This document shows, piece by piece, positions 1-64,000 of a stretch of DNA of 64,000 nt. The stretch is from an uncultured Dysosmobacter sp. (GTDB lineage: Bacteria; Bacillota; Clostridia; Oscillospirales; Oscillospiraceae). The position numbers and the translations under genes are program-made. The stretch lies in the NCBI GenBank assembly GCA_934563745.1, contig CAKTHE010000001.1, positions 62,001 through 126,000 of the forward strand, written 5' to 3'. The notes beneath the pieces are model-generated. The model was not told where the DNA came from and made no database searches. It saw nothing but the letters and a program-made list of their open reading frames with translations. The first letter of the stretch is position 1; every line of letters starts with the position of its first letter.

Positions 1-1
1 G

Positions 2-2587
2 CAGACCATCACCGTAACCATGCCCAAGTCCAACGTGTATCTTTACCCGGTCTTTGTCCGGGACAGCTATCTTCTGACCCTGGAGGGAAACCTTCGCGCC
101 TGGTATCTGTGGGACCATGACAACGACATCACGACGGCGCCGGTGCCCCGGTACGTGACCTCCGGCGCGCAGATCCCGGGTGACACGGAGCTGACCGTGG
201 AGGCGGCCGCCGGTTATGAGATCGACCCGTCGGCCCGCTGGAAGCAGGACGGCGCGTATGTGGTGCTGCCCGGCGAGCCCAATCCGGATTATGATCCGGC
301 TGCGGCGGCTGCGGATCCCAATTACGACGAGCCGCAGGAAAAGCCCTACACCGGCAGCAGCTATACTTTTACGATGCTGGCACCGACGGTGATCTCCGCC
401 CAGGCAGAGCCGGGGACCTATGATCTGACGGTGCAGACCGGCCACGGCACGGTGACGGTGGACTTTGCGGATACGCCCCAGCAGGTCACGGCACAGGATG
501 GAAGCCGCAGCTTTGAAGGTCTGGCCGGTGCTTCGGCGATCCGTCTGAGTGCCAAGGCAGATTACGGCTATGTATTTGACTGCTGGATGGTGGATGGGCA
601 GCGCGTGGATGGCACGGCGGCCGTCTATACGATTCCGGCGCTCAGCGCGGATACGGTGGTGGAGGCACGCTTCCGGACCAACACGGTGCGTACGGTTTCG
701 GGCAGCTTCAACGAGCTGGAGGGAGCGGTGCGCTATCAGGTGCTGGATCCGGACGGGACTGAGCAGGATGCAGGTCCCTACACCAGCGGCGAGGCCATCC
801 AGGCCTATCAGGGCGATACCGTGATCCTTACGGCGGAGCCCAAAGAGAATTTCATGGTGGATAAGTGGACGGTGAACGGAAGCACCGAGGACGGGAACCA
901 TCAGAAGACCCGCCGCTTCCAGGAGCTTTCCGAGGATATCCGCTTCCAGATCGATTTTGCGGCGCAGAGCTATTACACGGTTTCTTACCGGGTGGAAGGC
1001 GGGAACGGATCCATCCTGGATGCCACGACGGATGCCAAACCCTTTAAGAGCGGGGTGACCAACAACGTCGGCGGCGGCGCCACCGTGGTCATTACCTCCG
1101 CACCGGATCCGGACTATATGGTGGAGCGCTGGACGCTCAACGGAGAAACGATTTTGAAGGAGGGGACGCAGGCACCCTTCCGGGGCGATGTGCTGACCCT
1201 GGATGGCCTGACCAGCCAGACGCCCGCGGTGGAGATCACAGTCTCCTTCACGCGGCTGCAGACCTATGCCGTGACCACCGGCGGCAAGCATGCCGGCTGG
1301 CAGCTGGTCAATGCGGCTGAGGTGCGGACGGATTCCGACGACAAGTATTACGAAGGCGAGACCCTGATCTGGCGGGTCACGCCGGAGGCGGGCTATCGGC
1401 TCAGCGATGTGGAACTCTCCGCCGGCAGCTTTGACCGGGTGGTCCGGGAAGAGGATGGTAGCTGGCTGTGCACCCTGGATGCCTTGCAGGAAGACCTGAC
1501 GCTTACGGCCCAGGTGCAGCGCCTCTATACGGTGGCTTATACGGCGGTGGAGCACGGAACCCTTACGGTACAGCCGCTCTCCGCAGCCGAGGGAGAGCTG
1601 GTGACGATCCAGACCGAAGCCCAGAGCGGATACCGCCTGTCGAGCCTGAAGGCGCTTTGGCAGGATGAGCAGGGCCTTTGGCAGGAGCTGACCATCTCGG
1701 CGGAAAAGACCTTCCGGATGCCGGCGGGGAATGTAACGGTCAGCGCGGAGTTTACCGCGGCTGGTGGCTCCGGCGGTGGCGGTGGCGGCGGTGCGATCGT
1801 ACCGGCACGCTATCCCATTACGCTGGATCCGGCCGTGGGCGGAACGCTGAAGGCGGACCGGGACCAGGCGGAAGAGGGCGCAGATGTCCAGATTTCCGTG
1901 ACGCCGGAGACGGGCTTTGCGCTCAAGTCGCTGCAGGTGCTGGATGCCGCAGGCAAAGCACTGGACCTGACCCGGACGGCGGAGGGCAGCTATACCTTCC
2001 GGATGCCGGCTTCTGCCGTGCATGTGCGTGCGGAGTTTACCAAACGCGCGGCGGACTTTTCCGACGTGGCGTCGTCGTCCTACTATGCCGAGGCGGTTGC
2101 CTGGGCGGTGGAGCAGGGGATCACCACCGGCAAAACGGCCGATCAGTTTGCCCCGAATGAAGCCTGCACCCGGGCGCAGATGGTGACCTTCCTGTGGCGT
2201 GCGGCCGGTATGCCGGAGCGCGCGGCAGAGGATCTGCCCTTCACCGATGTGGCGCCGACGGCCTATTATGCCAAGGCGGTCGCCTGGGCGGTGGAGCAGG
2301 GAATCACCCAGGGGGTGACGGCTGCGTCCTTCCGCCCGGATGATACGGTGACCCGCGCACAGACCGTAACGTTCCTGTGGCGTGCGGCCGGCATGCCGGA
2401 AAGCACGGCTGACCTGCCCTTTGCGGACGTGGCGGCAGAGCGCTATTATGCCAAGGCGGTTGCCTGGGCGGTGGAGCAGGGGATCACCACCGGCAAAACG
2501 GCCGATCGGTTTGCTCCGAATGAAGCCTGCACCCGCGCGCAGATCGTGACCTTCCTTTGGAGGTCCATGAAACAGACGAAGACCTGA
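2..2587 (+). CDS. SLH-domain cell-surface repeat protein (5' truncated)
   Basis: The reading frame is open to the window edge, and the first ATG (position 20) lies inside a repeat ending TVTMPKSNVY, so the true start is upstream. The visible part is a series of 70-90 residue beta-rich repeats of the 'bacterial repeat' type (YTVAYTAVEHGTLTV, YPITLDPAVGGTLKA). A Gly/Ser linker near residue 590 comes next, then three SLH domains over roughly the last 180 residues, each with the pattern YYAKAVAWAVEQGIT...CTRAQ.VTFLWR. SLH domains anchor proteins to pyruvylated secondary cell-wall polymers, so this should be an exported surface protein. The first and third SLH repeats are nearly identical at DNA level, suggesting recent duplication. 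The ligand cannot be told from sequence. Confidence 0.9.
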   Translation, partial: QTITVTMPKSNVYLYPVFVRDSYLLTLEGNLRAWYLWDHDNDITTAPVPRYVTSGAQIPGDTELTVEAAAGYEIDPSARWKQDGAYVVLPGEPNPDYDPAAAAADPNYDEPQEKPYTGSSYTFTMLAPTVISAQAEPGTYDLTVQTGHGTVTVDFADTPQQVTAQDGSRSFEGLAGASAIRLSAKADYGYVFDCWMVDGQRVDGTAAVYTIPALSADTVVEARFRTNTVRTVSGSFNELEGAVRYQVLDPDGTEQDAGPYTSGEAIQAYQGDTVILTAEPKENFMVDKWTVNGSTEDGNHQKTRRFQELSEDIRFQIDFAAQSYYTVSYRVEGGNGSILDATTDAKPFKSGVTNNVGGGATVVITSAPDPDYMVERWTLNGETILKEGTQAPFRGDVLTLDGLTSQTPAVEITVSFTRLQTYAVTTGGKHAGWQLVNAAEVRTDSDDKYYEGETLIWRVTPEAGYRLSDVELSAGSFDRVVREEDGSWLCTLDALQEDLTLTAQVQRLYTVAYTAVEHGTLTVQPLSAAEGELVTIQTEAQSGYRLSSLKALWQDEQGLWQELTISAEKTFRMPAGNVTVSAEFTAAGGSGGGGGGGAIVPARYPITLDPAVGGTLKADRDQAEEGADVQISVTPETGFALKSLQVLDAAGKALDLTRTAEGSYTFRMPASAVHVRAEFTKRAADFSDVASSSYYAEAVAWAVEQGITTGKTADQFAPNEACTRAQMVTFLWRAAGMPERAAEDLPFTDVAPTAYYAKAVAWAVEQGITQGVTAASFRPDDTVTRAQTVTFLWRAAGMPESTADLPFADVAAERYYAKAVAWAVEQGITTGKTADRFAPNEACTRAQIVTFLWRSMKQTKT

Positions 2588-2610
2588 TTGGATTGGATAG
2601 GGTTGGAGAA

Positions 2611-2641
2611 CGCCGGCACGGGGAATTTCCCCGTGCCGGCG
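2611..2641 (+). terminator. Hairpin after the SLH gene
   Basis: A GC-rich inverted repeat (CGCCGGCACGGGGA / CCCCGTGCCGGCG) lies 24 bases after the stop. There is no clean T-run behind it, so it is a likely but not certain terminator. Confidence 0.6.
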
Positions 2642-2679
2642 TGCACGCATATACATTTATTATAAGGGGATCTCATCGA

Positions 2680-2717
2680 AAAGCCCCCGGCGAAGCTGCG
2701 GCTTCGCCGGGGGCTTC
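2680..2717 (-). terminator. Rho-independent terminator of rsmI
   Basis: Perfect stem AAGCCCCCGGCGAAGC / GCTTCGCCGGGGGCTT, followed by TTTT on the minus strand, just beyond the rsmI stop. Confidence 0.85.
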
Positions 2718-2730
2718 CATCCGGAACGGA

Positions 2731-3564
2731 TCAGGCGCGCTCCAGCGCGGCGGAATAAAGCTCATTTTTAGGCAATCCGGTTTCCTCGGCGACCTGGCGG
2801 ACGGCTTCCTTCAGCCGCATGCCGCCCTCTTTCAAGGCAAGGACGCGGTCTGCGCCGCCGGCCAGATCCACAAGCGGTGCCTCGTCCGGAACGGCGCCTT
2901 CCACAACCAGAACATATTCGCCCTTGGGGCTGTTGTCCTGGTAATAGGCGACCGCTTCGCCCAGCGTGGTGCGCCAGGTCTGCTCGTGGAGCTTGGTCAG
3001 CTCCCGGCAGAGGGCCACGCGCCGCTCCGGACCGAAGGCGGCACACAGATCATCCAGCGTGGTGCGCAGCTTATGGGGCGCTTCGTGAAAAATCATGGTC
3101 CGCTCTTCCCGGCGCAGGGACTCCAGCCGCTCCCGCCGGCTTTTTTTATTGACGGTCAAAAACCCCTCAAAGGTAAAGCGTCCGGTGGGAAGACCGGAGA
3201 CAGCCAGCGCGTTGATGGCGGCGCAGCACCCGGGAATGCTGATCACCGGGATGCCGGCCTGCGCACACAGGCGCACCAGATCTTCCCCGGGGTCGGAGAC
3301 GGCCGGCGTACCGGCGTCGGTGACCAGAGCACAGGTTTCTCCGTTCAGCAGCCGGGCAACGATGGTTTGACCGGCCGTGACATGGTTATGCTCATGATAG
3401 CTGACCAACGGCTTTTTGATGGCGAAGTGGTTGAGAAGCTTCACCGAGACCCGGGTGTCTTCCGCGGCGATGAAATCCGCCTGCTGCAAAGTCTCGACGG
3501 CGCGGGGGGAAAAATCGCCCAGATTCCCGATGGGGGTGGCGACCAGATAAAGTGTACCGCTCAT
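2731..3564 (-). CDS. rsmI: 16S rRNA (cytidine1402-2'-O)-methyltransferase
   Basis: A 277-residue tetrapyrrole-methylase-fold protein of normal RsmI length. The N-terminus GTLYLVATPIGNLGDFSPRA is the family signature, followed by EDTR, the SYHEHN segment and the SAM-binding LVTDAGTPAVSDPG. RsmI 2'-O-methylates C1402 in the 16S rRNA decoding centre. The frame stays open upstream, but only the ATG at 3562-3564 has a ribosome site (GGAGGAACCCTC) and starts the conserved domain. The start overlaps the stop of the upstream methyltransferase by four bases (ATGA), so the two are probably translationally coupled. Confidence 0.95.
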   Translation of the reverse strand: MSGTLYLVATPIGNLGDFSPRAVETLQQADFIAAEDTRVSVKLLNHFAIKKPLVSYHEHNHVTAGQTIVARLLNGETCALVTDAGTPAVSDPGEDLVRLCAQAGIPVISIPGCCAAINALAVSGLPTGRFTFEGFLTVNKKSRRERLESLRREERTMIFHEAPHKLRTTLDDLCAAFGPERRVALCRELTKLHEQTWRTTLGEAVAYYQDNSPKGEYVLVVEGAVPDEAPLVDLAGGADRVLALKEGGMRLKEAVRQVAEETGLPKNELYSAALERA

Positions 3565-4289
3565 GAGGGTTCCTCCTGTGTTCGGTGATAAAGCGCGTTT
3601 ACTTCCGGGGTGGGAGCCCCATCCCGGGTCAGAATCAGCGGCGGTTCGGTCCGAAGGCCCGGCCGTCCGCCCCGGCGCCCCTCGATCAGCACCAGAGAGG
3701 GGGCGGCCTCTGCCCGCTGGCAGACCCAGCGCAGCCGCTTGGGCTCCGCCCCGGCGGCGCGGAGGGCGCACAGAGTGTCGACCAGCCGCTCGGGCTTGTG
3801 CACCAGGCAGATCCGCCCGCCCCAGCGGACCAGCCGCGCCGCGGAGCGGCACAGCGCGTCCAGCGTGCAGTTCAGCTCGGCCCGGGCAGGCTGCAGTCCG
3901 GCAGAGCGCGGAAGAGCGCCGCTGCCGGCGGCGTAATAGGGGGGATTGCTGATGGCCAGATCCCATTGACCGGCGGGCAGAAGCTTTGGATCCCGCAGAT
4001 CGCCGGCATAAACCTGCATGCGGCCCTGCAGGCGGTTTTGCTCGATGTTGTGCCGGGCCAGCCGCGCAGCCGTTGGGTCCAGCTCCACCCCACAGACCGA
4101 GAGGGCCGGCTCCCGCCGCAGCAGCAAAAGCCCCAGAAGACCCGCTCCGCAGCCCAGGTCGCAGACCCGCAGCCCCGGCTTGAGGGACGGAAAGGAGGAG
4201 AGCAGGAAGCTGTCCGTGCCCGGAGGAAAGAGCGTATCGTCGTAGGTATAGCGAAAATCACAGCCGGTGAACGTTTCGGTCCGTTCCAT
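3561..4289 (-). CDS. tRNA1(Val) (adenine37-N6)-methyltransferase family protein
   Basis: A 242-residue Rossmann-fold SAM methyltransferase. VCDLGCGAGLLGLLLL (about residues 42-57) is the SAM-binding motif I, GVELDP is motif II, and SNPPYY is the N6-adenine methyltransferase NPPY motif. The arrangement matches the YfiC/TrmN6 group, which in Firmicutes usually sits beside a GIY-YIG endonuclease gene and rsmI. Here only rsmI is adjacent, overlapping by four bases. The substrate assignment rests on family resemblance and the RNA-modification context. Confidence 0.85.
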   Translation of the reverse strand: MERTETFTGCDFRYTYDDTLFPPGTDSFLLSSFPSLKPGLRVCDLGCGAGLLGLLLLRREPALSVCGVELDPTAARLARHNIEQNRLQGRMQVYAGDLRDPKLLPAGQWDLAISNPPYYAAGSGALPRSAGLQPARAELNCTLDALCRSAARLVRWGGRICLVHKPERLVDTLCALRAAGAEPKRLRWVCQRAEAAPSLVLIEGRRGGRPGLRTEPPLILTRDGAPTPEVNALYHRTQEEPS

Positions 4290-4366
4290 CGGAAGCCTCC
4301 CTCCTTACGAAATTTCTATGGCGCCGGGGCACGGGGATCCCGAAGCCCGGGGTGCCGGAAGAGGAT

Positions 4367-4403
4367 AAAGGCACCGCAAGCAAAACTGCCGGCGGTGCCT
4401 TTA
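4367..4403 (-). terminator. Terminator of the ferredoxin gene
   Basis: Stem AAAGGCACCGC / GCGGTGCCTTT with a GC-containing loop, 22 bases beyond the ferredoxin stop on the minus strand. Confidence 0.75.
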
Positions 4404-4424
4404 TGTATCGCTTTTCTGACAAGC

Positions 4425-4598
4425 TTATTCAGCGGGAACGATCGCGCTGGCGGGGCAGCCCTCGGCGCAGACGCCGCAGCCCAGGCAGGTGGACTCGTCG
4501 ATCACGCAGGCATCGGCACCCTGGGTGATGGCGGAAGCGGGGCAGGTGCTCACGCAAGCGCCGCAGTTCAGACAAGCATCGGTAATCTTGTAAGCCAT
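4425..4598 (-). CDS. 2[4Fe-4S] ferredoxin, 57 residues
   Basis: A short gene with strong coding evidence. It has two clostridial ferredoxin motifs, CLNCGACVSTCP (from residue 9) and CLGCGVCAEGCP, giving the full CxxCxxCxxxCP pattern twice, in the typical 55-60 residue length. The start MAYKITDACL follows AGGAGGTTAATTTCT, and the gene ends in SAIVPAE. It is a soluble low-potential electron carrier for anaerobic redox enzymes. It stands alone with its own terminator, so its partner enzyme is not indicated by context. Confidence 0.95.
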   Translation of the reverse strand: MAYKITDACLNCGACVSTCPASAITQGADACVIDESTCLGCGVCAEGCPASAIVPAE

Positions 4599-4726
4599 AG
4601 AAATTAACCTCCTTTAGAATGGTAACCATTATTTTATCATGGTTTACGGAAATTGCAAGGGGCCGCCTGCGGATTTCGCATCAAAATCTTCACTTTTTGA
4701 CACAGTTTACAAAATGTTCGCACAAT

Positions 4727-4811
4727 CGTCAAAGAACGTCAAAAGGAAGCGCTTGACAAAGAAAGACCCACTGCTAAAATAGGGGATGCGAGAACGTCAA
4801 AGAAGGTCAAA
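4727..4811 (+). promoter_or_regulatory. SigA-type promoter flanked by two CtsR operators
   Basis: Two direct-repeat heptads match the CtsR box pattern (A/G)GTCAAA-NAN-(A/G)GTCAAA: 4727-4743 (CGTCAAA GAA CGTCAAA) and 4795-4811 (CGTCAAA GAA GGTCAAA). Between them lies a promoter, TTGACA at 4753-4758 and TAAAAT at 4775-4780, 16 bases apart. The layout indicates autorepression of the ctsR-mcsA-clpC operon, relieved by heat or protein damage. Confidence 0.92.
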
Positions 4812-4847
4812 AAAACGCTTGGCGAAAAACGGAAAGGATGAAGGACC

Positions 4848-5315
4848 GTGGGAATCTCAGATTTAATTGCCGGATTTTTGCAGGAAAGCCTGGAGGAGGC
4901 GGAGCATGGTGTGCTGGAGATCCGGCGCGCAGAGCTTGCGCAGCGGTTTCATTGTGTGCCCAGCCAGATCAACTATGTGATGGCGACCCGCTTTTCGCCG
5001 GAGCGTGGCTATATTGTGGAAAGCCGCCGGGGCGGCAACGGCTATATCCGGATCACCCGGGTACAGACGGAGGGGCCGGACCGGATTTTGGAGGCAATTG
5101 CCTCGGTGGGCGGACAGCTGGAGCTGCCGGCGGCCCGGGCGCTGCTGGAGGGGCTGTGTGCCTCCGGCGGTTTGGATCCGGCGGTAAGCCGGGTGATCCT
5201 GGCCGCCGTGGACGAGCGGACCCTGGCGGCCCTGCCGGCGCCGCTGCGCAGTACGGTGCGGGCGTCTATTTTCAAGCAGACGCTGATCCGTGCCGCGGAC
5301 CTTTCGGAGGCCTGA
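4848..5315 (+). CDS. ctsR: Transcriptional repressor CtsR
   Basis: A 155-residue protein matching CtsR in length and sequence: MGISDLIAGFLQESLEEA, then a winged-helix DNA-binding domain with CVPSQINYVMATRFSPERGY and RRGGNGYIRI (the glycine-rich wing), then a helical C-terminal domain. It starts at GTG after GGAAAGGATGAAGG. CtsR represses class III heat-shock genes by binding the tandem heptads, two copies of which lie directly upstream. It is first in the operon with mcsA and clpC. Confidence 0.95.
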   Translation: MGISDLIAGFLQESLEEAEHGVLEIRRAELAQRFHCVPSQINYVMATRFSPERGYIVESRRGGNGYIRITRVQTEGPDRILEAIASVGGQLELPAARALLEGLCASGGLDPAVSRVILAAVDERTLAALPAPLRSTVRASIFKQTLIRAADLSEA

Positions 5316-5372
5316 CGGGCGCGGTGGAATGTGCCTGGTTCCTCGCTGTGGTTTTTATTGGGAGGTTTGATT

Positions 5373-5921
5373 ATGAAATGTGAATATTGCGGTAAAAATG
5401 ATGTTGCCTTTTATTACCGGAGCTGGGTCAACGGCCGGACCGAGGAACGGCGCCTGTGCAGCGCCTGTGCCGCAAAGCTGGGCTATACCGTTTCGGCCGG
5501 CATCCGACCGGAGCCCCTGGCGGATGAGGATTGGCTGGAGGAGGACTGGCTTGATGAACTGCTTCCGGCCGCCGGCGGATCCGCGTGGCGGGTGCCTTTT
5601 TGGACGTCAGAGCTGTGGCCCCCCTACTTTTCAGAGTCCCTTTTTCGGGAGCAGACGCCTTTGGAGGAGGAAGCGGCAGTCCCCGGCGGAAGGAACGGCG
5701 GTCCGGTGGAGCCCTCTGCCGGGCGGGAACCGGATGTGGTCTGGGAGGAAGACGCACGCCCGGTGAAAGAGGCAGCATCCGACCGTACTGCAAAAAAGCG
5801 GAGACTCAGTGCGCTGCGCAGGGAGATGAAGCAGGCGGCCCGGGAAGAAAATTTTGAACGCGCCGCTGCGCTGCGGGATCAGATCCGCAGCCTGGAGCAG
5901 GAGCAGGGACGGGAGCGCTGA
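5373..5921 (+). CDS. mcsA: McsA-like zinc-finger / UVR-domain protein
   Basis: A 182-residue protein starting MKCEYCGKNDVAFYY after GGGAGG. The N-terminus carries two CxxC pairs (CEYC, CSAC) as in McsA-type zinc fingers. The last 40 residues form a UVR motif (LRREMKQAAREENFERAAAL) of the kind that contacts ClpC. In Bacillus, McsA activates the arginine kinase McsB and modulates CtsR. Here no mcsB follows and clpC starts 42 bases downstream, so the protein may act on ClpC or CtsR directly. The middle is acidic and poorly conserved. The track's longer frame is rejected because it lacks a ribosome site. Confidence 0.85.
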   Translation: MKCEYCGKNDVAFYYRSWVNGRTEERRLCSACAAKLGYTVSAGIRPEPLADEDWLEEDWLDELLPAAGGSAWRVPFWTSELWPPYFSESLFREQTPLEEEAAVPGGRNGGPVEPSAGREPDVVWEEDARPVKEAASDRTAKKRRLSALRREMKQAAREENFERAAALRDQIRSLEQEQGRER

Positions 5922-5963
5922 GTGCTTCCCCCGCTCCGTGCGGCGGGGAAGGAGACGAGCGCA

Positions 5964-8462
5964 ATGAGCGAGAGCAGATTCACGGCCCGGACGGAGGAGG
6001 CGCTGCGGCTGGCCCAGGAGGCAGCCGGTGAGCTGGGGCACGGATATGTGGGGACCGAGCATCTTCTGCTGGGCCTGATCCGGGTCCGGGAGGGACTGGC
6101 TTATACGGTGCTGACCCAGTACGGCCTGAATGACGAAGCCATCACCGGGGTCATACGGAAGACCGTGGGCGTCGGCCTGGCCGGCGGGAATCCGGCCCAG
6201 GGGCTGACGCCCCGGGCCCGGCGGGCAGTGGAGATCGCAGTGGAGGATGCCGGCCACACCGCGGCTGCCGGCGTAGACACGGAGCATCTGCTGACCGGCA
6301 TTTTGCGGGAGGGAAGCAACATGGCGCTTCGGATCCTGCGGGGGGCCGGCTGCGACCCAAAGCGGCTTTATGCGGCGCTGATGCTGCGGATGCAGACAAG
6401 CCCGCGGGAGCAGTCCGGCACGGCACAGAGCCGGCCGACCGTCCGGGAGGAGAGCCGGGGGAAGAATCTGCGGGAATTTACCAGGGATCTGACCGCGCAG
6501 GCCCGGGAGGGAAGGCTGGACCCTGTGATCGGACGGGAGCGGGAGATCCGCCGTGTGATCCAGATCCTGTCCCGCCGGACAAAAAACAATCCCTGTCTGA
6601 TCGGAGAACCCGGGGTGGGCAAGACGGCGATTGCGGAAGGACTGGCGCAGAAGATCGCCCTGGGGGACGTACCGACGGAGCTGCTGGACCGGAAGATCCT
6701 GTCTTTGGACCTTTCCGGCATGGTAGCCGGGACCAAATACCGGGGCGAGTTTGAAGAGCGCATCAAAAAGACGCTGGATGAGGTGCGGCGCTCCGGCGAC
6801 GTGATCTTATTTATTGACGAACTGCACACAATCGTGGGTGCCGGCAGCGCGGAAGGTGCCGTGGATGCCGCAAATATCATGAAGCCGGCTTTGGGACGGG
6901 GTGAGATCCGGGTCATCGGAGCGACCACGCTGGAGGAGTACCGCCGCTATATTGAGCAGGACGCTGCCCTGGAGCGCCGCTTTCAGCCGGTGCAGGTGGA
7001 CGAGCCGGACCGGGATACGGCGCTTCGGATCCTGCAGGGACTGCGGGGAAAGTATGAGGCGCACCACCGGCTGGCCATTGAAGATGCAGCGCTTTGTGCG
7101 GCGGTAGACCTGTCCGTCCGCTATATCAGCGGCCGCTACCTGCCGGATAAGGCGGTGGATCTGATGGACGAGGCTGCCAGCCGGGTGCGGATCGAGGCCG
7201 AGGAACCATCTGAAGAGCGAAAAAGCCTGGAAGAAAAGCTGGCCGCAGTTCAAAAGGACAAGGCGGCTGCCGTGGCGGCGCAGGACTTTGAACAGGCGGC
7301 CCAGCTGCGGGATATCGAGCAGAACTATCAGGAGCAGGTCCGTCAGGAGCGGAATGACTGGCGGAACCGGGAACGGCTTTACCGTCCGGTAGAGGCGGAG
7401 GACGTGGCGGCCGTCGTTTCCGAGTGGACCGGGATCCCGGTGACGCAGCTGACGGAGGACGAATCCCGGAGATTGACACATTTGGAAGAGGAGCTGCACG
7501 GCAGGGTCGTCGGACAGGAGGAAGCGGTGCAGGCGGTGGCCCGGGCGGTCCGGCGGGGGCGTGTGGGCCTGAAGGACCCGGAGCGCCCGATCGGCAGCTT
7601 TTTATTTCTGGGGCCCGCCGGCGTCGGGAAGACCGAGCTTTGCAAGGCGCTGGCTCAGGCCCTGTTCGGAACGGATGATGCCATGATCCGACTGGATATG
7701 TCCGAGTATATGGAGGCGTATACCGTATCCCGCCTGGTGGGGGCTCCGCCGGGCTATGTGGGACACGATGAGGGCGGTCAGCTGACGGAAAAGGTGCGCC
7801 GCAAGCCCTATTCCGTCGTACTGTTTGATGAGATCGAAAAGGCCCACGAGGATGTGCGCAACCTGCTGCTGCAGCTTTTGGAGGACGGCCGGATCACGGA
7901 TGCCCAGGGCCGGATGGCGGACTTTAAAAATACGGTCATCGTGATGACGTCCAACGCGGGGGCGGCGTCTGTTTTAAAGTCCGGAAGTCCGCTGGGCTTT
8001 GACGGCCGGGGGGCGGCCGGCGATGAAGCGGCGCAGGCGGCCCGGGTCCACGAGGCGGTCCTGGAGCAGCTTTCCAGGACCTTCCGTCCGGAGCTTTTGA
8101 ACCGGATCGACGAGACGATCGTTTTTCACCCGCTGACCCGGAAGGAGCTTGCGGAGATTACCTGCCGTCTGCTGCACGCGGCGGCGGGCCGCATGGAGCG
8201 GATAGGCATTCGTCTGGAGGCGGACGCCGCTGCAGTAACGCTGCTGAGCGAAGCGGGCTATACGGAACACGCCGGCGCGCGCCCGCTGCGGCGGATCATT
8301 CAGACGCAGGTGGAGGATGCGGTGGCCGAGCAGCTGCTTGCGGGAAGTCTTCACCGCGGCGATACCGCCCGGCTGACGGTACGGGCCGGGGCGCTCTGCG
8401 TCACGGCGGAAGGACCTGCCTGGCTGCAGACACTTCCTGCCGCAGGCGGAGGGCTGCCTTGA
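5964..8462 (+). CDS. clpC: ATP-dependent Clp protease ATPase subunit ClpC
   Basis: An 832-residue class I Hsp100 unfoldase. It has an N-terminal Clp repeat domain (about residues 1-145), a first AAA+ module with Walker A GEPGVGKT at 214-221, a UVR-containing middle domain (about 425-460, AVQKDKAAAVAAQDFEQAAQ), a second AAA+ module with GPAGVGKT at 550-557, and a ClpB-D2-type C-terminus. The middle domain marks ClpC rather than ClpA. The start chosen is MSESRFTART after GGGGAAGGAG. ClpC works with ClpP in degradation of damaged or marked proteins and is under CtsR control here. Confidence 0.97.
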   Translation: MSESRFTARTEEALRLAQEAAGELGHGYVGTEHLLLGLIRVREGLAYTVLTQYGLNDEAITGVIRKTVGVGLAGGNPAQGLTPRARRAVEIAVEDAGHTAAAGVDTEHLLTGILREGSNMALRILRGAGCDPKRLYAALMLRMQTSPREQSGTAQSRPTVREESRGKNLREFTRDLTAQAREGRLDPVIGREREIRRVIQILSRRTKNNPCLIGEPGVGKTAIAEGLAQKIALGDVPTELLDRKILSLDLSGMVAGTKYRGEFEERIKKTLDEVRRSGDVILFIDELHTIVGAGSAEGAVDAANIMKPALGRGEIRVIGATTLEEYRRYIEQDAALERRFQPVQVDEPDRDTALRILQGLRGKYEAHHRLAIEDAALCAAVDLSVRYISGRYLPDKAVDLMDEAASRVRIEAEEPSEERKSLEEKLAAVQKDKAAAVAAQDFEQAAQLRDIEQNYQEQVRQERNDWRNRERLYRPVEAEDVAAVVSEWTGIPVTQLTEDESRRLTHLEEELHGRVVGQEEAVQAVARAVRRGRVGLKDPERPIGSFLFLGPAGVGKTELCKALAQALFGTDDAMIRLDMSEYMEAYTVSRLVGAPPGYVGHDEGGQLTEKVRRKPYSVVLFDEIEKAHEDVRNLLLQLLEDGRITDAQGRMADFKNTVIVMTSNAGAASVLKSGSPLGFDGRGAAGDEAAQAARVHEAVLEQLSRTFRPELLNRIDETIVFHPLTRKELAEITCRLLHAAAGRMERIGIRLEADAAAVTLLSEAGYTEHAGARPLRRIIQTQVEDAVAEQLLAGSLHRGDTARLTVRAGALCVTAEGPAWLQTLPAAGGGLP

Positions 8463-8520
8463 TTTATTCATAGTTTGCGGGTACAATGAGGTCAATGTCA
8501 AAAAAGGAGGAACGCTGCGT

Positions 8521-10386
8521 ATGGCCTTTACGTTTCATTTTGGAGGGTTCCGGCCCGGGGGCGGGCAGGAAGGGAACCCCTTCGGCGGCGGGGCGCAGCC
8601 GCCCTTTGGCTTCGGAAGCACGGAGGGCTCCGGGGAAAGGCGGACCCGTAAGCCGCGCAGGGCCATCGGGAATGCGTTTACCCGGACGCTGATCAATCTG
8701 CTGGTCACGCTGGTGTTTGCCGGAGTGTATTTCTATGTGGAGCTGCCGGCGCTGAACCTGCAGAACCCGGACTTTTATGTGTTTGTATTTTTGTGCTGCG
8801 CGGTCTACTGCGCCTGCGCGGTGCTGACCTCTGGTTTCCAGGGAACCGGCGTAAAGGGGTATTTCGGCTTTCTGAAAAAGCAGTGCGGGATCCCCTTCTT
8901 TGCCTGCGCGGCCCTGGTGGCGGTGATCCTTGTGGGGGCAGTCAGTTCCTGGGTGGTGATTCGGGCCGACGCGTACAGTAAGCTTTTGAGCATCGGCACC
9001 GGCGATCTGGTCAGTGAGGTGCAGGAGATCTCTTACGATCAGATCCCTATGCTGGATGCGGCCTCGGCCTCCCGTCTGGGAAACCGGAAGCTGGGCGAGC
9101 TGGCCGATATGGTGTCGCAGTTCGAGGTGATGGACGATTACACCCAGATCAACTATCAGGGTCGTCCGGTCCGGGTGACGTCGCTGCGGTACGGGGATCT
9201 GATCAAGTGGTTTAATAACCGTTCGGCGGGCCTTCCGGCGTACCTGATCATTGATATGACCACCCAGAATGTAGAGGTGGTGCGCCTGAAGGAGGGGATG
9301 AAGTATACAACGGCCGAGCATCTGGGCCGGAATCTGAACCGCTATCTGCGCTTCCACTATCCGACCTTTTTGTTTGACGAGCCCGTCTTTGAGATCGACG
9401 AGTCCGGCACACCGTATTGGATCTGCGCGCGCATTGTGAAAAAGGTGGGGCTGTTCGGCGGCGCTGATATTTCCGGCGCGGTGCTGGTGAACGCCGTTAC
9501 CGGAGAGAGTGCTTACTATGAAACGGCGCCTGCCTGGGTGGACCGGGTCTATTCCCCGGACATCATTATGCAGCAGTACGACTATTACGGAGAATACCAC
9601 AACGGTTTTTGGAACTCGATCTTCGGCCAGCGGGATGTGACCATGACCACGGCGGGCTATAACTATCTGGTGCTGGGCGACGATGTGTATATGTACACGG
9701 GTGTGACCTCCATCACGTCGGATGAATCCAACATCGGCTTTATTCTCACGAACCAGCGGACCAAGGAGACCAAGTTCTATTCCTGCGCCGGCGCGGAGGA
9801 GTATTCCGCCATGGAATCCGCCCAGGGCCAGGTGCAGCAGATGTCCTACCAGGCGACGTTCCCGCTGCTTTTGAATATTGCCGATCAGCCCACTTACTTT
9901 ATGGCGCTGAAGGACGCGGCGGGCCTTGTGAAAATGTACGCCATGGTCAATGTGCAGCAGTATCAGATCGTTTCCACCGGAGGGACCGTGGCAGAGTGCG
10001 AGCAGAATTACCGGCAGGCTCTGGCCAACAATAACCTGATTGACGGCACGCAGACCGGGATCGGCAGCGGCGGCAGCCGGATCACCGGCACGGTGGCGGA
10101 GATCCGCAGCGCGGTGATCGACGGGACCAGCGTATACTATCTGCGCCTGGAGGGCGGTACGGACTTCTATCGTCTCAGCGCCGACAAGGCACCGCTGGTG
10201 ATCCTGCTGAATGTGGGCGATACGGTGACCATCACCTACCGGGATGACGATTCCGGCGTGGCGCTGTCCGGAAGCACGGTGGAGCGCGGGGAGGACCCGG
10301 GACGGCAGACGCTTCCGGAGCAGCCAGAGACGGACCGGTCTGCGCCGGGATCGGCGGAACCGGAATCCACTTCCGGAGCGGCCTGA
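8521..10386 (+). CDS. Conserved membrane protein of unknown function
   Basis: A 621-residue protein starting after a strong AAGGAGGAAC site. The first 45 residues are Gly/Phe/Arg-rich and lack structure. Three hydrophobic segments (about residues 55-75, 82-103 and 120-145) are followed by a large region with no further membrane segment, probably outside the cell, containing many aromatic and beta-type stretches (TPYWICARIVKKVGLFGGAD). The C-terminus is acidic and Ser/Pro-rich. I do not recognise a catalytic family. It lies 58 bases after clpC and ends at a strong terminator, so it may be co-transcribed with the stress operon. Confidence 0.8.
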   Translation: MAFTFHFGGFRPGGGQEGNPFGGGAQPPFGFGSTEGSGERRTRKPRRAIGNAFTRTLINLLVTLVFAGVYFYVELPALNLQNPDFYVFVFLCCAVYCACAVLTSGFQGTGVKGYFGFLKKQCGIPFFACAALVAVILVGAVSSWVVIRADAYSKLLSIGTGDLVSEVQEISYDQIPMLDAASASRLGNRKLGELADMVSQFEVMDDYTQINYQGRPVRVTSLRYGDLIKWFNNRSAGLPAYLIIDMTTQNVEVVRLKEGMKYTTAEHLGRNLNRYLRFHYPTFLFDEPVFEIDESGTPYWICARIVKKVGLFGGADISGAVLVNAVTGESAYYETAPAWVDRVYSPDIIMQQYDYYGEYHNGFWNSIFGQRDVTMTTAGYNYLVLGDDVYMYTGVTSITSDESNIGFILTNQRTKETKFYSCAGAEEYSAMESAQGQVQQMSYQATFPLLLNIADQPTYFMALKDAAGLVKMYAMVNVQQYQIVSTGGTVAECEQNYRQALANNNLIDGTQTGIGSGGSRITGTVAEIRSAVIDGTSVYYLRLEGGTDFYRLSADKAPLVILLNVGDTVTITYRDDDSGVALSGSTVERGEDPGRQTLPEQPETDRSAPGSAEPESTSGAA

Positions 10387-10399
10387 ATCGCGCTTCTAT

Positions 10400-10432
10400 A
10401 AAAAGCGTCCCCCATACAGGGGGACGCTTTTT
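10400..10432 (+). terminator. Terminator after the clpC-region operon
   Basis: AAAAAGCGTCCCCC / GGGGGACGCTTTTT, a perfect stem with a T-run. It is nearly symmetric. Confidence 0.9.
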
Positions 10433-10447
10433 GTGCAGACTGCCGCG

Positions 10448-10476
10448 TTGACTTTTTTGCGGACGGCCGCTATACT
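10448..10476 (+). promoter_or_regulatory. Promoter of the aminotransferase gene
   Basis: TTGACT at 10448-10453 and TATACT at 10471-10476 with 17-base spacing, just upstream of the start. Confidence 0.75.
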
Positions 10477-10497
10477 GAGTCCCATGAAAATAAGGGG

Positions 10498-11646
10498 ATG
10501 AGGCTTGTGGAGCTGACGCTGAATCATGCGCTGGACGGAGTGGAACGTTCCGGCATTCGGAAATTTACGGCCCTGGCGGCACAGACGCCGGGTTGCTGCC
10601 GGCTGACGCTGGGGGAACCGGACCTGAATACGGCGGAGCCGGTGAAGGCGGCGGCCCGCCTGGCACTGGAGCGGAATGAGACCCATTACTGCGAAAACAA
10701 CGGAACCCGCAGCGTGCGGGAGGCGGTTTCCCGTTTTGAGGAAGCACGCAACGGCCTGCACTATAGTCCGGACGAGATCATCATGACGGCCGGCGCCACC
10801 GAGGCGATCTTCATCAGTCTTTTCTCCATTCTCAATCCCGGAGACGAGGTGATCATTCCCACGCCGGCGTTCAGCCTGTATGAGTCCATTGTCCGGCTGT
10901 GCCGGGGGGTTCCGGTGCTGCTTTCCACGGCGGACGACCATTTTCAGCTGACCGAGCAGCGCCTGCGCGGGGCCATTACCTCCCGGACCAAGGCCCTGAT
11001 CCTGACGTCGCCCAACAACCCCACCGGCTGTGTGTATACGCGGGAGACGCTGGAAGGGATCCACCGGGTGGTCCGGGACCTGCCGATCTTTATCCTCTGC
11101 GATGAGGTATACCGGCAGCTGGTGTATACCGGGGATTTTCAGAGCTTTTCTTCTTACGAGGATCTGCGGGACCGGATCCTGGTTGCGCAGAGCTTTTCCA
11201 AACCCTATGCCATGACCGGCTGGCGGGCAGGCTATCTGATGTGCGATGCGCCGCTGCATGACCGGATCCAGGTCGTGCACCAGTATGACGTGGTGTCGAT
11301 CCCGACGTTTGTGCAGCCGGCCTGTGAGGAGGCGCTGCGCTATGACAATTCCGCGGATGTGGCGCTGTTCCGCCGGCGGCGGGACTACGTTTACGCGGCG
11401 CTGACGGAGATGGGGCTGGCGGTGGAGAAGCCGGAGGGGGCTTTTTACGCCTTTGCGGATATCCGCCGCTTCGGGATGGATTCCCTGACCTTCTGCACCC
11501 GCATGCTCAAAGAAGGTCTGGTGGCTGCGGTGCCCGGCTGCTATTTCGGAGGTGAGGGCTTTATGCGCATCTCGTACTGCTACAGCGATGAGGCGTTGAA
11601 AGAGGGATTGGACCGGGTGGCCCGGTTTATCCATACGCTGGAATAA
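10498..11646 (+). CDS. PLP-dependent class I/II aminotransferase, PatA-like
   Basis: A 382-residue fold-type I aminotransferase. PLP-site elements are visible: TAGATEAIF, SPNNPTG, CDEVYR (the Asp and Tyr that contact PLP) and SFSKPYAMTGWRAGY with the Schiff-base lysine. The neighbours are an M20 amidohydrolase, dapA, dapB and dapH. An N-acetyl-LL-diaminopimelate aminotransferase (PatA/DapX) is the step the pathway still needs between DapH and the deacetylase, so that role is likely, though inferred from context. The ATG at 10498 sits very close to AAGGGG; GTG at 10507 is an alternative start. Confidence 0.85.
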   Translation: MRLVELTLNHALDGVERSGIRKFTALAAQTPGCCRLTLGEPDLNTAEPVKAAARLALERNETHYCENNGTRSVREAVSRFEEARNGLHYSPDEIIMTAGATEAIFISLFSILNPGDEVIIPTPAFSLYESIVRLCRGVPVLLSTADDHFQLTEQRLRGAITSRTKALILTSPNNPTGCVYTRETLEGIHRVVRDLPIFILCDEVYRQLVYTGDFQSFSSYEDLRDRILVAQSFSKPYAMTGWRAGYLMCDAPLHDRIQVVHQYDVVSIPTFVQPACEEALRYDNSADVALFRRRRDYVYAALTEMGLAVEKPEGAFYAFADIRRFGMDSLTFCTRMLKEGLVAAVPGCYFGGEGFMRISYCYSDEALKEGLDRVARFIHTLE

Positions 11647-11651
11647 ATGCG

Positions 11652-11695
11652 GAAAAAGCCGGCCCTGCACCTTTCGGCGCAGGGCCGGCTTTTTG
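11652..11695. terminator. Bidirectional terminator between convergent genes
   Basis: AAAAAGCCGGCCCTGC / GCAGGGCCGGCTTTTT, shared by the aminotransferase and the convergent M20 gene. Confidence 0.88.
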
Positions 11696-11721
11696 TATGC
11701 GGAGGCCCGGGTCGGCGGTAT

Positions 11722-12840
11722 TTAAGGCAGCAGCAACAGCTTTTTCATAAATTCCACGCCGCAGGGCAGGACCCGTTCATCGTCAAAACGGAAGGTGGGG
11801 GCGTGGAGCGGGTCGCTGTTTCCAACGCCCAGAAAGAAAAATACCCCGGGCAGCGTCTGCTGGTAAAAGGAAAAATCCTCCGCCGCCAGGGCCGGCTCCT
11901 CCAAGAGCTGGGGCGCGTCGCTCCCCAGGGCGGTGCACAGCGCGTCATACAGACCGGCGTGATTGCAGACGGGCGGATAGCCCTCGCTGATCTGCAGCCG
12001 GACCTGACAGCCGGATGTATGGGCGACCTGATCGGCAATTTCCCGCAGGCGCCGGGTCATATAGCCAAAGGAGTCGTCAGAGAAAGAGCGCAGGCTGCCC
12101 AAAAGCTCCGTTTGGCCGCTGATGGCATTGCGTACGGTCCCGGAAGTCATCTTTCCGAACCGGAGGACCCGGGGCACCTCCGGCTCCAGCTCCTCTTCGG
12201 CCATAGTATAGGACCGGCGCAGGAACTCCGCCCCGGCCAGCAGGGCATCCCGCCCCTCCGGATAGCGGGAGATGTGGACGCTGCGGCCCTGGGCATAGAA
12301 GGAGATTTCACTGGAGCGGGCCATCTGCGGTCCGGGACGGCACCAGACGCTGCCCTCCGGAAGCCCGGGCCACAGGTGCAGGCCAAAGATCCGGACGACG
12401 CGGTACCGCGAAAAGATCCCGGACTGGCAGATCCGCTGGGCACCGCCGGTGGTCTCCTCGGCAGGCTGGAAGACAAACAAAACATTCCGGGGCAGATGCT
12501 CCCGCCGGGCGGCTGCATATTCGGCCAGAGCCAGCGCAATCGCCGTGTGCCCGTCGTGGCCGCAGGCGTGCATGGACCCGGCGTGCCGGGAAGCGAAGGG
12601 GAGGCCGGTCTGCTCCAAGACGGGCAAAGCGTCCAGATCGGCGCGGAAGGCCACCGTCTCGGGCTGCCCGGCGTCCAGATAGGCGCACAGACTGCCGGGG
12701 ATGGGGGAGGACAGCGTAAGCGGCAGCACCTCCAGCCGGGAGCGGACAAAGTTCAGGGTTTCCGGAAGCTGATCGTCAAGCTCCGGGATCTGATGCAGGG
12801 CGCGGCGGTATTCCACAACAGGGGCAGACATGGGATCCAT
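11722..12840 (-). CDS. M20-family amidohydrolase, probable N-acetyldiaminopimelate deacetylase
   Basis: A 372-residue M20D metallopeptidase-type amidohydrolase. HACGHDGHT supplies metal ligands, QPAEETTGG supplies the catalytic glutamates, FGLHLWP contains a further ligand His, and ALAAEDFSFY is the conserved C-terminal motif. This subfamily includes YkuR/DapL, hippurate hydrolase and IAA-amino-acid hydrolases. The flanking dapA-dapB-dapH operon and PatA-like gene favour the last step of the acetyl branch, release of acetate from N-acetyl-LL-diaminopimelate. Start ATG at 12840 follows AAGGAGAGTG; a GTG directly upstream is possible. Confidence 0.85.
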   Translation of the reverse strand: MDPMSAPVVEYRRALHQIPELDDQLPETLNFVRSRLEVLPLTLSSPIPGSLCAYLDAGQPETVAFRADLDALPVLEQTGLPFASRHAGSMHACGHDGHTAIALALAEYAAARREHLPRNVLFVFQPAEETTGGAQRICQSGIFSRYRVVRIFGLHLWPGLPEGSVWCRPGPQMARSSEISFYAQGRSVHISRYPEGRDALLAGAEFLRRSYTMAEEELEPEVPRVLRFGKMTSGTVRNAISGQTELLGSLRSFSDDSFGYMTRRLREIADQVAHTSGCQVRLQISEGYPPVCNHAGLYDALCTALGSDAPQLLEEPALAAEDFSFYQQTLPGVFFFLGVGNSDPLHAPTFRFDDERVLPCGVEFMKKLLLLP

Positions 12841-12978
12841 CACTCTCCTTAAAGCGGTTGATCATGATTTGCGGTTATCATAGCACGCACCCTGCGCGGG
12901 GAACAGGGGGAAAACACGTTTTTGTCGATTTTGCCAAGACGAACCGGATCGGCCGGAGGAAATTTAAAGAAATTTCTC

Positions 12979-13007
12979 TTGAATGAGGCGGGAAAAGGTG
13001 TTATGAT
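12979..13007 (+). promoter_or_regulatory. Promoter of the lysine-riboswitch dap operon
   Basis: TTGAAT at 12979-12984 and TATGAT at 13002-13007, 17 bases apart. It starts just ahead of the riboswitch. Confidence 0.75.
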
Positions 13008-13016
13008 ACCAAAAAA

Positions 13017-13181
13017 TGAGATAGAGGCGCGGACGAGACGATGCTGCGGGAGCCGACGGGCAAGGATCGCAGAGGAAAGCAAATCCGCCGAACTTCAGGT
13101 CCAGGTATGGGCTTGAGGTGGGCCCGGGGAGAAGATCCACGGGACTGTCTGCGGGGGAGATCCTGCAGGGGCGCTATCTGC
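13017..13181 (+). ncRNA. Lysine riboswitch (L box)
   Basis: The 5' end GAGATAGAGGCGCGGACG matches the conserved lysine-aptamer opening (GATAGAGGTGCG in B. subtilis lysC). Further family landmarks follow in order: AGAGGAAAGC, CGCCGAACTTC, then ACTGTCTGCGG, GCAGGGGCGCTATCT. The outer P1 helix is AGATAG (13019-13024) with CTATCT (13174-13179). Lysine binding to this fold switches off downstream expression, by transcription termination given the hairpin 40 bases later. Placement before dapA-dapB-dapH fits feedback control of lysine and diaminopimelate synthesis. Confidence 0.88.
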
Positions 13182-13220
13182 TTGAAAGAGGATTCTGCAG
13201 GGAAGCTGCAGGGCTGATTC

Positions 13221-13247
13221 GGTGGAGGCGTGCCTCTACCGTTTTTT
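13221..13247 (+). terminator. Riboswitch-controlled terminator
   Basis: Hairpin GGTGGAGGC / GCCTCTACC (one G-T pair) followed by GTTTTTTC, lying between the lysine aptamer and dapA. Confidence 0.82.
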
Positions 13248-13286
13248 CATTTTCAAAGGAAACACGAAAAAATGGAGGGCACTCAC

Positions 13287-14174
13287 ATGAAATTTCAGAA
13301 TGTAAAAGGATCCATTGTGGCGATGGTCACGCCGTTTCACGCCGACGGAAGCGTGAATTTTGAGGTGCTGACGCAGCTGATCGAGCGGCAGATCGCCGGG
13401 CACACCGACGCGATTTTGACGCTGGGGACCACGGGCGAGTCCGCAACCATGACCCATGAGGAAGACGCCGCCGTGGTGGAGCATACCATCCGTGTGGTGG
13501 ATGGCCGGGTTCCGGTCATCGTGGGCAGCGGCTCCAACTGCACGGCCACCATGGAGGAGAAGAGCAAGCTTTATGAATCCATGGGGGCGGACGGCCTGCT
13601 GCTGATCTCTCCGTATTACAACAAGGCCAATACCGAGGGCATGTACCGGCACTTTGCCACCGTGGCCGACGCGGTGAACATTCCCTGCATCCTTTATAAC
13701 GTTCCCGGGCGCACCGGCTGCTCCATTCCGGTCAGCGTGGTGGAGCGGCTGGCAAAGCATCCCAATGTGGCCGCCATTAAGGAGGCCTCCGGCGATATGA
13801 GCTATGCCATGAAGATTGCCCACTGCATCGGGCCGGATTTTGCGCTGTATTCCGGAAACGATGACATCACCATCCCGCTGATGAGCATCGGCGGCAGCGG
13901 CGTGATCTCGGTATACGCCAATGTGATGCCCCAGATGTGCCACGACATTGTGGCTGATTATTTGGGCGGCCGGCAGGAGCAGGCCCTGGCCAATCACCTG
14001 AAGTATCTGAAGCTGATGAACGATCTTTTCCTGGAGGTCAATCCCATCCCCGTTAAGACGGCCATGAACCTGATGGGCCTGCACTGCGGCCCCATGCGGC
14101 TGCCTCTTTATGAAATGGCGCCGGAGCATCAGGCGGTGCTTCAGGCCTCGCTGAAGGAGGCCGGGCTGCTGTGA
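13287..14174 (+). CDS. dapA: 4-hydroxy-tetrahydrodipicolinate synthase
   Basis: A 295-residue TIM-barrel aldolase, the usual DapA length. GTTGESATMTHEE, the YYNKAN segment, LYNVPGRTGCSI (catalytic Tyr region) and AIKEASGDM (Schiff-base lysine) are all present. It condenses pyruvate with aspartate semialdehyde. The start is ATG at 13287 after TGGAGGGCACTCAC; the longer upstream frame enters the riboswitch terminator and is rejected. Its stop overlaps the dapB start. Confidence 0.96.
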   Translation: MKFQNVKGSIVAMVTPFHADGSVNFEVLTQLIERQIAGHTDAILTLGTTGESATMTHEEDAAVVEHTIRVVDGRVPVIVGSGSNCTATMEEKSKLYESMGADGLLLISPYYNKANTEGMYRHFATVADAVNIPCILYNVPGRTGCSIPVSVVERLAKHPNVAAIKEASGDMSYAMKIAHCIGPDFALYSGNDDITIPLMSIGGSGVISVYANVMPQMCHDIVADYLGGRQEQALANHLKYLKLMNDLFLEVNPIPVKTAMNLMGLHCGPMRLPLYEMAPEHQAVLQASLKEAGLL

Positions 14175-14890
14175 AGATCCTGCTGATCGGTATGGGCCGG
14201 ATGGGCTCTCTGCTGGAGGCTACGGCCCGTGCGGCCGGGGACACCATCGTGGGGACCTACGACGTGCACAACATTGCGGAGCTTTCCACGGTGGGGAAGG
14301 TCGCAGATGTGGTGATTGATTTTTCCAACCCGGCGTCGCTGGATGCGGTGTGCGCCTATGTGCGCCGGACGGGAACGGCACTGGTGTCCGGGACCACCGG
14401 ATACACGGCGGCGCAGAAGCAGCAGCTGGAGGCGCTGGGCGCATATGCGCCGGTTTTATGGAGCGCCAACTATTCCCTCGGGATCGCCGTTTTCTGCCGG
14501 ATCCTCTCGCAGGTATCGGACATCCTGAAGGAAGACTATGATATTGAGATTGTGGAGACCCACCACAATCAGAAGGTGGATGCTCCCAGCGGCACGGCCA
14601 AGCTGCTGCTGCAGTGCATTGACCCGGAAGGGACGATGACCCCGGTATATGGCCGGGAGGGGAACTGCGGAAAGCGCACCAGACAGGAGATCGGCATGCA
14701 CGCCCTGCGGGGCGGCACGGTGGCCGGGGAACACACAGTGCACTTTTTCGGCCCGGATGAAGAACTGGAGATCACCCATCGGGCGGCCAGCCGGCAGATT
14801 TTTGTCAACGGAGCGCTGCATATGGCCCGGCTGCTGTGCGGGAAGCGCGCAGGCGTATACGACCTGCAGAAAATTTTGTTTGGAGAGTGA
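14171..14890 (+). CDS. dapB: 4-hydroxy-tetrahydrodipicolinate reductase
   Basis: A 239-residue DapB, slightly short for the family. It shows LLIGMGRMGS (a modified nucleotide-binding loop), DFSNPAS, GTTGY, SANYSLGIAVF, and the signature EIVETHHNQKVDAPSGTA with the catalytic His-His and Lys. It starts at GTG overlapping the dapA stop, so the two are coupled. It reduces the DapA product to tetrahydrodipicolinate with NAD(P)H. Confidence 0.95.
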   Translation: MKILLIGMGRMGSLLEATARAAGDTIVGTYDVHNIAELSTVGKVADVVIDFSNPASLDAVCAYVRRTGTALVSGTTGYTAAQKQQLEALGAYAPVLWSANYSLGIAVFCRILSQVSDILKEDYDIEIVETHHNQKVDAPSGTAKLLLQCIDPEGTMTPVYGREGNCGKRTRQEIGMHALRGGTVAGEHTVHFFGPDEELEITHRAASRQIFVNGALHMARLLCGKRAGVYDLQKILFGE

Positions 14891-14893
14891 CGT

Positions 14894-15601
14894 ATGGACG
14901 CGCAGGAGATTATCGATTATATCAGCAATTCCGAGAAGAAGACCCCGGTCAAGCTCTATGTGAACACGGCGGCCCCGGTGGATTTCGGCACGGCCAAGGT
15001 ATTCGGCTGCGGCGGCGCAGAGGGCGGCAGCTATGTTGTGTTCGGGGACTGGGCCCAGCTGGAGCCGATCCTTACGGAGCATGCGGCGCAGATCACCGAT
15101 CTGGTGGTGGAAAATGACCGGCGCAATTCCGGTGTGCCGCTGCTGGACATCCGCAATATCAAGGCCCGTATTGAGCCGGGCGCCCTGATCCGCGAAAAGG
15201 TGGAGATCGGCGAGAACGCCGTGATCATGATGGGGGCGATCATCAACATCGGCGCCGTCGTGGGCGCGGGCACCATGATCGATATGGGTGCCGTTTTGGG
15301 CGGCCGCGCCATCGTGGGCCGGCACTGCCATGTGGGCGCCGGCGCCGTGCTGGCCGGCGTGGTGGAGCCGGCATCGGCGACCCCGGTCATTGTGGAGGAC
15401 GATGTGCTCATCGGCGCCAATGCCGTGGTGATCGAAGGGGTCCACGTGGGCCGGAACGCCGTGGTGGCGGCCGGTGCCGTGGTGGTGGAAGATGTTCCGG
15501 ACAATGCGGTGGTGGCCGGCTGCCCTGCCCGCATTATCAAAATGAAGGATGAAAAGACCACCGAGAAAACGGCGCTGGTCGATGCGCTGCGCAAGCTTTA
15601 A
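14894..15601 (+). CDS. dapH: Tetrahydrodipicolinate N-acetyltransferase
   Basis: A 235-residue protein with an N-terminal alpha/beta domain and a left-handed beta helix of hexapeptide repeats ([20 protein letters not shown] and following). [10 protein letters not shown] and [11 protein letters not shown] resemble DapH of Bacillus rather than the succinyl-transferring DapD. It acetylates tetrahydrodipicolinate, committing the cell to the acetyl branch that the nearby aminotransferase and M20 deacetylase would complete. It starts 3 bases after the dapB stop and ends at a strong terminator. Confidence 0.93.
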
Positions 15602-15607
15602 AAACCC

Positions 15608-15655
15608 AAAAAGAGCGCCCTGGATCAAAAGCTGATCCGGGGCGCTCTTTTTTTG
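15608..15655. terminator. Bidirectional terminator, dapH / LysR
   Basis: Long stem AGAGCGCCC.GGATCA / TGATCC.GGGCGCTCT flanked by A- and T-runs, between convergent genes. Confidence 0.88.
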
Positions 15656-15662
15656 CATGGCT

Positions 15663-16550
15663 TCAGCTGTGCGGATTTCGCTGGCGCAGCTCTTTTAAAA
15701 AGACGTCAAACAGCGGTTTGCGGGGACCGGGATTCCACACCGCGCAGCCCCAGTGATGAATCTCTGTGGGGATCTTCACATAGCGCTCACCGGACGGGAT
15801 CTGGGAGTGTTCATCCAGCAGGATGATCCCGTCGCTGACTTCCAGCGTGGAAAAGTGGGAAAGGTAGTTCTGCGTGATGCGGGTTTTGCTCAGGTCGATC
15901 CCCAGTGCGGAGATGAAATTGGCCGGGCAGACGGTCTGCAGGTAGTTTCGCTCCGCCTCGGTTAAAATCAGGGCATAGTTGCGCATGTTTTCCCGGGTGA
16001 TGCGTGTTTCCCCGGCCAGAGGATGCGCCCGGTTCAAAACGGCGATGTAGGTGGACTGCTCAATGGGAAAGCACTCAAAATCCTGGGAAAAGTTCGGCAG
16101 CCAGTCATCGTAGATCATGGCCATATCCACCCGGCGCTCTTTCAGCAGCTGATAGATATTGGGCGCGTCGCTGCGGGAAAGGTCATAGGTGCCCTCCTTA
16201 TGGCGGGCGCAGAAGTCCTGCACGAACAGGTTGTAGTTCCGGATGGCCAGTTCGTTCATGGCGACGAAGCGCAGGGTGTGCCCCTCCCGCAGCAAAATGG
16301 CCTCGGCCGCCTTTTGCGTGCGGGTCAGGTCCTCTTCAAACCGGGCAAAGCAGGCCTGATAAAGCTGCCCTGCCTCCGTCAGCTTCACCGAGCGGGAGTC
16401 CCGCTCGAATAAAGAGACCCCCAGTTCAGCCTCCAAAGCCTTTACCTGCTTGGTGATAGAAGGCTGCGCAATGTACAATTCCCCGGCGGCCTTGGTAAAA
16501 CTGTGCAGCCGGGCGACGGCCAGAAAATACTGAATCTGCAGCCTGGTCAC
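15663..16550 (-). CDS. LysR-family transcriptional regulator
   Basis: A 295-residue LysR regulator. The N-terminal winged helix reads LQIQYFLAVARLHSFTKAAG and then the recognition helix QPSITKQVKALEAELG; a two-lobe periplasmic-binding-like effector domain follows. It starts at GTG after GAGGGAGGGCTGATT. It diverges from an enolase-superfamily gene across 203 bases, the usual arrangement for a LysR protein controlling its neighbour in response to a metabolite. The effector is unknown but is probably a sugar acid or other carboxylate handled by that enzyme. Confidence 0.92.
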   Translation of the reverse strand: MTRLQIQYFLAVARLHSFTKAAGELYIAQPSITKQVKALEAELGVSLFERDSRSVKLTEAGQLYQACFARFEEDLTRTQKAAEAILLREGHTLRFVAMNELAIRNYNLFVQDFCARHKEGTYDLSRSDAPNIYQLLKERRVDMAMIYDDWLPNFSQDFECFPIEQSTYIAVLNRAHPLAGETRITRENMRNYALILTEAERNYLQTVCPANFISALGIDLSKTRITQNYLSHFSTLEVSDGIILLDEHSQIPSGERYVKIPTEIHHWGCAVWNPGPRKPLFDVFLKELRQRNPHS

Positions 16551-16753
16551 AATCAGCCCTCCCTCTGTTGTGTTCTCTTTATCATAGCATAGTTCCCCGC
16601 AAATACAAATCGGCGGAAGAAACGATTTTGCGATAGCTTTTTAGCTATTAAAACGAAGAAAAGAGATATTTCACAAAAAGCGGGACGTACGATATTCTAT
16701 CTTTAGAGGATCTCACAGAAATGAGATGCAAAAAATGAACGGGAGGGCTGAAT

Positions 16754-17980
16754 ATGAAGATCACAAAAATCGACATCATGCGTTTGACGCCGCGGGGATC
16801 GGAAAAGCGCGCCGGGGAAAAGGCTAAGTTTGACTGGGCCAATTTTGCAGCCAACTGCCGGCCCATCGTGTGCCGTGTTTACACGGACGAGGGCATCTAT
16901 GGAGACGGCGAGGCCACCATGCTCTTCGGCGTGGGGGCTTTGGCAGCCTTTGGCATGCTGCGGGATCTTGCGGGGCTGATCATTGGCATGGACCCGCTGA
17001 AAAACGAGCAGATCTGGGATAAGTTCTATAAGCAGGCCTATTTTACGCAGAACGGCGGCCCGATCATCTTCTCGGCCGTGTCCGCTCTGGATAATGCGAT
17101 GTGGGACATCAAGGGAAAGTATTTCAACGCGCCGGTGCATCTGCTGCTGGGCGGCAAGCGCCGCGAGAAGCTGCGCACCTACGCCAGCCAGCTGCAGTTT
17201 GGCTGGGGGAATCCCATGAAGCCGGCGTTCACGGTGCAGGATTACATCGACAACACCAAGGCGGCTCTGGCGGAAGGATACGACTGCGTGAAGGTGGACT
17301 TTTTCACCTATGACCGGGACGGCCGCGGCTTTACGGAAGAGGAGCGCTCCGGCTTGCTGAGTCCGTATTATATGAACCTGGTGGAAGAGCGCGTGGCCGC
17401 CGTGCGGGAGACCATCGGTCCGGACCGGGATCTGATCGTGGAGGCGCATTCGTTTACCGATTCCCAGTCCGCCATCCAGATCGGCCGCATGCTGGAGAAG
17501 TACAATATCTTCTATTATGAAGAGCCCTGCACGCCGTTTGTTCCGGTACAGCAGCGGGTCACGCAGGAGGTCAAGATCCCCATGGGCTGCGGCGAACGGA
17601 TCTTTACGCGCTGGCAGTATGCGCCCTATATTACCTCCGGTGCCCTGCAGGTGCTGCAGCCGGATCCCGGCGACGCCGGAGGCATTACGGAACTGAAGAA
17701 GATCGCGGACATGGCGTATATCTATGACATCGGCATGCAGGTTCACTGCTGCGGCACGGGGCTTTCTGTGGCGGCGGCTCTGAATGTGGAGTGCGTGATT
17801 CCCAACTTTGTGATCCATGAGCACCACACGTACAACAATCTGCCGTTCCTGCGGGAGCTGTGCATTTACGATGACCTGCCCAAGGATGGCTTCTTCCAGG
17901 TTCCGGACCGGCCGGGCATCGGCAACGAGCTTTCGGATTACGCGCTTTCCACCTGCACGGAGAAGGTTACGGTGGAATGA
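16754..17980 (+). CDS. Mandelate racemase / enolase-superfamily sugar-acid dehydratase-like enzyme
   Basis: A 408-residue enolase-superfamily protein: an N-terminal capping domain, then a barrel with CVKVDFF on the second strand, LIVEAHSF and YEEPC as metal-ligand strands, GCGERI as the third ligand region, and MQVHCCGTG carrying a candidate catalytic His. The pattern resembles acid-sugar dehydratases of the galactonate/mannonate type. The exact substrate cannot be told from sequence. It starts after GGGAGGGCTGAAT and is followed closely by a Dabb-domain gene. It is probably regulated by the divergent LysR protein. Confidence 0.87.
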   Translation: MKITKIDIMRLTPRGSEKRAGEKAKFDWANFAANCRPIVCRVYTDEGIYGDGEATMLFGVGALAAFGMLRDLAGLIIGMDPLKNEQIWDKFYKQAYFTQNGGPIIFSAVSALDNAMWDIKGKYFNAPVHLLLGGKRREKLRTYASQLQFGWGNPMKPAFTVQDYIDNTKAALAEGYDCVKVDFFTYDRDGRGFTEEERSGLLSPYYMNLVEERVAAVRETIGPDRDLIVEAHSFTDSQSAIQIGRMLEKYNIFYYEEPCTPFVPVQQRVTQEVKIPMGCGERIFTRWQYAPYITSGALQVLQPDPGDAGGITELKKIADMAYIYDIGMQVHCCGTGLSVAAALNVECVIPNFVIHEHHTYNNLPFLRELCIYDDLPKDGFFQVPDRPGIGNELSDYALSTCTEKVTVE

Positions 17981-17986
17981 CACGGC

Positions 17987-18289
17987 ATGATCGAGCACTA
18001 TAAACTTTTTCGCTTCTCCGGCCGGGGCGTTCCGCCGGAGGTGGATGCTGCCCTGGCGGAGGAGCTTCCCGGCTTGAAAAGGGCTTTTTCCGGCCGGATC
18101 CGCGGGGTGGAGGTGCTTAAAAACTGTGCGTCGGCCCCGGACTGCATGGATCTGATGATCTGCGTGAGGGCGGAAGACGAAGCGGCGCTTCAAGATTATC
18201 TGTCCTCTCCGGAGCATCGGAATCTGACCGCCAGAATCAGGCCCTTTGTAACCTCTGCCTGCGGACTGGAATCTAGCCGGACGGAGTAA
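17987..18289 (+). CDS. Dabb-domain (stress-responsive A/B barrel) protein
   Basis: A 100-residue single-domain protein beginning MIEHYKLFRFSG, with the ferredoxin-like alpha/beta barrel pattern of Dabb proteins (LMICVRAEDEAALQDYLSSP, then EHRNLTARIRPFV). Dabb proteins form dimers and some act on small acids or aldol-type substrates. It lies 6 bases after the enolase-superfamily gene and is probably in the same operon, suggesting a role in the same catabolic pathway. Confidence 0.75.
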   Translation: MIEHYKLFRFSGRGVPPEVDAALAEELPGLKRAFSGRIRGVEVLKNCASAPDCMDLMICVRAEDEAALQDYLSSPEHRNLTARIRPFVTSACGLESSRTE

Positions 18290-18368
18290 AGGTCCGGCGC
18301 AGGCTGCGCACGGAGCTTCGACGTGCCCCTTTCGCCCAAAGACCGGCACGGCACCGTGTGCTGCTCTG

Positions 18369-18405
18369 AAAAAGGCCCTGCGGCTTCAAGCCGCAGGGCC
18401 TTTTT
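18369..18405. terminator. Bidirectional terminator, Dabb gene / pyrI
   Basis: AAAAAGGCCCTGCGGCTT / AAGCCGCAGGGCCTTTTT, between convergent transcription units. Confidence 0.9.
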
Positions 18406-18433
18406 ATGCATAGATTCCGGACAGCCGGGCATC

Positions 18434-18862
18434 TCAGCCTTTGTGCTGCTCTTCCGTGTCGCAGTAGGCGCAGCGATAGCTGGGCTGGGCGTCCGTGCCG
18501 CCCAGCAGGAAGATGGCGTCCAGCTGCGGCTCCGCCACGGTGATGCAGCGGGGGTTTTTGCAGCGGATCACATTGACCAGGCGGTGGGGCAGCTCCAGAT
18601 GCTTTTTGGCAACCCGGACACCGTCCCGAATGATGTTGACGGTGATGTTGGGGTCAATATAGCCCAGAACATCAAGATCCACTTCCACAGGGGAATCGAT
18701 TTTAATGATGTCCTTACGGCCCATCCGGGCACTGCGGACATTTTTGATGATCGCGACCGAGCAGTCCAGCTCGTTCAGATTCAGATAGCGATAGATGTCC
18801 ATGCTTTTTCCGGCCTTGATGTGGTCCAGGACCACGCCGTTCTGGATACTGTCAATATTCAT
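18434..18862 (-). CDS. pyrI: Aspartate carbamoyltransferase regulatory subunit
   Basis: A 142-residue PyrI. The N-terminal allosteric nucleotide-binding domain (NGVVLDHIKAGKSMDIYRYL) is followed by a zinc domain with four cysteines in CKNPRC and CAYC. In enterobacterial ATCase this subunit gives CTP inhibition. Its presence predicts a regulated PyrB/PyrI complex. It is the last gene of the pyr operon, 20 bases after pyrB. Confidence 0.95.
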   Translation of the reverse strand: MNIDSIQNGVVLDHIKAGKSMDIYRYLNLNELDCSVAIIKNVRSARMGRKDIIKIDSPVEVDLDVLGYIDPNITVNIIRDGVRVAKKHLELPHRLVNVIRCKNPRCITVAEPQLDAIFLLGGTDAQPSYRCAYCDTEEQHKG

Positions 18863-18882
18863 AAGTCAGCTTCCTCCCTCTT

Positions 18883-19800
18883 TCAGACCTCAATGCCCAG
18901 CATTTTCAGAATCAGAGCCATCCGGGCGTATTTGCCGTTTTTCACCTGCTTCCAGTAGCAGGCACGGGGATCGGCGTCCACGGCGACGGGGATCTCATTG
19001 ACGCGGGGCAGGGGGTGCATGATGGTAAGATCCTCCTTGGCGTTGACCAGCTTTTCCGGGCTGAGGATGTAGCTGTCCTTCAGGCGGAGATAATCCTCCT
19101 CGTTGAAAAAGCGCTCCTTCTGCACGCGGGTCATGTACAGCACGTCCAGCTGCGGCAGGACCGCTTCCAGATCCGTGGTCTGGGTATAGGGGATCTGCTT
19201 ACTTTTGAGAGAGGCTTCTTTTACATAGCGGGGCAGCTTCAGCTCCTCCGGAGAGATCAGCACATAGTGGATGTCGCTGTAGCGGCTCAGCGCATTGACC
19301 AGGGAGTGAACCGTGCGCCCGAACTTCAGGTCACCGCAAAAGCCGATGGTGAAGTGCTCCAGCCGGCCCTTCTCCCGGTGAATGGTCAAAAGATCGGTCA
19401 GGGTCTGGGTGGGGTGGTTGTGTCCGCCGTCACCGGCATTGATGATCGGGACTTCCGAGTGCATGGCTGCGGCGTAAGGTGCGCCCTCCTTGGGATGCCG
19501 CATGGCGATGATGTCCGCATAGCAGCTGACGGTGTGGATGGTGTCGCCCACCGTCTCGCCCTTGCTGGTGGACGTGGAGTTTGCGTCCGAGAAGCCCAGG
19601 GTCTGGCCGCCCAGGGCCAGCATGGCGGATTCGAACGAAAGACGGGTGCGGGTGGAGGGCTCGAAGAACAGGGTGGCCAGCTGCTTGCCGTCGCAGGCGT
19701 GGGCGTACTTGGCGGGATGAGCAATGATGTCTTCGGCCGTTGCGATCAGGCCGTTGACCTCTTCGACCGAGAGGTCGGTGATGTCGATCAGATTACGCAT
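18883..19800 (-). CDS. pyrB: Aspartate carbamoyltransferase catalytic subunit
   Basis: A 305-residue PyrB starting [11 protein letters not shown] after [27 protein letters not shown] is the carbamoyl-phosphate-binding STRTR motif, and [19 protein letters not shown] and [10 protein letters not shown] are the conserved catalytic segments. It makes carbamoyl-aspartate, the committed step of pyrimidine synthesis. The longer frame upstream runs into pyrE and lacks a ribosome site. Confidence 0.96.
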
Positions 19801-19810
19801 ACGTTCCTCC

Positions 19811-20449
19811 TTAGCCGTGGATCCAACTCTCGTCAGACGGGTTGGCACGGAATTTTTTCAGCCGGGCAATGTCCTCCGGCTTGATCAGCCCTTCCTCGGC
19901 GGCCACATCGCACACGGCGTCGAAGTTGGACAGGGAATAATTCACCACATCGGCCTGAGCCATCCGGTCCAGACCCTTCTGCAGCCCGTAGGTGAAAATG
20001 GATACGATACCCAGCACCTGGGCGCCGGCGGCGCGCAGGGCCTCGACCACTTCGATGCAGCTGCCGGCGGTGGAGATCAGATCCTCCACCACAACGACCC
20101 GCTGGCCGGGCAGCAGCTTGCCCTCGATCTGATTCTGGCGGCCATGGTCCTTGCTGCCAGAGCGGACATAGCCCATGGGCAGGCCCATGATGTGGCCGCA
20201 GATGGCGGCGTGGGCGATTCCGGCCGTGGACGTGCCCATCAGAACCTCCACCTCGGGATAGTGCTTGCAGATCAGATCCACCAGGCCGTTTTCAACGGCC
20301 GTGCGGACGGCGGGGGCCGTCAGGGTCAGACGGTTGTCGCAATAGATGGGGCTGTGGATCCCGGAGGCCCAGGTAAAGGGTTCGTCCGGCCGCAGGAAGA
20401 CGGCTCCGATGGAGAGCAGGTCATGGGCGATCTCGCGTTCAATGCTCAT
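19811..20449 (-). CDS. pyrE: Orotate phosphoribosyltransferase
   Basis: A 212-residue type I phosphoribosyltransferase. [13 protein letters not shown] is the PRPP-binding motif with acidic pair ED, preceded by [11 protein letters not shown] and [10 protein letters not shown] (flexible loop with catalytic Lys). It converts orotate and PRPP to OMP. It starts after GGAGGAATATTACCT and sits between pyrF and pyrB. Confidence 0.95.
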
Positions 20450-20510
20450 AGGTAATATTCCTCCTGTAAAGTGATAGAAGATGGATAAACAGTCTCAGGA
20501 AACCACTGGG

Positions 20511-21221
20511 TTACACCGCTCCCAAAAAGTCCTTCCGGGCGCGGCGGTAGGCGGCGATCGGATCCTCCGCCTGGGTGATGGGACGGCCCATGACCAGATA
20601 GTCACAGCCGGCGCCGGCCGCGTTTGCCGGCGTCATGATCCGCTTCTGATCCCCCACGGCACTGTCCGCGAAGCGGATGCCGGGGGTGACGGTCAAAAAC
20701 TGCTCGCCGCAGCGTTCCTTGACCAGCGCGGCTTCCAGCGGGGAGCAGACCACGCCGTCCAGCCCGGAGGCGGCGGCATTGTGGGCATAGGCCAGGACCG
20801 TCTCCGCCATGGGGGTGTCGATCAGCAGCTCCTTTTTCAGGGTCGCCTCGTCGGTCGAGGTCAGCTGCGTGACGGCAATCAAAAGCGGGCGGGTGCCATC
20901 CGGCCGGGTCAGCCCTTCCAGGGCGGCGCGCATCATCTCCGATGCGCCGGCGGCGTGCAGATTTACCATATCCACGTCCAGGCGGGAGAGCACGCTCATA
21001 GCCCGCTTGACGGTATTGGGAATGTCATGCAGCTTCAGATCCAGAAAGATCCGATGGCCCCGGGCCTTCAGCTCCCGCACCATGTCCGGCCCCTCTGCAT
21101 AGAAAAGCTCCATACCGATCTTTACGAACGGCTTTTCCCCCTCGGGGAATTGGTCCAGAAAGGCAAGGGTCTGCGCCTTTGTGGGAAAATCCAGAGCGAT
21201 GATCACGTCTTTTGCACTCAT
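20511..21221 (-). CDS. pyrF: Orotidine 5'-phosphate decarboxylase
   Basis: A 236-residue PyrF of the Bacillus type: [20 protein letters not shown] at the N-terminus, the signature [16 protein letters not shown] with the catalytic Asp-Lys-Asp set, and [12 protein letters not shown] as the phosphate-binding loop. It makes UMP from OMP. It is in order between pyrD and pyrE. Confidence 0.96.
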
Positions 21222-21262
21222 GTCAGTAACAGTCCTTTCTTCTCAGATCCAATGAAACGGAG

Positions 21263-22177
21263 TCAGCGGTGAGCGGCTCCGGTCAAGTCGGCAATGTGTT
21301 CCGCCCCCAGCCGGGAGCAGACGGCCGGCAGCTCCTCGACGATGGTTTTGCAGGCCCAGGGGTCTTTCAGGTTTGCTGCGCCGATCTCCACCGCGGAGGC
21401 GCCGGCCAGCATCATTTCGCAGACGTCTTCGGCCGAGCTGACGCCGCCGCAGCCGATGATCGGCAGGGACACGGCTTCGTAAACATCCCAGACCATCCGC
21501 AGCGCCACCGGGAAAATGGCCGGGCCGGATAGGCCGCCGGTGCGGTTGGCCAGCAGGGGCCGCCGGGTGTTCAGATCGATGCGCATGCCCAAAAGCGTGT
21601 TGATCAGGCACAGCCCGTCGGCGCCGGCGTCGGCGCAGGCCCGGGCGATGTCCGCGATGTCTGTGACATTGGGGGTCAGCTTCATAAAGACCGGCTTTTT
21701 CGTGACGGCCTTCACGGCCCGGGTCACTTCGGCTGCGGCCTTGGGATCACAGCCGAAATTCTTTCCGCCGGCGTGCACGTTGGGACAGGAGATATTGACC
21801 TCCAGGATCCCGACATTTTCACACGCGTCCAGCTTCCGGCAGTTTTCGGCATACTCCTCCAGCGAGAAGCCGCCCACATTGGCCACCAGCGGGCCGTGGA
21901 ACAGCTGCGCCATATGGGGGATCTCCCGGGCAATGACGGCGTCTATGCCGGGGTTCTGCAGGCCGACGGCGTTGAGCATACCGGAGGGCGTTTCCGCAAT
22001 GCGGGGCTGCGGGTTGCCCAGCCGGGGGTCCCGGGTCGTGCCCTTGAAGGAGAAGCTGCCCAAAAGATTCAGATCATAACACTCTGCAAATTCCCGGCCG
22101 TAGCCGAAGGTGCCGGAGGCGGGGATTACGGGATTTTTCAGCGTGACGCCGGCCAGACTGACGCTCAGGTTTACCAT
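21263..22177 (-). CDS. pyrD: Dihydroorotate dehydrogenase B (NAD+), catalytic subunit
   Basis: A 304-residue class 1B DHODH. Motifs: NPVIPASGTFGYG, the FMN/substrate loop EVNISCPNVHAGGKNFG with the class 1 active-site Cys, VFMKLTPNVTDI, and IIGCGGVSSAEDV. Class 1B enzymes need PyrK, whose gene lies directly upstream and overlaps the pyrD start by 7 bases. Confidence 0.95.
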   Translation of the reverse strand: MVNLSVSLAGVTLKNPVIPASGTFGYGREFAECYDLNLLGSFSFKGTTRDPRLGNPQPRIAETPSGMLNAVGLQNPGIDAVIAREIPHMAQLFHGPLVANVGGFSLEEYAENCRKLDACENVGILEVNISCPNVHAGGKNFGCDPKAAAEVTRAVKAVTKKPVFMKLTPNVTDIADIARACADAGADGLCLINTLLGMRIDLNTRRPLLANRTGGLSGPAIFPVALRMVWDVYEAVSLPIIGCGGVSSAEDVCEMMLAGASAVEIGAANLKDPWACKTIVEELPAVCSRLGAEHIADLTGAAHR

Positions 22178-22911
22178 ACGATCTCCTCCTTTGTCAGGAT
22201 AGGGCCATCTTTGCAGATGCGCTTGTAGCCGGCGGCGGTGGGGACCGTGCAGCCCATGCAGGCGCCGAAGCCGCAGCCCATCCGGGCTTCAAAGCTGAAC
22301 TGACCGCCCCGCAGCTGGGGAAGCCTGTTCACGGCCCGCAGCATGGGCGTGGGGCCGCAGACGAAGGCGTAATCGCAGGTGGGCGCCGCCTCGGTGACCG
22401 CGGCGGTCACGAAGCCCTGAAAGCCGAGGGAACCGTCCTCCGTGGCCACCAGGACCCGGCAGCCCAGCGCGGAAAACTCTTCCGTGTAGATCGCGTCGGC
22501 CGCCGTACGGAAGCCCAGCGCGACGGTGGGCTGTACACCGTCGGCGATCAGCCGTCGGGCCAGGCCGTACAGGGGCGCCGTTCCGACGCCGCCGCCGATT
22601 AGAATGGGTTGGGTGCCCCGGTCAGAAGGGTCAAACCCGTTGCCCAGACCGCTGAGGACGGAAAAGACCGTTCCGGGTGCCGCCTCGGTCAGGGCCCGGG
22701 AACCGGCACCGGCGATCCGGACCAGCAGCGTCAGCGTGTTCTCACCCCAGTCGCATACGGAGATGGGGCGACGCAGAAATTTGCCCGGCAGTTCGATATT
22801 GACGAACTGGCCCGGACGGGTCAGGTCGGAGCTGTCGCCGGAGAGGATCAGCTCCCAGGTGTCTGCCGTCAGCGGACGGCTTTGCTTTAATGTAAAGGCG
22901 ACCTCACGCAT
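22171..22911 (-). CDS. pyrK: Dihydroorotate dehydrogenase B electron-transfer subunit
   Basis: A 246-residue ferredoxin-reductase-like protein. RRPISVCDW is the FAD-binding RxxS-type motif, LIGGGVGTAPLYGLA binds nucleotide, and the C-terminal MGCGFGACMGC plus a later Cys bind a [2Fe-2S] cluster. It passes electrons from PyrD to NAD+. Start MREVAFTLKQ follows GAAGGAGGGATCCACTG; its ATG shares a base with the pyrC stop. The longer frame into pyrC is a shadow. Confidence 0.95.
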   Translation of the reverse strand: MREVAFTLKQSRPLTADTWELILSGDSSDLTRPGQFVNIELPGKFLRRPISVCDWGENTLTLLVRIAGAGSRALTEAAPGTVFSVLSGLGNGFDPSDRGTQPILIGGGVGTAPLYGLARRLIADGVQPTVALGFRTAADAIYTEEFSALGCRVLVATEDGSLGFQGFVTAAVTEAAPTCDYAFVCGPTPMLRAVNRLPQLRGGQFSFEARMGCGFGACMGCTVPTAAGYKRICKDGPILTKEEIVW

Positions 22912-24191
22912 CAGTGGATCCCTCCTTCTCGGATGTATACCGGGATCCCCCGGCACAAAGTTGCGCAGACGGCGGCACTGAGGGACCAGCCGGCAAACGG
23001 CGTGGCCTGTCCCATGGAGAAAAAGCGTTCCGGCCGGACCGTATGGGTGGCGTGCAGATCCAGCACGGCAAGATCGGCCGGGGCGCCCGGCTCCACCGCA
23101 CCGCCGGGCAGGCGGAACAGGCTCCGGGGACGCAGGCACAGCCGGTCCAGCAAAAGCTCCAGCGGGACGATGCCCGGCTCCACCAGCCGGGTATACAGCA
23201 CGGGGAAGGCGGTCTCCAGTCCCACGATGCCGAATGCGCTGCCCTGCAGCCCTTTTGCCTTTTCTTCGGCGGAATGGGGGGCGTGGTCGGTCGCAATGCA
23301 GTCGATGGTTCCATCCAGCAGCCCTTCCAGCAGGGCTTCCTGGTCGGCCCGGCTGCGCAGCGGCGGATTCATTTTGAAGCGCCCTGCGTCCTGCAGGTCG
23401 TCTTCACAGAGTACCAGGTAATGGGGACCTGTTTCGCAGCTGACCGGAAGCCCCTCTGCCTTGGCCCGACGGATCAGATCCACGCTTTCCTTGGCGGAAA
23501 TATGGCAGACATGATAGGGACAGCCGGTTTTCCGTACAAGGGCGAGATCTCGCTCAATCATCTTCCACTCGCTTTCCGAGCTGATTCCCGGAAGACCGTG
23601 CGCCTGGGCCCAGCGTCCGGCGTGGATACAGCCTCCGGGCGTCAGCAGGTCGTTGACCTCGCAGTGGGCGACGATCCGCAGCCCCAGCGCTTTGGCCTGC
23701 TCCATGGCCTGCTGCATGAGGGCTGCGTCCTGCACACCGTGCCCATCGTCGGAAAAGGCGCATACGTACGGGGCCAGACCGCGGAGATCCGCCAAAGCCG
23801 CTCCCTTCTGCTCCACGGTAATGGCGCCGTAGGGATAGACATGAACGCAGGCGTCCTGCTCGATGGCGCGGCGCTCCGGCTCCAGGTGGGCGGGGCTGTC
23901 CGGCACCGGGTTCAGGTTGGGCATGGCACATACGGCCGTATACCCGCCGGCGGCGGCTGCCGCCGTGCCGGAGGCGATGGTCTCCTTATAAGAAAAACCA
24001 GGCTCCCGAAGATGAACGTGAACATCAACGAAACCTGGAACTATCAGCCGATCCCGGCATTCAATTACAGAAAATCCGTCTCGCGGAAGCGAGGCGGAAA
24101 CGGAAACAATACGACCATTACGGATGGCAACATCGGCAGGTTCAAATCCATGGTTCCGGAATACGGAGCCGCCGGTCAACAGCAAATCCAT
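22911..24191 (-). CDS. pyrC: Dihydroorotase
   Basis: A 426-residue class I dihydroorotase. DVHVHLREPGFSYKE carries the first metal ligands, AHCEVNDLL and CHISAKES the later His ligands, and CIATDHAPHSAEEK the catalytic Asp. It cyclises carbamoyl-aspartate. It is the first gene of the seven-gene operon, starting about 40 bases after its promoter. No attenuator or PyrR-type leader fits into such a short leader. Confidence 0.95.
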   Translation of the reverse strand: MDLLLTGGSVFRNHGFEPADVAIRNGRIVSVSASLPRDGFSVIECRDRLIVPGFVDVHVHLREPGFSYKETIASGTAAAAAGGYTAVCAMPNLNPVPDSPAHLEPERRAIEQDACVHVYPYGAITVEQKGAALADLRGLAPYVCAFSDDGHGVQDAALMQQAMEQAKALGLRIVAHCEVNDLLTPGGCIHAGRWAQAHGLPGISSESEWKMIERDLALVRKTGCPYHVCHISAKESVDLIRRAKAEGLPVSCETGPHYLVLCEDDLQDAGRFKMNPPLRSRADQEALLEGLLDGTIDCIATDHAPHSAEEKAKGLQGSAFGIVGLETAFPVLYTRLVEPGIVPLELLLDRLCLRPRSLFRLPGGAVEPGAPADLAVLDLHATHTVRPERFFSMGQATPFAGWSLSAAVCATLCRGIPVYIREGGIH

Positions 24192-24231
24192 AGTGCTCTC
24201 CTTTTCTTAATCAGTCCTAATCTAACGCTAT

Positions 24232-24260
24232 ATTCTATCGGAAGGAAGCGCAAATGTCAA
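24232..24260 (-). promoter_or_regulatory. Promoter of the pyr operon
   Basis: On the minus strand, TTGACA (24260-24255) and TAGAAT (24237-24232) with 17-base spacing. The leader to pyrC is only about 30 bases and contains AAAAGGAGAGCACT as ribosome site. Confidence 0.82.
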
Positions 24261-24345
24261 CCTTTATTGTCGAAGCGGACCCATAAAAAAACGGCTGACG
24301 GCAGCTTCCTCCCGGAAGGACGCGGCGCCTTTCCGGACAGAGCAG

Positions 24346-24386
24346 GAAAAAGCCCGGGCGGGGACGTATAAAGTCCCTGCCCGGGC
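24346..24386 (-). terminator. Terminator of the phosphoglucomutase gene
   Basis: Stem GCCCGGGC(A)GGGAC / GTCCC(C)GCCCGGGC followed by TTTTTCC on the minus strand, just beyond the stop. Confidence 0.85.
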
Positions 24387-24391
24387 CGGAA

Positions 24392-26122
24392 TCAATCCTT
24401 TTGCAGCGCGGCGGCCCAGACGCCGTAGCGCTCCAGGTTTTCCGCACAGGCGTCGGCGCAGGCCCCCTTGGTCAGAAGGTAGACCTTGATCTTGGGCTCT
24501 GTGCCGGAGGGACGCACCAGAATGGTGGTGCCGTCCGCAAGCTCATAGCGCAGCACATTGGAACCGCGCAGCTCCATCTCGCTGCGCCGGCCGCTGACAC
24601 AGTCCACCACGGAGCCGTCGGCATAGTCCTTGCGGACGGAGACGGCTGTGCCGGCGATCGCCTGCGGCGGGGTTTCCCGCAGCTCTTTCATCAGGGCAGT
24701 CATTTTGGCAAGGCCATCCAGCCCCGGCATGACCAGGTTATAAGTCTTTTCGGCGTAGTGTCCGTATTTTTCATACAGGGCTTCCAATGCGTCGAAAAGC
24801 GTCATCCCCTGGGCTGCATACCAGGCGGCCATTTCCGTCAGCAGCATGGAGGCGGTGACGGCGTCCTTATCCCGGACATAGTCGCCCAGCATATAACCGT
24901 AGGACTCTTCGTAGGAGAAAATGACCTTGCCCGTTCCGGCGGCTTCCAGCGCGTTTTTCTTTTCCGCCATGAACTTGAAGCCGGTGAAGGTATCGTAGCA
25001 GGTGACGCCGTTTTCCTCGGCCACCTTCCGGGCCATTTCCGTGGTGACGATGGTTTTCAGGGCCACCGGGTGCTCCGGCATCTTGCCGGAGCGCTTCATG
25101 GCGCCGATGAGATAATCCAGCAGCAGGACGCCGGTCTGGTTGCCGGTGACGGGCTGGAATTCGCCCTGGCGGTTGCGGACCATGATGCCGACCCGGTCAC
25201 TGTCCGGGTCGGTGCCCAGGATGAAGTCCACATCGTTTTTCTTGGCAAGATCAATGGCCAGATAAAAGCCTTCAGGGTTTTCCGGGTTGGGGGAGACCAC
25301 CGTGGGGAAATTTCCATCGATGACCATCTGCTGCGGCTCGCACAGAAGATGCTTGATCCCCAGCGTATGCAGCGCCTCCGGCACCAGCTTGTATCCGCAG
25401 CCGTGGAAGGGAGTATATACCATCTTAAAGCTGTCGGCGACCTTGGCGACGCTGTCCCGGTCGTTGATCATGGCGGTGACGTGGGCCATGAATTTCCGAT
25501 CGGTCTCATCTCCCATGGTTTCAATCAGACCGGCCTGGACGGCGGCATCAAAGGGCATGGTCCGGATATCGCGGAAGATGTCAATGCCTTTAAGCTCCTG
25601 GGCGATGGCGTCGGCGTGCTGGGGCGGAAGCTGGGCCCCATCTTCCCAATAGACCTTATAGCCGTTGTATTCCTTGGGATTGTGGCTGGCCGTGACGTTG
25701 ATACCGGCCTGGCAGTGATACTCCCGCACAGCGAAGGAAAGCTCCGGCGTGGGACGCAGCGATTCGAAGATCCGCACATGGATGCCGTTGGCGGCGCAGA
25801 CTTCTGCCGCAGCCCGGGCAAATTCCATGGAATGGTTGCGGCAATCCATGCACAAGGCGACGCCCCGGCGTTTGCCCTCCTCGCCCTGCTGGGCGATCAC
25901 GTTGCAAAAGCCCTGGGTCGCCCAGCGGATCACGTGAATATTCATGTTGTGCAGGCCGACGGCCATGGTCCCCCGCAGACCGGCGGTGCCGAATTCCAGC
26001 GGACCGTAGAACCGGGCCTCGATCTCCTTGGGATCGGAACGGATCGCCTCCAGCTCTGCGTGCTCTTCCGGGGAAAGGGCGGGACTTTGCAGCCACTTTT
26101 CATATTCCTTCATAAAATCCAT
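24392..26122 (-). CDS. Phosphoglucomutase / phosphomannomutase family protein
   Basis: A 576-residue alpha-D-phosphohexomutase. TASHNPKEYNGYK carries the phosphoserine, GTDPDSDRVGI the metal-binding loop, FSYEESYGYM the sugar-binding loop, and RPSGTEPKIKVYL the phosphate-binding loop. The length and the N-terminal EFGTAGLRG match the Firmicute PgcA type, which interconverts glucose 1- and 6-phosphate. Start ATG at 26122 after AAAAGGAGTTGTGTGTC; a TTG three codons upstream is less likely. Confidence 0.92.
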   Translation of the reverse strand: MDFMKEYEKWLQSPALSPEEHAELEAIRSDPKEIEARFYGPLEFGTAGLRGTMAVGLHNMNIHVIRWATQGFCNVIAQQGEEGKRRGVALCMDCRNHSMEFARAAAEVCAANGIHVRIFESLRPTPELSFAVREYHCQAGINVTASHNPKEYNGYKVYWEDGAQLPPQHADAIAQELKGIDIFRDIRTMPFDAAVQAGLIETMGDETDRKFMAHVTAMINDRDSVAKVADSFKMVYTPFHGCGYKLVPEALHTLGIKHLLCEPQQMVIDGNFPTVVSPNPENPEGFYLAIDLAKKNDVDFILGTDPDSDRVGIMVRNRQGEFQPVTGNQTGVLLLDYLIGAMKRSGKMPEHPVALKTIVTTEMARKVAEENGVTCYDTFTGFKFMAEKKNALEAAGTGKVIFSYEESYGYMLGDYVRDKDAVTASMLLTEMAAWYAAQGMTLFDALEALYEKYGHYAEKTYNLVMPGLDGLAKMTALMKELRETPPQAIAGTAVSVRKDYADGSVVDCVSGRRSEMELRGSNVLRYELADGTTILVRPSGTEPKIKVYLLTKGACADACAENLERYGVWAAALQKD

Positions 26123-26167
26123 GACACACAACTCCTTTTCTGATCTCCGCCGGTGCGGCGGGCTGGG

Positions 26168-26479
26168 TTACTCTGCATCTTCCTGCGGCGGTGCCTCCAG
26201 CAGGGCCTGGGCTTCCTCCAGCCGGGAGGCGGGGACATACAGCTTGACCCGATAGGCGGAGCCGCCCAGGACCACCCGGGCCAGGGTCCCGTCGTCCTCG
26301 TAATGCTGATAGACCGGAACGCCAAATGCGCTGAGCATGTTGGCGGTCATACCGGCCAGGCCGCTTTCCGGCTGCGCAAGCAGCAGGGCGGGGGCTTCCG
26401 GATTGCCGGCGGCATCAAGGGGCCAGTCCTGCGGGAGTCCGCGGACGGTCCGCCCCCAAATGGGAAGATTCTGTTCCAT
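26168..26479 (-). CDS. DUF2007-like small protein
   Basis: A 103-residue protein. Its core (ALLLAQPESGLAGMTANMLS, FGVPVYQHYEDDG, YRVKLYVPASRLEEAQALLE) follows the beta-alpha-beta pattern of the DUF2007 'putative signal transducing' family. The function is unknown. It sits between rlmH and pgm in the wal-murA-walJ-rlmH gene string. Confidence 0.65.
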   Translation of the reverse strand: MEQNLPIWGRTVRGLPQDWPLDAAGNPEAPALLLAQPESGLAGMTANMLSAFGVPVYQHYEDDGTLARVVLGGSAYRVKLYVPASRLEEAQALLEAPPQEDAE

Positions 26480-26491
26480 AGGTGCGCTCCT

Positions 26492-26974
26492 TTACTTATG
26501 ATAGCGGGTTCCCGCCTGGATCTGATAAGCCCGGTAGACCTGCTCAAGAAGCATGACCCGGGCCAGATGGTGGGGAAACGTCATCGGGGACATGGACAGC
26601 CGCTCCAGCGCGGCATGCTTGATGCTGGGGTGCAGGCCGAAGGAGCCGCCGATCACAAATACCAGCTGCCGGGCTCCCTGGTTGGCCAGATCCGCCATGC
26701 GCCGGGCCAGCTGCTCGCTGGAGCAGAGCTGCCCCTCCACGCACAGGGCGATCAGGGCGGCCCCGGCGGGAAGCTTGCCGCGGATGGCCTCCGCCTCCTT
26801 GGACAAGGCTGCCTCGATCTGGGCCGGGGAAGGATTCTCCGGCAGGCGGACCTCCGGCAGCTCGGTGATGGTCAGGTCACACCAGCGGCTCAGGCGTTTG
26901 GCATATTCGGCGGCGGCATCGGTGTAAAAGCGTTCCTTGAGCTTGCCGACGCATAAAAGCGTTACCTTTTGCAT
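26492..26974 (-). CDS. rlmH: 23S rRNA (pseudouridine1915-N3)-methyltransferase
   Basis: A 160-residue SPOUT methyltransferase of typical RlmH length. VTLLCVGKLKE at the N-terminus, FVIGGSFGLHPSIK as the knotted SAM site, and SMSPMTFPHHLARVMLLEQV and YRAYQIQAGTRYHK at the C-terminus are near-invariant in the family. It methylates pseudouridine 1915 in helix 69. It overlaps the walJ stop by 13 bases, the same neighbourhood as in Bacillus. Confidence 0.97.
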   Translation of the reverse strand: MQKVTLLCVGKLKERFYTDAAAEYAKRLSRWCDLTITELPEVRLPENPSPAQIEAALSKEAEAIRGKLPAGAALIALCVEGQLCSSEQLARRMADLANQGARQLVFVIGGSFGLHPSIKHAALERLSMSPMTFPHHLARVMLLEQVYRAYQIQAGTRYHK

Positions 26975-27756
26975 AGGACCTCCTCTTCATAGAGGGAATA
27001 CCGGCAGCTGAGAGTATCCCGGGGAGCTACGCTCAGGCGGAGCTGCAGGCCCGCTTCCTCCAGAACCCGCTCCACCGTTTCCAAAGCGATCCAGGGCGTA
27101 TTGTTTTCCTGGCTCAGGTGAGCCAGAACGATCTCCTCCGCCCCGGCCCGGGCGGCTTCCACCGCAAAGGCTCCGGCCGCCTCGTTGGAGAGGTGGCCCT
27201 GGGGGCCGAGGATCCTCTGCTGAAGGGCGTACGGGTATGGACCGCTGCGCAGCATCTGCGGATCATGGTTTGCTTCCAGGACCAGAAGCCGGCAGCCAAG
27301 CAGAGTCTGCCGGGCCTCCTCCGTCACATAGCCGGTGTCCGTCAAAATGCCGATCTCGTCAAAGCGGAAGCCGCAGCTGCCCGGCGCGTCGTGAGAGGTG
27401 GGGAAGGCGGCTGCCGTCCAGGCTCCGATGGAAATGCGCTGCCCGGGTTCCAGCACGTTCAGATGGGCGGACACCGAACCGATGCGGGCGGCCAGCGCCT
27501 GCCCGGCCGCCCGGCTGGTGTAAAACGGAGCGGGACAGCGCTTGAGCAGCGTCTGGACGCCGGCGATATGGTCGGTGTGGGTGTGGGTGATGAACACGGC
27601 GCTGAGATCTCCAGGCTCCAGCCCCAGGGTGCGGAGCGATGCGGTGATGCGCCGGCAGGAGATCCCGGCATCTACCAGAATATGCGATCCCTCCCGGGAC
27701 AGCACCAGCGCGTTGCCGGAAGAACCGCTGGCCAGAATATGTAAAGATGGATCCAA
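26962..27756 (-). CDS. walJ: MBL-fold metallohydrolase WalJ (YycJ)
   Basis: A 264-residue metallo-beta-lactamase-fold protein. ILASGSSGNALVL at the N-terminus is typical of YycJ. HTHTDHIAG is the metal motif, followed by SHDAPGSCGF, LTDTGYV and EANHD. In Bacillus and Staphylococcus walJ belongs to the walRK operon and has been linked to DNA replication or repair and cell-wall coordination. It starts at TTG. Confidence 0.9.
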   Translation of the reverse strand: MDPSLHILASGSSGNALVLSREGSHILVDAGISCRRITASLRTLGLEPGDLSAVFITHTHTDHIAGVQTLLKRCPAPFYTSRAAGQALAARIGSVSAHLNVLEPGQRISIGAWTAAAFPTSHDAPGSCGFRFDEIGILTDTGYVTEEARQTLLGCRLLVLEANHDPQMLRSGPYPYALQQRILGPQGHLSNEAAGAFAVEAARAGAEEIVLAHLSQENNTPWIALETVERVLEEAGLQLRLSVAPRDTLSCRYSLYEEEVLCKR

Positions 27757-27783
27757 GGAAAAAACCTCACAAGCAATAGAAAA

Positions 27784-27843
27784 AACTGCGTCCGGGGAGA
27801 GAACCGCCGACGAAAGTCGCAGTCCTCCATCGCGGACGCAGTT
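27784..27843 (-). terminator. Terminator-like hairpin after murA
   Basis: An 11-base perfect stem AACTGCGTCCG / CGGACGCAGTT around a 38-base loop, followed by T's on the minus strand, between murA and walJ. The long loop is unusual. Confidence 0.6.
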
Positions 27844-27877
27844 CGCCTCCAGAATGATGGAATTTCAAAAGAGTCCG

Positions 27878-29176
27878 TCAGCCGATATGTGCTTCCAGCT
27901 CTTCATTTTCACCGGGTTCGTCCACTGCGCGGATGTCCGCACCCAGAGCGCGGAACTTGTGGACGATGTCTTCATATCCGCGCTCGATATAATGCACGCA
28001 GCGGATCTCCGATTCGCCCCGGGCCGCCAGCGCGGCAATGACCAGCGCGGCACCGGCCCGCAGATCGCAGGCCTGAATGGGGGCACCGGTCAGGTGGTCG
28101 ACGCCCTCAATGATGGCGGTTTTGTTGTCCACCTGGATGTTGGCACCCAGACGCTTCAGCTCGTCCACATAACGGTAGCGGTTGTTCCACACGCTCTCCG
28201 TCACCAGAGAGGTGCCCTGTGCCAGGGAGAGCACCGCCGTGATCTGCGGCTGCATATCGGTGGGGAAGCCGGGGTACGGCATGGTTTTGACGTTTGTTTT
28301 CTGCAGCGGGCCGCTGCGCCGGACCAGGAGCGTATCCTCGTTTTCTTCCACTTCCACGCCCATCTCAAGCAGTTTGGCGGTGATGCAGTCCATGTGCTTG
28401 GGAATAATATTTTTGACCAGGATCTGCCCGCCGGTGGCGGCCACGGCGGCCATATACGTCCCCGCTTCGATCTGATCGGGGATGATGGCGTAGCTTCCGC
28501 CTCTGAGCTCGTCCACGCCCTGGATCTTGATGGTATCCGTTCCGGCGCCGCGGATGCTGGCGCCCATGGAGTTCAGGAAGTTGGCCAGGTCCACGATATG
28601 CGGCTCTTTTGCGGCGTTTTCGATCACCGTGTTGCCATCCGCCAGGGCGGCGGCCAGCATGATGTTCATCGTGGCGCCCACGGACACCACATCCAGATAA
28701 ATATTGGCGCCGTGCAGGCGGCCGTTTTCAGCCACCGCGTGGATAAATCCGTTTTCCACGGCGACCTTGGCGCCCATGGCGGTGAAGCCCTTGATATGCT
28801 GATCAATGGGACGGACGCCGAAGTTGCACCCGCCGGGCATGGATACGTCGGCATGGCCGAAGCGCCCCAGCAGCGCGCCGGCCAGATAGTAGGAGGCCCG
28901 GATCCGCTGCGCCAGCTCGTGGGACGTGCGGGTCGAGCGGATATGCGTGGCGCTGATTTCCACCGTGTGGGGATTGATGGACCGGATCTCCGCGCCCAGC
29001 TCCTCCAGGATCTTCAGGCACAGATTTACGTCCGAAATTTTGGGAATATTCTCAATCCGGCAGGTGCCGTTTACCAAAAGGGAAGCGGGGATGATCGCAA
29101 CGGCGGCGTTTTTCGCGCCGCTGATGTCCACTTCACCAAAGAGCGGCTTACCGCCTTGAATTACATATTTTGTCAA
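27878..29176 (-). CDS. murA: UDP-N-acetylglucosamine 1-carboxyvinyltransferase
   Basis: A 432-residue EPSP-synthase-fold enzyme. SGAKNAAVAIIPASLL contains the conserved Lys-Asn pair, PGGCNFGVRPIDQHIKGF contains the loop Cys that fosfomycin alkylates, and YPGFPTDMQPQ and ERGYEDIVHKF are family segments. It transfers enolpyruvate to UDP-GlcNAc, the first peptidoglycan step. It starts at TTG after GAGGGGAAAG. Its position between walI and walJ is unlike the Bacillus order. Confidence 0.95.
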   Translation of the reverse strand: MTKYVIQGGKPLFGEVDISGAKNAAVAIIPASLLVNGTCRIENIPKISDVNLCLKILEELGAEIRSINPHTVEISATHIRSTRTSHELAQRIRASYYLAGALLGRFGHADVSMPGGCNFGVRPIDQHIKGFTAMGAKVAVENGFIHAVAENGRLHGANIYLDVVSVGATMNIMLAAALADGNTVIENAAKEPHIVDLANFLNSMGASIRGAGTDTIKIQGVDELRGGSYAIIPDQIEAGTYMAAVAATGGQILVKNIIPKHMDCITAKLLEMGVEVEENEDTLLVRRSGPLQKTNVKTMPYPGFPTDMQPQITAVLSLAQGTSLVTESVWNNRYRYVDELKRLGANIQVDNKTAIIEGVDHLTGAPIQACDLRAGAALVIAALAARGESEIRCVHYIERGYEDIVHKFRALGADIRAVDEPGENEELEAHIG

Positions 29177-29303
29177 ATTCTTTCCCCTCTCTCAAAAGGT
29201 CGGTTTTAGGGAAGATACCGTGCGGCCGGCGAGGGCCTTTATCGAAAGTTTCCCCTTGCGAGGAACAGTTCATACGAATCCAATCTATAATAATTGTGTG
29301 CAT

Positions 29304-29333
29304 AGTATAGCACAGCGAAGCATAACATGTAAA
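29304..29333 (-). promoter_or_regulatory. Promoter of murA
   Basis: TTTACA (29333-29328) and TATACT (29309-29304) on the minus strand, 18 bases apart, in the 210-base gap between walI and murA. Confidence 0.7.
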
Positions 29334-29386
29334 CCCGCAATCCAAATAAAATTCAGGGGGGAAATCGGAACACGCGGCCGGAACGC

Positions 29387-30181
29387 TCAATCGTGCGAAA
29401 CGGCGCCGGTAGAACAGTTTACATAATACGGAACTGTGTCCGTTGTGATCCGCCACGCGGGCGTCAGGGTGATGGAGGAGGAAGAACTTTCCAGCCAATA
29501 GCAAAGGTCGACGTTTGTGACCGCGGAGACCACGGCGCCGCTTTGGCGCCGCTCATCCAGAAAAAGGGACAGGGCCGTGACGGCATCCAGCGAGACCGGC
29601 GCGGTGGTGCCGGTGCCGGAGGGAAGAACCGTACCGGAGACCGAGATCAGCGCGCCCTGGCGCAGCAAAAAGGAGAATGGTGCGTTGGCCACCGGAAGCC
29701 CTTCATAATAGGGAACGGCCTGGGCGGAGCCGGAGATTTTTTCATCCAGGGAGAAGGTAAGATCCTGCAGGTCGTGGGCCCGGCAGAACCGGCGGCAGAA
29801 CGGCTCGCCGTCTTCCGCCAGCGTACCGGCCGCGCTGAAGCGGCCGCCGGCGTAGAAAACCGCCTGCCCAAGGGTGCTTTGATAGCGGCTGACTCCGCCG
29901 CCGTCGTCGGCCGGAGTGGGAGATCCGCCCAGCAGCGCGGAGGCCAGAGCACTTTCGGTGGCCGAATCGCGGGTCAAAACCTGCGCAGCCGGCGGCTGCG
30001 CAGCGGGGAGCTGCGCCGTCAAACGGACATTGTTGGAGCGGAACCGCTCCTGAAGCTCCTGTTCCAGGCGGGCTTGGGTTTTGGATTCATTGGAGGCCTG
30101 CATCAAAAGCGTGGCGGCCAGAAAGCCGTTGACCAGCAGCAGAATCAAAAGGATGATATTTTTCAGCCGGAAGGTTTCCAA
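29387..30181 (-). CDS. WalI (YycI)-like regulator of the WalRK system
   Basis: A 264-residue protein with a single N-terminal membrane anchor (residues about 8-27, IILLILLLVNGFLAATLLM) and an extracellular beta-rich region. The C-terminus (YWLESSSSSITLTPAWRITT) resembles the YycI/two-component regulatory fold. WalI and WalH bind WalK in the membrane and restrain it. The identity is supported more by position after walK and a walH-like gene than by sequence strength. It starts at TTG after GAAAGGAGCG. Confidence 0.75.
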   Translation of the reverse strand: METFRLKNIILLILLLVNGFLAATLLMQASNESKTQARLEQELQERFRSNNVRLTAQLPAAQPPAAQVLTRDSATESALASALLGGSPTPADDGGGVSRYQSTLGQAVFYAGGRFSAAGTLAEDGEPFCRRFCRAHDLQDLTFSLDEKISGSAQAVPYYEGLPVANAPFSFLLRQGALISVSGTVLPSGTGTTAPVSLDAVTALSLFLDERRQSGAVVSAVTNVDLCYWLESSSSSITLTPAWRITTDTVPYYVNCSTGAVSHD

Positions 30182-30212
30182 TTGGCGTCACGCTCCTTTC
30201 TAAACAATGGGG

Positions 30213-31475
30213 CTACTGAGCCAGCCAGACTGCGCTGACTCGGCCGCTTCGGTCGTCCGCATAGCATACGAGCAGCTGTCCGCCGCCCTGCGCCGCCGCA
30301 ATGGCGGCTGCCTGGGTGCGGGGAAGAAGCAGCGCGCTTTCCTCACGGGAGGTGTACTGACGCAGACGAAGGGTAAAGGCATTGATCGAATTGCCGATCA
30401 GCTCCACCGAGGCGGCGCTTTGCCCATCCGAGAAGCGGACCGGGCAGTTGTTGATCAGGTAATTGAACTCCAGCGACGTTGCGCTTCCGTTTTGGCGCAG
30501 GGCCGTCAGGCACAGGGAAGCCTCGCTTCCCTCCGGCAGAAGGGAGGACAGCAGGCGGTACACGCCCTGGGCGGCCTCCTGTGCGGTGGGATGATCCGGC
30601 TGCCTGCAGGGGATCTGCAGGGTGGATTCGGTACCGCCGGAGTAGACCACGGTGCAGTCCGGGGAGAGACGCAGAATGCGGTTTCCGGCGACAATGACGA
30701 CGGTGCCGCTGCTTTCGGTGTAACGGAACTCGGTGCGGGGGTTGAAGTCCAGAGCGGTCAGCAGGGCGTCCTCATCGCTCAGCGTGCTCTCCGCATGCAA
30801 TACCGGCGGCGCGCTCTCATCGGAAGAAAACAGGGTCAGGGGATCCAGGGCGGAAAAGTCCTCGCCCAGGTCCAGAGCAAAAAAGGAGCCGCCCAGAGTA
30901 TAGCTTTCAATTAGTGTGTCCAGAGCGGCGGTGCTGACGCCGGTGGCCCGGCGCAGACAGCTTCCGGATTCCTGCCAGAGGTACAGCCAGACCTGCCCGT
31001 CCTCTCCGCGGGAAAGGAGAAGACGGCGCACAGGGAGCGGCGTATCCTCCGCCTCCGTGTTCAGAAGGCCTGCCAGGGCGGAAAGAGGCAGACTGCCTTC
31101 CAGCTCGTAATAGATGGAGCTGGGATTGAGCGCGGCATAGAAAAGCTCCGGCAAGCAGGCGGAAAAGCTGCCGCTTGGGCGCAGGGCTTCCCCCAGCAGT
31201 GAGCCGGGGGCGGCGAAGTCCTCATCCGAAGTCCGCAGGACGGAACTGGCATAGCGGCCGTAGGCGCCGGTAACGGCCAGCCGCACCGGAGCGGCCACAC
31301 GGGAGGAATCGGAGACGCCGGCGGCGCCGGGAGCGGGGGAGAAACCGTCCGTCCCGTTTCGGCTGCTGGAGGTGGACAGCTGCGTGCGGAAAAAGAGAAA
31401 CACGGCGGAAACGGACAGCAGCACGATCAAAATATTTTGGATCCGGTTCAGAAGAACCTTGCGGGAAGATTCCAT
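30213..31475 (-). CDS. WalH (YycH)-like regulator of the WalRK system
   Basis: A 420-residue protein with one N-terminal membrane segment (ILIVLLSVSAVFLFF, near residue 15) and a large extracellular domain. It follows walK by 41 bases and precedes the WalI-like gene, the canonical order. Similarity to Bacillus YycH is weak by eye, so the call depends on topology, size and context. Confidence 0.72.
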   Translation of the reverse strand: MESSRKVLLNRIQNILIVLLSVSAVFLFFRTQLSTSSSRNGTDGFSPAPGAAGVSDSSRVAAPVRLAVTGAYGRYASSVLRTSDEDFAAPGSLLGEALRPSGSFSACLPELFYAALNPSSIYYELEGSLPLSALAGLLNTEAEDTPLPVRRLLLSRGEDGQVWLYLWQESGSCLRRATGVSTAALDTLIESYTLGGSFFALDLGEDFSALDPLTLFSSDESAPPVLHAESTLSDEDALLTALDFNPRTEFRYTESSGTVVIVAGNRILRLSPDCTVVYSGGTESTLQIPCRQPDHPTAQEAAQGVYRLLSSLLPEGSEASLCLTALRQNGSATSLEFNYLINNCPVRFSDGQSAASVELIGNSINAFTLRLRQYTSREESALLLPRTQAAAIAAAQGGGQLLVCYADDRSGRVSAVWLAQ

Positions 31476-31516
31476 GCGCTTCTCCTTTCACGGAAGTTCG
31501 GCCGGAACGCCGCCCT

Positions 31517-33307
31517 TTACACGGCGGGGCCGGGCTGGACGATGGGCAGGGAGATCCGCACGGTGGAGCCGGGCCCCTCATGGGGAACCAGGGCGATGGA
31601 GCCGTGGTGCTGCTCCATGATCTCCTTGGCGATGGACAGGCCCAGACCGGTGCCGCCGGATTCCCGGGAGCGGGCCTTGTCCACCCGGTAGAACCGGTCA
31701 AACACGCGGGGACGGTCCTTCTCCGGGATTCCGATGCCGTCATCGGAGACCTCCATCCAGACATCCGTATCGGTGCTGCCGGCGGTGATGCGGATGTGGC
31801 CGCCATCCGGCGTATACTTGATGGCGTTGCTGATGACGTTCAACATCACCTGCTCCAGGCGGGAGCGGTCCCCCATGACCAGGGGAAGCGGCGCGGGAAT
31901 ATAAAGCAGCTCGTGCCGGTGCCGGCGGGCCTCCAGCGCATTGGCCTGGTAGACGCTTTCGATGGCCTCGCCGAAGTAAAAGCGGGTGAAATTCATGCCG
32001 GCGTTGCCCGAATCCAGTCGGGACAGCGTCAGAAGATCCTGCACGATGTGCGTCATGCGGTCCGTTTCGTTGATGATGATGCCCAGAAAGCGGTCCTCCG
32101 TTTCCCGGGGGATGTCTCCTCCGGACTCACGCAGGGTTTCGGCATAGCTGCGGACGTTGGTCAGCGGAGTCCGCAGCTCGTGGGAAACATTCGCCACGAA
32201 TTCCTTGCGCCGCTCTTCGTTGCGGTGCTGCTCGGTCACATCGTGTAGCACGATGAGTACGCCGCCGATGCCGGCAGCGGTCTGATTGGAGAAGGGGGCC
32301 AGATACAGCTCCAGCGTACGCTCCCCGACCTTCAGCTCGCCCTCTGCGTAATTGGGCCGCTGCAGGGCCAGCATCTGCTCGAACGAGCGCACAGAGCCGA
32401 ACAGCTCGTCGTAGGAGCAGGTCTCGTCCACCGGGCGCTGCAGCATTTGGGTGGCGGCAGGGTTGCAGTGGATCAGCTTCCCGGCCGAATCAAAGGCCAC
32501 CACACCGTCGGACATGTGCAGGAAAAGGGTGTCCAGCTTGTTGCGTTCGTTTTCGATGGCGGCCAGGGAGTGCTGCAGCACATCGGACATTTCGTTGAAG
32601 GTGCCGGTCAGGATGCCGATTTCATCGGAGGACTCTACCGGAAGCTTGTCGCTGAAGTCCCCGGCGGCGACCCGTTCCGCGCCGGCGGTCAGCTTTTCGA
32701 TGGGGCCGACCATCGCCTTGGACAGCAGGAACGAAAGCAGCAGGGAGATCAGCAGGCCGATCATCATGGCCTGCATCAGGATGGTGATCAGTTTGGACGT
32801 CAGGTCCGAGACAGAGGCTTTGGAATCCCGGATATAAATAATGTAGCGGACCGTGCCGGGGTCGGATTGGGCTGCGATGGGGATGGCGACATCCATATAG
32901 TCGGCGGCAAAGTCGCTGCTGTCTCCGACCCGGCCGTTTTCCGCGGCCAGCAGGTTGGCGGACACACTCAGCAGGGCGCCGCCTTCGTCATCCGACCCGG
33001 CCAGGTACGTCCCGTTTCCATCCAGAATGTAATAGTGCCGGGTGCGGGAATCAATTCCCAGAAGGCCGGCCCGGGCCTCCAGCATATCCTGGATCTGGCT
33101 GACGGCGTCGGACTGCTGCGCTTCCGCACGCAGGGAGTTGACAAAATCCCGGTTGTCCTGGCCGAAGGCGTCTGCCATCTGCTGGTAAAAAGAGTCGATA
33201 TAGAAGCTGGAAATGCTGATGGTCAAAAAAGCGCCGACAACGGCCATCAGGGATGTGATCAGCAGCAGAAGGATCAGCATCAGCTTCATATGCAGGCTGC
33301 GGAACAA
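31517..33307 (-). CDS. walK: Cell-wall sensor histidine kinase WalK
   Basis: A 596-residue kinase. Two membrane segments (about 9-30 and 182-202) bound an extracytoplasmic sensor domain. A HAMP linker, a PAS domain (around 260-370), a HisKA domain with VANVSHELRTPLTNVRSYAE (phospho-accepting His) and a HATPase domain with NAIKYTPDGG, DDGIGIP and SGGTGLGLSI follow. This order is that of WalK, which controls autolysin and wall-metabolism genes. It starts at TTG after GAGGAGGTGTTGAC. Confidence 0.93.
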   Translation of the reverse strand: MFRSLHMKLMLILLLLITSLMAVVGAFLTISISSFYIDSFYQQMADAFGQDNRDFVNSLRAEAQQSDAVSQIQDMLEARAGLLGIDSRTRHYYILDGNGTYLAGSDDEGGALLSVSANLLAAENGRVGDSSDFAADYMDVAIPIAAQSDPGTVRYIIYIRDSKASVSDLTSKLITILMQAMMIGLLISLLLSFLLSKAMVGPIEKLTAGAERVAAGDFSDKLPVESSDEIGILTGTFNEMSDVLQHSLAAIENERNKLDTLFLHMSDGVVAFDSAGKLIHCNPAATQMLQRPVDETCSYDELFGSVRSFEQMLALQRPNYAEGELKVGERTLELYLAPFSNQTAAGIGGVLIVLHDVTEQHRNEERRKEFVANVSHELRTPLTNVRSYAETLRESGGDIPRETEDRFLGIIINETDRMTHIVQDLLTLSRLDSGNAGMNFTRFYFGEAIESVYQANALEARRHRHELLYIPAPLPLVMGDRSRLEQVMLNVISNAIKYTPDGGHIRITAGSTDTDVWMEVSDDGIGIPEKDRPRVFDRFYRVDKARSRESGGTGLGLSIAKEIMEQHHGSIALVPHEGPGSTVRISLPIVQPGPAV

Positions 33308-33369
33308 GTCAACACCTCCTCGTCGGAAGAAAGAGTCCGGCCCGCCCGGGGGCCCCGGGTCGGACGGGC

Positions 33370-34083
33370 TTACACGCTGAAATAATATCCGGCGCCGCGC
33401 CGGGTGAGAATGTAGGTGGGGTTGGCCGGATCGGCCTCAATTTTTTCACGCAGACGGCGGACGGTCACATCCACCGTGCGGGCGTCATCCCCCACGTAAC
33501 CGTAATTCCAGACCTGCTCCATCAGGTTGATCCGGGAGTAAACCTTGTTGGGGTGGCTGGCCAGGAAGGTCAGCAGCTCATACTCCCGCTGCGTCAGGTC
33601 GATGGCTTTTCCGCCCCGAAAAACCTGATGGCTGTCCGTATTGATGGAGAGGTCACCGGCCACCGGCATGGCGGAAGCGGCCGCCGCGGAGGCGGAGACC
33701 GGCTGGGTCATGGCGGTGCGGCGGATATTGGCGCCCACCCGGGCGATTAATTCCCGGATGGAGAAGGGCTTGGTGATATAATCGTCCGCCCCGATCTCCA
33801 GCCCCAGGACCTTGTCACTCTCCTCCTCCCGGGCGGTCAGGATGATGACAGGGACGTTGTTCCCCTGGGAGCGCAGGGCTTTGCACACGTCAAAGCCGTT
33901 CATTTTAGGAAGCATGACGTCCAATAAAATCAAGTCCGGGTTTTGCGTCTGAGCGATGGAAAGGCCATCCGCACCGTCATAAGCTTCCAGCGTGGCGTAG
34001 CCTTCCCGCTGCAGATTAAAGCGCAGGATATCCACAATGTTCTTTTCGTCCTCGACGATCAGAACCGTTTTTGTTCGATTCAA
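33370..34083 (-). CDS. walR: Response regulator WalR
   Basis: A 237-residue OmpR/PhoB-type regulator. The receiver has acidic residues in VEDEKN, the phosphorylated Asp in LILLDVMLPKMNGFD, and the conserved Lys in ITKPFSIREL. The C-terminal winged helix contains LTQREYELLTFLASHPNKV and DDARTVDVTVRRLREKIE. It starts at TTG. It is upstream of walK, and its own gene is preceded by the Nudix gene, so transcription probably starts at 34.75 kb. Confidence 0.94.
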   Translation of the reverse strand: MNRTKTVLIVEDEKNIVDILRFNLQREGYATLEAYDGADGLSIAQTQNPDLILLDVMLPKMNGFDVCKALRSQGNNVPVIILTAREEESDKVLGLEIGADDYITKPFSIRELIARVGANIRRTAMTQPVSASAAAASAMPVAGDLSINTDSHQVFRGGKAIDLTQREYELLTFLASHPNKVYSRINLMEQVWNYGYVGDDARTVDVTVRRLREKIEADPANPTYILTRRGAGYYFSV

Positions 34084-34107
34084 GGAAGAGGCTCCTTTCG
34101 GCAGTTT

Positions 34108-34656
34108 TTAAAGGTTCAGCAGCAGCTTGGCTTTCAGAACGGCGGCAATGGTCTTTCCGTCCTCAATTTCGCCGGCCATGATCCGGTGGACCATTTCGTC
34201 AAAGGGCACCCGGTCCACCGTCAGGAATTCGTCTTCGTCGGGGTCCTGGCTGCCCATCTGCAGCCCGCGGGCCAGAAACAGATACAGCGACTCGCCGTAG
34301 CAGCCCGGGGCCGGGATGTAGCGGCCCAGGGGTAAAAACGTGTCCGGAACGGCGCCGGTCTCCTCCCGCAGCTCCCGCAGGGCGCCGGAGACAGGGTCTT
34401 CGCCGGGCTCCAGCTTCCCGGCCGGGATCTCCATCAGCAGCTGCTGATACACATAGCGGTACTGGGTCACGGTCAATACGTTGTTGTGCTCATCCAGGGC
34501 CAGAATGCCCACGCCATCCACGTGGTCCACTACTTCCCGCTGCGCGGTCTTCCCGTTGGGCAGGGAGACCTGGTCCACATGAACGCGCAGGAATCTGCCT
34601 TTATATTTTTCCTCCGAGGAGAGCGTTTTTTCTGTGAAATCCATGGATTCATCCAT
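34108..34656 (-). CDS. Nudix hydrolase, ADP-ribose pyrophosphatase-like
   Basis: A 182-residue protein with a complete Nudix box (GKLEPGEDPVSGALREL then REETG) at about residues 77-99. PAPGCYGESLYLFLA and DEDEFLTV are typical of the ADP-ribose pyrophosphatase subgroup (NudF-like). It would hydrolyse ADP-ribose or related dinucleotides. It is the first gene of the walRK transcription unit, 24 bases before walR. Confidence 0.9.
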   Translation of the reverse strand: MDESMDFTEKTLSSEEKYKGRFLRVHVDQVSLPNGKTAQREVVDHVDGVGILALDEHNNVLTVTQYRYVYQQLLMEIPAGKLEPGEDPVSGALRELREETGAVPDTFLPLGRYIPAPGCYGESLYLFLARGLQMGSQDPDEDEFLTVDRVPFDEMVHRIMAGEIEDGKTIAAVLKAKLLLNL

Positions 34657-34752
34657 TTAAGACACCTCATTTTTCGTGATAGGGCTGCCGCCTGCGGCCG
34701 GGATCCCCTGTTTTCCGCAAGGGCGGCGGCTGAAAGAATTGATTGATACTGC

Positions 34753-34781
34753 ATTATAACACACCGCCCGACAAAATCCAA
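34753..34781 (-). promoter_or_regulatory. Promoter of the nudix-walRK unit
   Basis: TTGGAT (34781-34776) and TATAAT (34758-34753) on the minus strand, 17 bases apart, back to back with the smpB promoter. Confidence 0.75.
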
Positions 34782-34792
34782 GGGAGTTTCCC

Positions 34793-34821
34793 TTGAAGAA
34801 GCGGGCGGGGCATGGTATACT
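34793..34821 (+). promoter_or_regulatory. Promoter of smpB
   Basis: TTGAAG at 34793-34798 and TATACT at 34816-34821, 17 bases apart. Confidence 0.78.
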
Positions 34822-34840
34822 GAATTGATTCAGTCAGGAG

Positions 34841-35311
34841 GTGAGCCATACGGAGAAGAAAGGCATCAAGCTTGCGGCTCAAAACCGGAAGGCTTACCAC
34901 GATTATTTCGTGGAGGACCGCTATGAGGCCGGCATTGAGCTGGCAGGTACGGAGGTCAAATCCATTCGGGCCGGAACGCTGAATCTGAAGGACGCCTGGT
35001 GCGGGATCAAAGACGGCGAGATCTTTGTGAACGGGATGCATATTTCCGCGTATGAAAAGGGAAATATTTTCAACAAGGATCCGGTGCGCCAGCGGCGCCT
35101 TCTGATGCACAAGCGGGAGATCCGAAAGCTTTACGCCCTGGTCAAGCAGGACGGGTACGCCCTGATTCCGCTGTCCGTCTACTTTAAGGATGCGCGGGTA
35201 AAGGTCGAAGTGGGCCTTTGCAAGGGCAAGAAGAATTACGACAAGCGGGCGGCGGCTGCCAATCGGGAAGCCGGCCGGGAAATGGATCGCGCCATGAAGT
35301 CCCGCTGGTAA
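34841..35311 (+). CDS. smpB: SsrA-binding protein SmpB
   Basis: A 156-residue Smp[54 protein letters not shown] and the basic tail [20 protein letters not shown] are diagnostic. It binds the tRNA-like end of tmRNA and delivers it to stalled ribosomes; the ssrA gene lies 700 bases downstream. The only ordinary start in frame is GTG at 34841, which overlaps a perfect AGGAGGTGA. ACG at 34850 has better spacing and gives a shorter N-terminus closer to the family's. Confidence 0.95.
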
Positions 35312-35338
35312 AAAGAAAGATGAAAGGAACCGATTTTT

Positions 35339-35869
35339 ATGTCTGAAGTGAACAATCCCATTGCCACGATCGAATTGGCCAACGGCGCCGTCATGAAGGC
35401 GGAGCTCTATCCCGAGAAGGCGCCCAATACGGTGAACAACTTTATTGCCCTGTCCAATGCCGGCTTTTATGACGGACTGATCTTTCACCGGGTGATCCCC
35501 GGCTTTATGATTCAGGGCGGCGATCCCAAGGGCAACGGAACCGGCGGCCCGGGCTATTCGATCCGGGGTGAATTTTCCGCAAACGGCTTTGCGGGCAATG
35601 ATCTGCTGCACCAGACGGGTGTGCTGTCCATGGCCCGGGCCATGTCGCCCAATTCCGCCGGCAGCCAGTTTTTCATCATGGTGGCACCGGCCCCGCACCT
35701 GGACGGGCAGTATGCGGCCTTCGGTCAGGTGTATGAAAATGTGGAGGCGGCAATCGACGTCTCTGAGGTGAAGCGGGACTGGAATGACCGCCCCAAGACG
35801 GATGTGGTCATCAAGTCCATTCGCGTGGATACCTGCGGCGTTACCTATCCGGAGCCGGAGAAGGTCTGA
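35339..35869 (+). CDS. Cyclophilin-type peptidyl-prolyl cis-trans isomerase
   Basis: A 176-residue cyclophilin with active-site FHRVIPGFMIQGGDPKGNG and NSAGSQFFIMVAPAPHLDG. No signal peptide is visible, so it should be cytoplasmic, assisting protein folding at prolines. It lies 27 bases after smpB and ends at a terminator. Confidence 0.94.
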   Translation: MSEVNNPIATIELANGAVMKAELYPEKAPNTVNNFIALSNAGFYDGLIFHRVIPGFMIQGGDPKGNGTGGPGYSIRGEFSANGFAGNDLLHQTGVLSMARAMSPNSAGSQFFIMVAPAPHLDGQYAAFGQVYENVEAAIDVSEVKRDWNDRPKTDVVIKSIRVDTCGVTYPEPEKV

Positions 35870-35879
35870 ACTGTAAGCT

Positions 35880-35918
35880 CCGCTCCTGCCCGCTCTGTAC
35901 CGGAGCGGGCAGGAGCGG
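35880..35918 (+). terminator. Terminator after the cyclophilin gene
   Basis: CCGCTCCTGCCCGCTC / GAGCGGGCAGGAGCGG, a perfect 16-base stem. Confidence 0.8.
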
Positions 35919-35927
35919 AAAGAGAAC

Positions 35928-35956
35928 TTGCGCACGGCGATGCTTTGTGCTAAAAT
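35928..35956 (+). promoter_or_regulatory. Promoter of ssrA
   Basis: TTGCGC at 35928-35933 and TAAAAT at 35951-35956, 17 bases apart, about 60 bases before the mature tmRNA 5' end. Confidence 0.65.
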
Positions 35957-36017
35957 AAAATGTGATCTGCCGGATCCGTCACGGAGGAACGGAGCCTGCA
36001 TGGCATCATGAACATGC

Positions 36018-36379
36018 GGGGGTGTACCGGTTTCGACGGGGGTATGGAGGCAGGATCAGCGGGCGGCGGCGCCTGACCGCCTTAAAACGGGCACTTATAA
36101 ATTAAAGAACAACAACACTGTTGCTGTTGCTGCCTAATTAGGCAGCCGTCCGACCCGGAAGGACCGCGAGCCGGGAAGGGCGTCGTTGAGCGGTAAATGT
36201 GCGTACGGTAAGCTTTGCCCGTGCCACACATCATGAAGCTTACCTGACCTGTCGGCGTGTCGGCTTGCCGGCTGGAAGGGGAACACGGAGGGAAAGCCTC
36301 TGAAAATAACCGACTGCGCCCGGAGAAGGTCCTGTTAAAGTGCTTTCGGACGGGGGTTCAACTCCCCCCACCTCCACCA
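36018..36379 (+). ncRNA. ssrA: Transfer-messenger RNA (tmRNA)
   Basis: The 5' end GGGGGTGTACCGGTTTCGAC and the 3' end GTTCAACTCCCCCCACCTCC plus ACCA form the alanyl-tRNA-like domain; GGGGGTG pairs with CACCTCC. The internal reading frame most likely encodes GTYKLKNNNTVAVAA (36090-36134, stop 36135-36137), ending in the usual hydrophobic degradation signal. The resume codon is my estimate. The CCA is encoded. All sequence beyond it is phage-like, so the 3' end appears to be the prophage attachment site. Confidence 0.95.
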
Positions 36380-36452
36380 TTTTAATCGCTGGTCGAACAC
36401 CTGAATGCGAGATTATCGTCTTGCGTTATGGTTTCTGGCTGGCCCTCGATTT

Positions 36453-36484
36453 GACCGTTCAGGCTTAACCTGGGCGGTCTTTTC
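36453..36484 (+). terminator. Terminator facing out of ssrA
   Basis: GACCGTTCAGG / CCTGGGCGGTC (two G-T pairs) followed by TTTTCG on the plus strand, about 75 bases beyond the tmRNA end, so it would be phage-supplied if integration occurred at the CCA end. Confidence 0.75.
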
Positions 36485-36486
36485 GT

Positions 36487-36717
36487 TTAGGGTGGTCGAG
36501 ATTCCTCGGCAATGCTCTTCCAGTCGATTCTCTTTCCGCAATCGGGGCAGAACGAAAAGCGAGTCAAATCTGTGCTGTGCCGCCGATCGGCGTACTGCTT
36601 AAGCGTAAAAACCTTCGCATAGAGGCTCTCGCAGCTACAAAGCACGGGGTCGTCCCGCAAACTGCGGTTATATTCCTTCTGGTCTTCAATGTGATTCTTG
36701 AGCTCGTCCAAGGTCAC
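36487..36717 (-). CDS. Small phage zinc-binding protein
   Basis: A 76-residue frame starting at GTG. Cysteines in LCSCESLY and FCPDCGKRIDW suggest a zinc ribbon. The GTG has no ribosome site. The same frame stays open upstream to ATA at 36760-36762 (M/I-DCYIGILHRSEYSSLV...), which stands 8 bases after a strong AAGGAGG, so the real protein may be about 15 residues longer with a non-standard start. It lies directly behind structured repeat A. Function unknown. Confidence 0.6.
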   Translation of the reverse strand: MTLDELKNHIEDQKEYNRSLRDDPVLCSCESLYAKVFTLKQYADRRHSTDLTRFSFCPDCGKRIDWKSIAEESRPP

Positions 36718-36783
36718 GAGAGAGGAATACTCGGACCGATGAAGGATTCCAATATAGCAGTCTATAAGTCATTCCTCCTTAAA

Positions 36784-36871
36784 CTATCCTACGGGGCTCC
36801 TGGGTGGCCCGTATCGCGTTTTAGGTCTGGGGTCCTGGTGTTTATACTCCCAGATTTTGGACGCGATACGG
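36784..36871 (-). repeat. Structured intergenic repeat, copy A
   Basis: One of three copies (A here, B at 40670, C at 62741) sharing a core with CCTGGTGTTTATACTCC and CGTATCGCGTT. In A the core is enclosed by a perfect 11-base stem, CCGTATCGCGT (36809-36819) with ACGCGATACGG (36861-36871). It sits between the stop of the 294-residue gene and the ribosome site of the next gene. Confidence 0.75.
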
Positions 36872-36882
36872 ACGACCTGGAC

Positions 36883-37767
36883 TTACGCCACGATCTTGCA
36901 GCGCGTGAGCACAGTCTGCTTGCAGCCTTTATACTCGTTATGCTCCTTGATCGTGCCCTTGAGAACGATGGAATCGCCCTCGTTAACCTTCGTCAAAGCG
37001 TCAGGCCAGGAAGCCGTCTTCCAAATGAAGTGATGGCCTTCGGCGTCGGTAAAGGCATAGATCGCAGTGGAGCCCCATTGCGTATCGAAGAAGCTGCGAC
37101 GATCAAGTGCAAGAGTAAGCTCAACCTTCTGCCCGAGCTCGCCAAAGAACTTAGTCTCAGGCATGAGGCTCGCTTTGTACTCTTCTTGCAGGCGCTTGAC
37201 GTACTCTTGCAAATAGTAAACGTCATAGGGCCAGTCGAGCATGCCGTTCGGCAATTCACGAAGTACGGTCACGGTTTCTTCGTCATTCTGAAAGACAATC
37301 GTGTCTTTGGTGATCTCACGGGTTGCGTAATTGGGATTCGGCTCGGGGAAGTGCCAACCGAGATTGTAACTGAACTTTGCGCCGGCGGCTTTCAGGTCTT
37401 CGCGGATTGCGTAGGTATCGCCGAGCACGATATAGGTCTTACCGTCTTTGGAGAAGCCCTCACGCTCAAGAAAAGCCGCGTTTACGGCGGGTGCTGCTTT
37501 GCGAGCGCGCTCAAGACGCTTGGCATCGAGCTCGCGCTGATACTCAGCACGACGAACGATGACTTGCGTGGGGTGAACACCAGAGCCACCACAAAGGAAA
37601 CACACGCCGCCCTCAACGTGGGCGTAGTAATAAATGTTACCGGTGCCGCCGCATTTCGGGCACTTGCAGTCGGTATAGTAGTGGGTTCCGTTTCGGTCAA
37701 CGCGGTCCAGTGTCAGGTGCTCAAACTCGCTAAAGTCATTATTCTCGACGACGTACTCTCTTGCCAT
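36883..37767 (-). CDS. Phage protein with DnaJ-type zinc finger and OB-like C-terminus
   Basis: A 294-residue protein. Residues about 34-62 contain CKCPKCGGTGN and CFLCGGSG, the paired CxxCGGxG pattern of the DnaJ zinc finger. A basic linker and a middle region follow. The last 60 residues (VNEGDSIVLKGTIKEHNEYK then CKQTVLTRCKIV) resemble an OB-fold strand set, suggesting nucleic-acid binding. The start follows GGAGGTTGATACC. Related proteins are common in Firmicute phages and plasmids; the function is unproven. Confidence 0.8.
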   Translation of the reverse strand: MAREYVVENNDFSEFEHLTLDRVDRNGTHYYTDCKCPKCGGTGNIYYYAHVEGGVCFLCGGSGVHPTQVIVRRAEYQRELDAKRLERARKAAPAVNAAFLEREGFSKDGKTYIVLGDTYAIREDLKAAGAKFSYNLGWHFPEPNPNYATREITKDTIVFQNDEETVTVLRELPNGMLDWPYDVYYLQEYVKRLQEEYKASLMPETKFFGELGQKVELTLALDRRSFFDTQWGSTAIYAFTDAEGHHFIWKTASWPDALTKVNEGDSIVLKGTIKEHNEYKGCKQTVLTRCKIVA

Positions 37768-37815
37768 GGTATCAACCTCCGTAATTGTTGTGGTTTATTG
37801 CTCTCAACAATTATG

Positions 37816-37876
37816 ATTTTATCGTATTTAGTAAGTTTCGTATGCTGACAAAGCGCTCGAGGATTTACTGAAATTA
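37816..37876 (-). promoter_or_regulatory. Promoter/operator repeat, copy 1
   Basis: Minus-strand sequence containing CATACGAAACTTACTAAA and a -10-like TAAAAT, 50 bases before the 294-residue gene. The same block occurs at 41680, 42704 and 43290 (minus) and as a shorter copy at 43369 (plus). Confidence 0.7.
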
Positions 37877-37904
37877 GTAGGCAAAACCGCCGAAAAGAAA
37901 GAGG

Positions 37905-38105
37905 TTACCAGTACCTCTTGATTTTCTTGCCGCAGCGTTTACACCGATAGACGCCGATTGCGTCAACGCCGGCCGGCGAGCATTCATACTCGGTATCAAC
38001 CTTAATATAGTCATGCTGTTCACAAGGACAAAGGCGGTCCTCAAGTTCCTGTACGCGATATGTAAGCCGAACGACTTCGGCTTTAAGAGCTCGCCGTGTT
38101 ATCAT
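37905..38105 (-). CDS. Small phage protein with zinc ribbon
   Basis: 66 residues from ATG at 38105 (AAAGGAGTTGCGAAAAAGC upstream). A short coiled segment (ALKAEVVRLTYRVQELEDRL) is followed by CPCEQHDYIKV and YRCKRCGKKIKRYW, probably a four-cysteine zinc ribbon. It overlaps the preceding gene by 23 bases. Function unknown. Confidence 0.7.
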   Translation of the reverse strand: MITRRALKAEVVRLTYRVQELEDRLCPCEQHDYIKVDTEYECSPAGVDAIGVYRCKRCGKKIKRYW

Positions 38106-38508
38106 GCTTTTTCGCAACTCCTTTCCCGCAAGAGTCCCCAGGCTGGACGATTCCCTTATAGCCTTTCCCGCACTCGCCATAACAGTCGGAGAAAGTCAGG
38201 TGCTCACAGTCTCCGCAATGGACTTCGGGCTCGGTCCAGTCGATCGCCTGTCCGCATTGCCCGCAGAAGTTGGCCGCGCTTTCGTCGGCGTTGTGGAGCC
38301 ATTCACCGCTCCCGCAGCAAGGGCACTCCAAAATGCTTGTATCGCCGTCAGGGTAAGGACTCTTCGGCGTGTTGAGCTCGCTGAGGTGTCTAAACTGGTG
38401 CGCGCTGCCGATATTCTCATACCGCGCGAGCATCGCCAGAGGAACCCCAGGCGCGCACGGCGCAGCAAGCGCCCAGCCGGACGGCGTTCTCTTTGTCAAT
38501 CGAGCCAT
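38083..38508 (-). CDS. Phage protein with multiple zinc ribbons
   Basis: 141 residues. LECPCCGSGEW, FCGQCGQAIDW, HCGDCEHLTFSDC and YGECGKGYKG make it extremely cysteine-rich, enough for two zinc sites. The start follows GGAGGAAAGATC. The CPCCG...FCGQCGQAIDW pattern is frequent in small phage proteins of gut Firmicutes. No catalytic motif is seen. Confidence 0.75.
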   Translation of the reverse strand: MARLTKRTPSGWALAAPCAPGVPLAMLARYENIGSAHQFRHLSELNTPKSPYPDGDTSILECPCCGSGEWLHNADESAANFCGQCGQAIDWTEPEVHCGDCEHLTFSDCYGECGKGYKGIVQPGDSCGKGVAKKHDNTASS

Positions 38509-38520
38509 GATCTTTCCTCC

Positions 38521-38892
38521 TTAATATGTATCGCGCTCGTCCCAGTAGGAATAGCGCTCTTGCCAGTGAAGATAGTCGGGACCGAAGATGCGCTCTTGCG
38601 CCTGGTCGATCTTTACGCGCCAGTATTCAGCCTCATCGCTCTTAGAGAGAGCAAGCCGAGTCTTATCGAATAACTCATTAAAGGCCTCGCAGACGCGCAT
38701 GAGCCGTTTTGAGCCGAGCGCGCTATGGCCCATGACCTCGGGGTCATTGAGGACAATAGCCATTGTGTCGAGGCAGAGCTGCGCGGTCCAGTCCGCTATG
38801 ATATTCACGCCGAGCTGTTTCTTCATCTGCAGTTCCTGGGCATAGGAGCTTTTCGACTTCTGAGCCGGCCCGCGCTTTTTACTTTTCGCCAT
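38521..38892 (-). CDS. Hypothetical phage protein
   Basis: 123 residues, mostly predicted helical, with a basic N-terminus (MAKSKKRGPAQKSKSSYAQE) and an aromatic, charged C-terminus (WQERYSYWDERDTY). Start after GAGGAGGTTGAC. It is the first gene of the 38.9-37.9 kb string, transcribed out of the iteron-rich gap. I do not recognise a family. Confidence 0.7.
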   Translation of the reverse strand: MAKSKKRGPAQKSKSSYAQELQMKKQLGVNIIADWTAQLCLDTMAIVLNDPEVMGHSALGSKRLMRVCEAFNELFDKTRLALSKSDEAEYWRVKIDQAQERIFGPDYLHWQERYSYWDERDTY

Positions 38893-39135
38893 GTCAACCT
38901 CCTCTTACAGCGAAATAAACGAAATAAACAAAACAGCAGTTTTTCCATATAGAATATTAAAATTAAGCGTTTGAGTTATAAGTTACTTCTTAATTTCTAT
39001 CTCTTATATAGAAAAACTGCTGTAACTGCTGTAAAGTCTCAAAAAGTCAGTAATAGCAAGGCTTTCGTCTTACAGCAGAGAGATAATTCTCTCCGCTGTA
39101 AGACTGCTGTTTGCTGTAGGGCGATACAGCAAAGG
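38893..39135. other. AT-rich gap with repeated TTACAGC motifs
   Basis: A 243-base non-coding gap holding about nine copies of TTACAGCA/G or near-copies in both orientations (for example CTGCTGTAACTGCTGTAA near 39015-39035, and TTACAGCAG at about 39070). Two copies flank an AT-rich core as an inverted repeat (CAGCAGTTTTTCCATATAGA near 38934 and TATAGAAAAACTGCTG near 39006). A hairpin CTTACAGC.GAGAGA / TCTCTC.GCTGTAAG lies at about 39069-39102. This looks like a multi-site operator or a replication origin. Confidence 0.55.
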
Positions 39136-39702
39136 TCAGGCCTCAGTAGCAGAAATATCGACCGTAACCGAGACCGCTGTGCCCGCAGGGAAAAGCCCTT
39201 GCAACCTTGCGGCGATAGCCTCGGGCGAGAATCCGCCGCAGAAGGTCAAAGAGACCCGCGTGAGTTCGGTGTTTTTTTTGTCGGCGCAAACAGGCCCACG
39301 CTCAGGGCGGTAGGCGTTGAGGAAGCGCAAGGTCTCCTGTCGGGTCGTGCGTCCCTGGAAGGTGATACCGAGCTGCTTTTTGAGGTAGTCCCCGCAATAG
39401 GCCTCGCTGACGCCGAACATACGACCGAGCGCCGCGGGCCCGACCTTAAACTTCGAGAGGATATGCTTGATATAGTCCTGCTGTAAGCTCCTCGGCAAAG
39501 CTCTGAACCTGTCCCAGGAAAGAGCCTCGTCGGGCTTGAGAGTATGTACTGGGCCGTTCATACGTTCCCATTCCTTTCGTGTTAAATTGTCGCTGGAAAG
39601 ACCGCAGCGACGACGGCGAGAGCTGCCATATTTATGCGAGCTCCGCGCGGTAATGGCCTTCTCTTTGACGTCTTGCTTGTAGATATATTCGGCGTCATCC
39701 AT
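39136..39702 (-). CDS. Phage helix-turn-helix protein
   Basis: 188 residues from ATG at 39702 (GAGGGACTGCGC). The middle (LSWDRFRALPRSLQQDYIKH then FKVGPAALGRMFGVSEAYCG) matches the small helix-turn-helix module found in Clostridial phage and integrative-element proteins. The C-terminus is a separate beta-rich part. It may bind the TTACAGC motifs just downstream of its stop. It lies 11 bases after the XRE-like gene. Confidence 0.65.
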   Translation of the reverse strand: MDDAEYIYKQDVKEKAITARSSHKYGSSRRRRCGLSSDNLTRKEWERMNGPVHTLKPDEALSWDRFRALPRSLQQDYIKHILSKFKVGPAALGRMFGVSEAYCGDYLKKQLGITFQGRTTRQETLRFLNAYRPERGPVCADKKNTELTRVSLTFCGGFSPEAIAARLQGLFPAGTAVSVTVDISATEA

Positions 39703-39713
39703 GCGCAGTCCCT

Positions 39714-39905
39714 CTACTTGGCGAGAATGTCTTCGGGCTTGCACTCAAGCGCCTTCGCCAGTTTCACGGCGGTCTTGAGCGCAATATTCTCAGGGTTGAT
39801 CTTGCCCGTCTCGATCTGGTGAATCTTCATATAGTTAACGCCGCTCAACGCCGCCAGACCCTTCAAGGTCAGGCCTTTCGCCTGGCGCAGTTCTCTTAAT
39901 CCCAT
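39714..39905 (-). CDS. XRE-family transcriptional regulator
   Basis: 63 residues, a complete Cro/C1-type helix-turn-helix domain: GLRELRQAKGLTLKGLAALS then VNYMKIHQIETGKINPE and TAVKLAKALECKPEDILA. The start follows GGAGGATTCCG. A protein this size is typically a phage Cro-like or accessory repressor. It lies directly downstream of diversified target 2. Confidence 0.88.
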   Translation of the reverse strand: MGLRELRQAKGLTLKGLAALSGVNYMKIHQIETGKINPENIALKTAVKLAKALECKPEDILAK

Positions 39906-39926
39906 CGGAATCCTCCTTCTTACTTG

Positions 39927-39950
39927 TCCCCAGCCCTGACGGGCTGGGGA
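39927..39950 (-). other. Hairpin downstream of variable repeat 2
   Basis: On the coding strand, TCCCCAGCCC-GTCA-GGGCTGGGGA: a 10-base perfect stem with a four-base loop, 15 bases beyond the stop of target 2. Characterised retroelements need a similar small GC hairpin just downstream of the variable repeat for efficient target use. It could also serve as a terminator, although no T-run follows. Confidence 0.7.
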
Positions 39951-39961
39951 TTCTTAGATCG

Positions 39962-40098
39962 CAGATTAAACACAGAAGCCGAAGGCCACGCCATTCGAGC
40001 CGCTGGCGTCGGAGTTGGCGGCGTCGCCGTTGCTGTAGACAAAACAGAAGCTGGTAGAGCTGCTCGCACAAGGAGAACGCTCCCACCAGCTGTTCGCA
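39962..40098 (-). repeat. Variable repeat 2 (VR2) of the retroelement
   Basis: Aligns without gaps to the template repeat at 47588-47710. Sixteen bases differ, all at template adenines of the coding strand, affecting 11 of 15 Asn codons (to Ser, Cys, Phe, Tyr, Asp, Ala, Gly). One A/C difference at the outer edge (39962 end distal, near 40098) probably lies past the repeat. The 3' side shares the stretch GGCTTCTGTGTTTAATCTG with VR1 but not with the template, as expected of the initiation site. Confidence 0.93.
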
Positions 40099-40652
40099 GC
40101 CTCGCCCTCGTCGCCGAGAGCCTTGATACGGTTCCCGCGGCGCTTGTAGTACGCCATCTGCTCACCGCGGTCAGGGTCGTTCTCGGTCCAGTCATGCGGG
40201 CCGAAGACCTCCATCTCAGAAGCAAGCCAGAGGAGATCGCTCTCGCCGTCGATCACTCTCGGCTTGATCGCAGCCCGCATATCGTCGGGCAGCAAAGCCA
40301 GAATCTCGGTATTGAGGACCTTGCGGAGCTTGCTCGCCTTCCAGCCGCCTGCGTTCGTGTAGTCGTCATTCATGGGGTAGGTATCGCGCAAGCAATCCTT
40401 GAGCATGAACATGACATCACCGTCAAAGGGCTTGTCTTTCTCAACGACGACCAGGGTAATCGGCTCGCCGGTCTTGAGCTCGTCGTGAATCTCGTCGCCG
40501 ATCTCGAAGTGCTTAGACGCCTCGCGCAGGTCAGACCACTCCTTGATCTGCGCCCAGGTGATGAACTCCTTGACCTGCGAGACCAGGCCGACCGTGCGAG
40601 GCTTGTCGGGTTCCAGGAATGGCTTTCCGCAATGCGGGCAATACTTATACAT
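39966..40652 (-). CDS. Diversified protein 2: zinc-ribbon protein with variable C-type-lectin-like C-terminus
   Basis: 228 residues. It opens with a zinc-ribbon half (YKYCPHCGKPFLEPD), has no signal peptide or membrane segment, and continues into a domain with ITLVVVEKDK, MFMLKDCLRDTYPM, LLWLASEMEVFG, then the variable tail NSWWERSP...GVAFGFCV. WWERSP and FGFCV match the C-terminal domain of the tail target at 48.2 kb, a DUF6273-like lectin/formylglycine-enzyme-type fold common in retroelement targets. It lies outside the structural modules, between a SprT-like gene and an XRE regulator. The ligand is unknown and is probably intracellular. Confidence 0.9.
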   Translation of the reverse strand: MYKYCPHCGKPFLEPDKPRTVGLVSQVKEFITWAQIKEWSDLREASKHFEIGDEIHDELKTGEPITLVVVEKDKPFDGDVMFMLKDCLRDTYPMNDDYTNAGGWKASKLRKVLNTEILALLPDDMRAAIKPRVIDGESDLLWLASEMEVFGPHDWTENDPDRGEQMAYYKRRGNRIKALGDEGEAANSWWERSPCASSSTSFCFVYSNGDAANSDASGSNGVAFGFCV

Positions 40653-40669
40653 GATTCATATCCTCCTTA

Positions 40670-40752
40670 AATTATCCTACGGGGCTCCTGGGCGAGCCGT
40701 ATCGCGTTCTACACCCAGGGGCCTGGTGTTTATACTCCCAGATTTTGGACTC
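40670..40752 (-). repeat. Structured intergenic repeat, copy B
   Basis: Same core as copy A (CCTGGTGTTTATACTCC preceded by CCGTATCGCGTT). Here the enclosing stem is different: CCTGGGCGAG with CTCGCCTGGG (two G-T pairs), using the sequence at the end of the upstream gene. It lies directly before the ribosome site of diversified protein 2. Confidence 0.72.
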
Positions 40753-40759
40753 GCCTGGG

Positions 40760-41626
40760 TTAGTCCAGGCGGTCCATGGTGACGTTGCAATGCCCGCAAA
40801 TCAGGCTGAGCTCGGAAGTGGTACGAACCTCCTGACCGCAGACGGGGCAGACGTAGCGGTGGGCCTTCTCACGCTCGGCCTTGGCCTTAGCCTTCGGCAT
40901 GACGCGGGCGAAGCGGACGCTCAGGTCGACACCAGCCTCGGCGAGCTTGGCCTTAAAGGCGTCGGTCGGAGAGGTATGCGCGTAACCGTTGGCGCGGTCA
41001 TACTCGACGATCAGGTCGCGGCTCTCGCACTCGGCCTTGAAGGTCTTGTTGTGGTAGCGGCCATTCTGACAGGTGTCGGCGATCTCGTTTTCGGTGCAGA
41101 AGAGGTGAACCATCTCGTGCAGCAGGGTCGCGCAGGTGGATTCCTTCGGGCGGTTGATGAACTCGGCGCCGAGGTTGATCTCATACATGCCCTCGTTCTC
41201 GGATTTCCAGATCTTCTTGGTGGAGCAATGGCCGTACGCTTTCGGCGTGGTCTGAACGGTGATGACCGGACGAGGCAGCTTGCCTTCGAAGTAGATCGCG
41301 TTGAGCTTGTCGAAGATCGTCTCGAGGGCGGTGATCGTCTCACTCATTTTCATCGGTTCGGGCTTGTCCTCCGTAGCAGGGGCCTCGGTCTTCGGCTCTT
41401 CAACCTGGGGCTTGGCGTTGGTCTGCTCTTCGGCGGCAGGCTCTTCGCAGAGGCGCCAGCGGCGATCATAGGAAGCCGCGGCCATGCCGCTCGGCTCAGC
41501 GGCGGGCTCGTCCACGGGAACGGAGAAGATTTTGCGGTTCTCTTCATCGATCTTGACGACCAGACGGACCTCGTTGGTCTCCTTGTTGACGATCTTCTTG
41601 TTCAGCACGGTAGTCATGTCCTTCAT
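40760..41626 (-). CDS. SprT-like zinc metallopeptidase
   Basis: 288 residues from ATG at 41626 (AGGAGGATATAAAA). An acidic, Pro/Glu-rich region (residues about 40-95) precedes the SprT-like domain: LNAIYFEGKLPRPVITVQTT, YEINLGAEF, then CATLLHEMVHLFC with HExxH zinc ligands and HNKTFKAECESRDL with the third ligand. The C-terminus is a four-cysteine zinc ribbon (YVCPVCGQEVRTT, LICGHCN). SprT/Spartan proteins cleave proteins bound to DNA. Here it is the gene immediately before diversified protein 2, under the same putative promoter. Confidence 0.87.
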   Translation of the reverse strand: MKDMTTVLNKKIVNKETNEVRLVVKIDEENRKIFSVPVDEPAAEPSGMAAASYDRRWRLCEEPAAEEQTNAKPQVEEPKTEAPATEDKPEPMKMSETITALETIFDKLNAIYFEGKLPRPVITVQTTPKAYGHCSTKKIWKSENEGMYEINLGAEFINRPKESTCATLLHEMVHLFCTENEIADTCQNGRYHNKTFKAECESRDLIVEYDRANGYAHTSPTDAFKAKLAEAGVDLSVRFARVMPKAKAKAEREKAHRYVCPVCGQEVRTTSELSLICGHCNVTMDRLD

Positions 41627-41679
41627 TTTTATATCCTCCTGAAAAGTTTGATTTTGTTGTGTTCCTTGGAACAATTATG

Positions 41680-41740
41680 ATTTTATCGTGTTTAGTAAGT
41701 TTCGTATGCTGACAAAGCGCTCGGGGTTTTACTGAAATTA
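41680..41740 (-). promoter_or_regulatory. Promoter/operator repeat, copy 2
   Basis: Minus strand: TTGTCAGCATACGAAACTT, then ACTAAACACGATAAAAT with the -10-like TAAAAT at 41685-41680. It lies 54 bases before the SprT-like gene and would drive that gene and diversified protein 2. No good -35 stands at the usual spacing, so an activator may be needed. Confidence 0.7.
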
Positions 41741-41760
41741 TTAAGCGCTTTCGACAGGTA

Positions 41761-41955
41761 TCAGCCGCGGAGCTCCTGGGCCTTGACAAACGCCTCGCGT
41801 TGCCTGGCCTTATCGAGTAAGCCGCTCGCCTGGCCGTGGTAGACCGGCTGCCATTCCTCTTTGCGGCCGATGCCGGTCATAGTCGGGAGCGCAAAGTCAT
41901 AGACCGCAGCATACGCGCCGGTTTTGACGTTTTGGAAGATCGTGAATGGAGTCAT
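41761..41955 (-). CDS. Small hypothetical phage protein
   Basis: 64 residues from ATG at 41955 (MTPFTIFQNVKTGAYAAVYD). The ribosome site is weak. It lies in the unit started by promoter repeat 3. No family recognised. Confidence 0.55.
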   Translation of the reverse strand: MTPFTIFQNVKTGAYAAVYDFALPTMTGIGRKEEWQPVYHGQASGLLDKARQREAFVKAQELRG

Positions 41956-42007
41956 AGCAAATCTCACTTTCTTGATGTAAATAACTAAAGTCGCTTGCGA
42001 AAAGACT

Positions 42008-42053
42008 GCGTTTCTGCAAGTGAGTTGGCTTATTTGTTGACTTACTTGCAGAA
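42008..42053 (-). terminator. Long inverted repeat, possible terminator
   Basis: GTTTCTGCAAGTGAGT / ACTTACTTGCAGAAAC, 16 bases with one G-T pair and a 14-base loop, between two small genes; GTCTTTTC follows on the minus strand. Confidence 0.55.
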
Positions 42054-42068
42054 ACACTTGCTTTTTGC

Positions 42069-42269
42069 TTAGATCACGCAGACCTCATAGATCAAATAGT
42101 CCGTGAAGTTTCCGTACGTGCTGCGATAATGCCAGGGCGTTACCTGGGTAGGCTTGTCCGAACGGCTCCCGATAAAGGCCTGGGCCTTTTCCAAAGAGGT
42201 ATAGCCCTCTTGACTGACACGCCCGAGACTTGCCTCGGGCATGACCTGAACAATGTAAACCTTAGTCAA
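42069..42269 (-). CDS. Small hypothetical phage protein
   Basis: 66 residues from TTG at 42269, nine bases after GGGGAGG; an in-frame TTG three codons upstream abuts the ribosome site and is less likely. The start overlaps the end of the preceding gene. The sequence (MTKVYIVQVMPEASLGRVSQ) reads as a small alpha/beta protein. No family recognised. Confidence 0.6.
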   Translation of the reverse strand: MTKVYIVQVMPEASLGRVSQEGYTSLEKAQAFIGSRSDKPTQVTPWHYRSTYGNFTDYLIYEVCVI

Positions 42270-42594
42270 TAGAATCAACCTCCCCAGCGCGCATGAGCGC
42301 AGCTATTGCGTTAAGCTCATTTGCAAGGAATCTGTGGCAGTTATGCAACTCCTTATCAAGGGCGCGTTTTGTGTCCTTGCGATTGATTGCTTTTAAGTAG
42401 TCAGCCCATGGGGAAAAATCTGCATCGAAAAGCATACAATGTGTTTCGTCATAGCAAAGATCAAAGAGCTTTTTGACTTCAAAGCATTTACTAAAATGCT
42501 CTGCTGAGCGTCGTACGGTCCAGTTGGTAGCCTTCACGGCATCAGCGCAACGAGTAAGCGCCGAATAGCTGTAACATGCGCGTTGTCTGTCCAT
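42262..42594 (-). CDS. Hypothetical phage protein
   Basis: 110 residues from ATG at 42594 (AGAAAGGGAAACACTT). Largely helical, with a scattering of cysteines but no paired CxxC. First gene after promoter repeat 3. The frame extends upstream without a ribosome site. Function unknown. Confidence 0.62.
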   Translation of the reverse strand: MDRQRACYSYSALTRCADAVKATNWTVRRSAEHFSKCFEVKKLFDLCYDETHCMLFDADFSPWADYLKAINRKDTKRALDKELHNCHRFLANELNAIAALMRAGEVDSID

Positions 42595-42703
42595 AAGTGT
42601 TTCCCTTTCTGTTAAGAGGTTACCTTTCGCAGCGCGCTTACCGCTTGGAGCTCGTGAGCTGGGCGGCGCTGTCCGCATTCTGTTTTATCCTCTTGACATT
42701 TTT

Positions 42704-42764
42704 AATTTTACCGTGTTTAGTAAGTTTCGTATGCCGACGAACTGCTCGAGGTTTTACTGATTTC
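42704..42764 (-). promoter_or_regulatory. Promoter/operator repeat, copy 3
   Basis: Minus strand: GTCGGCATACGAAACTTACT, then AAACACGGTAAAAT. Same layout as copies 1, 2 and 4, upstream of the 110-residue gene. Confidence 0.7.
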
Positions 42765-42792
42765 GCTAAGCACTTCTGACAGGTCTCGCCGA

Positions 42793-42981
42793 TCAGGCTT
42801 TGCGGGCGTCGGCTACATACGCGGCCGCCTCTTTGTAGGTATCGAAGTAGTCGTGGTACTCGTCGCAAGTCTTATTTTCGCTCATGTGATTCTCAGGCTT
42901 GCAATCGGCCTCGATCGGCGCGAGATTGACTTTTACCTTGCCAGAGTCAAAAAACTTGGTGACAACATGCCAGAACGTCAT
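42793..42981 (-). CDS. Small hypothetical phage protein
   Basis: 62 residues, start after GGAGGTACACCCCT. Two parts, MTFWHVVTKFFDSGKVKVNL and an acidic, aromatic end (CDEYHDYFDTYKEAAAYVAD). No family recognised. Confidence 0.6.
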   Translation of the reverse strand: MTFWHVVTKFFDSGKVKVNLAPIEADCKPENHMSENKTCDEYHDYFDTYKEAAAYVADARKA

Positions 42982-43052
42982 AGGGGTGTACCTCCTTCAA
43001 AAATTAAGCATTTACAAATCAAGTGGAACGATATATAATGAAAGGCACCTTG

Positions 43053-43084
43053 GAGCCCAGCCGGTCTTGCGACCGGCCAGGCTC
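43053..43084 (-). terminator. GC hairpin after the 34-residue gene
   Basis: GAGCC..GCCGGTC / GACCGGC..GGCTC around TTGC, 17 bases beyond the stop on the minus strand; no T-run follows directly. Confidence 0.5.
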
Positions 43085-43100
43085 ATGGGGTGATTAGCGG

Positions 43101-43205
43101 TTATTCATCTTCGAGAAGCTCATAAAGCTCTTCTTCGGAGACAACCTCGATCTGTCGGTCATTGACTTTACCGAGGTAACCGTAAGGGGTGTAGCCGTCA
43201 GGCAT
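43101..43205 (-). CDS. 34-residue phage micro-protein
   Basis: MPDGYTPYGYLGKVNDRQIE followed by an acidic end rich in Glu and Leu. AGGAGGTGC lies upstream with good spacing, and the gene stands between promoter repeat 4 and a hairpin, supporting expression. No family recognised. Confidence 0.5.
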   Translation of the reverse strand: MPDGYTPYGYLGKVNDRQIEVVSEEELYELLEDE

Positions 43206-43289
43206 TTCATGCACCTCCTTTCTTAGAGCTTGCAGGTAACGGCTGCGAGCTCTTTCTTTTTGTCAAGCTCCTTTCCTCTTGACATTTAT

Positions 43290-43350
43290 AATTTTACCGC
43301 GTTTAGTAGGTTTCGTATGCCGACGAACTGCTCAGCGTTTTCAGTAAAAA
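43290..43350 (-). promoter_or_regulatory. Promoter/operator repeat, copy 4
   Basis: Minus strand: GTCGGCATACGAAACCTACT, then AAACGCGGTAAAAT, upstream of the 34-residue gene and back to back with copy 5. Confidence 0.7.
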
Positions 43351-43368
43351 CCTGTTGGGTTCTGCCGA

Positions 43369-43397
43369 TTTACAACGCTTACTAAACACGGTAAAAT
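43369..43397 (+). promoter_or_regulatory. Plus-strand promoter, copy 5 of the repeat
   Basis: TTTACA at 43369-43374 and TAAAAT at 43392-43397, 17 bases apart, with the shared CTTACTAAACACGG between them. It faces the ribbon-helix-helix gene, so that protein probably binds the shared motif and controls all five sites. Confidence 0.75.
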
Positions 43398-43505
43398 TGA
43401 TATTGTGAGAGAGGGGGCCCCTCAACTTTATACGGTCGACATTATATGTGGTTTGCCGCTCGTCCTTTATACTAATAATAGTAAAAAGGAAAGGACGGTG
43501 GACGC

Positions 43506-43694
43506 ATGGCCTACTCGGACGCCCAGCGAGAAGCGACGGAACGCTACAACCGCAAGACCTACGAGCGCATTGAGCTGAAGGTGAAAAAGGGCCAGAAGGA
43601 CTATATTCAAAAAGCTGCGGCGAGTGTCGGCAAGAGCGTCAACCGGTTTATCCTGGACCTGGTAGCGAAGGAGACCGGCAACGATGAAATATGA
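43506..43694 (+). CDS. Ribbon-helix-helix (Arc-like) DNA-binding protein
   Basis: 62 residues. The pattern YERIELKVKKGQKDYIQKAA and then ASVGKSVNRFILDLVAKETG is the beta-strand/helix/helix of Arc/MetJ-type repressors. It is one of only two phage genes here on the plus strand and is expressed from promoter copy 5. It is the best candidate for the regulator of the dispersed promoter repeats. Start after GAAAGGACGGTGGACGC. Confidence 0.8.
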   Translation: MAYSDAQREATERYNRKTYERIELKVKKGQKDYIQKAAASVGKSVNRFILDLVAKETGNDEI

Positions 43695-43887
43695 TCTCCT
43701 CGTCCGGTATATGGACGCAGGCCGAGCTTGCGAAGAACGCTTGCATGAGGTCGCAGAACCGTCCCAAGCAGTCCGAGCCTTTGCGCTGAATAATGATCTC
43801 GCTGCGTCAGACTGGCTTACTTGCGAGGTCTACGCGCCCACCGGCGAGCTCGTCGGAAAGTTGGCGTACAACGGCCGCAAAATATAA
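43684..43887 (+). CDS. Small hypothetical protein downstream of the RHH gene
   Basis: 67 residues, overlapping the RHH gene by 11 bases, so translationally coupled. Mixed alpha/beta sequence (WLTCEVYAPTGELVGKLAYN). No toxin motif is seen, although an RHH plus small partner arrangement is also that of some toxin-antitoxin pairs. Confidence 0.6.
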   Translation: MKYDLLVRYMDAGRACEERLHEVAEPSQAVRAFALNNDLAASDWLTCEVYAPTGELVGKLAYNGRKI

Positions 43888-43895
43888 AAGAAAAA

Positions 43896-43932
43896 GAGCC
43901 CTCCCGCGGACGAATCCGCAGGAGGGCTTTTC
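43896..43932. terminator. Bidirectional terminator
   Basis: AAAAAGAGCCCTCC.GCGGA / TCCGC.GGAGGGCTTTT, between the convergent RHH unit and the lysis module. Confidence 0.85.
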
Positions 43933-43934
43933 AG

Positions 43935-44258
43935 TTAGATCGGAGGGCTGTTTTTATCCTCGTCCTCGGTGAAGTCTTTTGCTTTGGCGGCCTCGAACGT
44001 GATACCGCCTCGTTTGTGATCGGATTTCGCAAGCCCGAGATACCCGTTCGCGCCGGCAATGATGACCGCCTCGCCTACGCCGGTCGCAGCAGTAAGCCAG
44101 GCAGCCGTGGCGGTGTAGCCCCCCTTGATGCAGAGGTACATAAGGAAGAGGCACTCTTGCACGATCAAGAGACCGGCAAGAATCGTCAACAGGCATACGA
44201 GCTTGCTCCATTCGATCTTGACCTTCTTCTTTGAGGGCTTTTTCTCATGGCGCCCCAT
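43935..44258 (-). CDS. Small membrane protein of the lysis module
   Basis: 107 residues from ATG at 44258 (MGRHEKKPSKKKVKIEW), sharing ATGA with the endolysin stop. Two hydrophobic segments (LVCLLTILAGLLIVQECLFL, then TAAWLTAATGVGEAVIIAGA) and an acidic tail. It is possibly a holin- or antiholin-like protein. The frame reaching 44333 is open but has no ribosome site. Confidence 0.65.
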   Translation of the reverse strand: MGRHEKKPSKKKVKIEWSKLVCLLTILAGLLIVQECLFLMYLCIKGGYTATAAWLTAATGVGEAVIIAGANGYLGLAKSDHKRGGITFEAAKAKDFTEDEDKNSPPI

Positions 44259-45073
44259 CAGGCAATGCCCAGGGCCTTCGCGTACCGGAAGAGCACGGTC
44301 GCGAACTGCTCGCGGGTCAGGAAGTCCTGCCACATGTAATTCGGTTCGCCGTTCGGCAGCGGGTTACCGCCAACCATGAGGCCCTTGTCGATCATAAATT
44401 GACGGCCTTCGGCACTGTAACTGCCGCAGTCGTTGTCCTGCAACTCCGCGCGGTAAGCCGCCATTGCGACCTTGAACATATCGTTGAATTGATCTTGCGT
44501 CATTTCCTCAGTCTCCTCTCCCGCAAGGCTCCAATCAGGCCGGCCATAGCCCGCGATCTGGTTGTAGCTGAGCGAATAACTCTTGTCACGCACCGCGCCG
44601 CCGTTCGGGACGACGCCAGGCGCGCTTGAGGTGTTGCCCTCGATCGTGTAGACCCTGCCGCCTGCGACCTTCTCCACGAGGCCGGTGTGGTACGAGCTTG
44701 CGCCGCCGTCGTTCGTGAAGAAAATCTGGTCGCCAGGCTGCGGGTCCTTGAAGAAGCGGCCGGCCTTCTTGTAGTAGCCCATGCTGTAAGTACACCCCGC
44801 GCCTGCGCCCTTCTTCGGCTGGAAGGTCATAGCCATTCCGAGCTCAAGGCCGAAGGTGTAAATAAAGCAGTAGTCTACGAAGCAGTCGCACCATGCGTAG
44901 CCGTTCTTCTTGCCGTTGTAGACGACCTCGAGATCGTCCAGGAAGGCCGCGAACTTGTTCCAGTTATTGTAACCGGCGTTCGCGGTCTTGTCCTCGAGCT
45001 GGGCGTTCGTCGCCTTCTCGAGGTACCCGTTCTCTGAACGGGCGGTAGCGAGTACACGCTGAACAGGTGTCAT
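44258..45073 (-). CDS. CHAP-domain endolysin with SLH-like C-terminus
   Basis: 271 residues from ATG at 45073 (AAGGAGGTCTAAAGCT). The CHAP amidase/endopeptidase domain covers about residues 10-185: YAWCDCFVDYCF holds the catalytic Cys, SSYHTGLVEKV the His, and VYTIEGNTS the acidic residue. The C-terminal 80 residues (QFMIDKGLMVGGNPLP, FLTREQFATVLFRYAKAL) look like a single S-layer-homology-type repeat, a plausible wall-binding part given the SLH proteins of the host. It degrades peptidoglycan at lysis. Confidence 0.9.
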   Translation of the reverse strand: MTPVQRVLATARSENGYLEKATNAQLEDKTANAGYNNWNKFAAFLDDLEVVYNGKKNGYAWCDCFVDYCFIYTFGLELGMAMTFQPKKGAGAGCTYSMGYYKKAGRFFKDPQPGDQIFFTNDGGASSYHTGLVEKVAGGRVYTIEGNTSSAPGVVPNGGAVRDKSYSLSYNQIAGYGRPDWSLAGEETEEMTQDQFNDMFKVAMAAYRAELQDNDCGSYSAEGRQFMIDKGLMVGGNPLPNGEPNYMWQDFLTREQFATVLFRYAKALGIA

Positions 45074-45077
45074 AGCT

Positions 45078-45290
45078 TTAGACCTCCTTGCCGGTGCCGT
45101 CAATCGCGTCCTGGGTCTTCTGGGACTGGGTGCCGAAGTAGAAGGCGATAATGACGGCGTAGATCGTCATAAAATCCTGGCTGATCTTGCCGACGATCGC
45201 CATATAGGCGAACACGCCGGTCAGGACCAGGGTGACGATCGACTTGACGCTCAGTAGATTGCCGAGTCTCTTGATGATCTTTTCGTTCAT
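45078..45290 (-). CDS. Phage holin
   Basis: 70 residues. MNEKIIKRLGNLLSVKSIVT, one hydrophobic segment, a short polar turn (GKISQ), a second segment (FMTIYAVIIAFYFGT) and a polar tail SQKTQDAIDGTGKEV. This is the layout of small Gram-positive phage holins. It lies immediately before the endolysin gene. Confidence 0.85.
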   Translation of the reverse strand: MNEKIIKRLGNLLSVKSIVTLVLTGVFAYMAIVGKISQDFMTIYAVIIAFYFGTQSQKTQDAIDGTGKEV

Positions 45291-45595
45291 TCCAAATCTC
45301 CTTTCTCAGCCTGCGTGTGGTCGGTTGGCAGCGACAGGAATTTCGCTTTCAGGTCGTCCATGACGCCGTTGACGCCCAGGCTGTGATACTGCGTCCAGCA
45401 GTTGATGAAATTTTCGCGAGCATAGATCGGGGCGTACCCCCGTTCGCTCCACTTGTTATAGTCGGCGATCATCTGCGCCCTGAGGAGTGCCTGTACGCCG
45501 AGCCGAACGCCCTTGATCTGGGCGAACAGCAAACGAAAAACGCCGACAAGCAGGCCGCCGGCGCCGAGAAGGCTGAGGACCTGGTAAAGCGTCAT
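45287..45595 (-). CDS. Phage membrane-anchored protein of the lysis region
   Basis: 102 residues. A hydrophobic N-terminus (LYQVLSLLGAGGLLVGVFRL) suggests a membrane anchor; the rest is helical (IADYNKWSERGYAPIYAREN). It overlaps the holin start by four bases. Proteins of this type recur next to holins in Clostridial phages; the role is unproven. Confidence 0.65.
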   Translation of the reverse strand: MTLYQVLSLLGAGGLLVGVFRLLFAQIKGVRLGVQALLRAQMIADYNKWSERGYAPIYARENFINCWTQYHSLGVNGVMDDLKAKFLSLPTDHTQAEKGDLE

Positions 45596-46203
45596 TCAGC
45601 TACCTCCGTCCAGCCATAAACGCCAGGCTCCCAGACGTTGTTGTCCACGTTAGAGGTCCAGTGCTTATCAGAGTGAGAGACCTTTGCGCCCTTGGCGTAG
45701 GCGTCATGCGCGCCCTGGGGCTGAGACCAAACCGGCCACTCTTCGGCAGGGTCGGCGGTAGCTTTCCATAAGCTGGAGGTGGCATCGGGAGTCCAGTCCG
45801 CCTGCGAGGTATGATCTTGCAGGCAACGGTAAAGTTGGCCGCCATATTTGCGAATATTGCCAGTCTTATAGGCGATCGGGTAGGCCCAGGCAGCAAACAG
45901 GTCAACGTGCTCATTGGCGGTCGTGTCATCGACCGCGCCGCTTTCCGCAGCGTTTACGAAGAGAATCGACTGCACGGCCACGGCTTCGGTAGTGAGCGCG
46001 CCCGCGTCCACGAAGGCAAGCGTAACGCGCTCCAGGTCGTCCGTGGTGGACTTCCCCTCAAGGCCATACACTTTACCTTCCCAGACGATACCGTGAGCCC
46101 TGGACTCGCCACAGAGTCCCCAGGAGCCATTCTCAAGCGGCTCGACAAAGTTCGGTTGCTCGGTCAGCCCCAGAGTAGTCCCATCTTTTACGATTCGGTA
46201 CAT
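45592..46203 (-). CDS. Phage protein with chitin-binding-like (CBM5/12) C-terminus
   Basis: 203 residues from ATG at 46203 (GGAGGGCAACTA). The C-terminal 45 residues (AYAKGAKVSHSDKHWTSNVD and NNVWEPGVYGWTEV) match the aromatic pattern of the CBM5/12 carbohydrate-binding module, often found in phage tail or baseplate accessory proteins. A second module around YGGQLYRCLQDHTSQADW is similar. The gene start lies inside the 3' end of the reverse transcriptase gene (71-base overlap). It may help host-surface binding. Confidence 0.78.
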   Translation of the reverse strand: MYRIVKDGTTLGLTEQPNFVEPLENGSWGLCGESRAHGIVWEGKVYGLEGKSTTDDLERVTLAFVDAGALTTEAVAVQSILFVNAAESGAVDDTTANEHVDLFAAWAYPIAYKTGNIRKYGGQLYRCLQDHTSQADWTPDATSSLWKATADPAEEWPVWSQPQGAHDAYAKGAKVSHSDKHWTSNVDNNVWEPGVYGWTEVAE

Positions 46204-47350
46204 TAGTTGCCCTCCATTTCGTTTTATCGTTCGGGTGGAACCCGAAAAGATGCTTGAAAAATAGATCGATACGCGCGACGGCCTTGAAGCTGTCGCCTCG
46301 TCGCATGTGTCCCTTGAAGCTGTCATAGGCGGTGCGAATATCCTCGAGCGAGAACTCGCCGGCCTCGTACCACTTGCGGAACTTGAAGAGCTTTCTCTTC
46401 ATCGCGCGCATGGACGCACGGCTCATTTTGCGAAGGACTCGGCCGGTCTCCGTCAAGATGAACTTCGTTTTGAGGAATACAATGCCGCGTGTGATCGGGC
46501 GGATTTTGGTCTTGCGCAGGTTGAGCGTGATACCCAACTCGGCGCAGACCTCTTTGATTCTTTCGAGGCAATACTCCAAATAGTGAATATCCTCATGAAT
46601 CAAATAGCCGTCGTCCATATAGCGGCCGTAGCCCTTGATTTGAAGCTCTTCTTTGATAATGTGGTCGAGCTTGTTCGGAAGCATGAGGGCCGCGTTTTGC
46701 GAGATTTGACTGCCAAGGCCGTACCCGACCGGGCCAAAGTTTTCAAGGAAGTCGTTTGCGAGCTTTCTGGTCTTCGGGTCGTGAACACGACGGGCGAGCT
46801 CGTTCTTGACGGTCCAGTGCTGCGCCGAGCCGAAGTAGTCCTTGAAGTCGAAGACGAGAATACCACCTTTGAGACCGTGCTTGCGGAAATGTCGCTGCAA
46901 ATGGCAGTTAAGACGGTCCATCGCGAAGTCGATGCCTTTACCTTTGATGCTCGCGGCGTTGTCATAGATAAAAGCTGGCTGAAAAACCTTTGTGATAACC
47001 TGGTCGCAGAGATTTCTCTGAACGGCGCGCTCCGTGATATGGACGCTGCGAATATGGCGCCATTTTCCGCGATCGTAAATGTCAAACTCGTAGAAGCCTC
47101 GGCTCTTATATGTTCCAGCCATCAACTGTGCATGGGTCTTTGCGGTATTCGAGATGATGTTCATTCGGTAGCGCTGCGTCGAGCATTTCCAGTTGACATT
47201 CTTGCAGCAGGTTTGTCCTGCTTGAAATAGATTGCTAAAAGAGAAGGCCTCCTCAAAGCTGCCGCAAGCAATGCTGCGCGCAAGCCTTTTGGCTTGCCTC
47301 CTCTGGCAGCGGCGTTGATACCTAAGCTCGTGCCGCTCTTCGCTTGTCAT
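46133..47350 (-). CDS. Reverse transcriptase of the diversity-generating retroelement
   Basis: 405 residues. Palm motifs: VFDFKDYF at 166-173 (first catalytic Asp), GYGLGSQISQNAALML at about 209-224 (LGSQISQ replaces the retroviral QG motif and is typical of retroelement RTs of this class), and YGRYMDDGYLIHED with YMDD at 244-247. A thumb-like basic C-terminus follows. It makes cDNA from the template-repeat RNA with errors at adenines. The gene order target-Avd-template-RT is canonical. Start after GGAGACAATTTAATCT. It contains no maturase or endonuclease domain. Confidence 0.96.
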   Translation of the reverse strand: MTSEERHELRYQRRCQRRQAKRLARSIACGSFEEAFSFSNLFQAGQTCCKNVNWKCSTQRYRMNIISNTAKTHAQLMAGTYKSRGFYEFDIYDRGKWRHIRSVHITERAVQRNLCDQVITKVFQPAFIYDNAASIKGKGIDFAMDRLNCHLQRHFRKHGLKGGILVFDFKDYFGSAQHWTVKNELARRVHDPKTRKLANDFLENFGPVGYGLGSQISQNAALMLPNKLDHIIKEELQIKGYGRYMDDGYLIHEDIHYLEYCLERIKEVCAELGITLNLRKTKIRPITRGIVFLKTKFILTETGRVLRKMSRASMRAMKRKLFKFRKWYEAGEFSLEDIRTAYDSFKGHMRRGDSFKAVARIDLFFKHLFGFHPNDKTKWRATNVPNRKRWDYSGADRATELCRAA

Positions 47351-47587
47351 AGATTAAATTGTCTCCTTCGTACAGTGGTATTTATAGAGCGCGTGTTATA
47401 ACTGCGTAGCGGCGCCGTCCATGAAACTCGGTACCCGCGCGCTTCCGAGCCATGCAAGCAGCGTCCAGACGGCCGCATCGACGGAGTGTTTTTGGCCCGT
47501 CGGCCAGGGCTGCAAGTCCTCCTTCCGTATCGGTCCTGCTTTCGCTCTAAAGAGAGCTACTCGGTCTCACCAGGAAATAAACGGAAT
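47351..47587 (-). ncRNA. Spacer RNA between template repeat and RT
   Basis: 237 non-coding bases between the template and the RT start on the minus strand. In characterised retroelements the RNA downstream of the template folds, binds RT and Avd and primes cDNA synthesis; this stretch is in the right place and of suitable length. Its sequence includes several GC-rich complementary segments, but I have not folded it. Confidence 0.65.
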
Positions 47588-47710
47588 CCGAAGGCCACGC
47601 CATTCGAGTTGCTGGCGTTGTTGTTGTTGGCGTTGCCGTTGCTGTTGACATTACAGAAGTTGGTAGAGTTGCTCGCATTAGGAGAACGCTCCCACCAGTT
47701 GTTCGCAGAC
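47588..47710 (-). repeat. Template repeat (TR) of the retroelement
   Basis: About 123 bases. Read in the target frame it encodes SANNWWERSPNASNSTNF then CNVNSNGNANNNNASNSN, with 15 AAC/AAT codons. Asn codons with adenine in the first two positions can become 15 amino acids without forming stops, the hallmark of these templates. It matches VR1 (48217-48356) and VR2 (39962-40098) except at adenines. The flanking ORF reading through it is a shadow; the TR is expected to act as RNA. Confidence 0.96.
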
Positions 47711-47737
47711 AGGGCAACAATGCAGGACTTGACCCAG

Positions 47738-48166
47738 TTATTCGGGAAGATTTTTATATCGGGCGCGATCTGAGCGCCTGATACCGGAAATGAGTTTGGC
47801 CTCCTCGATGATAAGCTCGCCCCAAACCGTGAAGGCGTTGTCAAAGCCTTTGAAGTTTTCGGGATTCTTCCAGAGGACGCCCGCGAGAAGGCCCAGTTGC
47901 CGGTCGAGGGCTTGAAGTTTAGCGTTTGCCGCGATCAAGTGATCTCGCCGGAGCTGGGCCTCATGTTGGTTGATCGGGAAAATGCTGTTCGCCATCGTGA
48001 CTTCATCGTAGACGGCGCTTGCATGGTCCATGATCTTCTGCGTCAGGTAGAAGGTGTACCTCTTCGGGACCTTGAGACATTGCTCGAGAGTATGGACTTG
48101 CAGCTTTCTCGCGGTCTCAACGAACTGCGCAGAGCTGGCGCCGCGTTTGGATTTGTAGACTGACAT
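47738..48166 (-). CDS. Avd-like accessory variability determinant
   Basis: 142 residues from the second ATG (better spacing to AAAGGA; an ATG two codons upstream is possible). The sequence is almost entirely helical and basic: VETARKLQVHTLEQCLKVPK, RYTFYLTQKIMDHASAVYDE, then RRDHLIAANAKLQALDRQLG. The four-helix pattern and position between the target and the template repeat match Avd, which forms a pentameric barrel that binds the RT and template RNA and is required for mutagenic cDNA synthesis. Confidence 0.88.
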   Translation of the reverse strand: MSVYKSKRGASSAQFVETARKLQVHTLEQCLKVPKRYTFYLTQKIMDHASAVYDEVTMANSIFPINQHEAQLRRDHLIAANAKLQALDRQLGLLAGVLWKNPENFKGFDNAFTVWGELIIEEAKLISGIRRSDRARYKNLPE

Positions 48167-48182
48167 AAGCATTTTCCTTTCC

Positions 48183-48200
48183 GCGGCCCTTACGGGCCGC
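48183..48200 (-). other. Hairpin downstream of variable repeat 1
   Basis: On the coding strand GCGGCCC-GTAA-GGGCCGC: a 7-base stem with a GNRA-type loop, 20 bases beyond the stop of target 1. It is placed like the hairpin after VR2 and like the hairpin required in characterised systems. Confidence 0.75.
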
Positions 48201-48216
48201 AGATATTTGTAGATTA

Positions 48217-48356
48217 CAGATTAAACACAGAAGCCGAAGGCCACGCCAACCGAGGCGCTGGCGGTGTAGTAGCTGGCGTTGCCGTCGCTGTAGACAAAAC
48301 AGAAGATGGTAGAGTTGCTCGCATAAGGAGAACGCTCCCACCAGGTGTACGCAGAC
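48217..48356 (-). repeat. Variable repeat 1 (VR1) of the retroelement
   Basis: Gap-free match to the template repeat with 16 differences, all at coding-strand adenines of the template; 13 of 15 Asn codons are changed (Tyr, Thr, Ile, Phe, Asp, Ser, Ala, Val). The 3' boundary GGCTTCTGTGTTTAATCTG is shared with VR2 and differs from the template there (GGATTCCGTTTATTT). Confidence 0.96.
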
Positions 48357-50428
48357 CTGCTTACATTCTTAACTTTGCTGTTGCCGGCTTTGTAGTACGC
48401 ATATTGCGTGCCTTCGCCAGAAACCGAGTAAGAGGTAGAGCCGAAAATCTCAACCTCAGACAGGAGAAAGAGCTTATCGGCGGTCGTCTTGATCGTTGTA
48501 CTCTGGCTGCCGGCCGAGGAGAGCTTATTGACCTGCTTAACGACACTCTGCCAGGCGCTTGTGAGCTGACTGAGATAGGTCGCCATGTTGCTCTTACGCA
48601 TAGCGCAGTTTTCCCAACCGCCACTATTCGTGTTAGAGCTATTCATTTGCGCCTTACCTGCCAGGCAATCAGCCATCTGCAAGGTCATGCCGGCTTTACC
48701 GGTCGCGGTCGCAGAGCCGTACGCAGTGGAGCTTGTCAACGTATCATGGTTGAAGCCCATAACCTTAAAGGCGTACGAGGTACCGTTGATCGCGATATTG
48801 ATCGAGTCGCCGACGCTGATTTTGTAGTGGCTCGCGCCGTCGTCGATATAGACCGTGCTTGTCGTGTTCGTGATCGCGCTGTTCCGAGAGATCGCCTCAG
48901 CATAGAGACTCATCTTCTCGGCGGTCAGGCTCGAAATGCCGGTCGTATAGTTCACGCCGGACTTCGGGCTCGTGCTCGCAGTCGGCTTATAGGACAGGGT
49001 CACGCTCGCGCTCTGGCCGCTGGTCGTGATCGAAACCGCCTGCTGCGCGGTGTCCGTGCCGTTCGTGCTCTTGACGGTCCAGGTGCCGGCGCTCGGGACG
49101 GTAAACGTGTAGCTGCCGGTCGTGTTCGGCGCGGTGAGTGTGGTCGCGCCATTCGAGCAAGTACAGGTCGAGCCCGAGGGGTACGTGACCGCGATCGTTG
49201 CGGCGAAGTAGGTCAGCGTGACGGTGTACTGCTTGACCTCCGTGACGGAGACGCTCGTGGTTGCCGTCTGGCCGTTCAGCGTAGCGGTAATATTCCACAC
49301 GCCATAGGACGGAATCTGGAAGGTCCATTTTCCGCTTACCTCTGTTCCCACGAGAGAGGTCTCACCGTCCGTGGCGGTCACCGTGGAGCCTGTGGGGGCG
49401 GTCACGACGATTGCGGGATAGAAGCCGCCGCCACTCTGCGCGACTGGATTCAGGAGCTCATACTGCGTGCCGTTGTACTGGAAGAGATAGACGTAGCCGG
49501 CCTTGAGAAGTCCAGCCGCGACGGCCTCGCCCTTGTAGTAGATCGACTTCGCGCCAGTGCTGTTGACGTTCAATGTGGGCGCGGCCGCGGTGTTGTCGTA
49601 GGAGAACTTCACGCCTACGATCGCGCCCGTGACGAGCGTAAAGCCCGAGAGCGTCACGGCCTTTGCCTTCGTTGCTGCGGCGGTCGAGCAAGCGCCGTAG
49701 CCACGGCCCAGCTTGGCAGCGGCCGAGAGTACGGCCTCAGCCTGCGCAAGACCGCCCGTGCCGGTGAAGACAGGGAGATTCGCAGTCGAGCCGAGCTTGC
49801 CGTCGCTCGTCAGGTTGCCGTGCTTGTGGGACGTAGCCGCAGCGCCTACCTGAGCTGCAGTCACGCCATGCGGGTTCTGCTTGTTCGCGGCGTGCTCGTC
49901 AATAGCGCCCTGCGCGTCGTCGGCCGCGTTTTGCGCGTTATCCGCGGCAGTCTGCGCATTGCTTGCGGCCGTACCCGCGGCGTTGGCGGTACTCTGCGCG
50001 CCCGAAGCGGCGGTACCGGCTACGTTAGCGGCGCTCTGCGCGGTAGCGGCTGCGCTCTGCGCGGTAGCGGCTGCGCTCTTCGCCGCGGCCGCGTCGCTGA
50101 CGCCCTGATCGGCCTGCTTTTTCGCCTCCTGGATATTCTTCTGCAAGGCGTCGAAGTCCTTGTTGGTGAAGTTGCGGGCGATCGTGGTACCAGAGGGCCA
50201 GGCTTTTGCCGTTCCCTCTACGCCGCGCGTACAACCGGAAAGGGAGTCCGTTGTCTTTGCGGTGTAGAGAATCGTTTCACCGTCTTCATCCGTGCCGATT
50301 GTCGCGAGGTTCGGGGCGTCGGGGAAGGCGGAAATATCGGTGACAGGAATTGTAGTGTCGCCTGCGCCGATGCCATCGGCGAGAGCGACCTGCGGAGAGA
50401 AGGGAATGCCCTTATACATAGTCTCCAA
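48221..50428 (-). CDS. Diversified protein 1: tail fibre / receptor-binding protein with variable C-terminus
   Basis: 735 residues, TTG start nine bases after AGGAGG. The N-terminal 80 residues form a tail-attachment-like beta domain. Residues about 90-200 are an Ala-rich heptad coiled coil (AATAQSAANVAGTAASGAQS) that would trimerise. A PHGVTAAQVGA fibre motif, then Ig-like modules (TVTLTYFAATIAVTYPSGST) follow. The last 190 residues are a DUF6273-like lectin fold ending in WWERSP...GVAFGFCV, containing VR1. It is downstream of the tail-tip gene, as expected of the adhesin that binds the host surface. Mutagenic homing would change its binding face. Confidence 0.93.
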   Translation of the reverse strand: METMYKGIPFSPQVALADGIGAGDTTIPVTDISAFPDAPNLATIGTDEDGETILYTAKTTDSLSGCTRGVEGTAKAWPSGTTIARNFTNKDFDALQKNIQEAKKQADQGVSDAAAAKSAAATAQSAAATAQSAANVAGTAASGAQSTANAAGTAASNAQTAADNAQNAADDAQGAIDEHAANKQNPHGVTAAQVGAAATSHKHGNLTSDGKLGSTANLPVFTGTGGLAQAEAVLSAAAKLGRGYGACSTAAATKAKAVTLSGFTLVTGAIVGVKFSYDNTAAAPTLNVNSTGAKSIYYKGEAVAAGLLKAGYVYLFQYNGTQYELLNPVAQSGGGFYPAIVVTAPTGSTVTATDGETSLVGTEVSGKWTFQIPSYGVWNITATLNGQTATTSVSVTEVKQYTVTLTYFAATIAVTYPSGSTCTCSNGATTLTAPNTTGSYTFTVPSAGTWTVKSTNGTDTAQQAVSITTSGQSASVTLSYKPTASTSPKSGVNYTTGISSLTAEKMSLYAEAISRNSAITNTTSTVYIDDGASHYKISVGDSINIAINGTSYAFKVMGFNHDTLTSSTAYGSATATGKAGMTLQMADCLAGKAQMNSSNTNSGGWENCAMRKSNMATYLSQLTSAWQSVVKQVNKLSSAGSQSTTIKTTADKLFLLSEVEIFGSTSYSVSGEGTQYAYYKAGNSKVKNVSRSAYTWWERSPYASNSTIFCFVYSDGNASYYTASASVGVAFGFCV

Positions 50429-50448
50429 AGTGCTTTACCTCCTGAGAG

Positions 50449-52314
50449 TTAAACTGTTGCGTCGCCCCTGGACTGCACGAAGCCCTGGACGAACATGTCA
50501 ATACTGACGTAGGCGAGATCGTTCGGCCGAACCTCAATCGAGAGCCAGGAACCACGCGGAATCAGCTTAGAGCTGGTGTCTACGAGGTACTGCGTCAGGT
50601 CGAGCTCGGTATCAGTTGAGACGATCGTCGCTTTCTTCTTGCCGTTGACATAGAGGTCGAATTGTTTCGGGCTGCCATAGAAGTAGATGCCAGGCGTGAT
50701 GTCGTGCTCATGCGCGGGAATCGTGATATTATGGCTGTGCCCAGGAATCGTGACATTGTGGGAATGGCTCGGAATACTGACGCTGTGCGAGTGAGAGCTG
50801 ATTGTGTGCGTATGCGCGGGGTGAACGTGCGCGCCGGACCACACAAAGGTCTCATAGCCGTCAATGGTTTGGCCGTCACTGGTCGTCGCAAGCCGCGCGC
50901 CGCGAGAGAGACCGTGGTTGTGCACGGCTTGGCCGCTTGTCTGGCTCGGCAAGACGTTCGAGGACTCAAGCGCAGTAGAACCAGAGGTTTGACCACCACC
51001 CGAAGAGGTGGTCGAGGTAGAGCCGCCGCCCGAGGTACTCGAATAGGTCTTTTGCGAAGCGGTCGTCGAAGAGACAACCTTAGACTCAGCGGCCTTCGTC
51101 GCCTTGGAGTAGGCGCGGAAGCTGCCGACGCGGACCTTCGCTACGATCTTATTGACGATTCGCATATCCTCGGGAAGGTAGAAGTCCATGACCGCGCCAT
51201 TCTGCGAGTCGCAGTTAGCTTGGAGCGACTGCGAGTAGAGCTGCGTTGCGCCCTGGGCGTACGCCTGCTCGATTCGCTGCCGGTCTGCCATATCTGCGAC
51301 GCTGGACGCAATATCGGTACTCTTGTTCGCGACGATAATCTTGCTGCTTGGTACGTCATCGTATTTATAGGTGAGCTCGGTGACGTAGGTATCGACCTGC
51401 GTACCGAGCTCAGTCTGCAAAATACGAACACGCTTGCCGATCTGCGCGACGTTGTAGTCGGACTCGTCGAGCTCGGCGAAGCTGATCTCGAATTGCTGTA
51501 AAGGGTCCTGCAATTCATTCAGCATGACTTGCGCCGCGGAGAGAAGGCTTGCGGGGTCCTCATACCGGCGGTCAATCCAGATTCGTTCAATGAGACCATA
51601 CTTGTCGATATACTCCTGCGGGCTCTGAATGTACTCGAGACCATTGTTGACGCTCTTGATCGTGAGCTGGTTGACGCCTTCACCGTAGCCCAGGGGGTAA
51701 AGCCTGGTACAAATCTGCTGCGGGTCGCTGCCAGAACCATACGAGAGCATGTTCCAGCCCGAACGCACATAGAGCTGCGGCTTTTGCCCGAGGCCGATCG
51801 ACTTGAGGGAGAGACGCCACGGGTAGACACTGGTATCAGTTACCCACATATAGTCGGCGAGAGGCGTCGCGATCGAGAACAGGGCTGAGAGCAAGGTCTC
51901 CTGCGTCCAGCCATATTCAAATTGTCGTGCGAAGTCACACTCATAAAGGACCCAGTTTTGAACACGCTGCCGATTCAGTACATAGCGAATACAGTCGGCC
52001 GTGTAGGTTCCTCGGTTGCCTACGACGTGGTACCCGAAGAGTACGTTGTCAATCAAGGTCGCGAGAACGTGCTCGCATTGATAGGTCAAAAGGCCGGTCT
52101 CGGTGATCTCCGCGTCGACCGGCATAATGCGATAGAGCTCACCGCCGTTGTAGCGGACGTAGTTGAAGGGCTGACAATACTCATTTTTCGCGTCGTTGTA
52201 CGGAAGCGAAAAAGTAAGGTACCAAAGGCTGTTGATCTTGCGCTCTTCCTCTACGCCGCTCGCGTTTTCGGCGATCGCGATACGCTTGCGGCTTTTATCA
52301 AAAATCTCAAGCAT
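50449..52314 (-). CDS. Tail-tip / prophage endopeptidase tail protein with HxH needle
   Basis: 621 residues. The N-terminal 370 residues match the phage tail-associated 'endopeptidase tail' or Gp37-like hub fold (LTYQCEHVLATLIDNVLFGY, QEYIDKYGLIERIW). A Ser/Gly/Thr linker at about 410-450 follows. Then, at about 505-555, a series of HxH motifs (AHVHPAHTHTISSHSHSVSI, PSHSHNVTIPGHSHNITIPA, AHEHD) resembles metal-binding needle tips of tail spikes. The C-terminus is a beta-sandwich. It probably forms the distal tip that contacts the cell. Confidence 0.85.
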   Translation of the reverse strand: MLEIFDKSRKRIAIAENASGVEEERKINSLWYLTFSLPYNDAKNEYCQPFNYVRYNGGELYRIMPVDAEITETGLLTYQCEHVLATLIDNVLFGYHVVGNRGTYTADCIRYVLNRQRVQNWVLYECDFARQFEYGWTQETLLSALFSIATPLADYMWVTDTSVYPWRLSLKSIGLGQKPQLYVRSGWNMLSYGSGSDPQQICTRLYPLGYGEGVNQLTIKSVNNGLEYIQSPQEYIDKYGLIERIWIDRRYEDPASLLSAAQVMLNELQDPLQQFEISFAELDESDYNVAQIGKRVRILQTELGTQVDTYVTELTYKYDDVPSSKIIVANKSTDIASSVADMADRQRIEQAYAQGATQLYSQSLQANCDSQNGAVMDFYLPEDMRIVNKIVAKVRVGSFRAYSKATKAAESKVVSSTTASQKTYSSTSGGGSTSTTSSGGGQTSGSTALESSNVLPSQTSGQAVHNHGLSRGARLATTSDGQTIDGYETFVWSGAHVHPAHTHTISSHSHSVSIPSHSHNVTIPGHSHNITIPAHEHDITPGIYFYGSPKQFDLYVNGKKKATIVSTDTELDLTQYLVDTSSKLIPRGSWLSIEVRPNDLAYVSIDMFVQGFVQSRGDATV

Positions 52315-52315
52315 A

Positions 52316-53014
52316 TCACAAGTACCTCTCTGTATAAATCAGGTTACCGGACAAGCCGTTGCCGATCGCGCTCTCAATGTCAAGGTAAAGAAGATCGCGT
52401 GAGAGCATGAGCCAGTCGCCAGACTGCTTATCGAGAACGTTCTCGCCATTCAGCAGGACTCGGAACGTGTCGCTGTCAATACGCAGCTCGCCGCCAGGCG
52501 GAATCGTGACAGTGACGGAGACCTGCTCCGTGGACTGCGTGCCCGCGCCAGAGACCGAGCCGAGCACTTCATAGAGCAATGGGTCGATCAAAATATCCTT
52601 GACCACGCTCGCCAGTGAAGTAAGCGCATCGGCGTAGGCCTCATGCCAGAGAATATCAGCGCTCGCGTACGAGCTCGCCCCGAGGTTATCAGCAAGCACG
52701 TTGACGATCATGGAGTTCTGCGCGCCGTCAGACATGGCCTGCAAGGTGTCCCCGAGTAAGCCCTTCACGATGATATTCGCCTGCATAAGCGCGGCGCTGT
52801 TCATTGCTGCGTACGATTCAAAAGTCGAAGCAATGCCGATCGCGCCGCGCGCAGTACCGCGGAGAATGTCATTGAAGAAGGCGGTCGTCTCGACCGGAAT
52901 AGCTACGCCGGCAACAGATTCCAGGCTTTCGGTGAGAAGCAGCTCAATGTGAATTGTGTTGTCCTGACTCCCAAGGGAAAACCTGGATAAATTGAAGCGG
53001 TCAAAGCTAAACAT
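52316..53014 (-). CDS. Hypothetical tail protein
   Basis: 232 residues between the tip protein and the fibre-repeat protein. The middle is Ala/Ser-rich and helical (AMNSAALMQANIIVKGLLGD); the ends are beta-type, and SVTVTIPPGGELRIDSDTFR resembles the domain used in distal-tail-like proteins. Location indicates a tail-tip or baseplate component; no specific family recognised. Confidence 0.7.
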   Translation of the reverse strand: MFSFDRFNLSRFSLGSQDNTIHIELLLTESLESVAGVAIPVETTAFFNDILRGTARGAIGIASTFESYAAMNSAALMQANIIVKGLLGDTLQAMSDGAQNSMIVNVLADNLGASSYASADILWHEAYADALTSLASVVKDILIDPLLYEVLGSVSGAGTQSTEQVSVTVTIPPGGELRIDSDTFRVLLNGENVLDKQSGDWLMLSRDLLYLDIESAIGNGLSGNLIYTERYL

Positions 53015-53015
53015 A

Positions 53016-53795
53016 TTAGTTCAATCCCACCTTCAACGCGCCGACGTCGATCGTCGGCATATAGCCCTTCTTGATCGTGATTGCCTCAGTGAGCTCCTGC
53101 AAGTACACAGGCTCGCCGCCCGTTGCCGCAGAGTAGATCGCCGAATAGGTCCAGACGCCCCACGGGGTCGAAGGACGGTTGAAGGACACGGCGAGAGAGT
53201 TCTGCACGAGCATCTGACCGCTCGCCTGCTCACTTGGCGCGGAGAATGTCAGCGCGACGCGGGCGTAGTTATCGCCGGCAAGCTCGGAGCCGGTCTCCTC
53301 GGGAGAGCCGTTCCAGAGGGAGAAATGCGGAGAAATGCCGACGATAGATGTACCGCGGAAGAGGTTCAGGAGCTTTGTCTTGAAGGCGTTCGACATGTTG
53401 CCGGTCAGGTAGAAGAGCACGTCGCCGGCCAGGAAGACAGGCGGCTCATTTGCGCCGATAACCAGGCTTTCAGTCAGCTCGCTGCGGGCGAGCATATTGC
53501 CGCCGACAAGGGAGTCCATGATCGCAATGTGCGTCACGGTGCCCGCGGGGTCGGCCGGCGCCGCGAAGGTAATGTCAGAAAGATTCTGAATACCGATGCC
53601 GCCGTTCGAGGCTGCGGGCTCGGAGAAGGCGATCTCCATGCGAGCATAGCCCGCGTAGCTGATTTCAGTGCCAGCCGCGCCAGAGTCGCCAGGGTCATTG
53701 AGGAACAAGGCCAGGTAGACTTTTGTCGGGGCGGCAAAGGTGACGCCGCGCAGGACATTCAGAAAACCGGTCTCAAGGTAGTCGCAAGCATACAT
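53016..53795 (-). CDS. Phage tail fibre-like protein with tandem repeat
   Basis: 259 residues made of two homologous halves. The first has FLNVLRGVTFAAPTKVYLAL and ISYAGYARMEIAFSEP; the second has KLLNLFRGTSIVGISPHFSL and LAGDNYARVALTFSAP. This duplicated beta-sandwich is common in phage tail fibre proteins. It sits between the distal tail gene and the 232-residue gene. Confidence 0.78.
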   Translation of the reverse strand: MYACDYLETGFLNVLRGVTFAAPTKVYLALFLNDPGDSGAAGTEISYAGYARMEIAFSEPAASNGGIGIQNLSDITFAAPADPAGTVTHIAIMDSLVGGNMLARSELTESLVIGANEPPVFLAGDVLFYLTGNMSNAFKTKLLNLFRGTSIVGISPHFSLWNGSPEETGSELAGDNYARVALTFSAPSEQASGQMLVQNSLAVSFNRPSTPWGVWTYSAIYSAATGGEPVYLQELTEAITIKKGYMPTIDVGALKVGLN

Positions 53796-53798
53796 AGC

Positions 53799-54329
53799 TT
53801 AGTCACTCCTTTTCGTTGCAGTGATCGTAATATTTTGGACGTTGCTCGAGGAGACGTTGCGCAGGACGATCATGCACGGCGTTTCCGCGGTGCCCTGATA
53901 CGCGATCTTGTTGCGTCCGTTCTCAAGCGGCGTGGTGATCGTCGGGCCGTACGCGAACGGCTCGGCGATGAAGTTAAGCTCGAATTCGCGCCCCGTCTCG
54001 AGGTAGTAGTCCTGGACCTCTGCGGGGTCATAGAGCTCGGCGATATAATACTTGTCAGGCTCGTTCCAGAGACGGAGCCGAGCCTTCTTGCTAAGGGCGT
54101 AGATGATCTCGCGAAACTCAGCCTTTGTGACTTGGCGCGTCAGCGTGCAGGTCATGCGCAAGGTACGCTCTTCCCAGTTTTTCGCGCCGAAGTCATAAGA
54201 GCCGGAGCGGCCAGGAATGGTAATCTTACGAGCTCGCTTTGGAGGAAGCAAGTAGTCATAAGCAATCACCATCAGGCCCCAGTCGTCTACGCTGTTATAC
54301 CTGCCGAAGCTAAAGCTATCGCCGGTCAT
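53799..54329 (-). CDS. Distal tail protein (Dit-like)
   Basis: 176 residues with IPGRSGSYDFGAKNWEERTL and LWNEPDKYYIAELYDPAEVQ, the N-terminal beta-sandwich pattern of siphovirus Dit proteins. It is short because it lacks the C-terminal galectin-like domain of larger Dits. It overlaps the tape measure gene end by four bases. Dit forms the hub joining tail tube to tip. Confidence 0.85.
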   Translation of the reverse strand: MTGDSFSFGRYNSVDDWGLMVIAYDYLLPPKRARKITIPGRSGSYDFGAKNWEERTLRMTCTLTRQVTKAEFREIIYALSKKARLRLWNEPDKYYIAELYDPAEVQDYYLETGREFELNFIAEPFAYGPTITTPLENGRNKIAYQGTAETPCMIVLRNVSSSNVQNITITATKRSD

Positions 54330-57016
54330 GTCGGTGCAAGCCCCCTTCTTCGGATTTCGCGCGCTGTTTCAGCGCCGATCTGCTTACCTACGCGGCGCGC
54401 GTCCTCGTCGGAGCCGTCGCCGTTATAGGTTACGTAGACAATGATTCCATTGTCGTTTGTAATAGTCTGCGAGTGGTTACCGCCGCCAGAACCGGAGCTT
54501 GCCGTGAGCGCGAGCTTACTGCTGAGCCCGCCGACTTCGGCCGCGACAGAGACATTCGCGTCGTCAATCAGGTCTTGAAGCTGGGCACGCATATCGTCGG
54601 TCAGTTCAGGCATGGCCTGGTCGACGCCCTTGCCGATTCCAGGAGGAATCCAGCGGCCGACTTCCTTGGCGAATACCTTAGACGGAGACGAGATGCCGAG
54701 CGCAGACTTAATCGTGTTGAGTGCGCTGTTCGCGACGTTCTTTGCAGCCTGGACGAGCGTACCGACTGCGTTTGAGACGCCGTTGGCGATACCCTCGATG
54801 ATGTTGCGGCCAAGGTCAAGCCAGTTGGTATTTGTGATCGTGTCCCAAACCTGACTGACGAGATCGCTTGCAGCCTGCCCCAAGTTGGAAAACAGGCTCT
54901 TGATGCCCTCGATGATCTTTGTGAGGATTTCCGAGCCCTTCTTAAACCACTCGGTATTCGTGATCTTGTCGGTGATCTTCTTGACGAGATCGCTTGCTGT
55001 TTGAGCAAGGTTCGTAAAGATGCTCTTAATGCCGTTGATGATCTTTGTGAGGACTTCGGCGCCCTTTTGGAACCACTCTGTATTTGTGATTTTGTCCCAA
55101 ATCGTCGAGACGATCTTGCCCGCAGCCTCAAAGAGCGCGCCGATCAGGGAGAGAATACCCTTGACGAGCGACTCGAGAATCTTCGCGCCGAGCGCGAGCC
55201 AGTCGGTCTCAAAAATCGTGTTGACCAGAGCGTCCACGAGATCAAGCGCAGCGTCGATCAGGTCGGGCAGCGCCTCGATCAAGCCTTCGGCGATTGCGAG
55301 AGTCAGCTCGATTGCAGCGTCGACCAGGAGCGGCAGATTGTCGAGCAAGCCCTGCGTGAGGGCGTTTAAGAGCGTGATCGCGCACTCGATGATCTGCGGC
55401 AGGTTATCAAGAATCGCGGTGACGAGATTCTCAATAATGACGGGGGCCGCCTCGATGATAACCGGCACCGCGGCAATCAGGCCTTCAACAAGGCCAGTCA
55501 GCAGCGCGAGCGCGGCGTCAATGAGGGCGCTGATGTTTTCCGTGCTGAGGAGTCCTTCAACGAATTGCAGGACCGCCTCGACCGCGGCAGGAATCAGAGT
55601 AGGCGCCTCTTTCGCAAGGCTGTCCGCGAGAGCGGTGATGATCTCAAGAGCTGCAAGCGCCAGGTCTCCGAGAATGGAGCCGAGCCCATTGAGTAAGACC
55701 TTGCCGATCTCGATCGCGCTGTCAACGAGCGTCTTCTTGTTCTTGAGCAGACCGGAGATCAAGCTCTTAATGACCTTGACGCCGATGTCGATAAACTTCG
55801 GAAGCTCGCTTGTGATCTTGAGGAGAACCTCGGAGAGCACGTCGCCCGCGGCCGAGACAAGGCCTTCCAGCCCGTTCTCATTGAGCGCCTCGGAGAGTTG
55901 CCCGACGAGCTCGGTCGCAAACTGGACCGTATCACGGAGCGGGGCCTGCAGGTTTTCATATACGCCGATGCCGAGCCCCTCGAGGGCCGACTTCATAATC
56001 GTAATATCGCCTTGCAGGTTGTCGAGCTGCGTGTCGGCCATGTTCTGCATGGCGCCCGCGCTATCGTCGATTGCGGCGGCCAGATTATCGAACTCTTCGC
56101 CGCAGCCGGCGAGAAGAGCCTGCGCAGATTTCAAGTCGACTTTGTTAAAAATCTCGTTGAGAACCTTTGTCTTTTCGCCCTCGGTCATGCCTGACAGCGC
56201 GGAGTCAAGATCACGGAAGACCTCATTGAGCGGACGCATATTGCCGGCTGCGTCATAGACTTCCAGACCCAGGGCCGACATAGCATCTGCGGCTTTATCC
56301 GTAGGCGCGGACAAAGCGAGAATAACATTTCGTAAAGCCGTGCCGCCCTCAGCGCCCTTAATGCCTCGGTTTGCGAGGACGCCGAGCGCTGCGTTCAGCT
56401 CAGTTGTGCCGCCGGCCAGGCTCTTCGCCGTGCCGCCAACAGTAAGAATCGCCTCGCCGAGCTGGCCGACGCTGGTATTCGCCTTACTGGCGGTTTTCGC
56501 CATCTTGTCGCCGAACTCGGTCAGATTTGCGCTGCTTGCCTCAATACCGAGCGCGGCCATCGCGTCAGTCGCAAGGTCGGAAGCGTAGGCAAGGTCAAGA
56601 CCACCTGCGGCGGCCAGGTTCAGGACCGAAGGCAGAACGTCCGCGGAGGTCGCGGCGTCGTAGCCGGCCAGAGCCAGATAGTTTAGAGCGTCAGCGGCCT
56701 CGGACGCGCTGAACGCAGTCGTTGCGCCTGCGTCTTTTGCGGCCTGAGACAGAAGCTCGAACTCTTCCGAGCCGTTGCGAATGTCTTCGACCGTGAGGCC
56801 CATTGTCGCGGCGACCTGCGACATACTGGACTCAAAGCTGGAGCCGACCTTCACGGCGGCGGTGGCTACGCCGGCAACGGCGGTCGTAACAGCCGCAACC
56901 GTAGTCGTAACACCCTTTAGGGCGGTAGAGGCAATACTGCCAAGACCAGAGAGAGCGCTTTTGAATTTACTGGAATCGCCCTCAATGTCGATAATGACGG
57001 AGCCGTCATTTGCCAT
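54326..57016 (-). CDS. Tail tape measure protein
   Basis: 896 residues. The N-terminus has the TP901-type tape measure core (VAATMGLTVEDIRNGSEEFE, TAFSASEAADALNYLALAGY). A long helical middle contains recurring units such as ITNTEWFQKGAEVLTKIING and hydrophobic stretches. The C-terminus is globular (GISSPSKVFAKEVGRWIPPG). It sets tail length; 896 residues predicts a tail of roughly 130 nm by the usual proportion. Confidence 0.95.
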   Translation of the reverse strand: MANDGSVIIDIEGDSSKFKSALSGLGSIASTALKGVTTTVAAVTTAVAGVATAAVKVGSSFESSMSQVAATMGLTVEDIRNGSEEFELLSQAAKDAGATTAFSASEAADALNYLALAGYDAATSADVLPSVLNLAAAGGLDLAYASDLATDAMAALGIEASSANLTEFGDKMAKTASKANTSVGQLGEAILTVGGTAKSLAGGTTELNAALGVLANRGIKGAEGGTALRNVILALSAPTDKAADAMSALGLEVYDAAGNMRPLNEVFRDLDSALSGMTEGEKTKVLNEIFNKVDLKSAQALLAGCGEEFDNLAAAIDDSAGAMQNMADTQLDNLQGDITIMKSALEGLGIGVYENLQAPLRDTVQFATELVGQLSEALNENGLEGLVSAAGDVLSEVLLKITSELPKFIDIGVKVIKSLISGLLKNKKTLVDSAIEIGKVLLNGLGSILGDLALAALEIITALADSLAKEAPTLIPAAVEAVLQFVEGLLSTENISALIDAALALLTGLVEGLIAAVPVIIEAAPVIIENLVTAILDNLPQIIECAITLLNALTQGLLDNLPLLVDAAIELTLAIAEGLIEALPDLIDAALDLVDALVNTIFETDWLALGAKILESLVKGILSLIGALFEAAGKIVSTIWDKITNTEWFQKGAEVLTKIINGIKSIFTNLAQTASDLVKKITDKITNTEWFKKGSEILTKIIEGIKSLFSNLGQAASDLVSQVWDTITNTNWLDLGRNIIEGIANGVSNAVGTLVQAAKNVANSALNTIKSALGISSPSKVFAKEVGRWIPPGIGKGVDQAMPELTDDMRAQLQDLIDDANVSVAAEVGGLSSKLALTASSGSGGGNHSQTITNDNGIIVYVTYNGDGSDEDARRVGKQIGAETAREIRRRGLAPT

Positions 57017-57059
57017 GTTTCCACCACCTTTTCAGTGGCGTCATCGGCAACTAAGGCAA

Positions 57060-57215
57060 CTACTTGACGCGAATCTCAAATAATTTCTTACAATTTCGGC
57101 CCTTGCAGCGAACAAAAACGCCTGTGCACTTCGCGTCGGGCGCGAGGTACACAGGCATTTCATATCCACAAAAAGGGCACTTGAGCTTTACGCGCTCAGG
57201 CTTTTCCTTTTCCAT
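57060..57215 (-). CDS. Com-like zinc-ribbon protein
   Basis: 51 residues from ATG at 57215 (AAGGAGGTTT). LKCPFCGYEMPVYLAPDAKC and RCKGRNCKKLFEI form a four- to six-cysteine zinc ribbon like Mu Com or tail-module Com proteins. It lies between the tail chaperone and the tape measure genes and overlaps the former by 20 bases. It might bind RNA or act as a tail-assembly factor. Confidence 0.7.
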   Translation of the reverse strand: MEKEKPERVKLKCPFCGYEMPVYLAPDAKCTGVFVRCKGRNCKKLFEIRVK

Positions 57216-57807
57216 AAACCTCCTTGAAACGATCGGCAACATATCTCTTGATCGCGGCATCGCGCTCGCTGAGAGTCAACTTGTGATCGACTGCGCCGCG
57301 CTCGGGAATTGCGTACTTTGCGCGCCGAGTCTCAAACTGCTTTTTCTGTTTGGCGCTCATGCCTTCCGTGCTGCCGGTCCGGTAATAAACGCGCTGCTTG
57401 AAGGGGGTATCGTCAGGAAGCCCGAGCATCAGCTCGCGAAAGGCCCACCAGTGAAGGTCCTCCTGCAAGAGGTCAATGCCGTAGGCCTCGCGGAATGAGG
57501 TATAGAGCGCATCGGCGTCGATCTCAAAATCGTAGCTCCTGCGAGAGGGCTTGAGGTTTTGCTTATCGGTTTCCTCCTTCTCGTGAGGCTTGCCGAGACA
57601 GTAAAACCAAAGAGCTTGTTTGACCGCCTCGTCATACGGCTGCGGCCAGTTATCACCGAAGAACGTTGTCAAGACGTTCTCCGGTGTAAGCTGGTCATCA
57701 AGAGCCAAAAGCTCAAACCGCATTCCGACGCGGAAGCTCGTATTGATGGGAACCTCACGACCGCCGACTTTTACCGCGTACGGCAGCGGGGTCGTTAGGA
57801 GATTCAT
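57196..57807 (-). CDS. Gp15-family tail assembly protein
   Basis: 203 residues, matching the bacteriophage Gp15 family: MNLLTTPLPYAVKVGGREVP, NTSFRVGMRFELLALDD, YDFEIDADALYTSFREAYGI and LHWWAFRELMLGLPDDTPFK. These sit between the major tail protein and tape measure and are thought to be tail assembly chaperones. The start overlaps the preceding gene by four bases (ATGA). Confidence 0.88.
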   Translation of the reverse strand: MNLLTTPLPYAVKVGGREVPINTSFRVGMRFELLALDDQLTPENVLTTFFGDNWPQPYDEAVKQALWFYCLGKPHEKEETDKQNLKPSRRSYDFEIDADALYTSFREAYGIDLLQEDLHWWAFRELMLGLPDDTPFKQRVYYRTGSTEGMSAKQKKQFETRRAKYAIPERGAVDHKLTLSERDAAIKRYVADRFKEVYGKGKA

Positions 57808-58217
57808 GCGCCGTGTCTCTTATGCTTTGCGCGGCGCTGTGCGCGATTGACCGGCGTAATCGGGGGCTTGGATGCGTAGGACGCAGCCACGCCGCGCATT
57901 GCGGTGTTGATCTCGTCGGTGATATACTTGAACACGTCGCAAGCGTCCCAGAAGGTATAGCCTTCCTTCATGCCGAGAATCTGGTCGGACATACCCTCGC
58001 CGAGAATCTCGTCGATTGCGTCCATCACAGAATCGCAAAGGTCGTCGAGCGTATGCTCCTTATTGTCGGAGTCCTTCGCAGCCTGAGACACGCGAAGCAG
58101 CTCCTTCGCGGCGTCCTGCACCTTCTTCTGAACCTCGTCAGTCAGCGGCACAGTGCACTTGATCTGATCGCAGAAGTTGAGCTCGACCTGGCGAGCGGAA
58201 AACTGAAACATTGCCAT
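57804..58217 (-). CDS. Tail assembly chaperone (G-like)
   Basis: 137 residues: FQFSARQVELNFCDQIKCTV, a helical middle, and a basic C-terminus (NRAQRRAKHKRHGA). Position after the major tail protein matches the first chaperone of a G/GT pair. The end overlaps the Gp15-family gene by four bases in another frame, so coupling or frameshifting is possible; no slippery heptamer stands out. Confidence 0.8.
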   Translation of the reverse strand: MAMFQFSARQVELNFCDQIKCTVPLTDEVQKKVQDAAKELLRVSQAAKDSDNKEHTLDDLCDSVMDAIDEILGEGMSDQILGMKEGYTFWDACDVFKYITDEINTAMRGVAASYASKPPITPVNRAQRRAKHKRHGA

Positions 58218-58239
58218 TTGTCAAATCCTCCTTCTTAAA

Positions 58240-58740
58240 TTACACCGCGGAGTAGGTGTACTCGGCGGGCGCGGCGTTGGCCTTCTTGACGTCGATGTCG
58301 ATGCTGGCGCTCTCACCCGCGGAGCCGCTGCCATCAGAGTTGACGATGATAGAAGCCTGACCGGTCTCGCCCTTGCCGTTCAGCAAGCAGAAGTAAACGT
58401 ACTTGCGAATGACAGCGGAGCCGGTGCCGTACATGATGCCATGAGAGAGCGCGAAGTCCTGGAAGTCATCGCCGATATAGCGATCGCCGGAGACCTTAAA
58501 GGCTCTCTGGTTGCCGGTCTTCATGGTGGACTGGCCGGCGCGAATATAGGTCTTGTCCTGCGTGATTGGGTTGAGGTTGGCGTCAAGACCGGTCACGCCA
58601 AGCTGCGCGACCGCGTAGTCCTTAACCTCGGCGGAGCCGTCTGCGGAGCAATCGATCGCGAGGACAAAATCATCGTTGGTGACGAAACCCTCAAAGGTCG
58701 GGCTCGGCGTATGGGCCGCCATCAGCTCGGAAAGTTTCAT
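58240..58740 (-). CDS. Major tail tube protein
   Basis: 166 residues, beta-rich with IDCSADGSAEVKDYAVAQLG, YIRAGQSTMKTGNQRAFKVS and RKYVYFCLLNGKGETGQASI. Length, composition and position between the minor capsid genes and chaperones indicate the tail tube subunit. Confidence 0.85.
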   Translation of the reverse strand: MKLSELMAAHTPSPTFEGFVTNDDFVLAIDCSADGSAEVKDYAVAQLGVTGLDANLNPITQDKTYIRAGQSTMKTGNQRAFKVSGDRYIGDDFQDFALSHGIMYGTGSAVIRKYVYFCLLNGKGETGQASIIVNSDGSGSAGESASIDIDVKKANAAPAEYTYSAV

Positions 58741-59171
58741 ACGGTGCGATCTCCTTTCTGGAAATAAGTTAGTTTGAGTTGAAGCTGATACCGCGCCGTA
58801 CCGTGATCGTCAACGATAAACGGGTATGCGGTAGAGCTGATCTCGATTGTACGAACCGCGCGGCCCGTACCGATGTCGGGGAATTGCCGGCGTTTACTCT
58901 TGCTCTCGAGCCAGGACGAAAGGCCCTCATAGAAGGCTTGATTGTCCACATTCTGTGCGATGTCATCGCTATAAAACTCGCGGCTCGATACGCAGAAGAG
59001 ATATTGCCGAATAGAGCTGCCGTCGAGGTAGCGCTTGACGATCTCAGTGGTCGGCACGGTATCGACTGAGTAGCTCTTCGCCTCCTCGGGCAAAAAATCC
59101 ACGCTGAGCCGACCGTCAGCCAGTCCCTCATAGGTTTTCAGCCAGGCGCGAACGCCGTCAATGATCGTCAT
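58737..59171 (-). CDS. Tail terminator / minor capsid protein 3
   Basis: 144 residues with WLKTYEGLADGRLSVDFLPE and YPFIVDDHGTARYQLQLKLT. This is the 'phage minor capsid' family whose structure equals a tail terminator. It overlaps both neighbours by four bases. Confidence 0.82.
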   Translation of the reverse strand: MTIIDGVRAWLKTYEGLADGRLSVDFLPEEAKSYSVDTVPTTEIVKRYLDGSSIRQYLFCVSSREFYSDDIAQNVDNQAFYEGLSSWLESKSKRRQFPDIGTGRAVRTIEISSTAYPFIVDDHGTARYQLQLKLTYFQKGDRTV

Positions 59172-59572
59172 TTTGCTCTACCTCCTACATAAGCGGCGAA
59201 GTCTCTTTTGAGATCGCCCCCACGGTCCGCAAGCATACGCTTATCCCATTCTTTACCTCGCATCGGCGCGCCGTGGTAGTTGAGCGCTCGGCCTGAATAG
59301 CTCTTTGGCGCCCGACCTACCATAGCGAGGCCGACATAAACATAATGGGCGTACGGCCCTGGATAGGTGACTTTGCTGCCGTCAGGGGCGATCTGCTGTT
59401 GATTCTTCAAATGCGCTCCTGCGCCCGCGCTCATAGGAACGTACGGGTCACAGTATTTTGCGACCGAAGTCGCAAGGTATTTTCGCGCCTTGTTATCACT
59501 GCCGAGACCGTGCTTGGCAAGAATCTTACTCGGCGTGATGTTGACGCTTTTGATCTTGATTCCAAAACTCAT
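59168..59572 (-). CDS. Minor capsid protein 2 (HK97 gp10-like)
   Basis: 134 residues: KYLATSVAKYCDPYVPMSAG, then YPGPYAHYVYVGLAMVGRAP and KRDFAAYVGGRAK. Family members contribute to the neck between head and tail. Confidence 0.82.
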   Translation of the reverse strand: MSFGIKIKSVNITPSKILAKHGLGSDNKARKYLATSVAKYCDPYVPMSAGAGAHLKNQQQIAPDGSKVTYPGPYAHYVYVGLAMVGRAPKSYSGRALNYHGAPMRGKEWDKRMLADRGGDLKRDFAAYVGGRAK

Positions 59573-59916
59573 ACGCCACTCACCGCCACATGCGGAAGAG
59601 TCCCGCGCCGGTTGTCGGCGACCGCGGTGATCTGGAAATAAGTCGAGCCTTTGAGGTCTGCCGGCTTGAGTACCCCTGAAATTTCCCCCTTGACCAGGTA
59701 GTCAAGTTTTTCAGGCAAGCAAGACGGAAGAACAGCCTCGGGGATTCGGACCTTATAAACGTTAACCGCTTTCGCGCCGTCAGCCGTGACCGCCGTTTCT
59801 GTCTTCGCATACCAACTGACGCCCTGAATGGGGTAGCAGGCATACGAGTCGGAATCGGCGGTCTTGACATGGTGAACGAGCGTCACGAGCTCGGCGCAGG
59901 CGAGGAAGTCTTTCAT
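59569..59916 (-). CDS. Head-tail joining / minor capsid protein 1
   Basis: 115 residues, beta-rich: LVHHVKTADSDSYACYPIQG, SWYAKTETAVTADGAK, YLVKGEISGVLKPADL and YFQITAVADNRRGTLPHVAV. Likely the head-closure (stopper) protein by order and fold pattern. Confidence 0.8.
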   Translation of the reverse strand: MKDFLACAELVTLVHHVKTADSDSYACYPIQGVSWYAKTETAVTADGAKAVNVYKVRIPEAVLPSCLPEKLDYLVKGEISGVLKPADLKGSTYFQITAVADNRRGTLPHVAVSGV

Positions 59917-60305
59917 CGGCGGCCCCTCCCGCGGAACAGGAGACCCGTAGGAGCGAGGTAGAGCCGAATTGCATTGCTCAATCGGCCCTGCGCCGTTCCT
60001 GCGTTCTTCGACGCGCCCACGCTTGAAGCGCTGCCCGTCGCATAGGTTCGCGAGATGCCGTCGTTCGTCTCGGACGAAACGGGACCGCCGGACTCCTCGA
60101 TATTTGCCTGATCGGCGTACGCGCAGACAGCCGACATAACCGCTGCGCGTACGGGCTCCACCAGACAGGCCCAGCGAGCACTGAGCCTATACTCGGTCAT
60201 GGCGTCCGCAAAGAGGAACGCCTGAGATGCGAGCCGGTTGAAGGTATCTTCGTCCAGCTCGCCGCCGTAAGTGGTCTTATACCACTCGTAGCTGACAACG
60301 ACCAC
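59913..60305 (-). CDS. Head-tail adaptor
   Basis: 130 residues: VSYEWYKTTYGGELDEDTFN, a helical bundle (RLASQAFLFADAMTEYRLSA), then the flexible SSETNDGISRTYATG and a basic end. This is the usual connector-adaptor pattern after the major capsid gene. Confidence 0.83.
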   Translation of the reverse strand: MVVVSYEWYKTTYGGELDEDTFNRLASQAFLFADAMTEYRLSARWACLVEPVRAAVMSAVCAYADQANIEESGGPVSSETNDGISRTYATGSASSVGASKNAGTAQGRLSNAIRLYLAPTGLLFRGRGRR

Positions 60306-60322
60306 TTACCGCACCGCCTTCC

Positions 60323-61366
60323 TTACTGCAGCTTGGCAGTAGCGATGAACAGGCCTGCGGGGTTCGGCAGAACGGGCACGAACAGGCCAGACGCCTTAGA
60401 CCAGACAGCCGTGGGGTCAGGCTCGGTCCACTGGGTCAGGGTGACAAACTGCTCGGCGCTCTTCGCGGTCCAGGGGCCGAGCTGCTCCTCTTCGGGAGTC
60501 ACGCCCCACAGGCCGACGCCGAAGTTCTGCAGGCCGTTGTAGGAAGCCAGGAAGGAGACCTTGCTCTGACCCCAGAAGCGCTGGGTCGTCAGCTTGCCGT
60601 CTTTGCCCTCGACATTGTAGCGCAGGTCGTTCGTACGAATATCAGTAATACCGAAGAGCTCGTTGAACAGACCGACGAGCTGCGTACGAGAGACCATAGC
60701 GCCGGCACCGGCACCGCCATAGATGGCCTTGGAGATCCCCTCGTTGGTCAGCATCTTAGAGAGTACGGAACCGGACAGGACCATACCGGAAATGGTGAAG
60801 CCCTTGTCGCGAGCGGTTTCGACGATCTCTTCGATCTGCGCGAGAACCTTCTTGTCAGGCGTGGAGACGTCAATGTCGAAGCCGGTGTTACCGTTCGGCA
60901 CGCCGAAGTCAACAGAGAAGTTCAGGCCATTCTCCTTGATGGTCATCTTGCCGGTGGACAGGACTTCCATCTTGGCGACCTCGGTACGGCAGCGAACGCC
61001 TTCGGCCAGTCGGCCCCAGTCGTCATAAACGAAGTCGATCAGAGCGCTGTCATTGAACGCACCGTTTTCGAGCACCTGACGCAGGGACTCGGTCTGGTTG
61101 ATCTTCTCCTTGATGAAGAGCTTTTCAACCGTCACGCGCTCCAGCGCGGGGCGAGAACCGATGTGCGCCTCGGTGTCGAGACCGTGAACCAGGGCCATAG
61201 TGGGAAGCTGAGAGCCGGCCGCAAGGCGCAGGTACTCGGCTTTGAAGTTCTGGGTCTTATGATCAGGGAAGATCGTGTCGCCGATGTAGTTCGGACGAGG
61301 AATCAGGAAGTTCTGGCTGAAGTCAAGCTGTTCAGCCTGGGACAGCATTCTCAGAATATCGGGCAT
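60323..61366 (-). CDS. Major capsid protein (gpE family)
   Basis: 347 residues: QNFLIPRPNYIGDTIFPDHK, IGSRPALERVTVEKLFIKEK, QIEEIVETARDKGFTISGMV and MVSRTQLVGLFNELFGI. The pattern is that of lambda gpE-type major capsid proteins, which share the HK97 fold. It lies after a gpD-like decoration protein and scaffold, as in lambda. Start after GGAGGATATAACAC. Confidence 0.93.
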   Translation of the reverse strand: MPDILRMLSQAEQLDFSQNFLIPRPNYIGDTIFPDHKTQNFKAEYLRLAAGSQLPTMALVHGLDTEAHIGSRPALERVTVEKLFIKEKINQTESLRQVLENGAFNDSALIDFVYDDWGRLAEGVRCRTEVAKMEVLSTGKMTIKENGLNFSVDFGVPNGNTGFDIDVSTPDKKVLAQIEEIVETARDKGFTISGMVLSGSVLSKMLTNEGISKAIYGGAGAGAMVSRTQLVGLFNELFGITDIRTNDLRYNVEGKDGKLTTQRFWGQSKVSFLASYNGLQNFGVGLWGVTPEEEQLGPWTAKSAEQFVTLTQWTEPDPTAVWSKASGLFVPVLPNPAGLFIATAKLQ

Positions 61367-61389
61367 GTGTTATATCCTCCTTACTTAGA

Positions 61390-61938
61390 TTAGGCCTCGA
61401 AGACGGGGTAGACCTTGACGTCTGCACCCGCGATCGTAACCGTATCAACGGCGTCGCCGCCAGAGCTCAGCGCCCAGCCGATCTGAGCCTTGGAGCTCTT
61501 CGTCAGCGGATAGCTCTTAGAGAGCGCGACGATCTCGCCGTCAGCGTACATGGTCGCATCGACGGGAACGTCACCCGTGCCGCCGTCCTTCTCGTAGGTG
61601 ACGGAATAGCCGCGGACGGTTGCGTTCGCACCGACGAAGACGATGTTCTTGAGCGCGGTCTGCGCGGCACTTGCGGCGTTCACGCGGTCGCTGATCACGC
61701 GGCCGGCAGCCATGATAGAGCCGATCGCATCGCCGTCAGTGACGTCGACGTCCTGGAACACGATGCCAGTCGCGGCGCTCGTATTCGCGGGGAACACGGT
61801 GCCGGCAAACACAGTCTTGCGATCGCCGTCAGTCTGGCCCATGCTCTGAGGAATCTGCGCGGTCTTGGTGACGAGACCGACTTCGCTATCCAGGAAATTA
61901 GGAATCGCGGTGCCGATCTCAGTTTTCAGAATAGACAT
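61390..61938 (-). CDS. Head decoration protein (gpD-like)
   Basis: 182 residues, beta-rich with AGTVFPANTSAATGIVFQDV and GSIMAAGRVISDRVNAASAA. It lies between scaffold and capsid. Many Firmicute phages encode a decoration or secondary capsid protein here. Confidence 0.75.
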   Translation of the reverse strand: MSILKTEIGTAIPNFLDSEVGLVTKTAQIPQSMGQTDGDRKTVFAGTVFPANTSAATGIVFQDVDVTDGDAIGSIMAAGRVISDRVNAASAAQTALKNIVFVGANATVRGYSVTYEKDGGTGDVPVDATMYADGEIVALSKSYPLTKSSKAQIGWALSSGGDAVDTVTIAGADVKVYPVFEA

Positions 61939-61952
61939 GAATGGAATCCTCC

Positions 61953-62558
61953 TTATTTAGTGTTAGTGTTCTCTGCGGGGGTAGAAACAGGTCCGAACTT
62001 CGCGGCGGCTGCTCTCGCGGCCTGTGCGGCTCTGCTCAGGGTTGCAGGACCACCGTTTCCGGTCGGGTTTGCGAAGCTGGGGTCGGGCTTTTCAGCGCGG
62101 AAGGAATCGGGGTCTTTCTCGCGCATGGCCTTAATACGATCATCAAAGCCGACGAGCTTGCCGTCTTTCAGCTCGCAGCGAGTAGCCATGAAGTCAGCGC
62201 AAGCTGCGGCCTTTGCGCCCTTAGAGGTAAACTCGATCTTGCCGTCATTGAAGGCGGTCTCGAGGGCGTCGGCATAATCGCGGTCGGCGATCTGCTTTTG
62301 ATACTTGGCGGTCTCGTCGTTGTACTTCGTCTGCAGGTCGGTAAGCTGTTGCTTGACCTTCTCAGCATCTTCCGCGCCGGCTTTCAGGGTCTCGAGGTCC
62401 TTGTCACGGTCGGAGAGCTGCTGCTGCAGGGTGGCCGTCTCGGCTTTCGCGTCTTCGGCTGCCTTCTTGTGCTTTTCAATGTCGCGACCATTGATAGCAA
62501 GCACTTTGTCGGCCTGCTCGTCTGTCAGGCCCAGAGCGGTGAGTTCGTCCTTTTTCAT
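61953..62558 (-). CDS. Phage scaffolding protein (GP20 family)
   Basis: 201 residues, starting MKKDELTALGLTDEQADKVL, then a long coiled coil (HKKAAEDAKAETATLQQQLS, KVKQQLTDLQTKYNDETAKY) and a low-complexity C-terminus. This is the GP20-type scaffold that assembles the procapsid and is then removed. Confidence 0.92.
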   Translation of the reverse strand: MKKDELTALGLTDEQADKVLAINGRDIEKHKKAAEDAKAETATLQQQLSDRDKDLETLKAGAEDAEKVKQQLTDLQTKYNDETAKYQKQIADRDYADALETAFNDGKIEFTSKGAKAAACADFMATRCELKDGKLVGFDDRIKAMREKDPDSFRAEKPDPSFANPTGNGGPATLSRAAQAARAAAAKFGPVSTPAENTNTK

Positions 62559-62645
62559 ACTGTTTCCTTTCTTTGCGGTTAGGCTTTTTAGGTCGTTGCC
62601 GTGACCTGCCGCCCCGTCCTCATAGGCTGACGGGTAGCCGATATT

Positions 62646-62686
62646 GCGCGAGCTGCAGGAGTCGAACCTGCATAACCACGGCTCGC
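62646..62686 (-). other. tRNA-like mini-hairpin (acceptor plus T-arm)
   Basis: On the minus strand GCGAGC (62686-62681), a nine-base link, then GCAGG-TTCGACT-CCTGC and, after one A, GCTCGC (62653-62648). The T-loop TTCGACT is that of a real T-arm, and the six-base outer helix mimics an acceptor stem, but there is no D-arm or anticodon arm. It could be a tRNA remnant, a mimic, or a processing signal ahead of the scaffold gene. Confidence 0.5.
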
Positions 62687-62694
62687 ATATAAAA

Positions 62695-62734
62695 GGAAGT
62701 CATACGGAGCTCCACGATCGTCCGTATGACTTCC
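62695..62734 (-). terminator. Perfect hairpin, probable terminator
   Basis: GGAAGTCATACGGA / TCCGTATGACTTCC, 14 bases perfect, 12-base loop, followed by TTTTAT on the minus strand. It lies between the minor capsid gene and scaffold gene, inside the head operon. Confidence 0.65.
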
Positions 62735-62740
62735 AAATAT

Positions 62741-62796
62741 TAGGAGTATAAACACCAGGGCCCCAGGCAGAAAACTCGATACGGGTCACCTGGGGC
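62741..62796 (+). repeat. Structured intergenic repeat, copy C (inverted)
   Basis: The same core as copies A and B but on the opposite strand (GGAGTATAAACACCAGG, then CGATACGGG). It has its own stem, GCCCCAGG (62760-62767) with CCTGGGGC (62789-62796). It lies 21 kb from the others. Confidence 0.72.
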
Positions 62797-62811
62797 TTGT
62801 TTATGAGAGTT

Positions 62812-63921
62812 TTATCCGATCTGCTCACGAGAGGAGTCTCGCTTGAGACCGGTCTGCTTGATAAAATCGCGCTGTCGAGCCTGCCAGGCGCGGACTTTAG
62901 CGCGAGCCTCGTCGGTAGACTGGCCTGCAGCCTTCATAGCGACCTCTTCGCGTTTCCATCGGCGAATACCTCGCTCGATATAACGTTGCTGCTGCAAAGC
63001 CTCGTACTCGGTCAACTGCTGGCCGTTGTAGGTAATATTCTTTGCGGAGTAGTCCTTAAGCTGGGCTTTCGAGTAGGTCCGAGGCGCGCCCTCGACGTAT
63101 GGGAAAAAGCTGTGATTGCAGTTCCAACCGCAAAGGCCGTCGCCGGTGCCGTACCCCGTAGCCTCCTCGAAGTTTTTGTACTTCGGGTGAGAGCCCTTGC
63201 GGCAGTAGATTTGTCCCTGCCACTCTTGATGACTCGGGCGAGCGCCGGCGTGAGCGGTTACTTCCACAAGATCAATGTCGAGCCCGTCCATGAGCGCGAG
63301 CTGCGACTTTGCGGCGGTCTGGTTGACGCCGGTGACGACCGCACGGCGAACAGCCGTTTCGATCGTGTCCACATGGCTTGAAGGATAAGTGATTGACTGG
63401 ACGCCGGTCCGTGCGAGGTCCTTAACCACATTTCTGATCGCGGTATTATAGTCAAACGCCCCTGACGTGACCTGCAGCCAGGCCCGATCAAGAGCGTCTT
63501 CAAATTGCTTTGCAGCCGTGTTCGCGGTCGTGCGAGTCAAGTTGCGGAAGATTCCGCTTGTCTGCCGAAGACCGCTTTGCAGCGCCTCGCGAACGCCGGC
63601 GACCGCAAGAGGGTCAACGTCGCCCATGCCTGCGGCCGCGTAGATTTTCGCGTCAGAGGTAAGCGCCTCGTCAACCGCCTGCGCCATGAGCTTTTTGAGC
63701 TCGGCTTGAGTCTTCCCCGTAAGAGCGGCGAGTTGCTGCTCGATCTCGGTCTCAAGCATACCCATCGCCCGAAGACGCTGGTGCTGATGCTGGACCGCGG
63801 GAATGTAGTAGTCATACTTCGCGATGCGTTCGGCCATATTCGCGAGAATGTCTTGCTCGATCTTTCCATAAAGCTCAACAAGAGCGTCCGGAGTAGCCGC
63901 CAGGTATTCAGGCGTCAGCAT
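62812..63921 (-). CDS. Phage minor capsid protein 2 (head morphogenesis, Mu F-like)
   Basis: 369 residues. MLTPEYLAATPDALVELYGK, a helical N-terminal half, then VTAHAGARPSHQEWQGQIYC and GLCGWNCNHSFFPYVEG, the Cys/His segment of the minor capsid/Mu F-like family, and a basic helical tail. It is made with the portal and incorporated in the procapsid. Its ATG shares a base with the upstream gene's stop. Confidence 0.9.
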   Translation of the reverse strand: MLTPEYLAATPDALVELYGKIEQDILANMAERIAKYDYYIPAVQHQHQRLRAMGMLETEIEQQLAALTGKTQAELKKLMAQAVDEALTSDAKIYAAAGMGDVDPLAVAGVREALQSGLRQTSGIFRNLTRTTANTAAKQFEDALDRAWLQVTSGAFDYNTAIRNVVKDLARTGVQSITYPSSHVDTIETAVRRAVVTGVNQTAAKSQLALMDGLDIDLVEVTAHAGARPSHQEWQGQIYCRKGSHPKYKNFEEATGYGTGDGLCGWNCNHSFFPYVEGAPRTYSKAQLKDYSAKNITYNGQQLTEYEALQQQRYIERGIRRWKREEVAMKAAGQSTDEARAKVRAWQARQRDFIKQTGLKRDSSREQIG

Positions 63922-64000
63922 CAGCCGAGATTAAAGGGGTCCGCCGTAGACTCTACGGGGCACATGCTCTTTGCGACTTCTTCGGTCTCGTTGTACCATT
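63921..64000 (-). CDS. C-terminal end of the gene before minor capsid protein, probably portal
   Basis: About 26 codons are visible, ending WYNETEEVAKSMCPVESTAD then PFNLG and TGA at 63923-63921. The rest lies outside the window. In this gene order the portal protein is expected here; the fragment is too short to prove it. Confidence 0.5.
   Translation of the reverse strand, partial: WYNETEEVAKSMCPVESTADPFNLG

What the first reader, a model, noticed from the sequence alone, without database searches (positions are those of the whole stretch)
39962..40652. Second, remote diversified target that is not a structural protein
A second variable repeat lies about 7.6 kb from the template, outside the tail module. 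It also has 16 adenine-only differences and differs from VR1, so it was generated independently. The protein begins with a zinc ribbon (CPHC), has no signal peptide or membrane segment, and lies among early/accessory genes between a SprT-like protease and an XRE regulator. Known phage targets are mostly tail adhesins; diversifying a probably intracellular zinc-ribbon protein suggests recognition of a changing intracellular or competitor molecule. This role is inference and, as far as I know, not described for this arrangement.
Basis: partly seen in the sequence, partly recalled or inferred. Interest (0 to 1): 0.93.

Follow-up and report, generated by a model that had tools for sequence, protein, structure and literature searches.

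The report
Phage's second self-mutating intracellular binder
In this prophage a small gene 7.6 kb from the mutation template carries the same adenine-only, template-matched changes as the phage's tail-region gene; its protein is predicted to have a lectin fold, likely stays inside the cell and would bind some changing host or rival-phage molecule, and the same arrangement is seen in 15 other phage or prophage records.

Summary
The 228-aa gene 39966-40652(-) ends in a second variable repeat (VR2): 125 nt with 17 differences from the template (TR), all at TR adenines, followed by a GC hairpin of the kind DGR targets need. VR2 is hypervariable: a homologue with 1 of 184 body differences has 17 of 44 in the VR. 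VR1 and VR2 vary independently. The domain is DUF6273 with a predicted C-type-lectin fold. The 'zinc ribbon' is a single CPxCG knuckle. It is not a one-off: 17 small remote DUF6273 genes in 16 phage/prophage records match a TR of the same record or genome with (nearly) A-only changes; in 12 of the 16 a replication, recombination or DNA-methyltransferase gene lies within 3 kb. They are an old lineage, not copies of each phage's tail gene. Remote, probably non-structural second DGR targets are already in print (PMC8008677, PMC12629997), so this is a new variant: a recurrent small DUF6273 target. That it meets an intracellular ligand, most likely a host defence protein, is inference.

The parts
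39966..40652 (-). second DGR target: 228-aa protein, CPHCG N-terminus, DUF6273 domain (residues 79-223)
   Evidence: PF19789 E 3.3e-14, 53.5 bits against a cut-off of 23.5; hypervariable VR with a conserved body
39975..40099 (-). VR2
   Evidence: 17 differences from TR in 125 nt, all at TR adenines
39927..39950 (-). hairpin after VR2: 10-bp stem, GTCA loop, 15 nt after the stop codon
   Evidence: 0 of 300 shuffles as good
47584..47708 (-). template repeat (TR)
   Evidence: identical in L001 over the 97 nt compared
47343..47574 (-). RT-2 RNA family match, between TR and RT
   Evidence: Rfam RF03077, 163.1 bits, E 1.3e-39
46133..47350 (-). DGR-type reverse transcriptase (YMDD visible in the sequence)
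   Evidence: phrog_1423 E 1.1e-78; RVT_1 E 2e-11
47738..48172 (-). Avd-like accessory gene
   Evidence: phrog_3206 'Avd protein of DGR' E 3.3e-6; the best match, phrog_30516 (E 1.2e-17), has no function
48221..50428 (-). first target: 735-aa tail-module protein with DUF6273 at its C-terminus
   Evidence: PF19789 E 8.5e-19; tail role by position only
48230..48354 (-). VR1
   Evidence: 17 differences from TR, all at TR adenines
48183..48200 (-). hairpin after VR1: 7-bp stem, GTAA loop, 20 nt after the stop codon
   Evidence: 0 of 300 shuffles as good
40760..41626 (-). SprT-like gene upstream of the VR2 gene
   Evidence: PF10263 E 1.3e-9 (longer reading frame)
39718..39905 (-). XRE-type HTH gene downstream of VR2
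   Evidence: HTH_3 E 1.4e-9
41680..41699 (-). 20-bp operator-like site in front of the SprT and VR2 genes; copies at 37816(-), 42705(-), 43291(-), 43378(+)
   Evidence: 5 matches, 0.00 expected; 6 in L001; function inferred
43897..43928 (-). terminator-like hairpin (14 pairs) between the lysis genes and the VR2 cassette
   Evidence: consensus scan, (19 found, mean 10.9 in shuffles); function inferred
43506..43694 (+). small TacA1-antitoxin-like gene, divergent from the cassette
   Evidence: PF08681 E 1.6e-6
36018..36379 (+). tmRNA at which the prophage ends
   Evidence: RF00023 E 2.4e-60; the frame just beyond reads the C-terminus of L001's serine integrase

Best explanation
The 228-aa gene at 39966-40652 carries a second variable repeat that matches the prophage's own retroelement template except at adenines, and its product is predicted to be a cytosolic C-type-lectin-fold binder that likely recognises a changing intracellular molecule, most likely a host defence protein. 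Shown: TR, RT, Avd-like gene, two VRs with A-only differences, a hairpin after each, hypervariability between close homologues, a conserved body, recurrence in 16 records. Inferred: the RT copies TR RNA with errors at adenines and the cDNA replaces VR2 as it replaces VR1; the protein is made from the cassette's own promoters during infection or lysogeny; its varied face binds and blocks a host protein that differs between strains, while the tail target follows the receptor outside. The place of relatives beside replication and DNA-methyltransferase genes is why I choose counter-defence.
For: A-only TR/VR2 differences; target hairpin (need for it shown in BPP-1, PMC3240598 passages); VR hypervariable, body under purifying selection, dN 0.096 / dS 0.657; no hydrophobic segment in 12 of 12 small proteins; C-type-lectin fold; 17 such genes in 16 records, 12 of 16 with a replication, recombination or methyltransferase gene within 3 kb; small targets are an old lineage; VR1 and VR2 do not co-vary, so a shared ligand is not indicated; a terminator-like hairpin and own repeated sites set the cassette apart from the late genes.
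Against: No expression, localisation or binding data. In the window itself the neighbours are SprT-like and XRE genes, no methyltransferase or known defence/counter-defence gene was seen, and PADLOC gave nothing for the VR2 protein and 6 cassette genes. The cassette lies on the same strand as, and after, the late genes. The small-target neighbourhoods of G037 and G069 are uninformative. Pooled VR1/VR2 pairs share more bases than composition predicts (140 against 112.7). Neighbourhood is weak evidence of function; the set was gathered with the small protein as query.
Confidence: 0.42

Rival explanations
1. It works in the lysogen against rival phages: a superinfection-exclusion factor whose varied face binds an incoming phage's protein inside the cell.
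For: In L001 the cassette lies between the lysis genes and the serine integrase/repressor, a usual place for lysogenic-conversion genes (recalled); own repeated sites and a divergent regulator-like gene.
Against: In most relatives the gene sits in replication or methyltransferase surroundings, where lytic early expression is the usual reading.
Confidence: 0.2
2. It is a virion or released protein after all: a small lectin carried on the particle or set free at lysis that binds surface glycans or receptors.
For: C-type-lectin fold; authors of PMC10743442 propose host binding for their single-domain DUF6273 target2 proteins (passages); a weak match to a Hoc-like decoration family (phrog_10993, E 0.001); same strand as the late genes.
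Against: No signal-like or membrane segment in 12 of 12; no virion-docking domain seen; not next to structural genes; old lineage separate from tail domains; terminator-like hairpin before the cassette.
Confidence: 0.2
3. Its varied face tunes binding to a replication or repair partner (host or phage) rather than to a defence protein.
For: Directly after DNA polymerase genes in Fontainebleau and G024 and between primase and helicase in G003.
Against: Replication partners are conserved and would not call for endless variation (inference); the window lacks such neighbours.
Confidence: 0.08
4. VR2 is a passive or decaying copy kept by gene conversion, without a function of its own.
For: One record (G013) has such a 75-aa remnant beside an integrase, without a hairpin.
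Against: Purifying selection on the body, kept hairpin, 17 genes in 16 records, separate old lineage.
Confidence: 0.04

Closest known systems
Quimbyvirus second DGR target, ORF 80/84 (Benler 2021, PMC8008677; section 17 read)
   Same: one DGR with a tail-side VR and a second VR in a C-type-lectin protein away from structural genes, read as non-structural, near methyltransferases and a nuclease
   Different: Bacteroides-type phage, target on the opposite strand, RT in three frames; whether its target is DUF6273 was not tested here; no recurrent family or target hairpin is described in that section
Four gut prophage species with a second VR distal to the RT (Nature 2025, PMC12629997; passages)
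   Different: target family is not named in the passages seen; here the gene family, its hairpin, lineage and variability are described
Roseburia phage Shimadzu orf43 and Faecalibacterium phages Lelie/CP11 small targets (PMC11792537; passages)
   Same: large plus small targets on one DGR; both DUF6273 in Lelie/CP11. Shimadzu orf43 has DUF6273-type similarity and an A-only VR here
   Different: function left open there; Lelie/CP11 were not examined here
Tentaclin phages nd4/nd12 target2 (PMC10743442; passages)
   Same: single-domain DUF6273 target with C-type-lectin fold and 3' VR
   Different: called part of the DGR cassette, not remote; receptor binding proposed
DGR-diversified conflict-system proteins of multicellular bacteria (PMC10907252; search listing and start of abstract only)
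   Same: diversified proteins in putative conflict systems
   Different: cellular, not phage

Membership tests
DGR target (variable protein) | TR with VR differing (almost) only at TR adenines | tested here: met
   17 of 17 differences at adenines
DGR target (variable protein) | RT of the DGR type and Avd-like gene in the element | tested here: met
   phrog_1423 E 1.1e-78; phrog_3206 E 3.3e-6
DGR target (variable protein) | IMH at the VR 3' end distinct from the TR's | tested here: met
   VR1 and VR2 share a 3' end that differs from TR; the definition is recalled
DGR target (variable protein) | GC-rich hairpin shortly after the VR | tested here: met
   10-bp stem, 15 nt after the stop
DGR target (variable protein) | hairpin loop 5'-GRNA (consensus in PMC3240598, passages) | tested here: not met
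   loops are GTCA and GTAA; BPP-1-type consensus, not a general requirement
DGR target (variable protein) | VR in a C-type-lectin fold | tested here: met
DGR target (variable protein) | retrohoming activity in cells | not testable with these tools
   only variability between homologues seen
DUF6273 (PF19789) | score above the family cut-off | tested here: met
   53.5 against 23.5 bits
Zinc-ribbon protein | two CxxC knuckles | tested here: not met
   one knuckle; no second CxxC in residues 21-180 of any of 60 full-length homologues
Phage tail receptor-binding protein | coded in the tail module with a virion-docking N-terminus | tested here: not met
   8 kb from the tail gene, short N-terminus, no tail family match; virion proteomics not available
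Quimbyvirus-type remote target near counter-defence genes | second VR far from RT and structural genes | tested here: met
   7,609 bp from TR
Quimbyvirus-type remote target near counter-defence genes | methyltransferase or other counter-defence genes beside it | tested here: inconclusive
   none seen in the window cassette; present near the gene in Shimadzu, Dulem 34, G038, G289, G274, G249

The most novel reading that the evidence does not exclude
Phages of Clostridia-type gut bacteria carry an old, dedicated family of adaptive intracellular binders, in effect phage 'antibodies' coded in the replication or accessory module, and one mutagenic template evolves two things at once: which receptor the tail grips outside and which host defence protein is neutralised inside.
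Probability: 0.38. Interest if true: 0.92.

Novelty: new variant of a known kind. Interest (0 to 1): 0.72.

Why it matters
DGRs are mostly understood as tools for retargeting phage tails. A recurrent second target without tail or secretion features means that phages also diversify a likely intracellular binder. If its ligand is a defence protein, this would be targeted evolution of counter-defence, and a natural source of small variable lectin-fold binders. It is directly testable in cultured pairs: Roseburia phage Shimadzu and Acutalibacter phage Fontainebleau both carry such a gene.

Tried and rejected
Search of the window's own genome for more VRs: none is held. PADLOC and NCBIfam: nothing for the VR2 protein or the cassette genes scanned, apart from a weak sub-threshold match of the SprT gene to a ribosomal-protein model. 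PDB by sequence: no credible relative, best E 0.071. Shared ligand of VR1 and VR2: pooled over 11 phages they share 140 A-site bases against 112.7 expected from composition, which looked like linkage; for the one TR shared by two phages the within-phage pairs (19 and 16 of 35 sites) are no closer than the cross-phage pairs (17 and 16), and by residues the own pair ranks 30 and 10 of 64; I read the excess as mutation bias or site preference, untested. Small targets as recent copies of each phage's tail domain: rejected; the nearest tree row is the own partner for 1 of 28 rows and of the same kind for 30 of 33. One clade of all small targets is neither shown nor clearly rejected (p-AU 0.051; 0.255 without the long Shimadzu and Fontainebleau rows).

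Rows dropped or negative. G013 (75-aa remnant, 88/20/7, no hairpin) is left out of the 17 genes. G010 (two genes), G018, G274B and G069_147 gave no TR match in the pieces held; G009 gave no ORF in my script. For G069, G289 and G073 the TR lies on another contig of the same assembly, so one phage is assumed, not shown. Fontainebleau has 18 other mismatches because its VR begins inside my window. FP_Taranis was seen with its tail-side target only; in MT837512 the target lies about 1 kb from its TR, and MT835543 gave 82/11/22 with a wrongly placed gene end, so none of these is counted. The hairpin control includes the VR genes of its own loci. G069's first gene is not in the tree.

Full report
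What is there. The right part of the window is a prophage: capsid (Phage_cap_E) and tape-measure (PhageMin_Tail) genes, a DGR cassette, a CHAP lysin, then a cassette of small genes of about 7 kb that ends at a tmRNA. The frame just beyond the tmRNA reads the C-terminus of the serine integrase of the close relative L001, so I place the prophage end there (inference). The DGR has an RT (phrog_1423, E 1.1e-78), an Avd-like gene, the Rfam RT-2 RNA and a TR at 47584-47708. VR1 ends a 735-aa tail-module protein; VR2 ends the 228-aa protein 7.6 kb from the TR.

VR2 is a real target. All 17 differences between TR and VR2 over 125 nt are at TR adenines. Both VRs share a 3' end that differs from the TR's. 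Each is followed by a GC hairpin with its own stem sequence, 15 and 20 nt after the stop codon. In BPP-1 such a hairpin is needed for efficient retrohoming and its stem sequence is free (PMC3240598, passages); the GTCA and GTAA loops here depart from the published GRNA. Hairpins follow 22 of 24 VRs in 12 phages (both misses are G013) and 5 of 6 further small genes. Under a strict rule (stem of 7 or more, 5 or more GC, within 27 nt) 11 of 17 small genes and 11 of 11 partner genes pass (G013 left out; my count) against 32 of 366 ORF ends, a control that includes the VR genes of those loci.

It varies. Homologue P0001 differs at 1 of 184 body residues and 17 of 44 VR residues; over seven close sequences 18 of 20 TR codons with adenine at position 1 or 2 vary, against 3 of 23 others. 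Between window and L001 the body has dN 0.096 and dS 0.657: a conserved protein with a changing face. The TR of window and L001 is identical over the 97 nt compared. VR1 and VR2 of one phage are no more alike than those of different phages with the same TR.

The arrangement recurs. I tested small DUF6273 genes lying away from the RT; numbers are matches/adenine changes/other. In 115-nt windows: window 98/17/0, L001 98/17/0, Roseburia phage Shimadzu 96/16/3, Dulem virus 34 94/16/5, Acutalibacter phage Fontainebleau 78/19/18 (its VR begins inside the window); G003 95/19/1, G005 90/20/5, G024 104/10/1, G037 101/8/6, G038 95/16/4, G011 98/14/3. In 103-nt windows: G274 92/10/1, G249 75/25/3, G069 87/12/4 and 82/16/5 (two genes), G289 87/12/4, G073 86/17/0. 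That is 17 genes in 16 records; window and L001 are near kin, as are Dulem 34, G038, G274 and G289, so there are fewer independent lineages. G013 is a 75-aa remnant; G010 (two genes), G018, G274B and G069_147 did not match; G009 was not evaluable. The set was gathered with the small protein as query, so it gives no frequency: of 38 IMG/VR records searched 25 had an RT match, and 7 of these carried an intact remote small gene with a TR match.

Neighbours. Fontainebleau: directly after DNA polymerase I. G024: directly after DNA polymerase A, ThyX two genes on. G003: nearest called genes a PriCT-1 primase and a D5-type helicase, with ThyX, YqaJ and ERF near. Shimadzu: between a DNA methyltransferase and Erf. 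Dulem 34, G038 and G289: directly after an adenine or N6/N4 methyltransferase, a Rep-like protein soon after. G005 and G274: a Rep-like protein is the next called gene on that strand. G073: a Rep-like protein within 3 kb; G249: an N6/N4 methyltransferase within 3 kb. G011: between amidase/3D-domain genes and a helicase. These are 12 of 16. G069 has a PAPS-reductase-type gene, G037 unknown small genes and a PemK-type gene, window and L001 SprT-like and XRE genes. L066, for which no TR was at hand, lies close after a D12 methyltransferase.

Control of the window cassette (inference from sequence). A 20-bp site occurs five times, all in the cassette, with 0.00 expected, among them one before the SprT and VR2 genes and one before a divergent TacA1-like gene, and six times in L001. 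A 14-pair terminator-like hairpin lies between the lysis genes and the cassette. So VR2 is probably not transcribed with the tail genes.

Ancestry. On a tree of 33 rows made without the VR, the small/tail label needs three changes against 10.9 in shuffles (0 of 500 as low); the nearest row is of the same kind for 30 of 33 and the phage's own partner for 1 of 28. Small targets are thus old, though a single origin is not shown (p-AU 0.051).

Known or new. Benler 2021 reported for Quimbyvirus a second, probably non-structural target near methyltransferases and a nuclease (PMC8008677, section 17 read). The 2025 Nature paper reports four prophage species with a distal second VR near counter-defence genes (PMC12629997, passages). 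PMC11792537 reports small DUF6273 targets in Faecalibacterium phages and mentions Shimadzu (passages). PMC10743442 models DUF6273 as a C-type lectin (passages). What seven paper searches (open PMC papers only) did not show me is the recognition of one recurrent small DUF6273 target in replication or accessory modules with its own hairpin. Hence: new variant of a known kind.

How it most likely works. Shown: template, enzyme, two diversified genes, target signals, variability between homologues. Inferred: mutagenic retrohoming to VR2, cytosolic place, own promoters, and an intracellular ligand that differs between hosts, most likely a defence protein. The choice of ligand rests on neighbourhood in relatives and on the need for constant change; it is untested.

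Noticed in passing
window 37816, 41680, 42705, 43291 (-) and 43378 (+); L001 six sites: A 20-bp operator-like site repeated in front of the cassette genes and a divergent TacA1-like gene; looks like a small private regulon.
   Followed up: partly
window 40661-40753 and 36773-36865: A 93-nt intergenic leader in two copies (87% alike), one before the VR2 gene, one before a small ORF with a CPDCG motif (36487-36717).
   Followed up: no
proteins P0005, P0006, P0007, P0010: Homologues whose frame shifts inside the VR and runs on past the normal end; real indels at the mutated site or assembly errors there.
   Followed up: no
protein P0076: The start of the downstream XRE protein fused in frame to the VR2 protein's body, on an 840-bp contig; probably a chimera.
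   Followed up: no
G069 C225 (L131): Two small DUF6273 targets about 2.4 kb apart, both matching the same TR at adenines.
   Followed up: partly
G007 and G012; G027 67.8-71.2 kb: Two DGR-type RT matches in one record each; in G027 six DUF6273 matches clustered next to the RT.
   Followed up: no
model of window 39966-40652: Closest solved fold is the N-terminal part of the Thomasclavelia ramosa IgA peptidase (9qa6), an enzyme of a gut bacterium.
   Followed up: no
window 45592-46326: A CBM5/12 carbohydrate-binding protein directly after, and overlapping in frame calls with, the RT gene.
   Followed up: no
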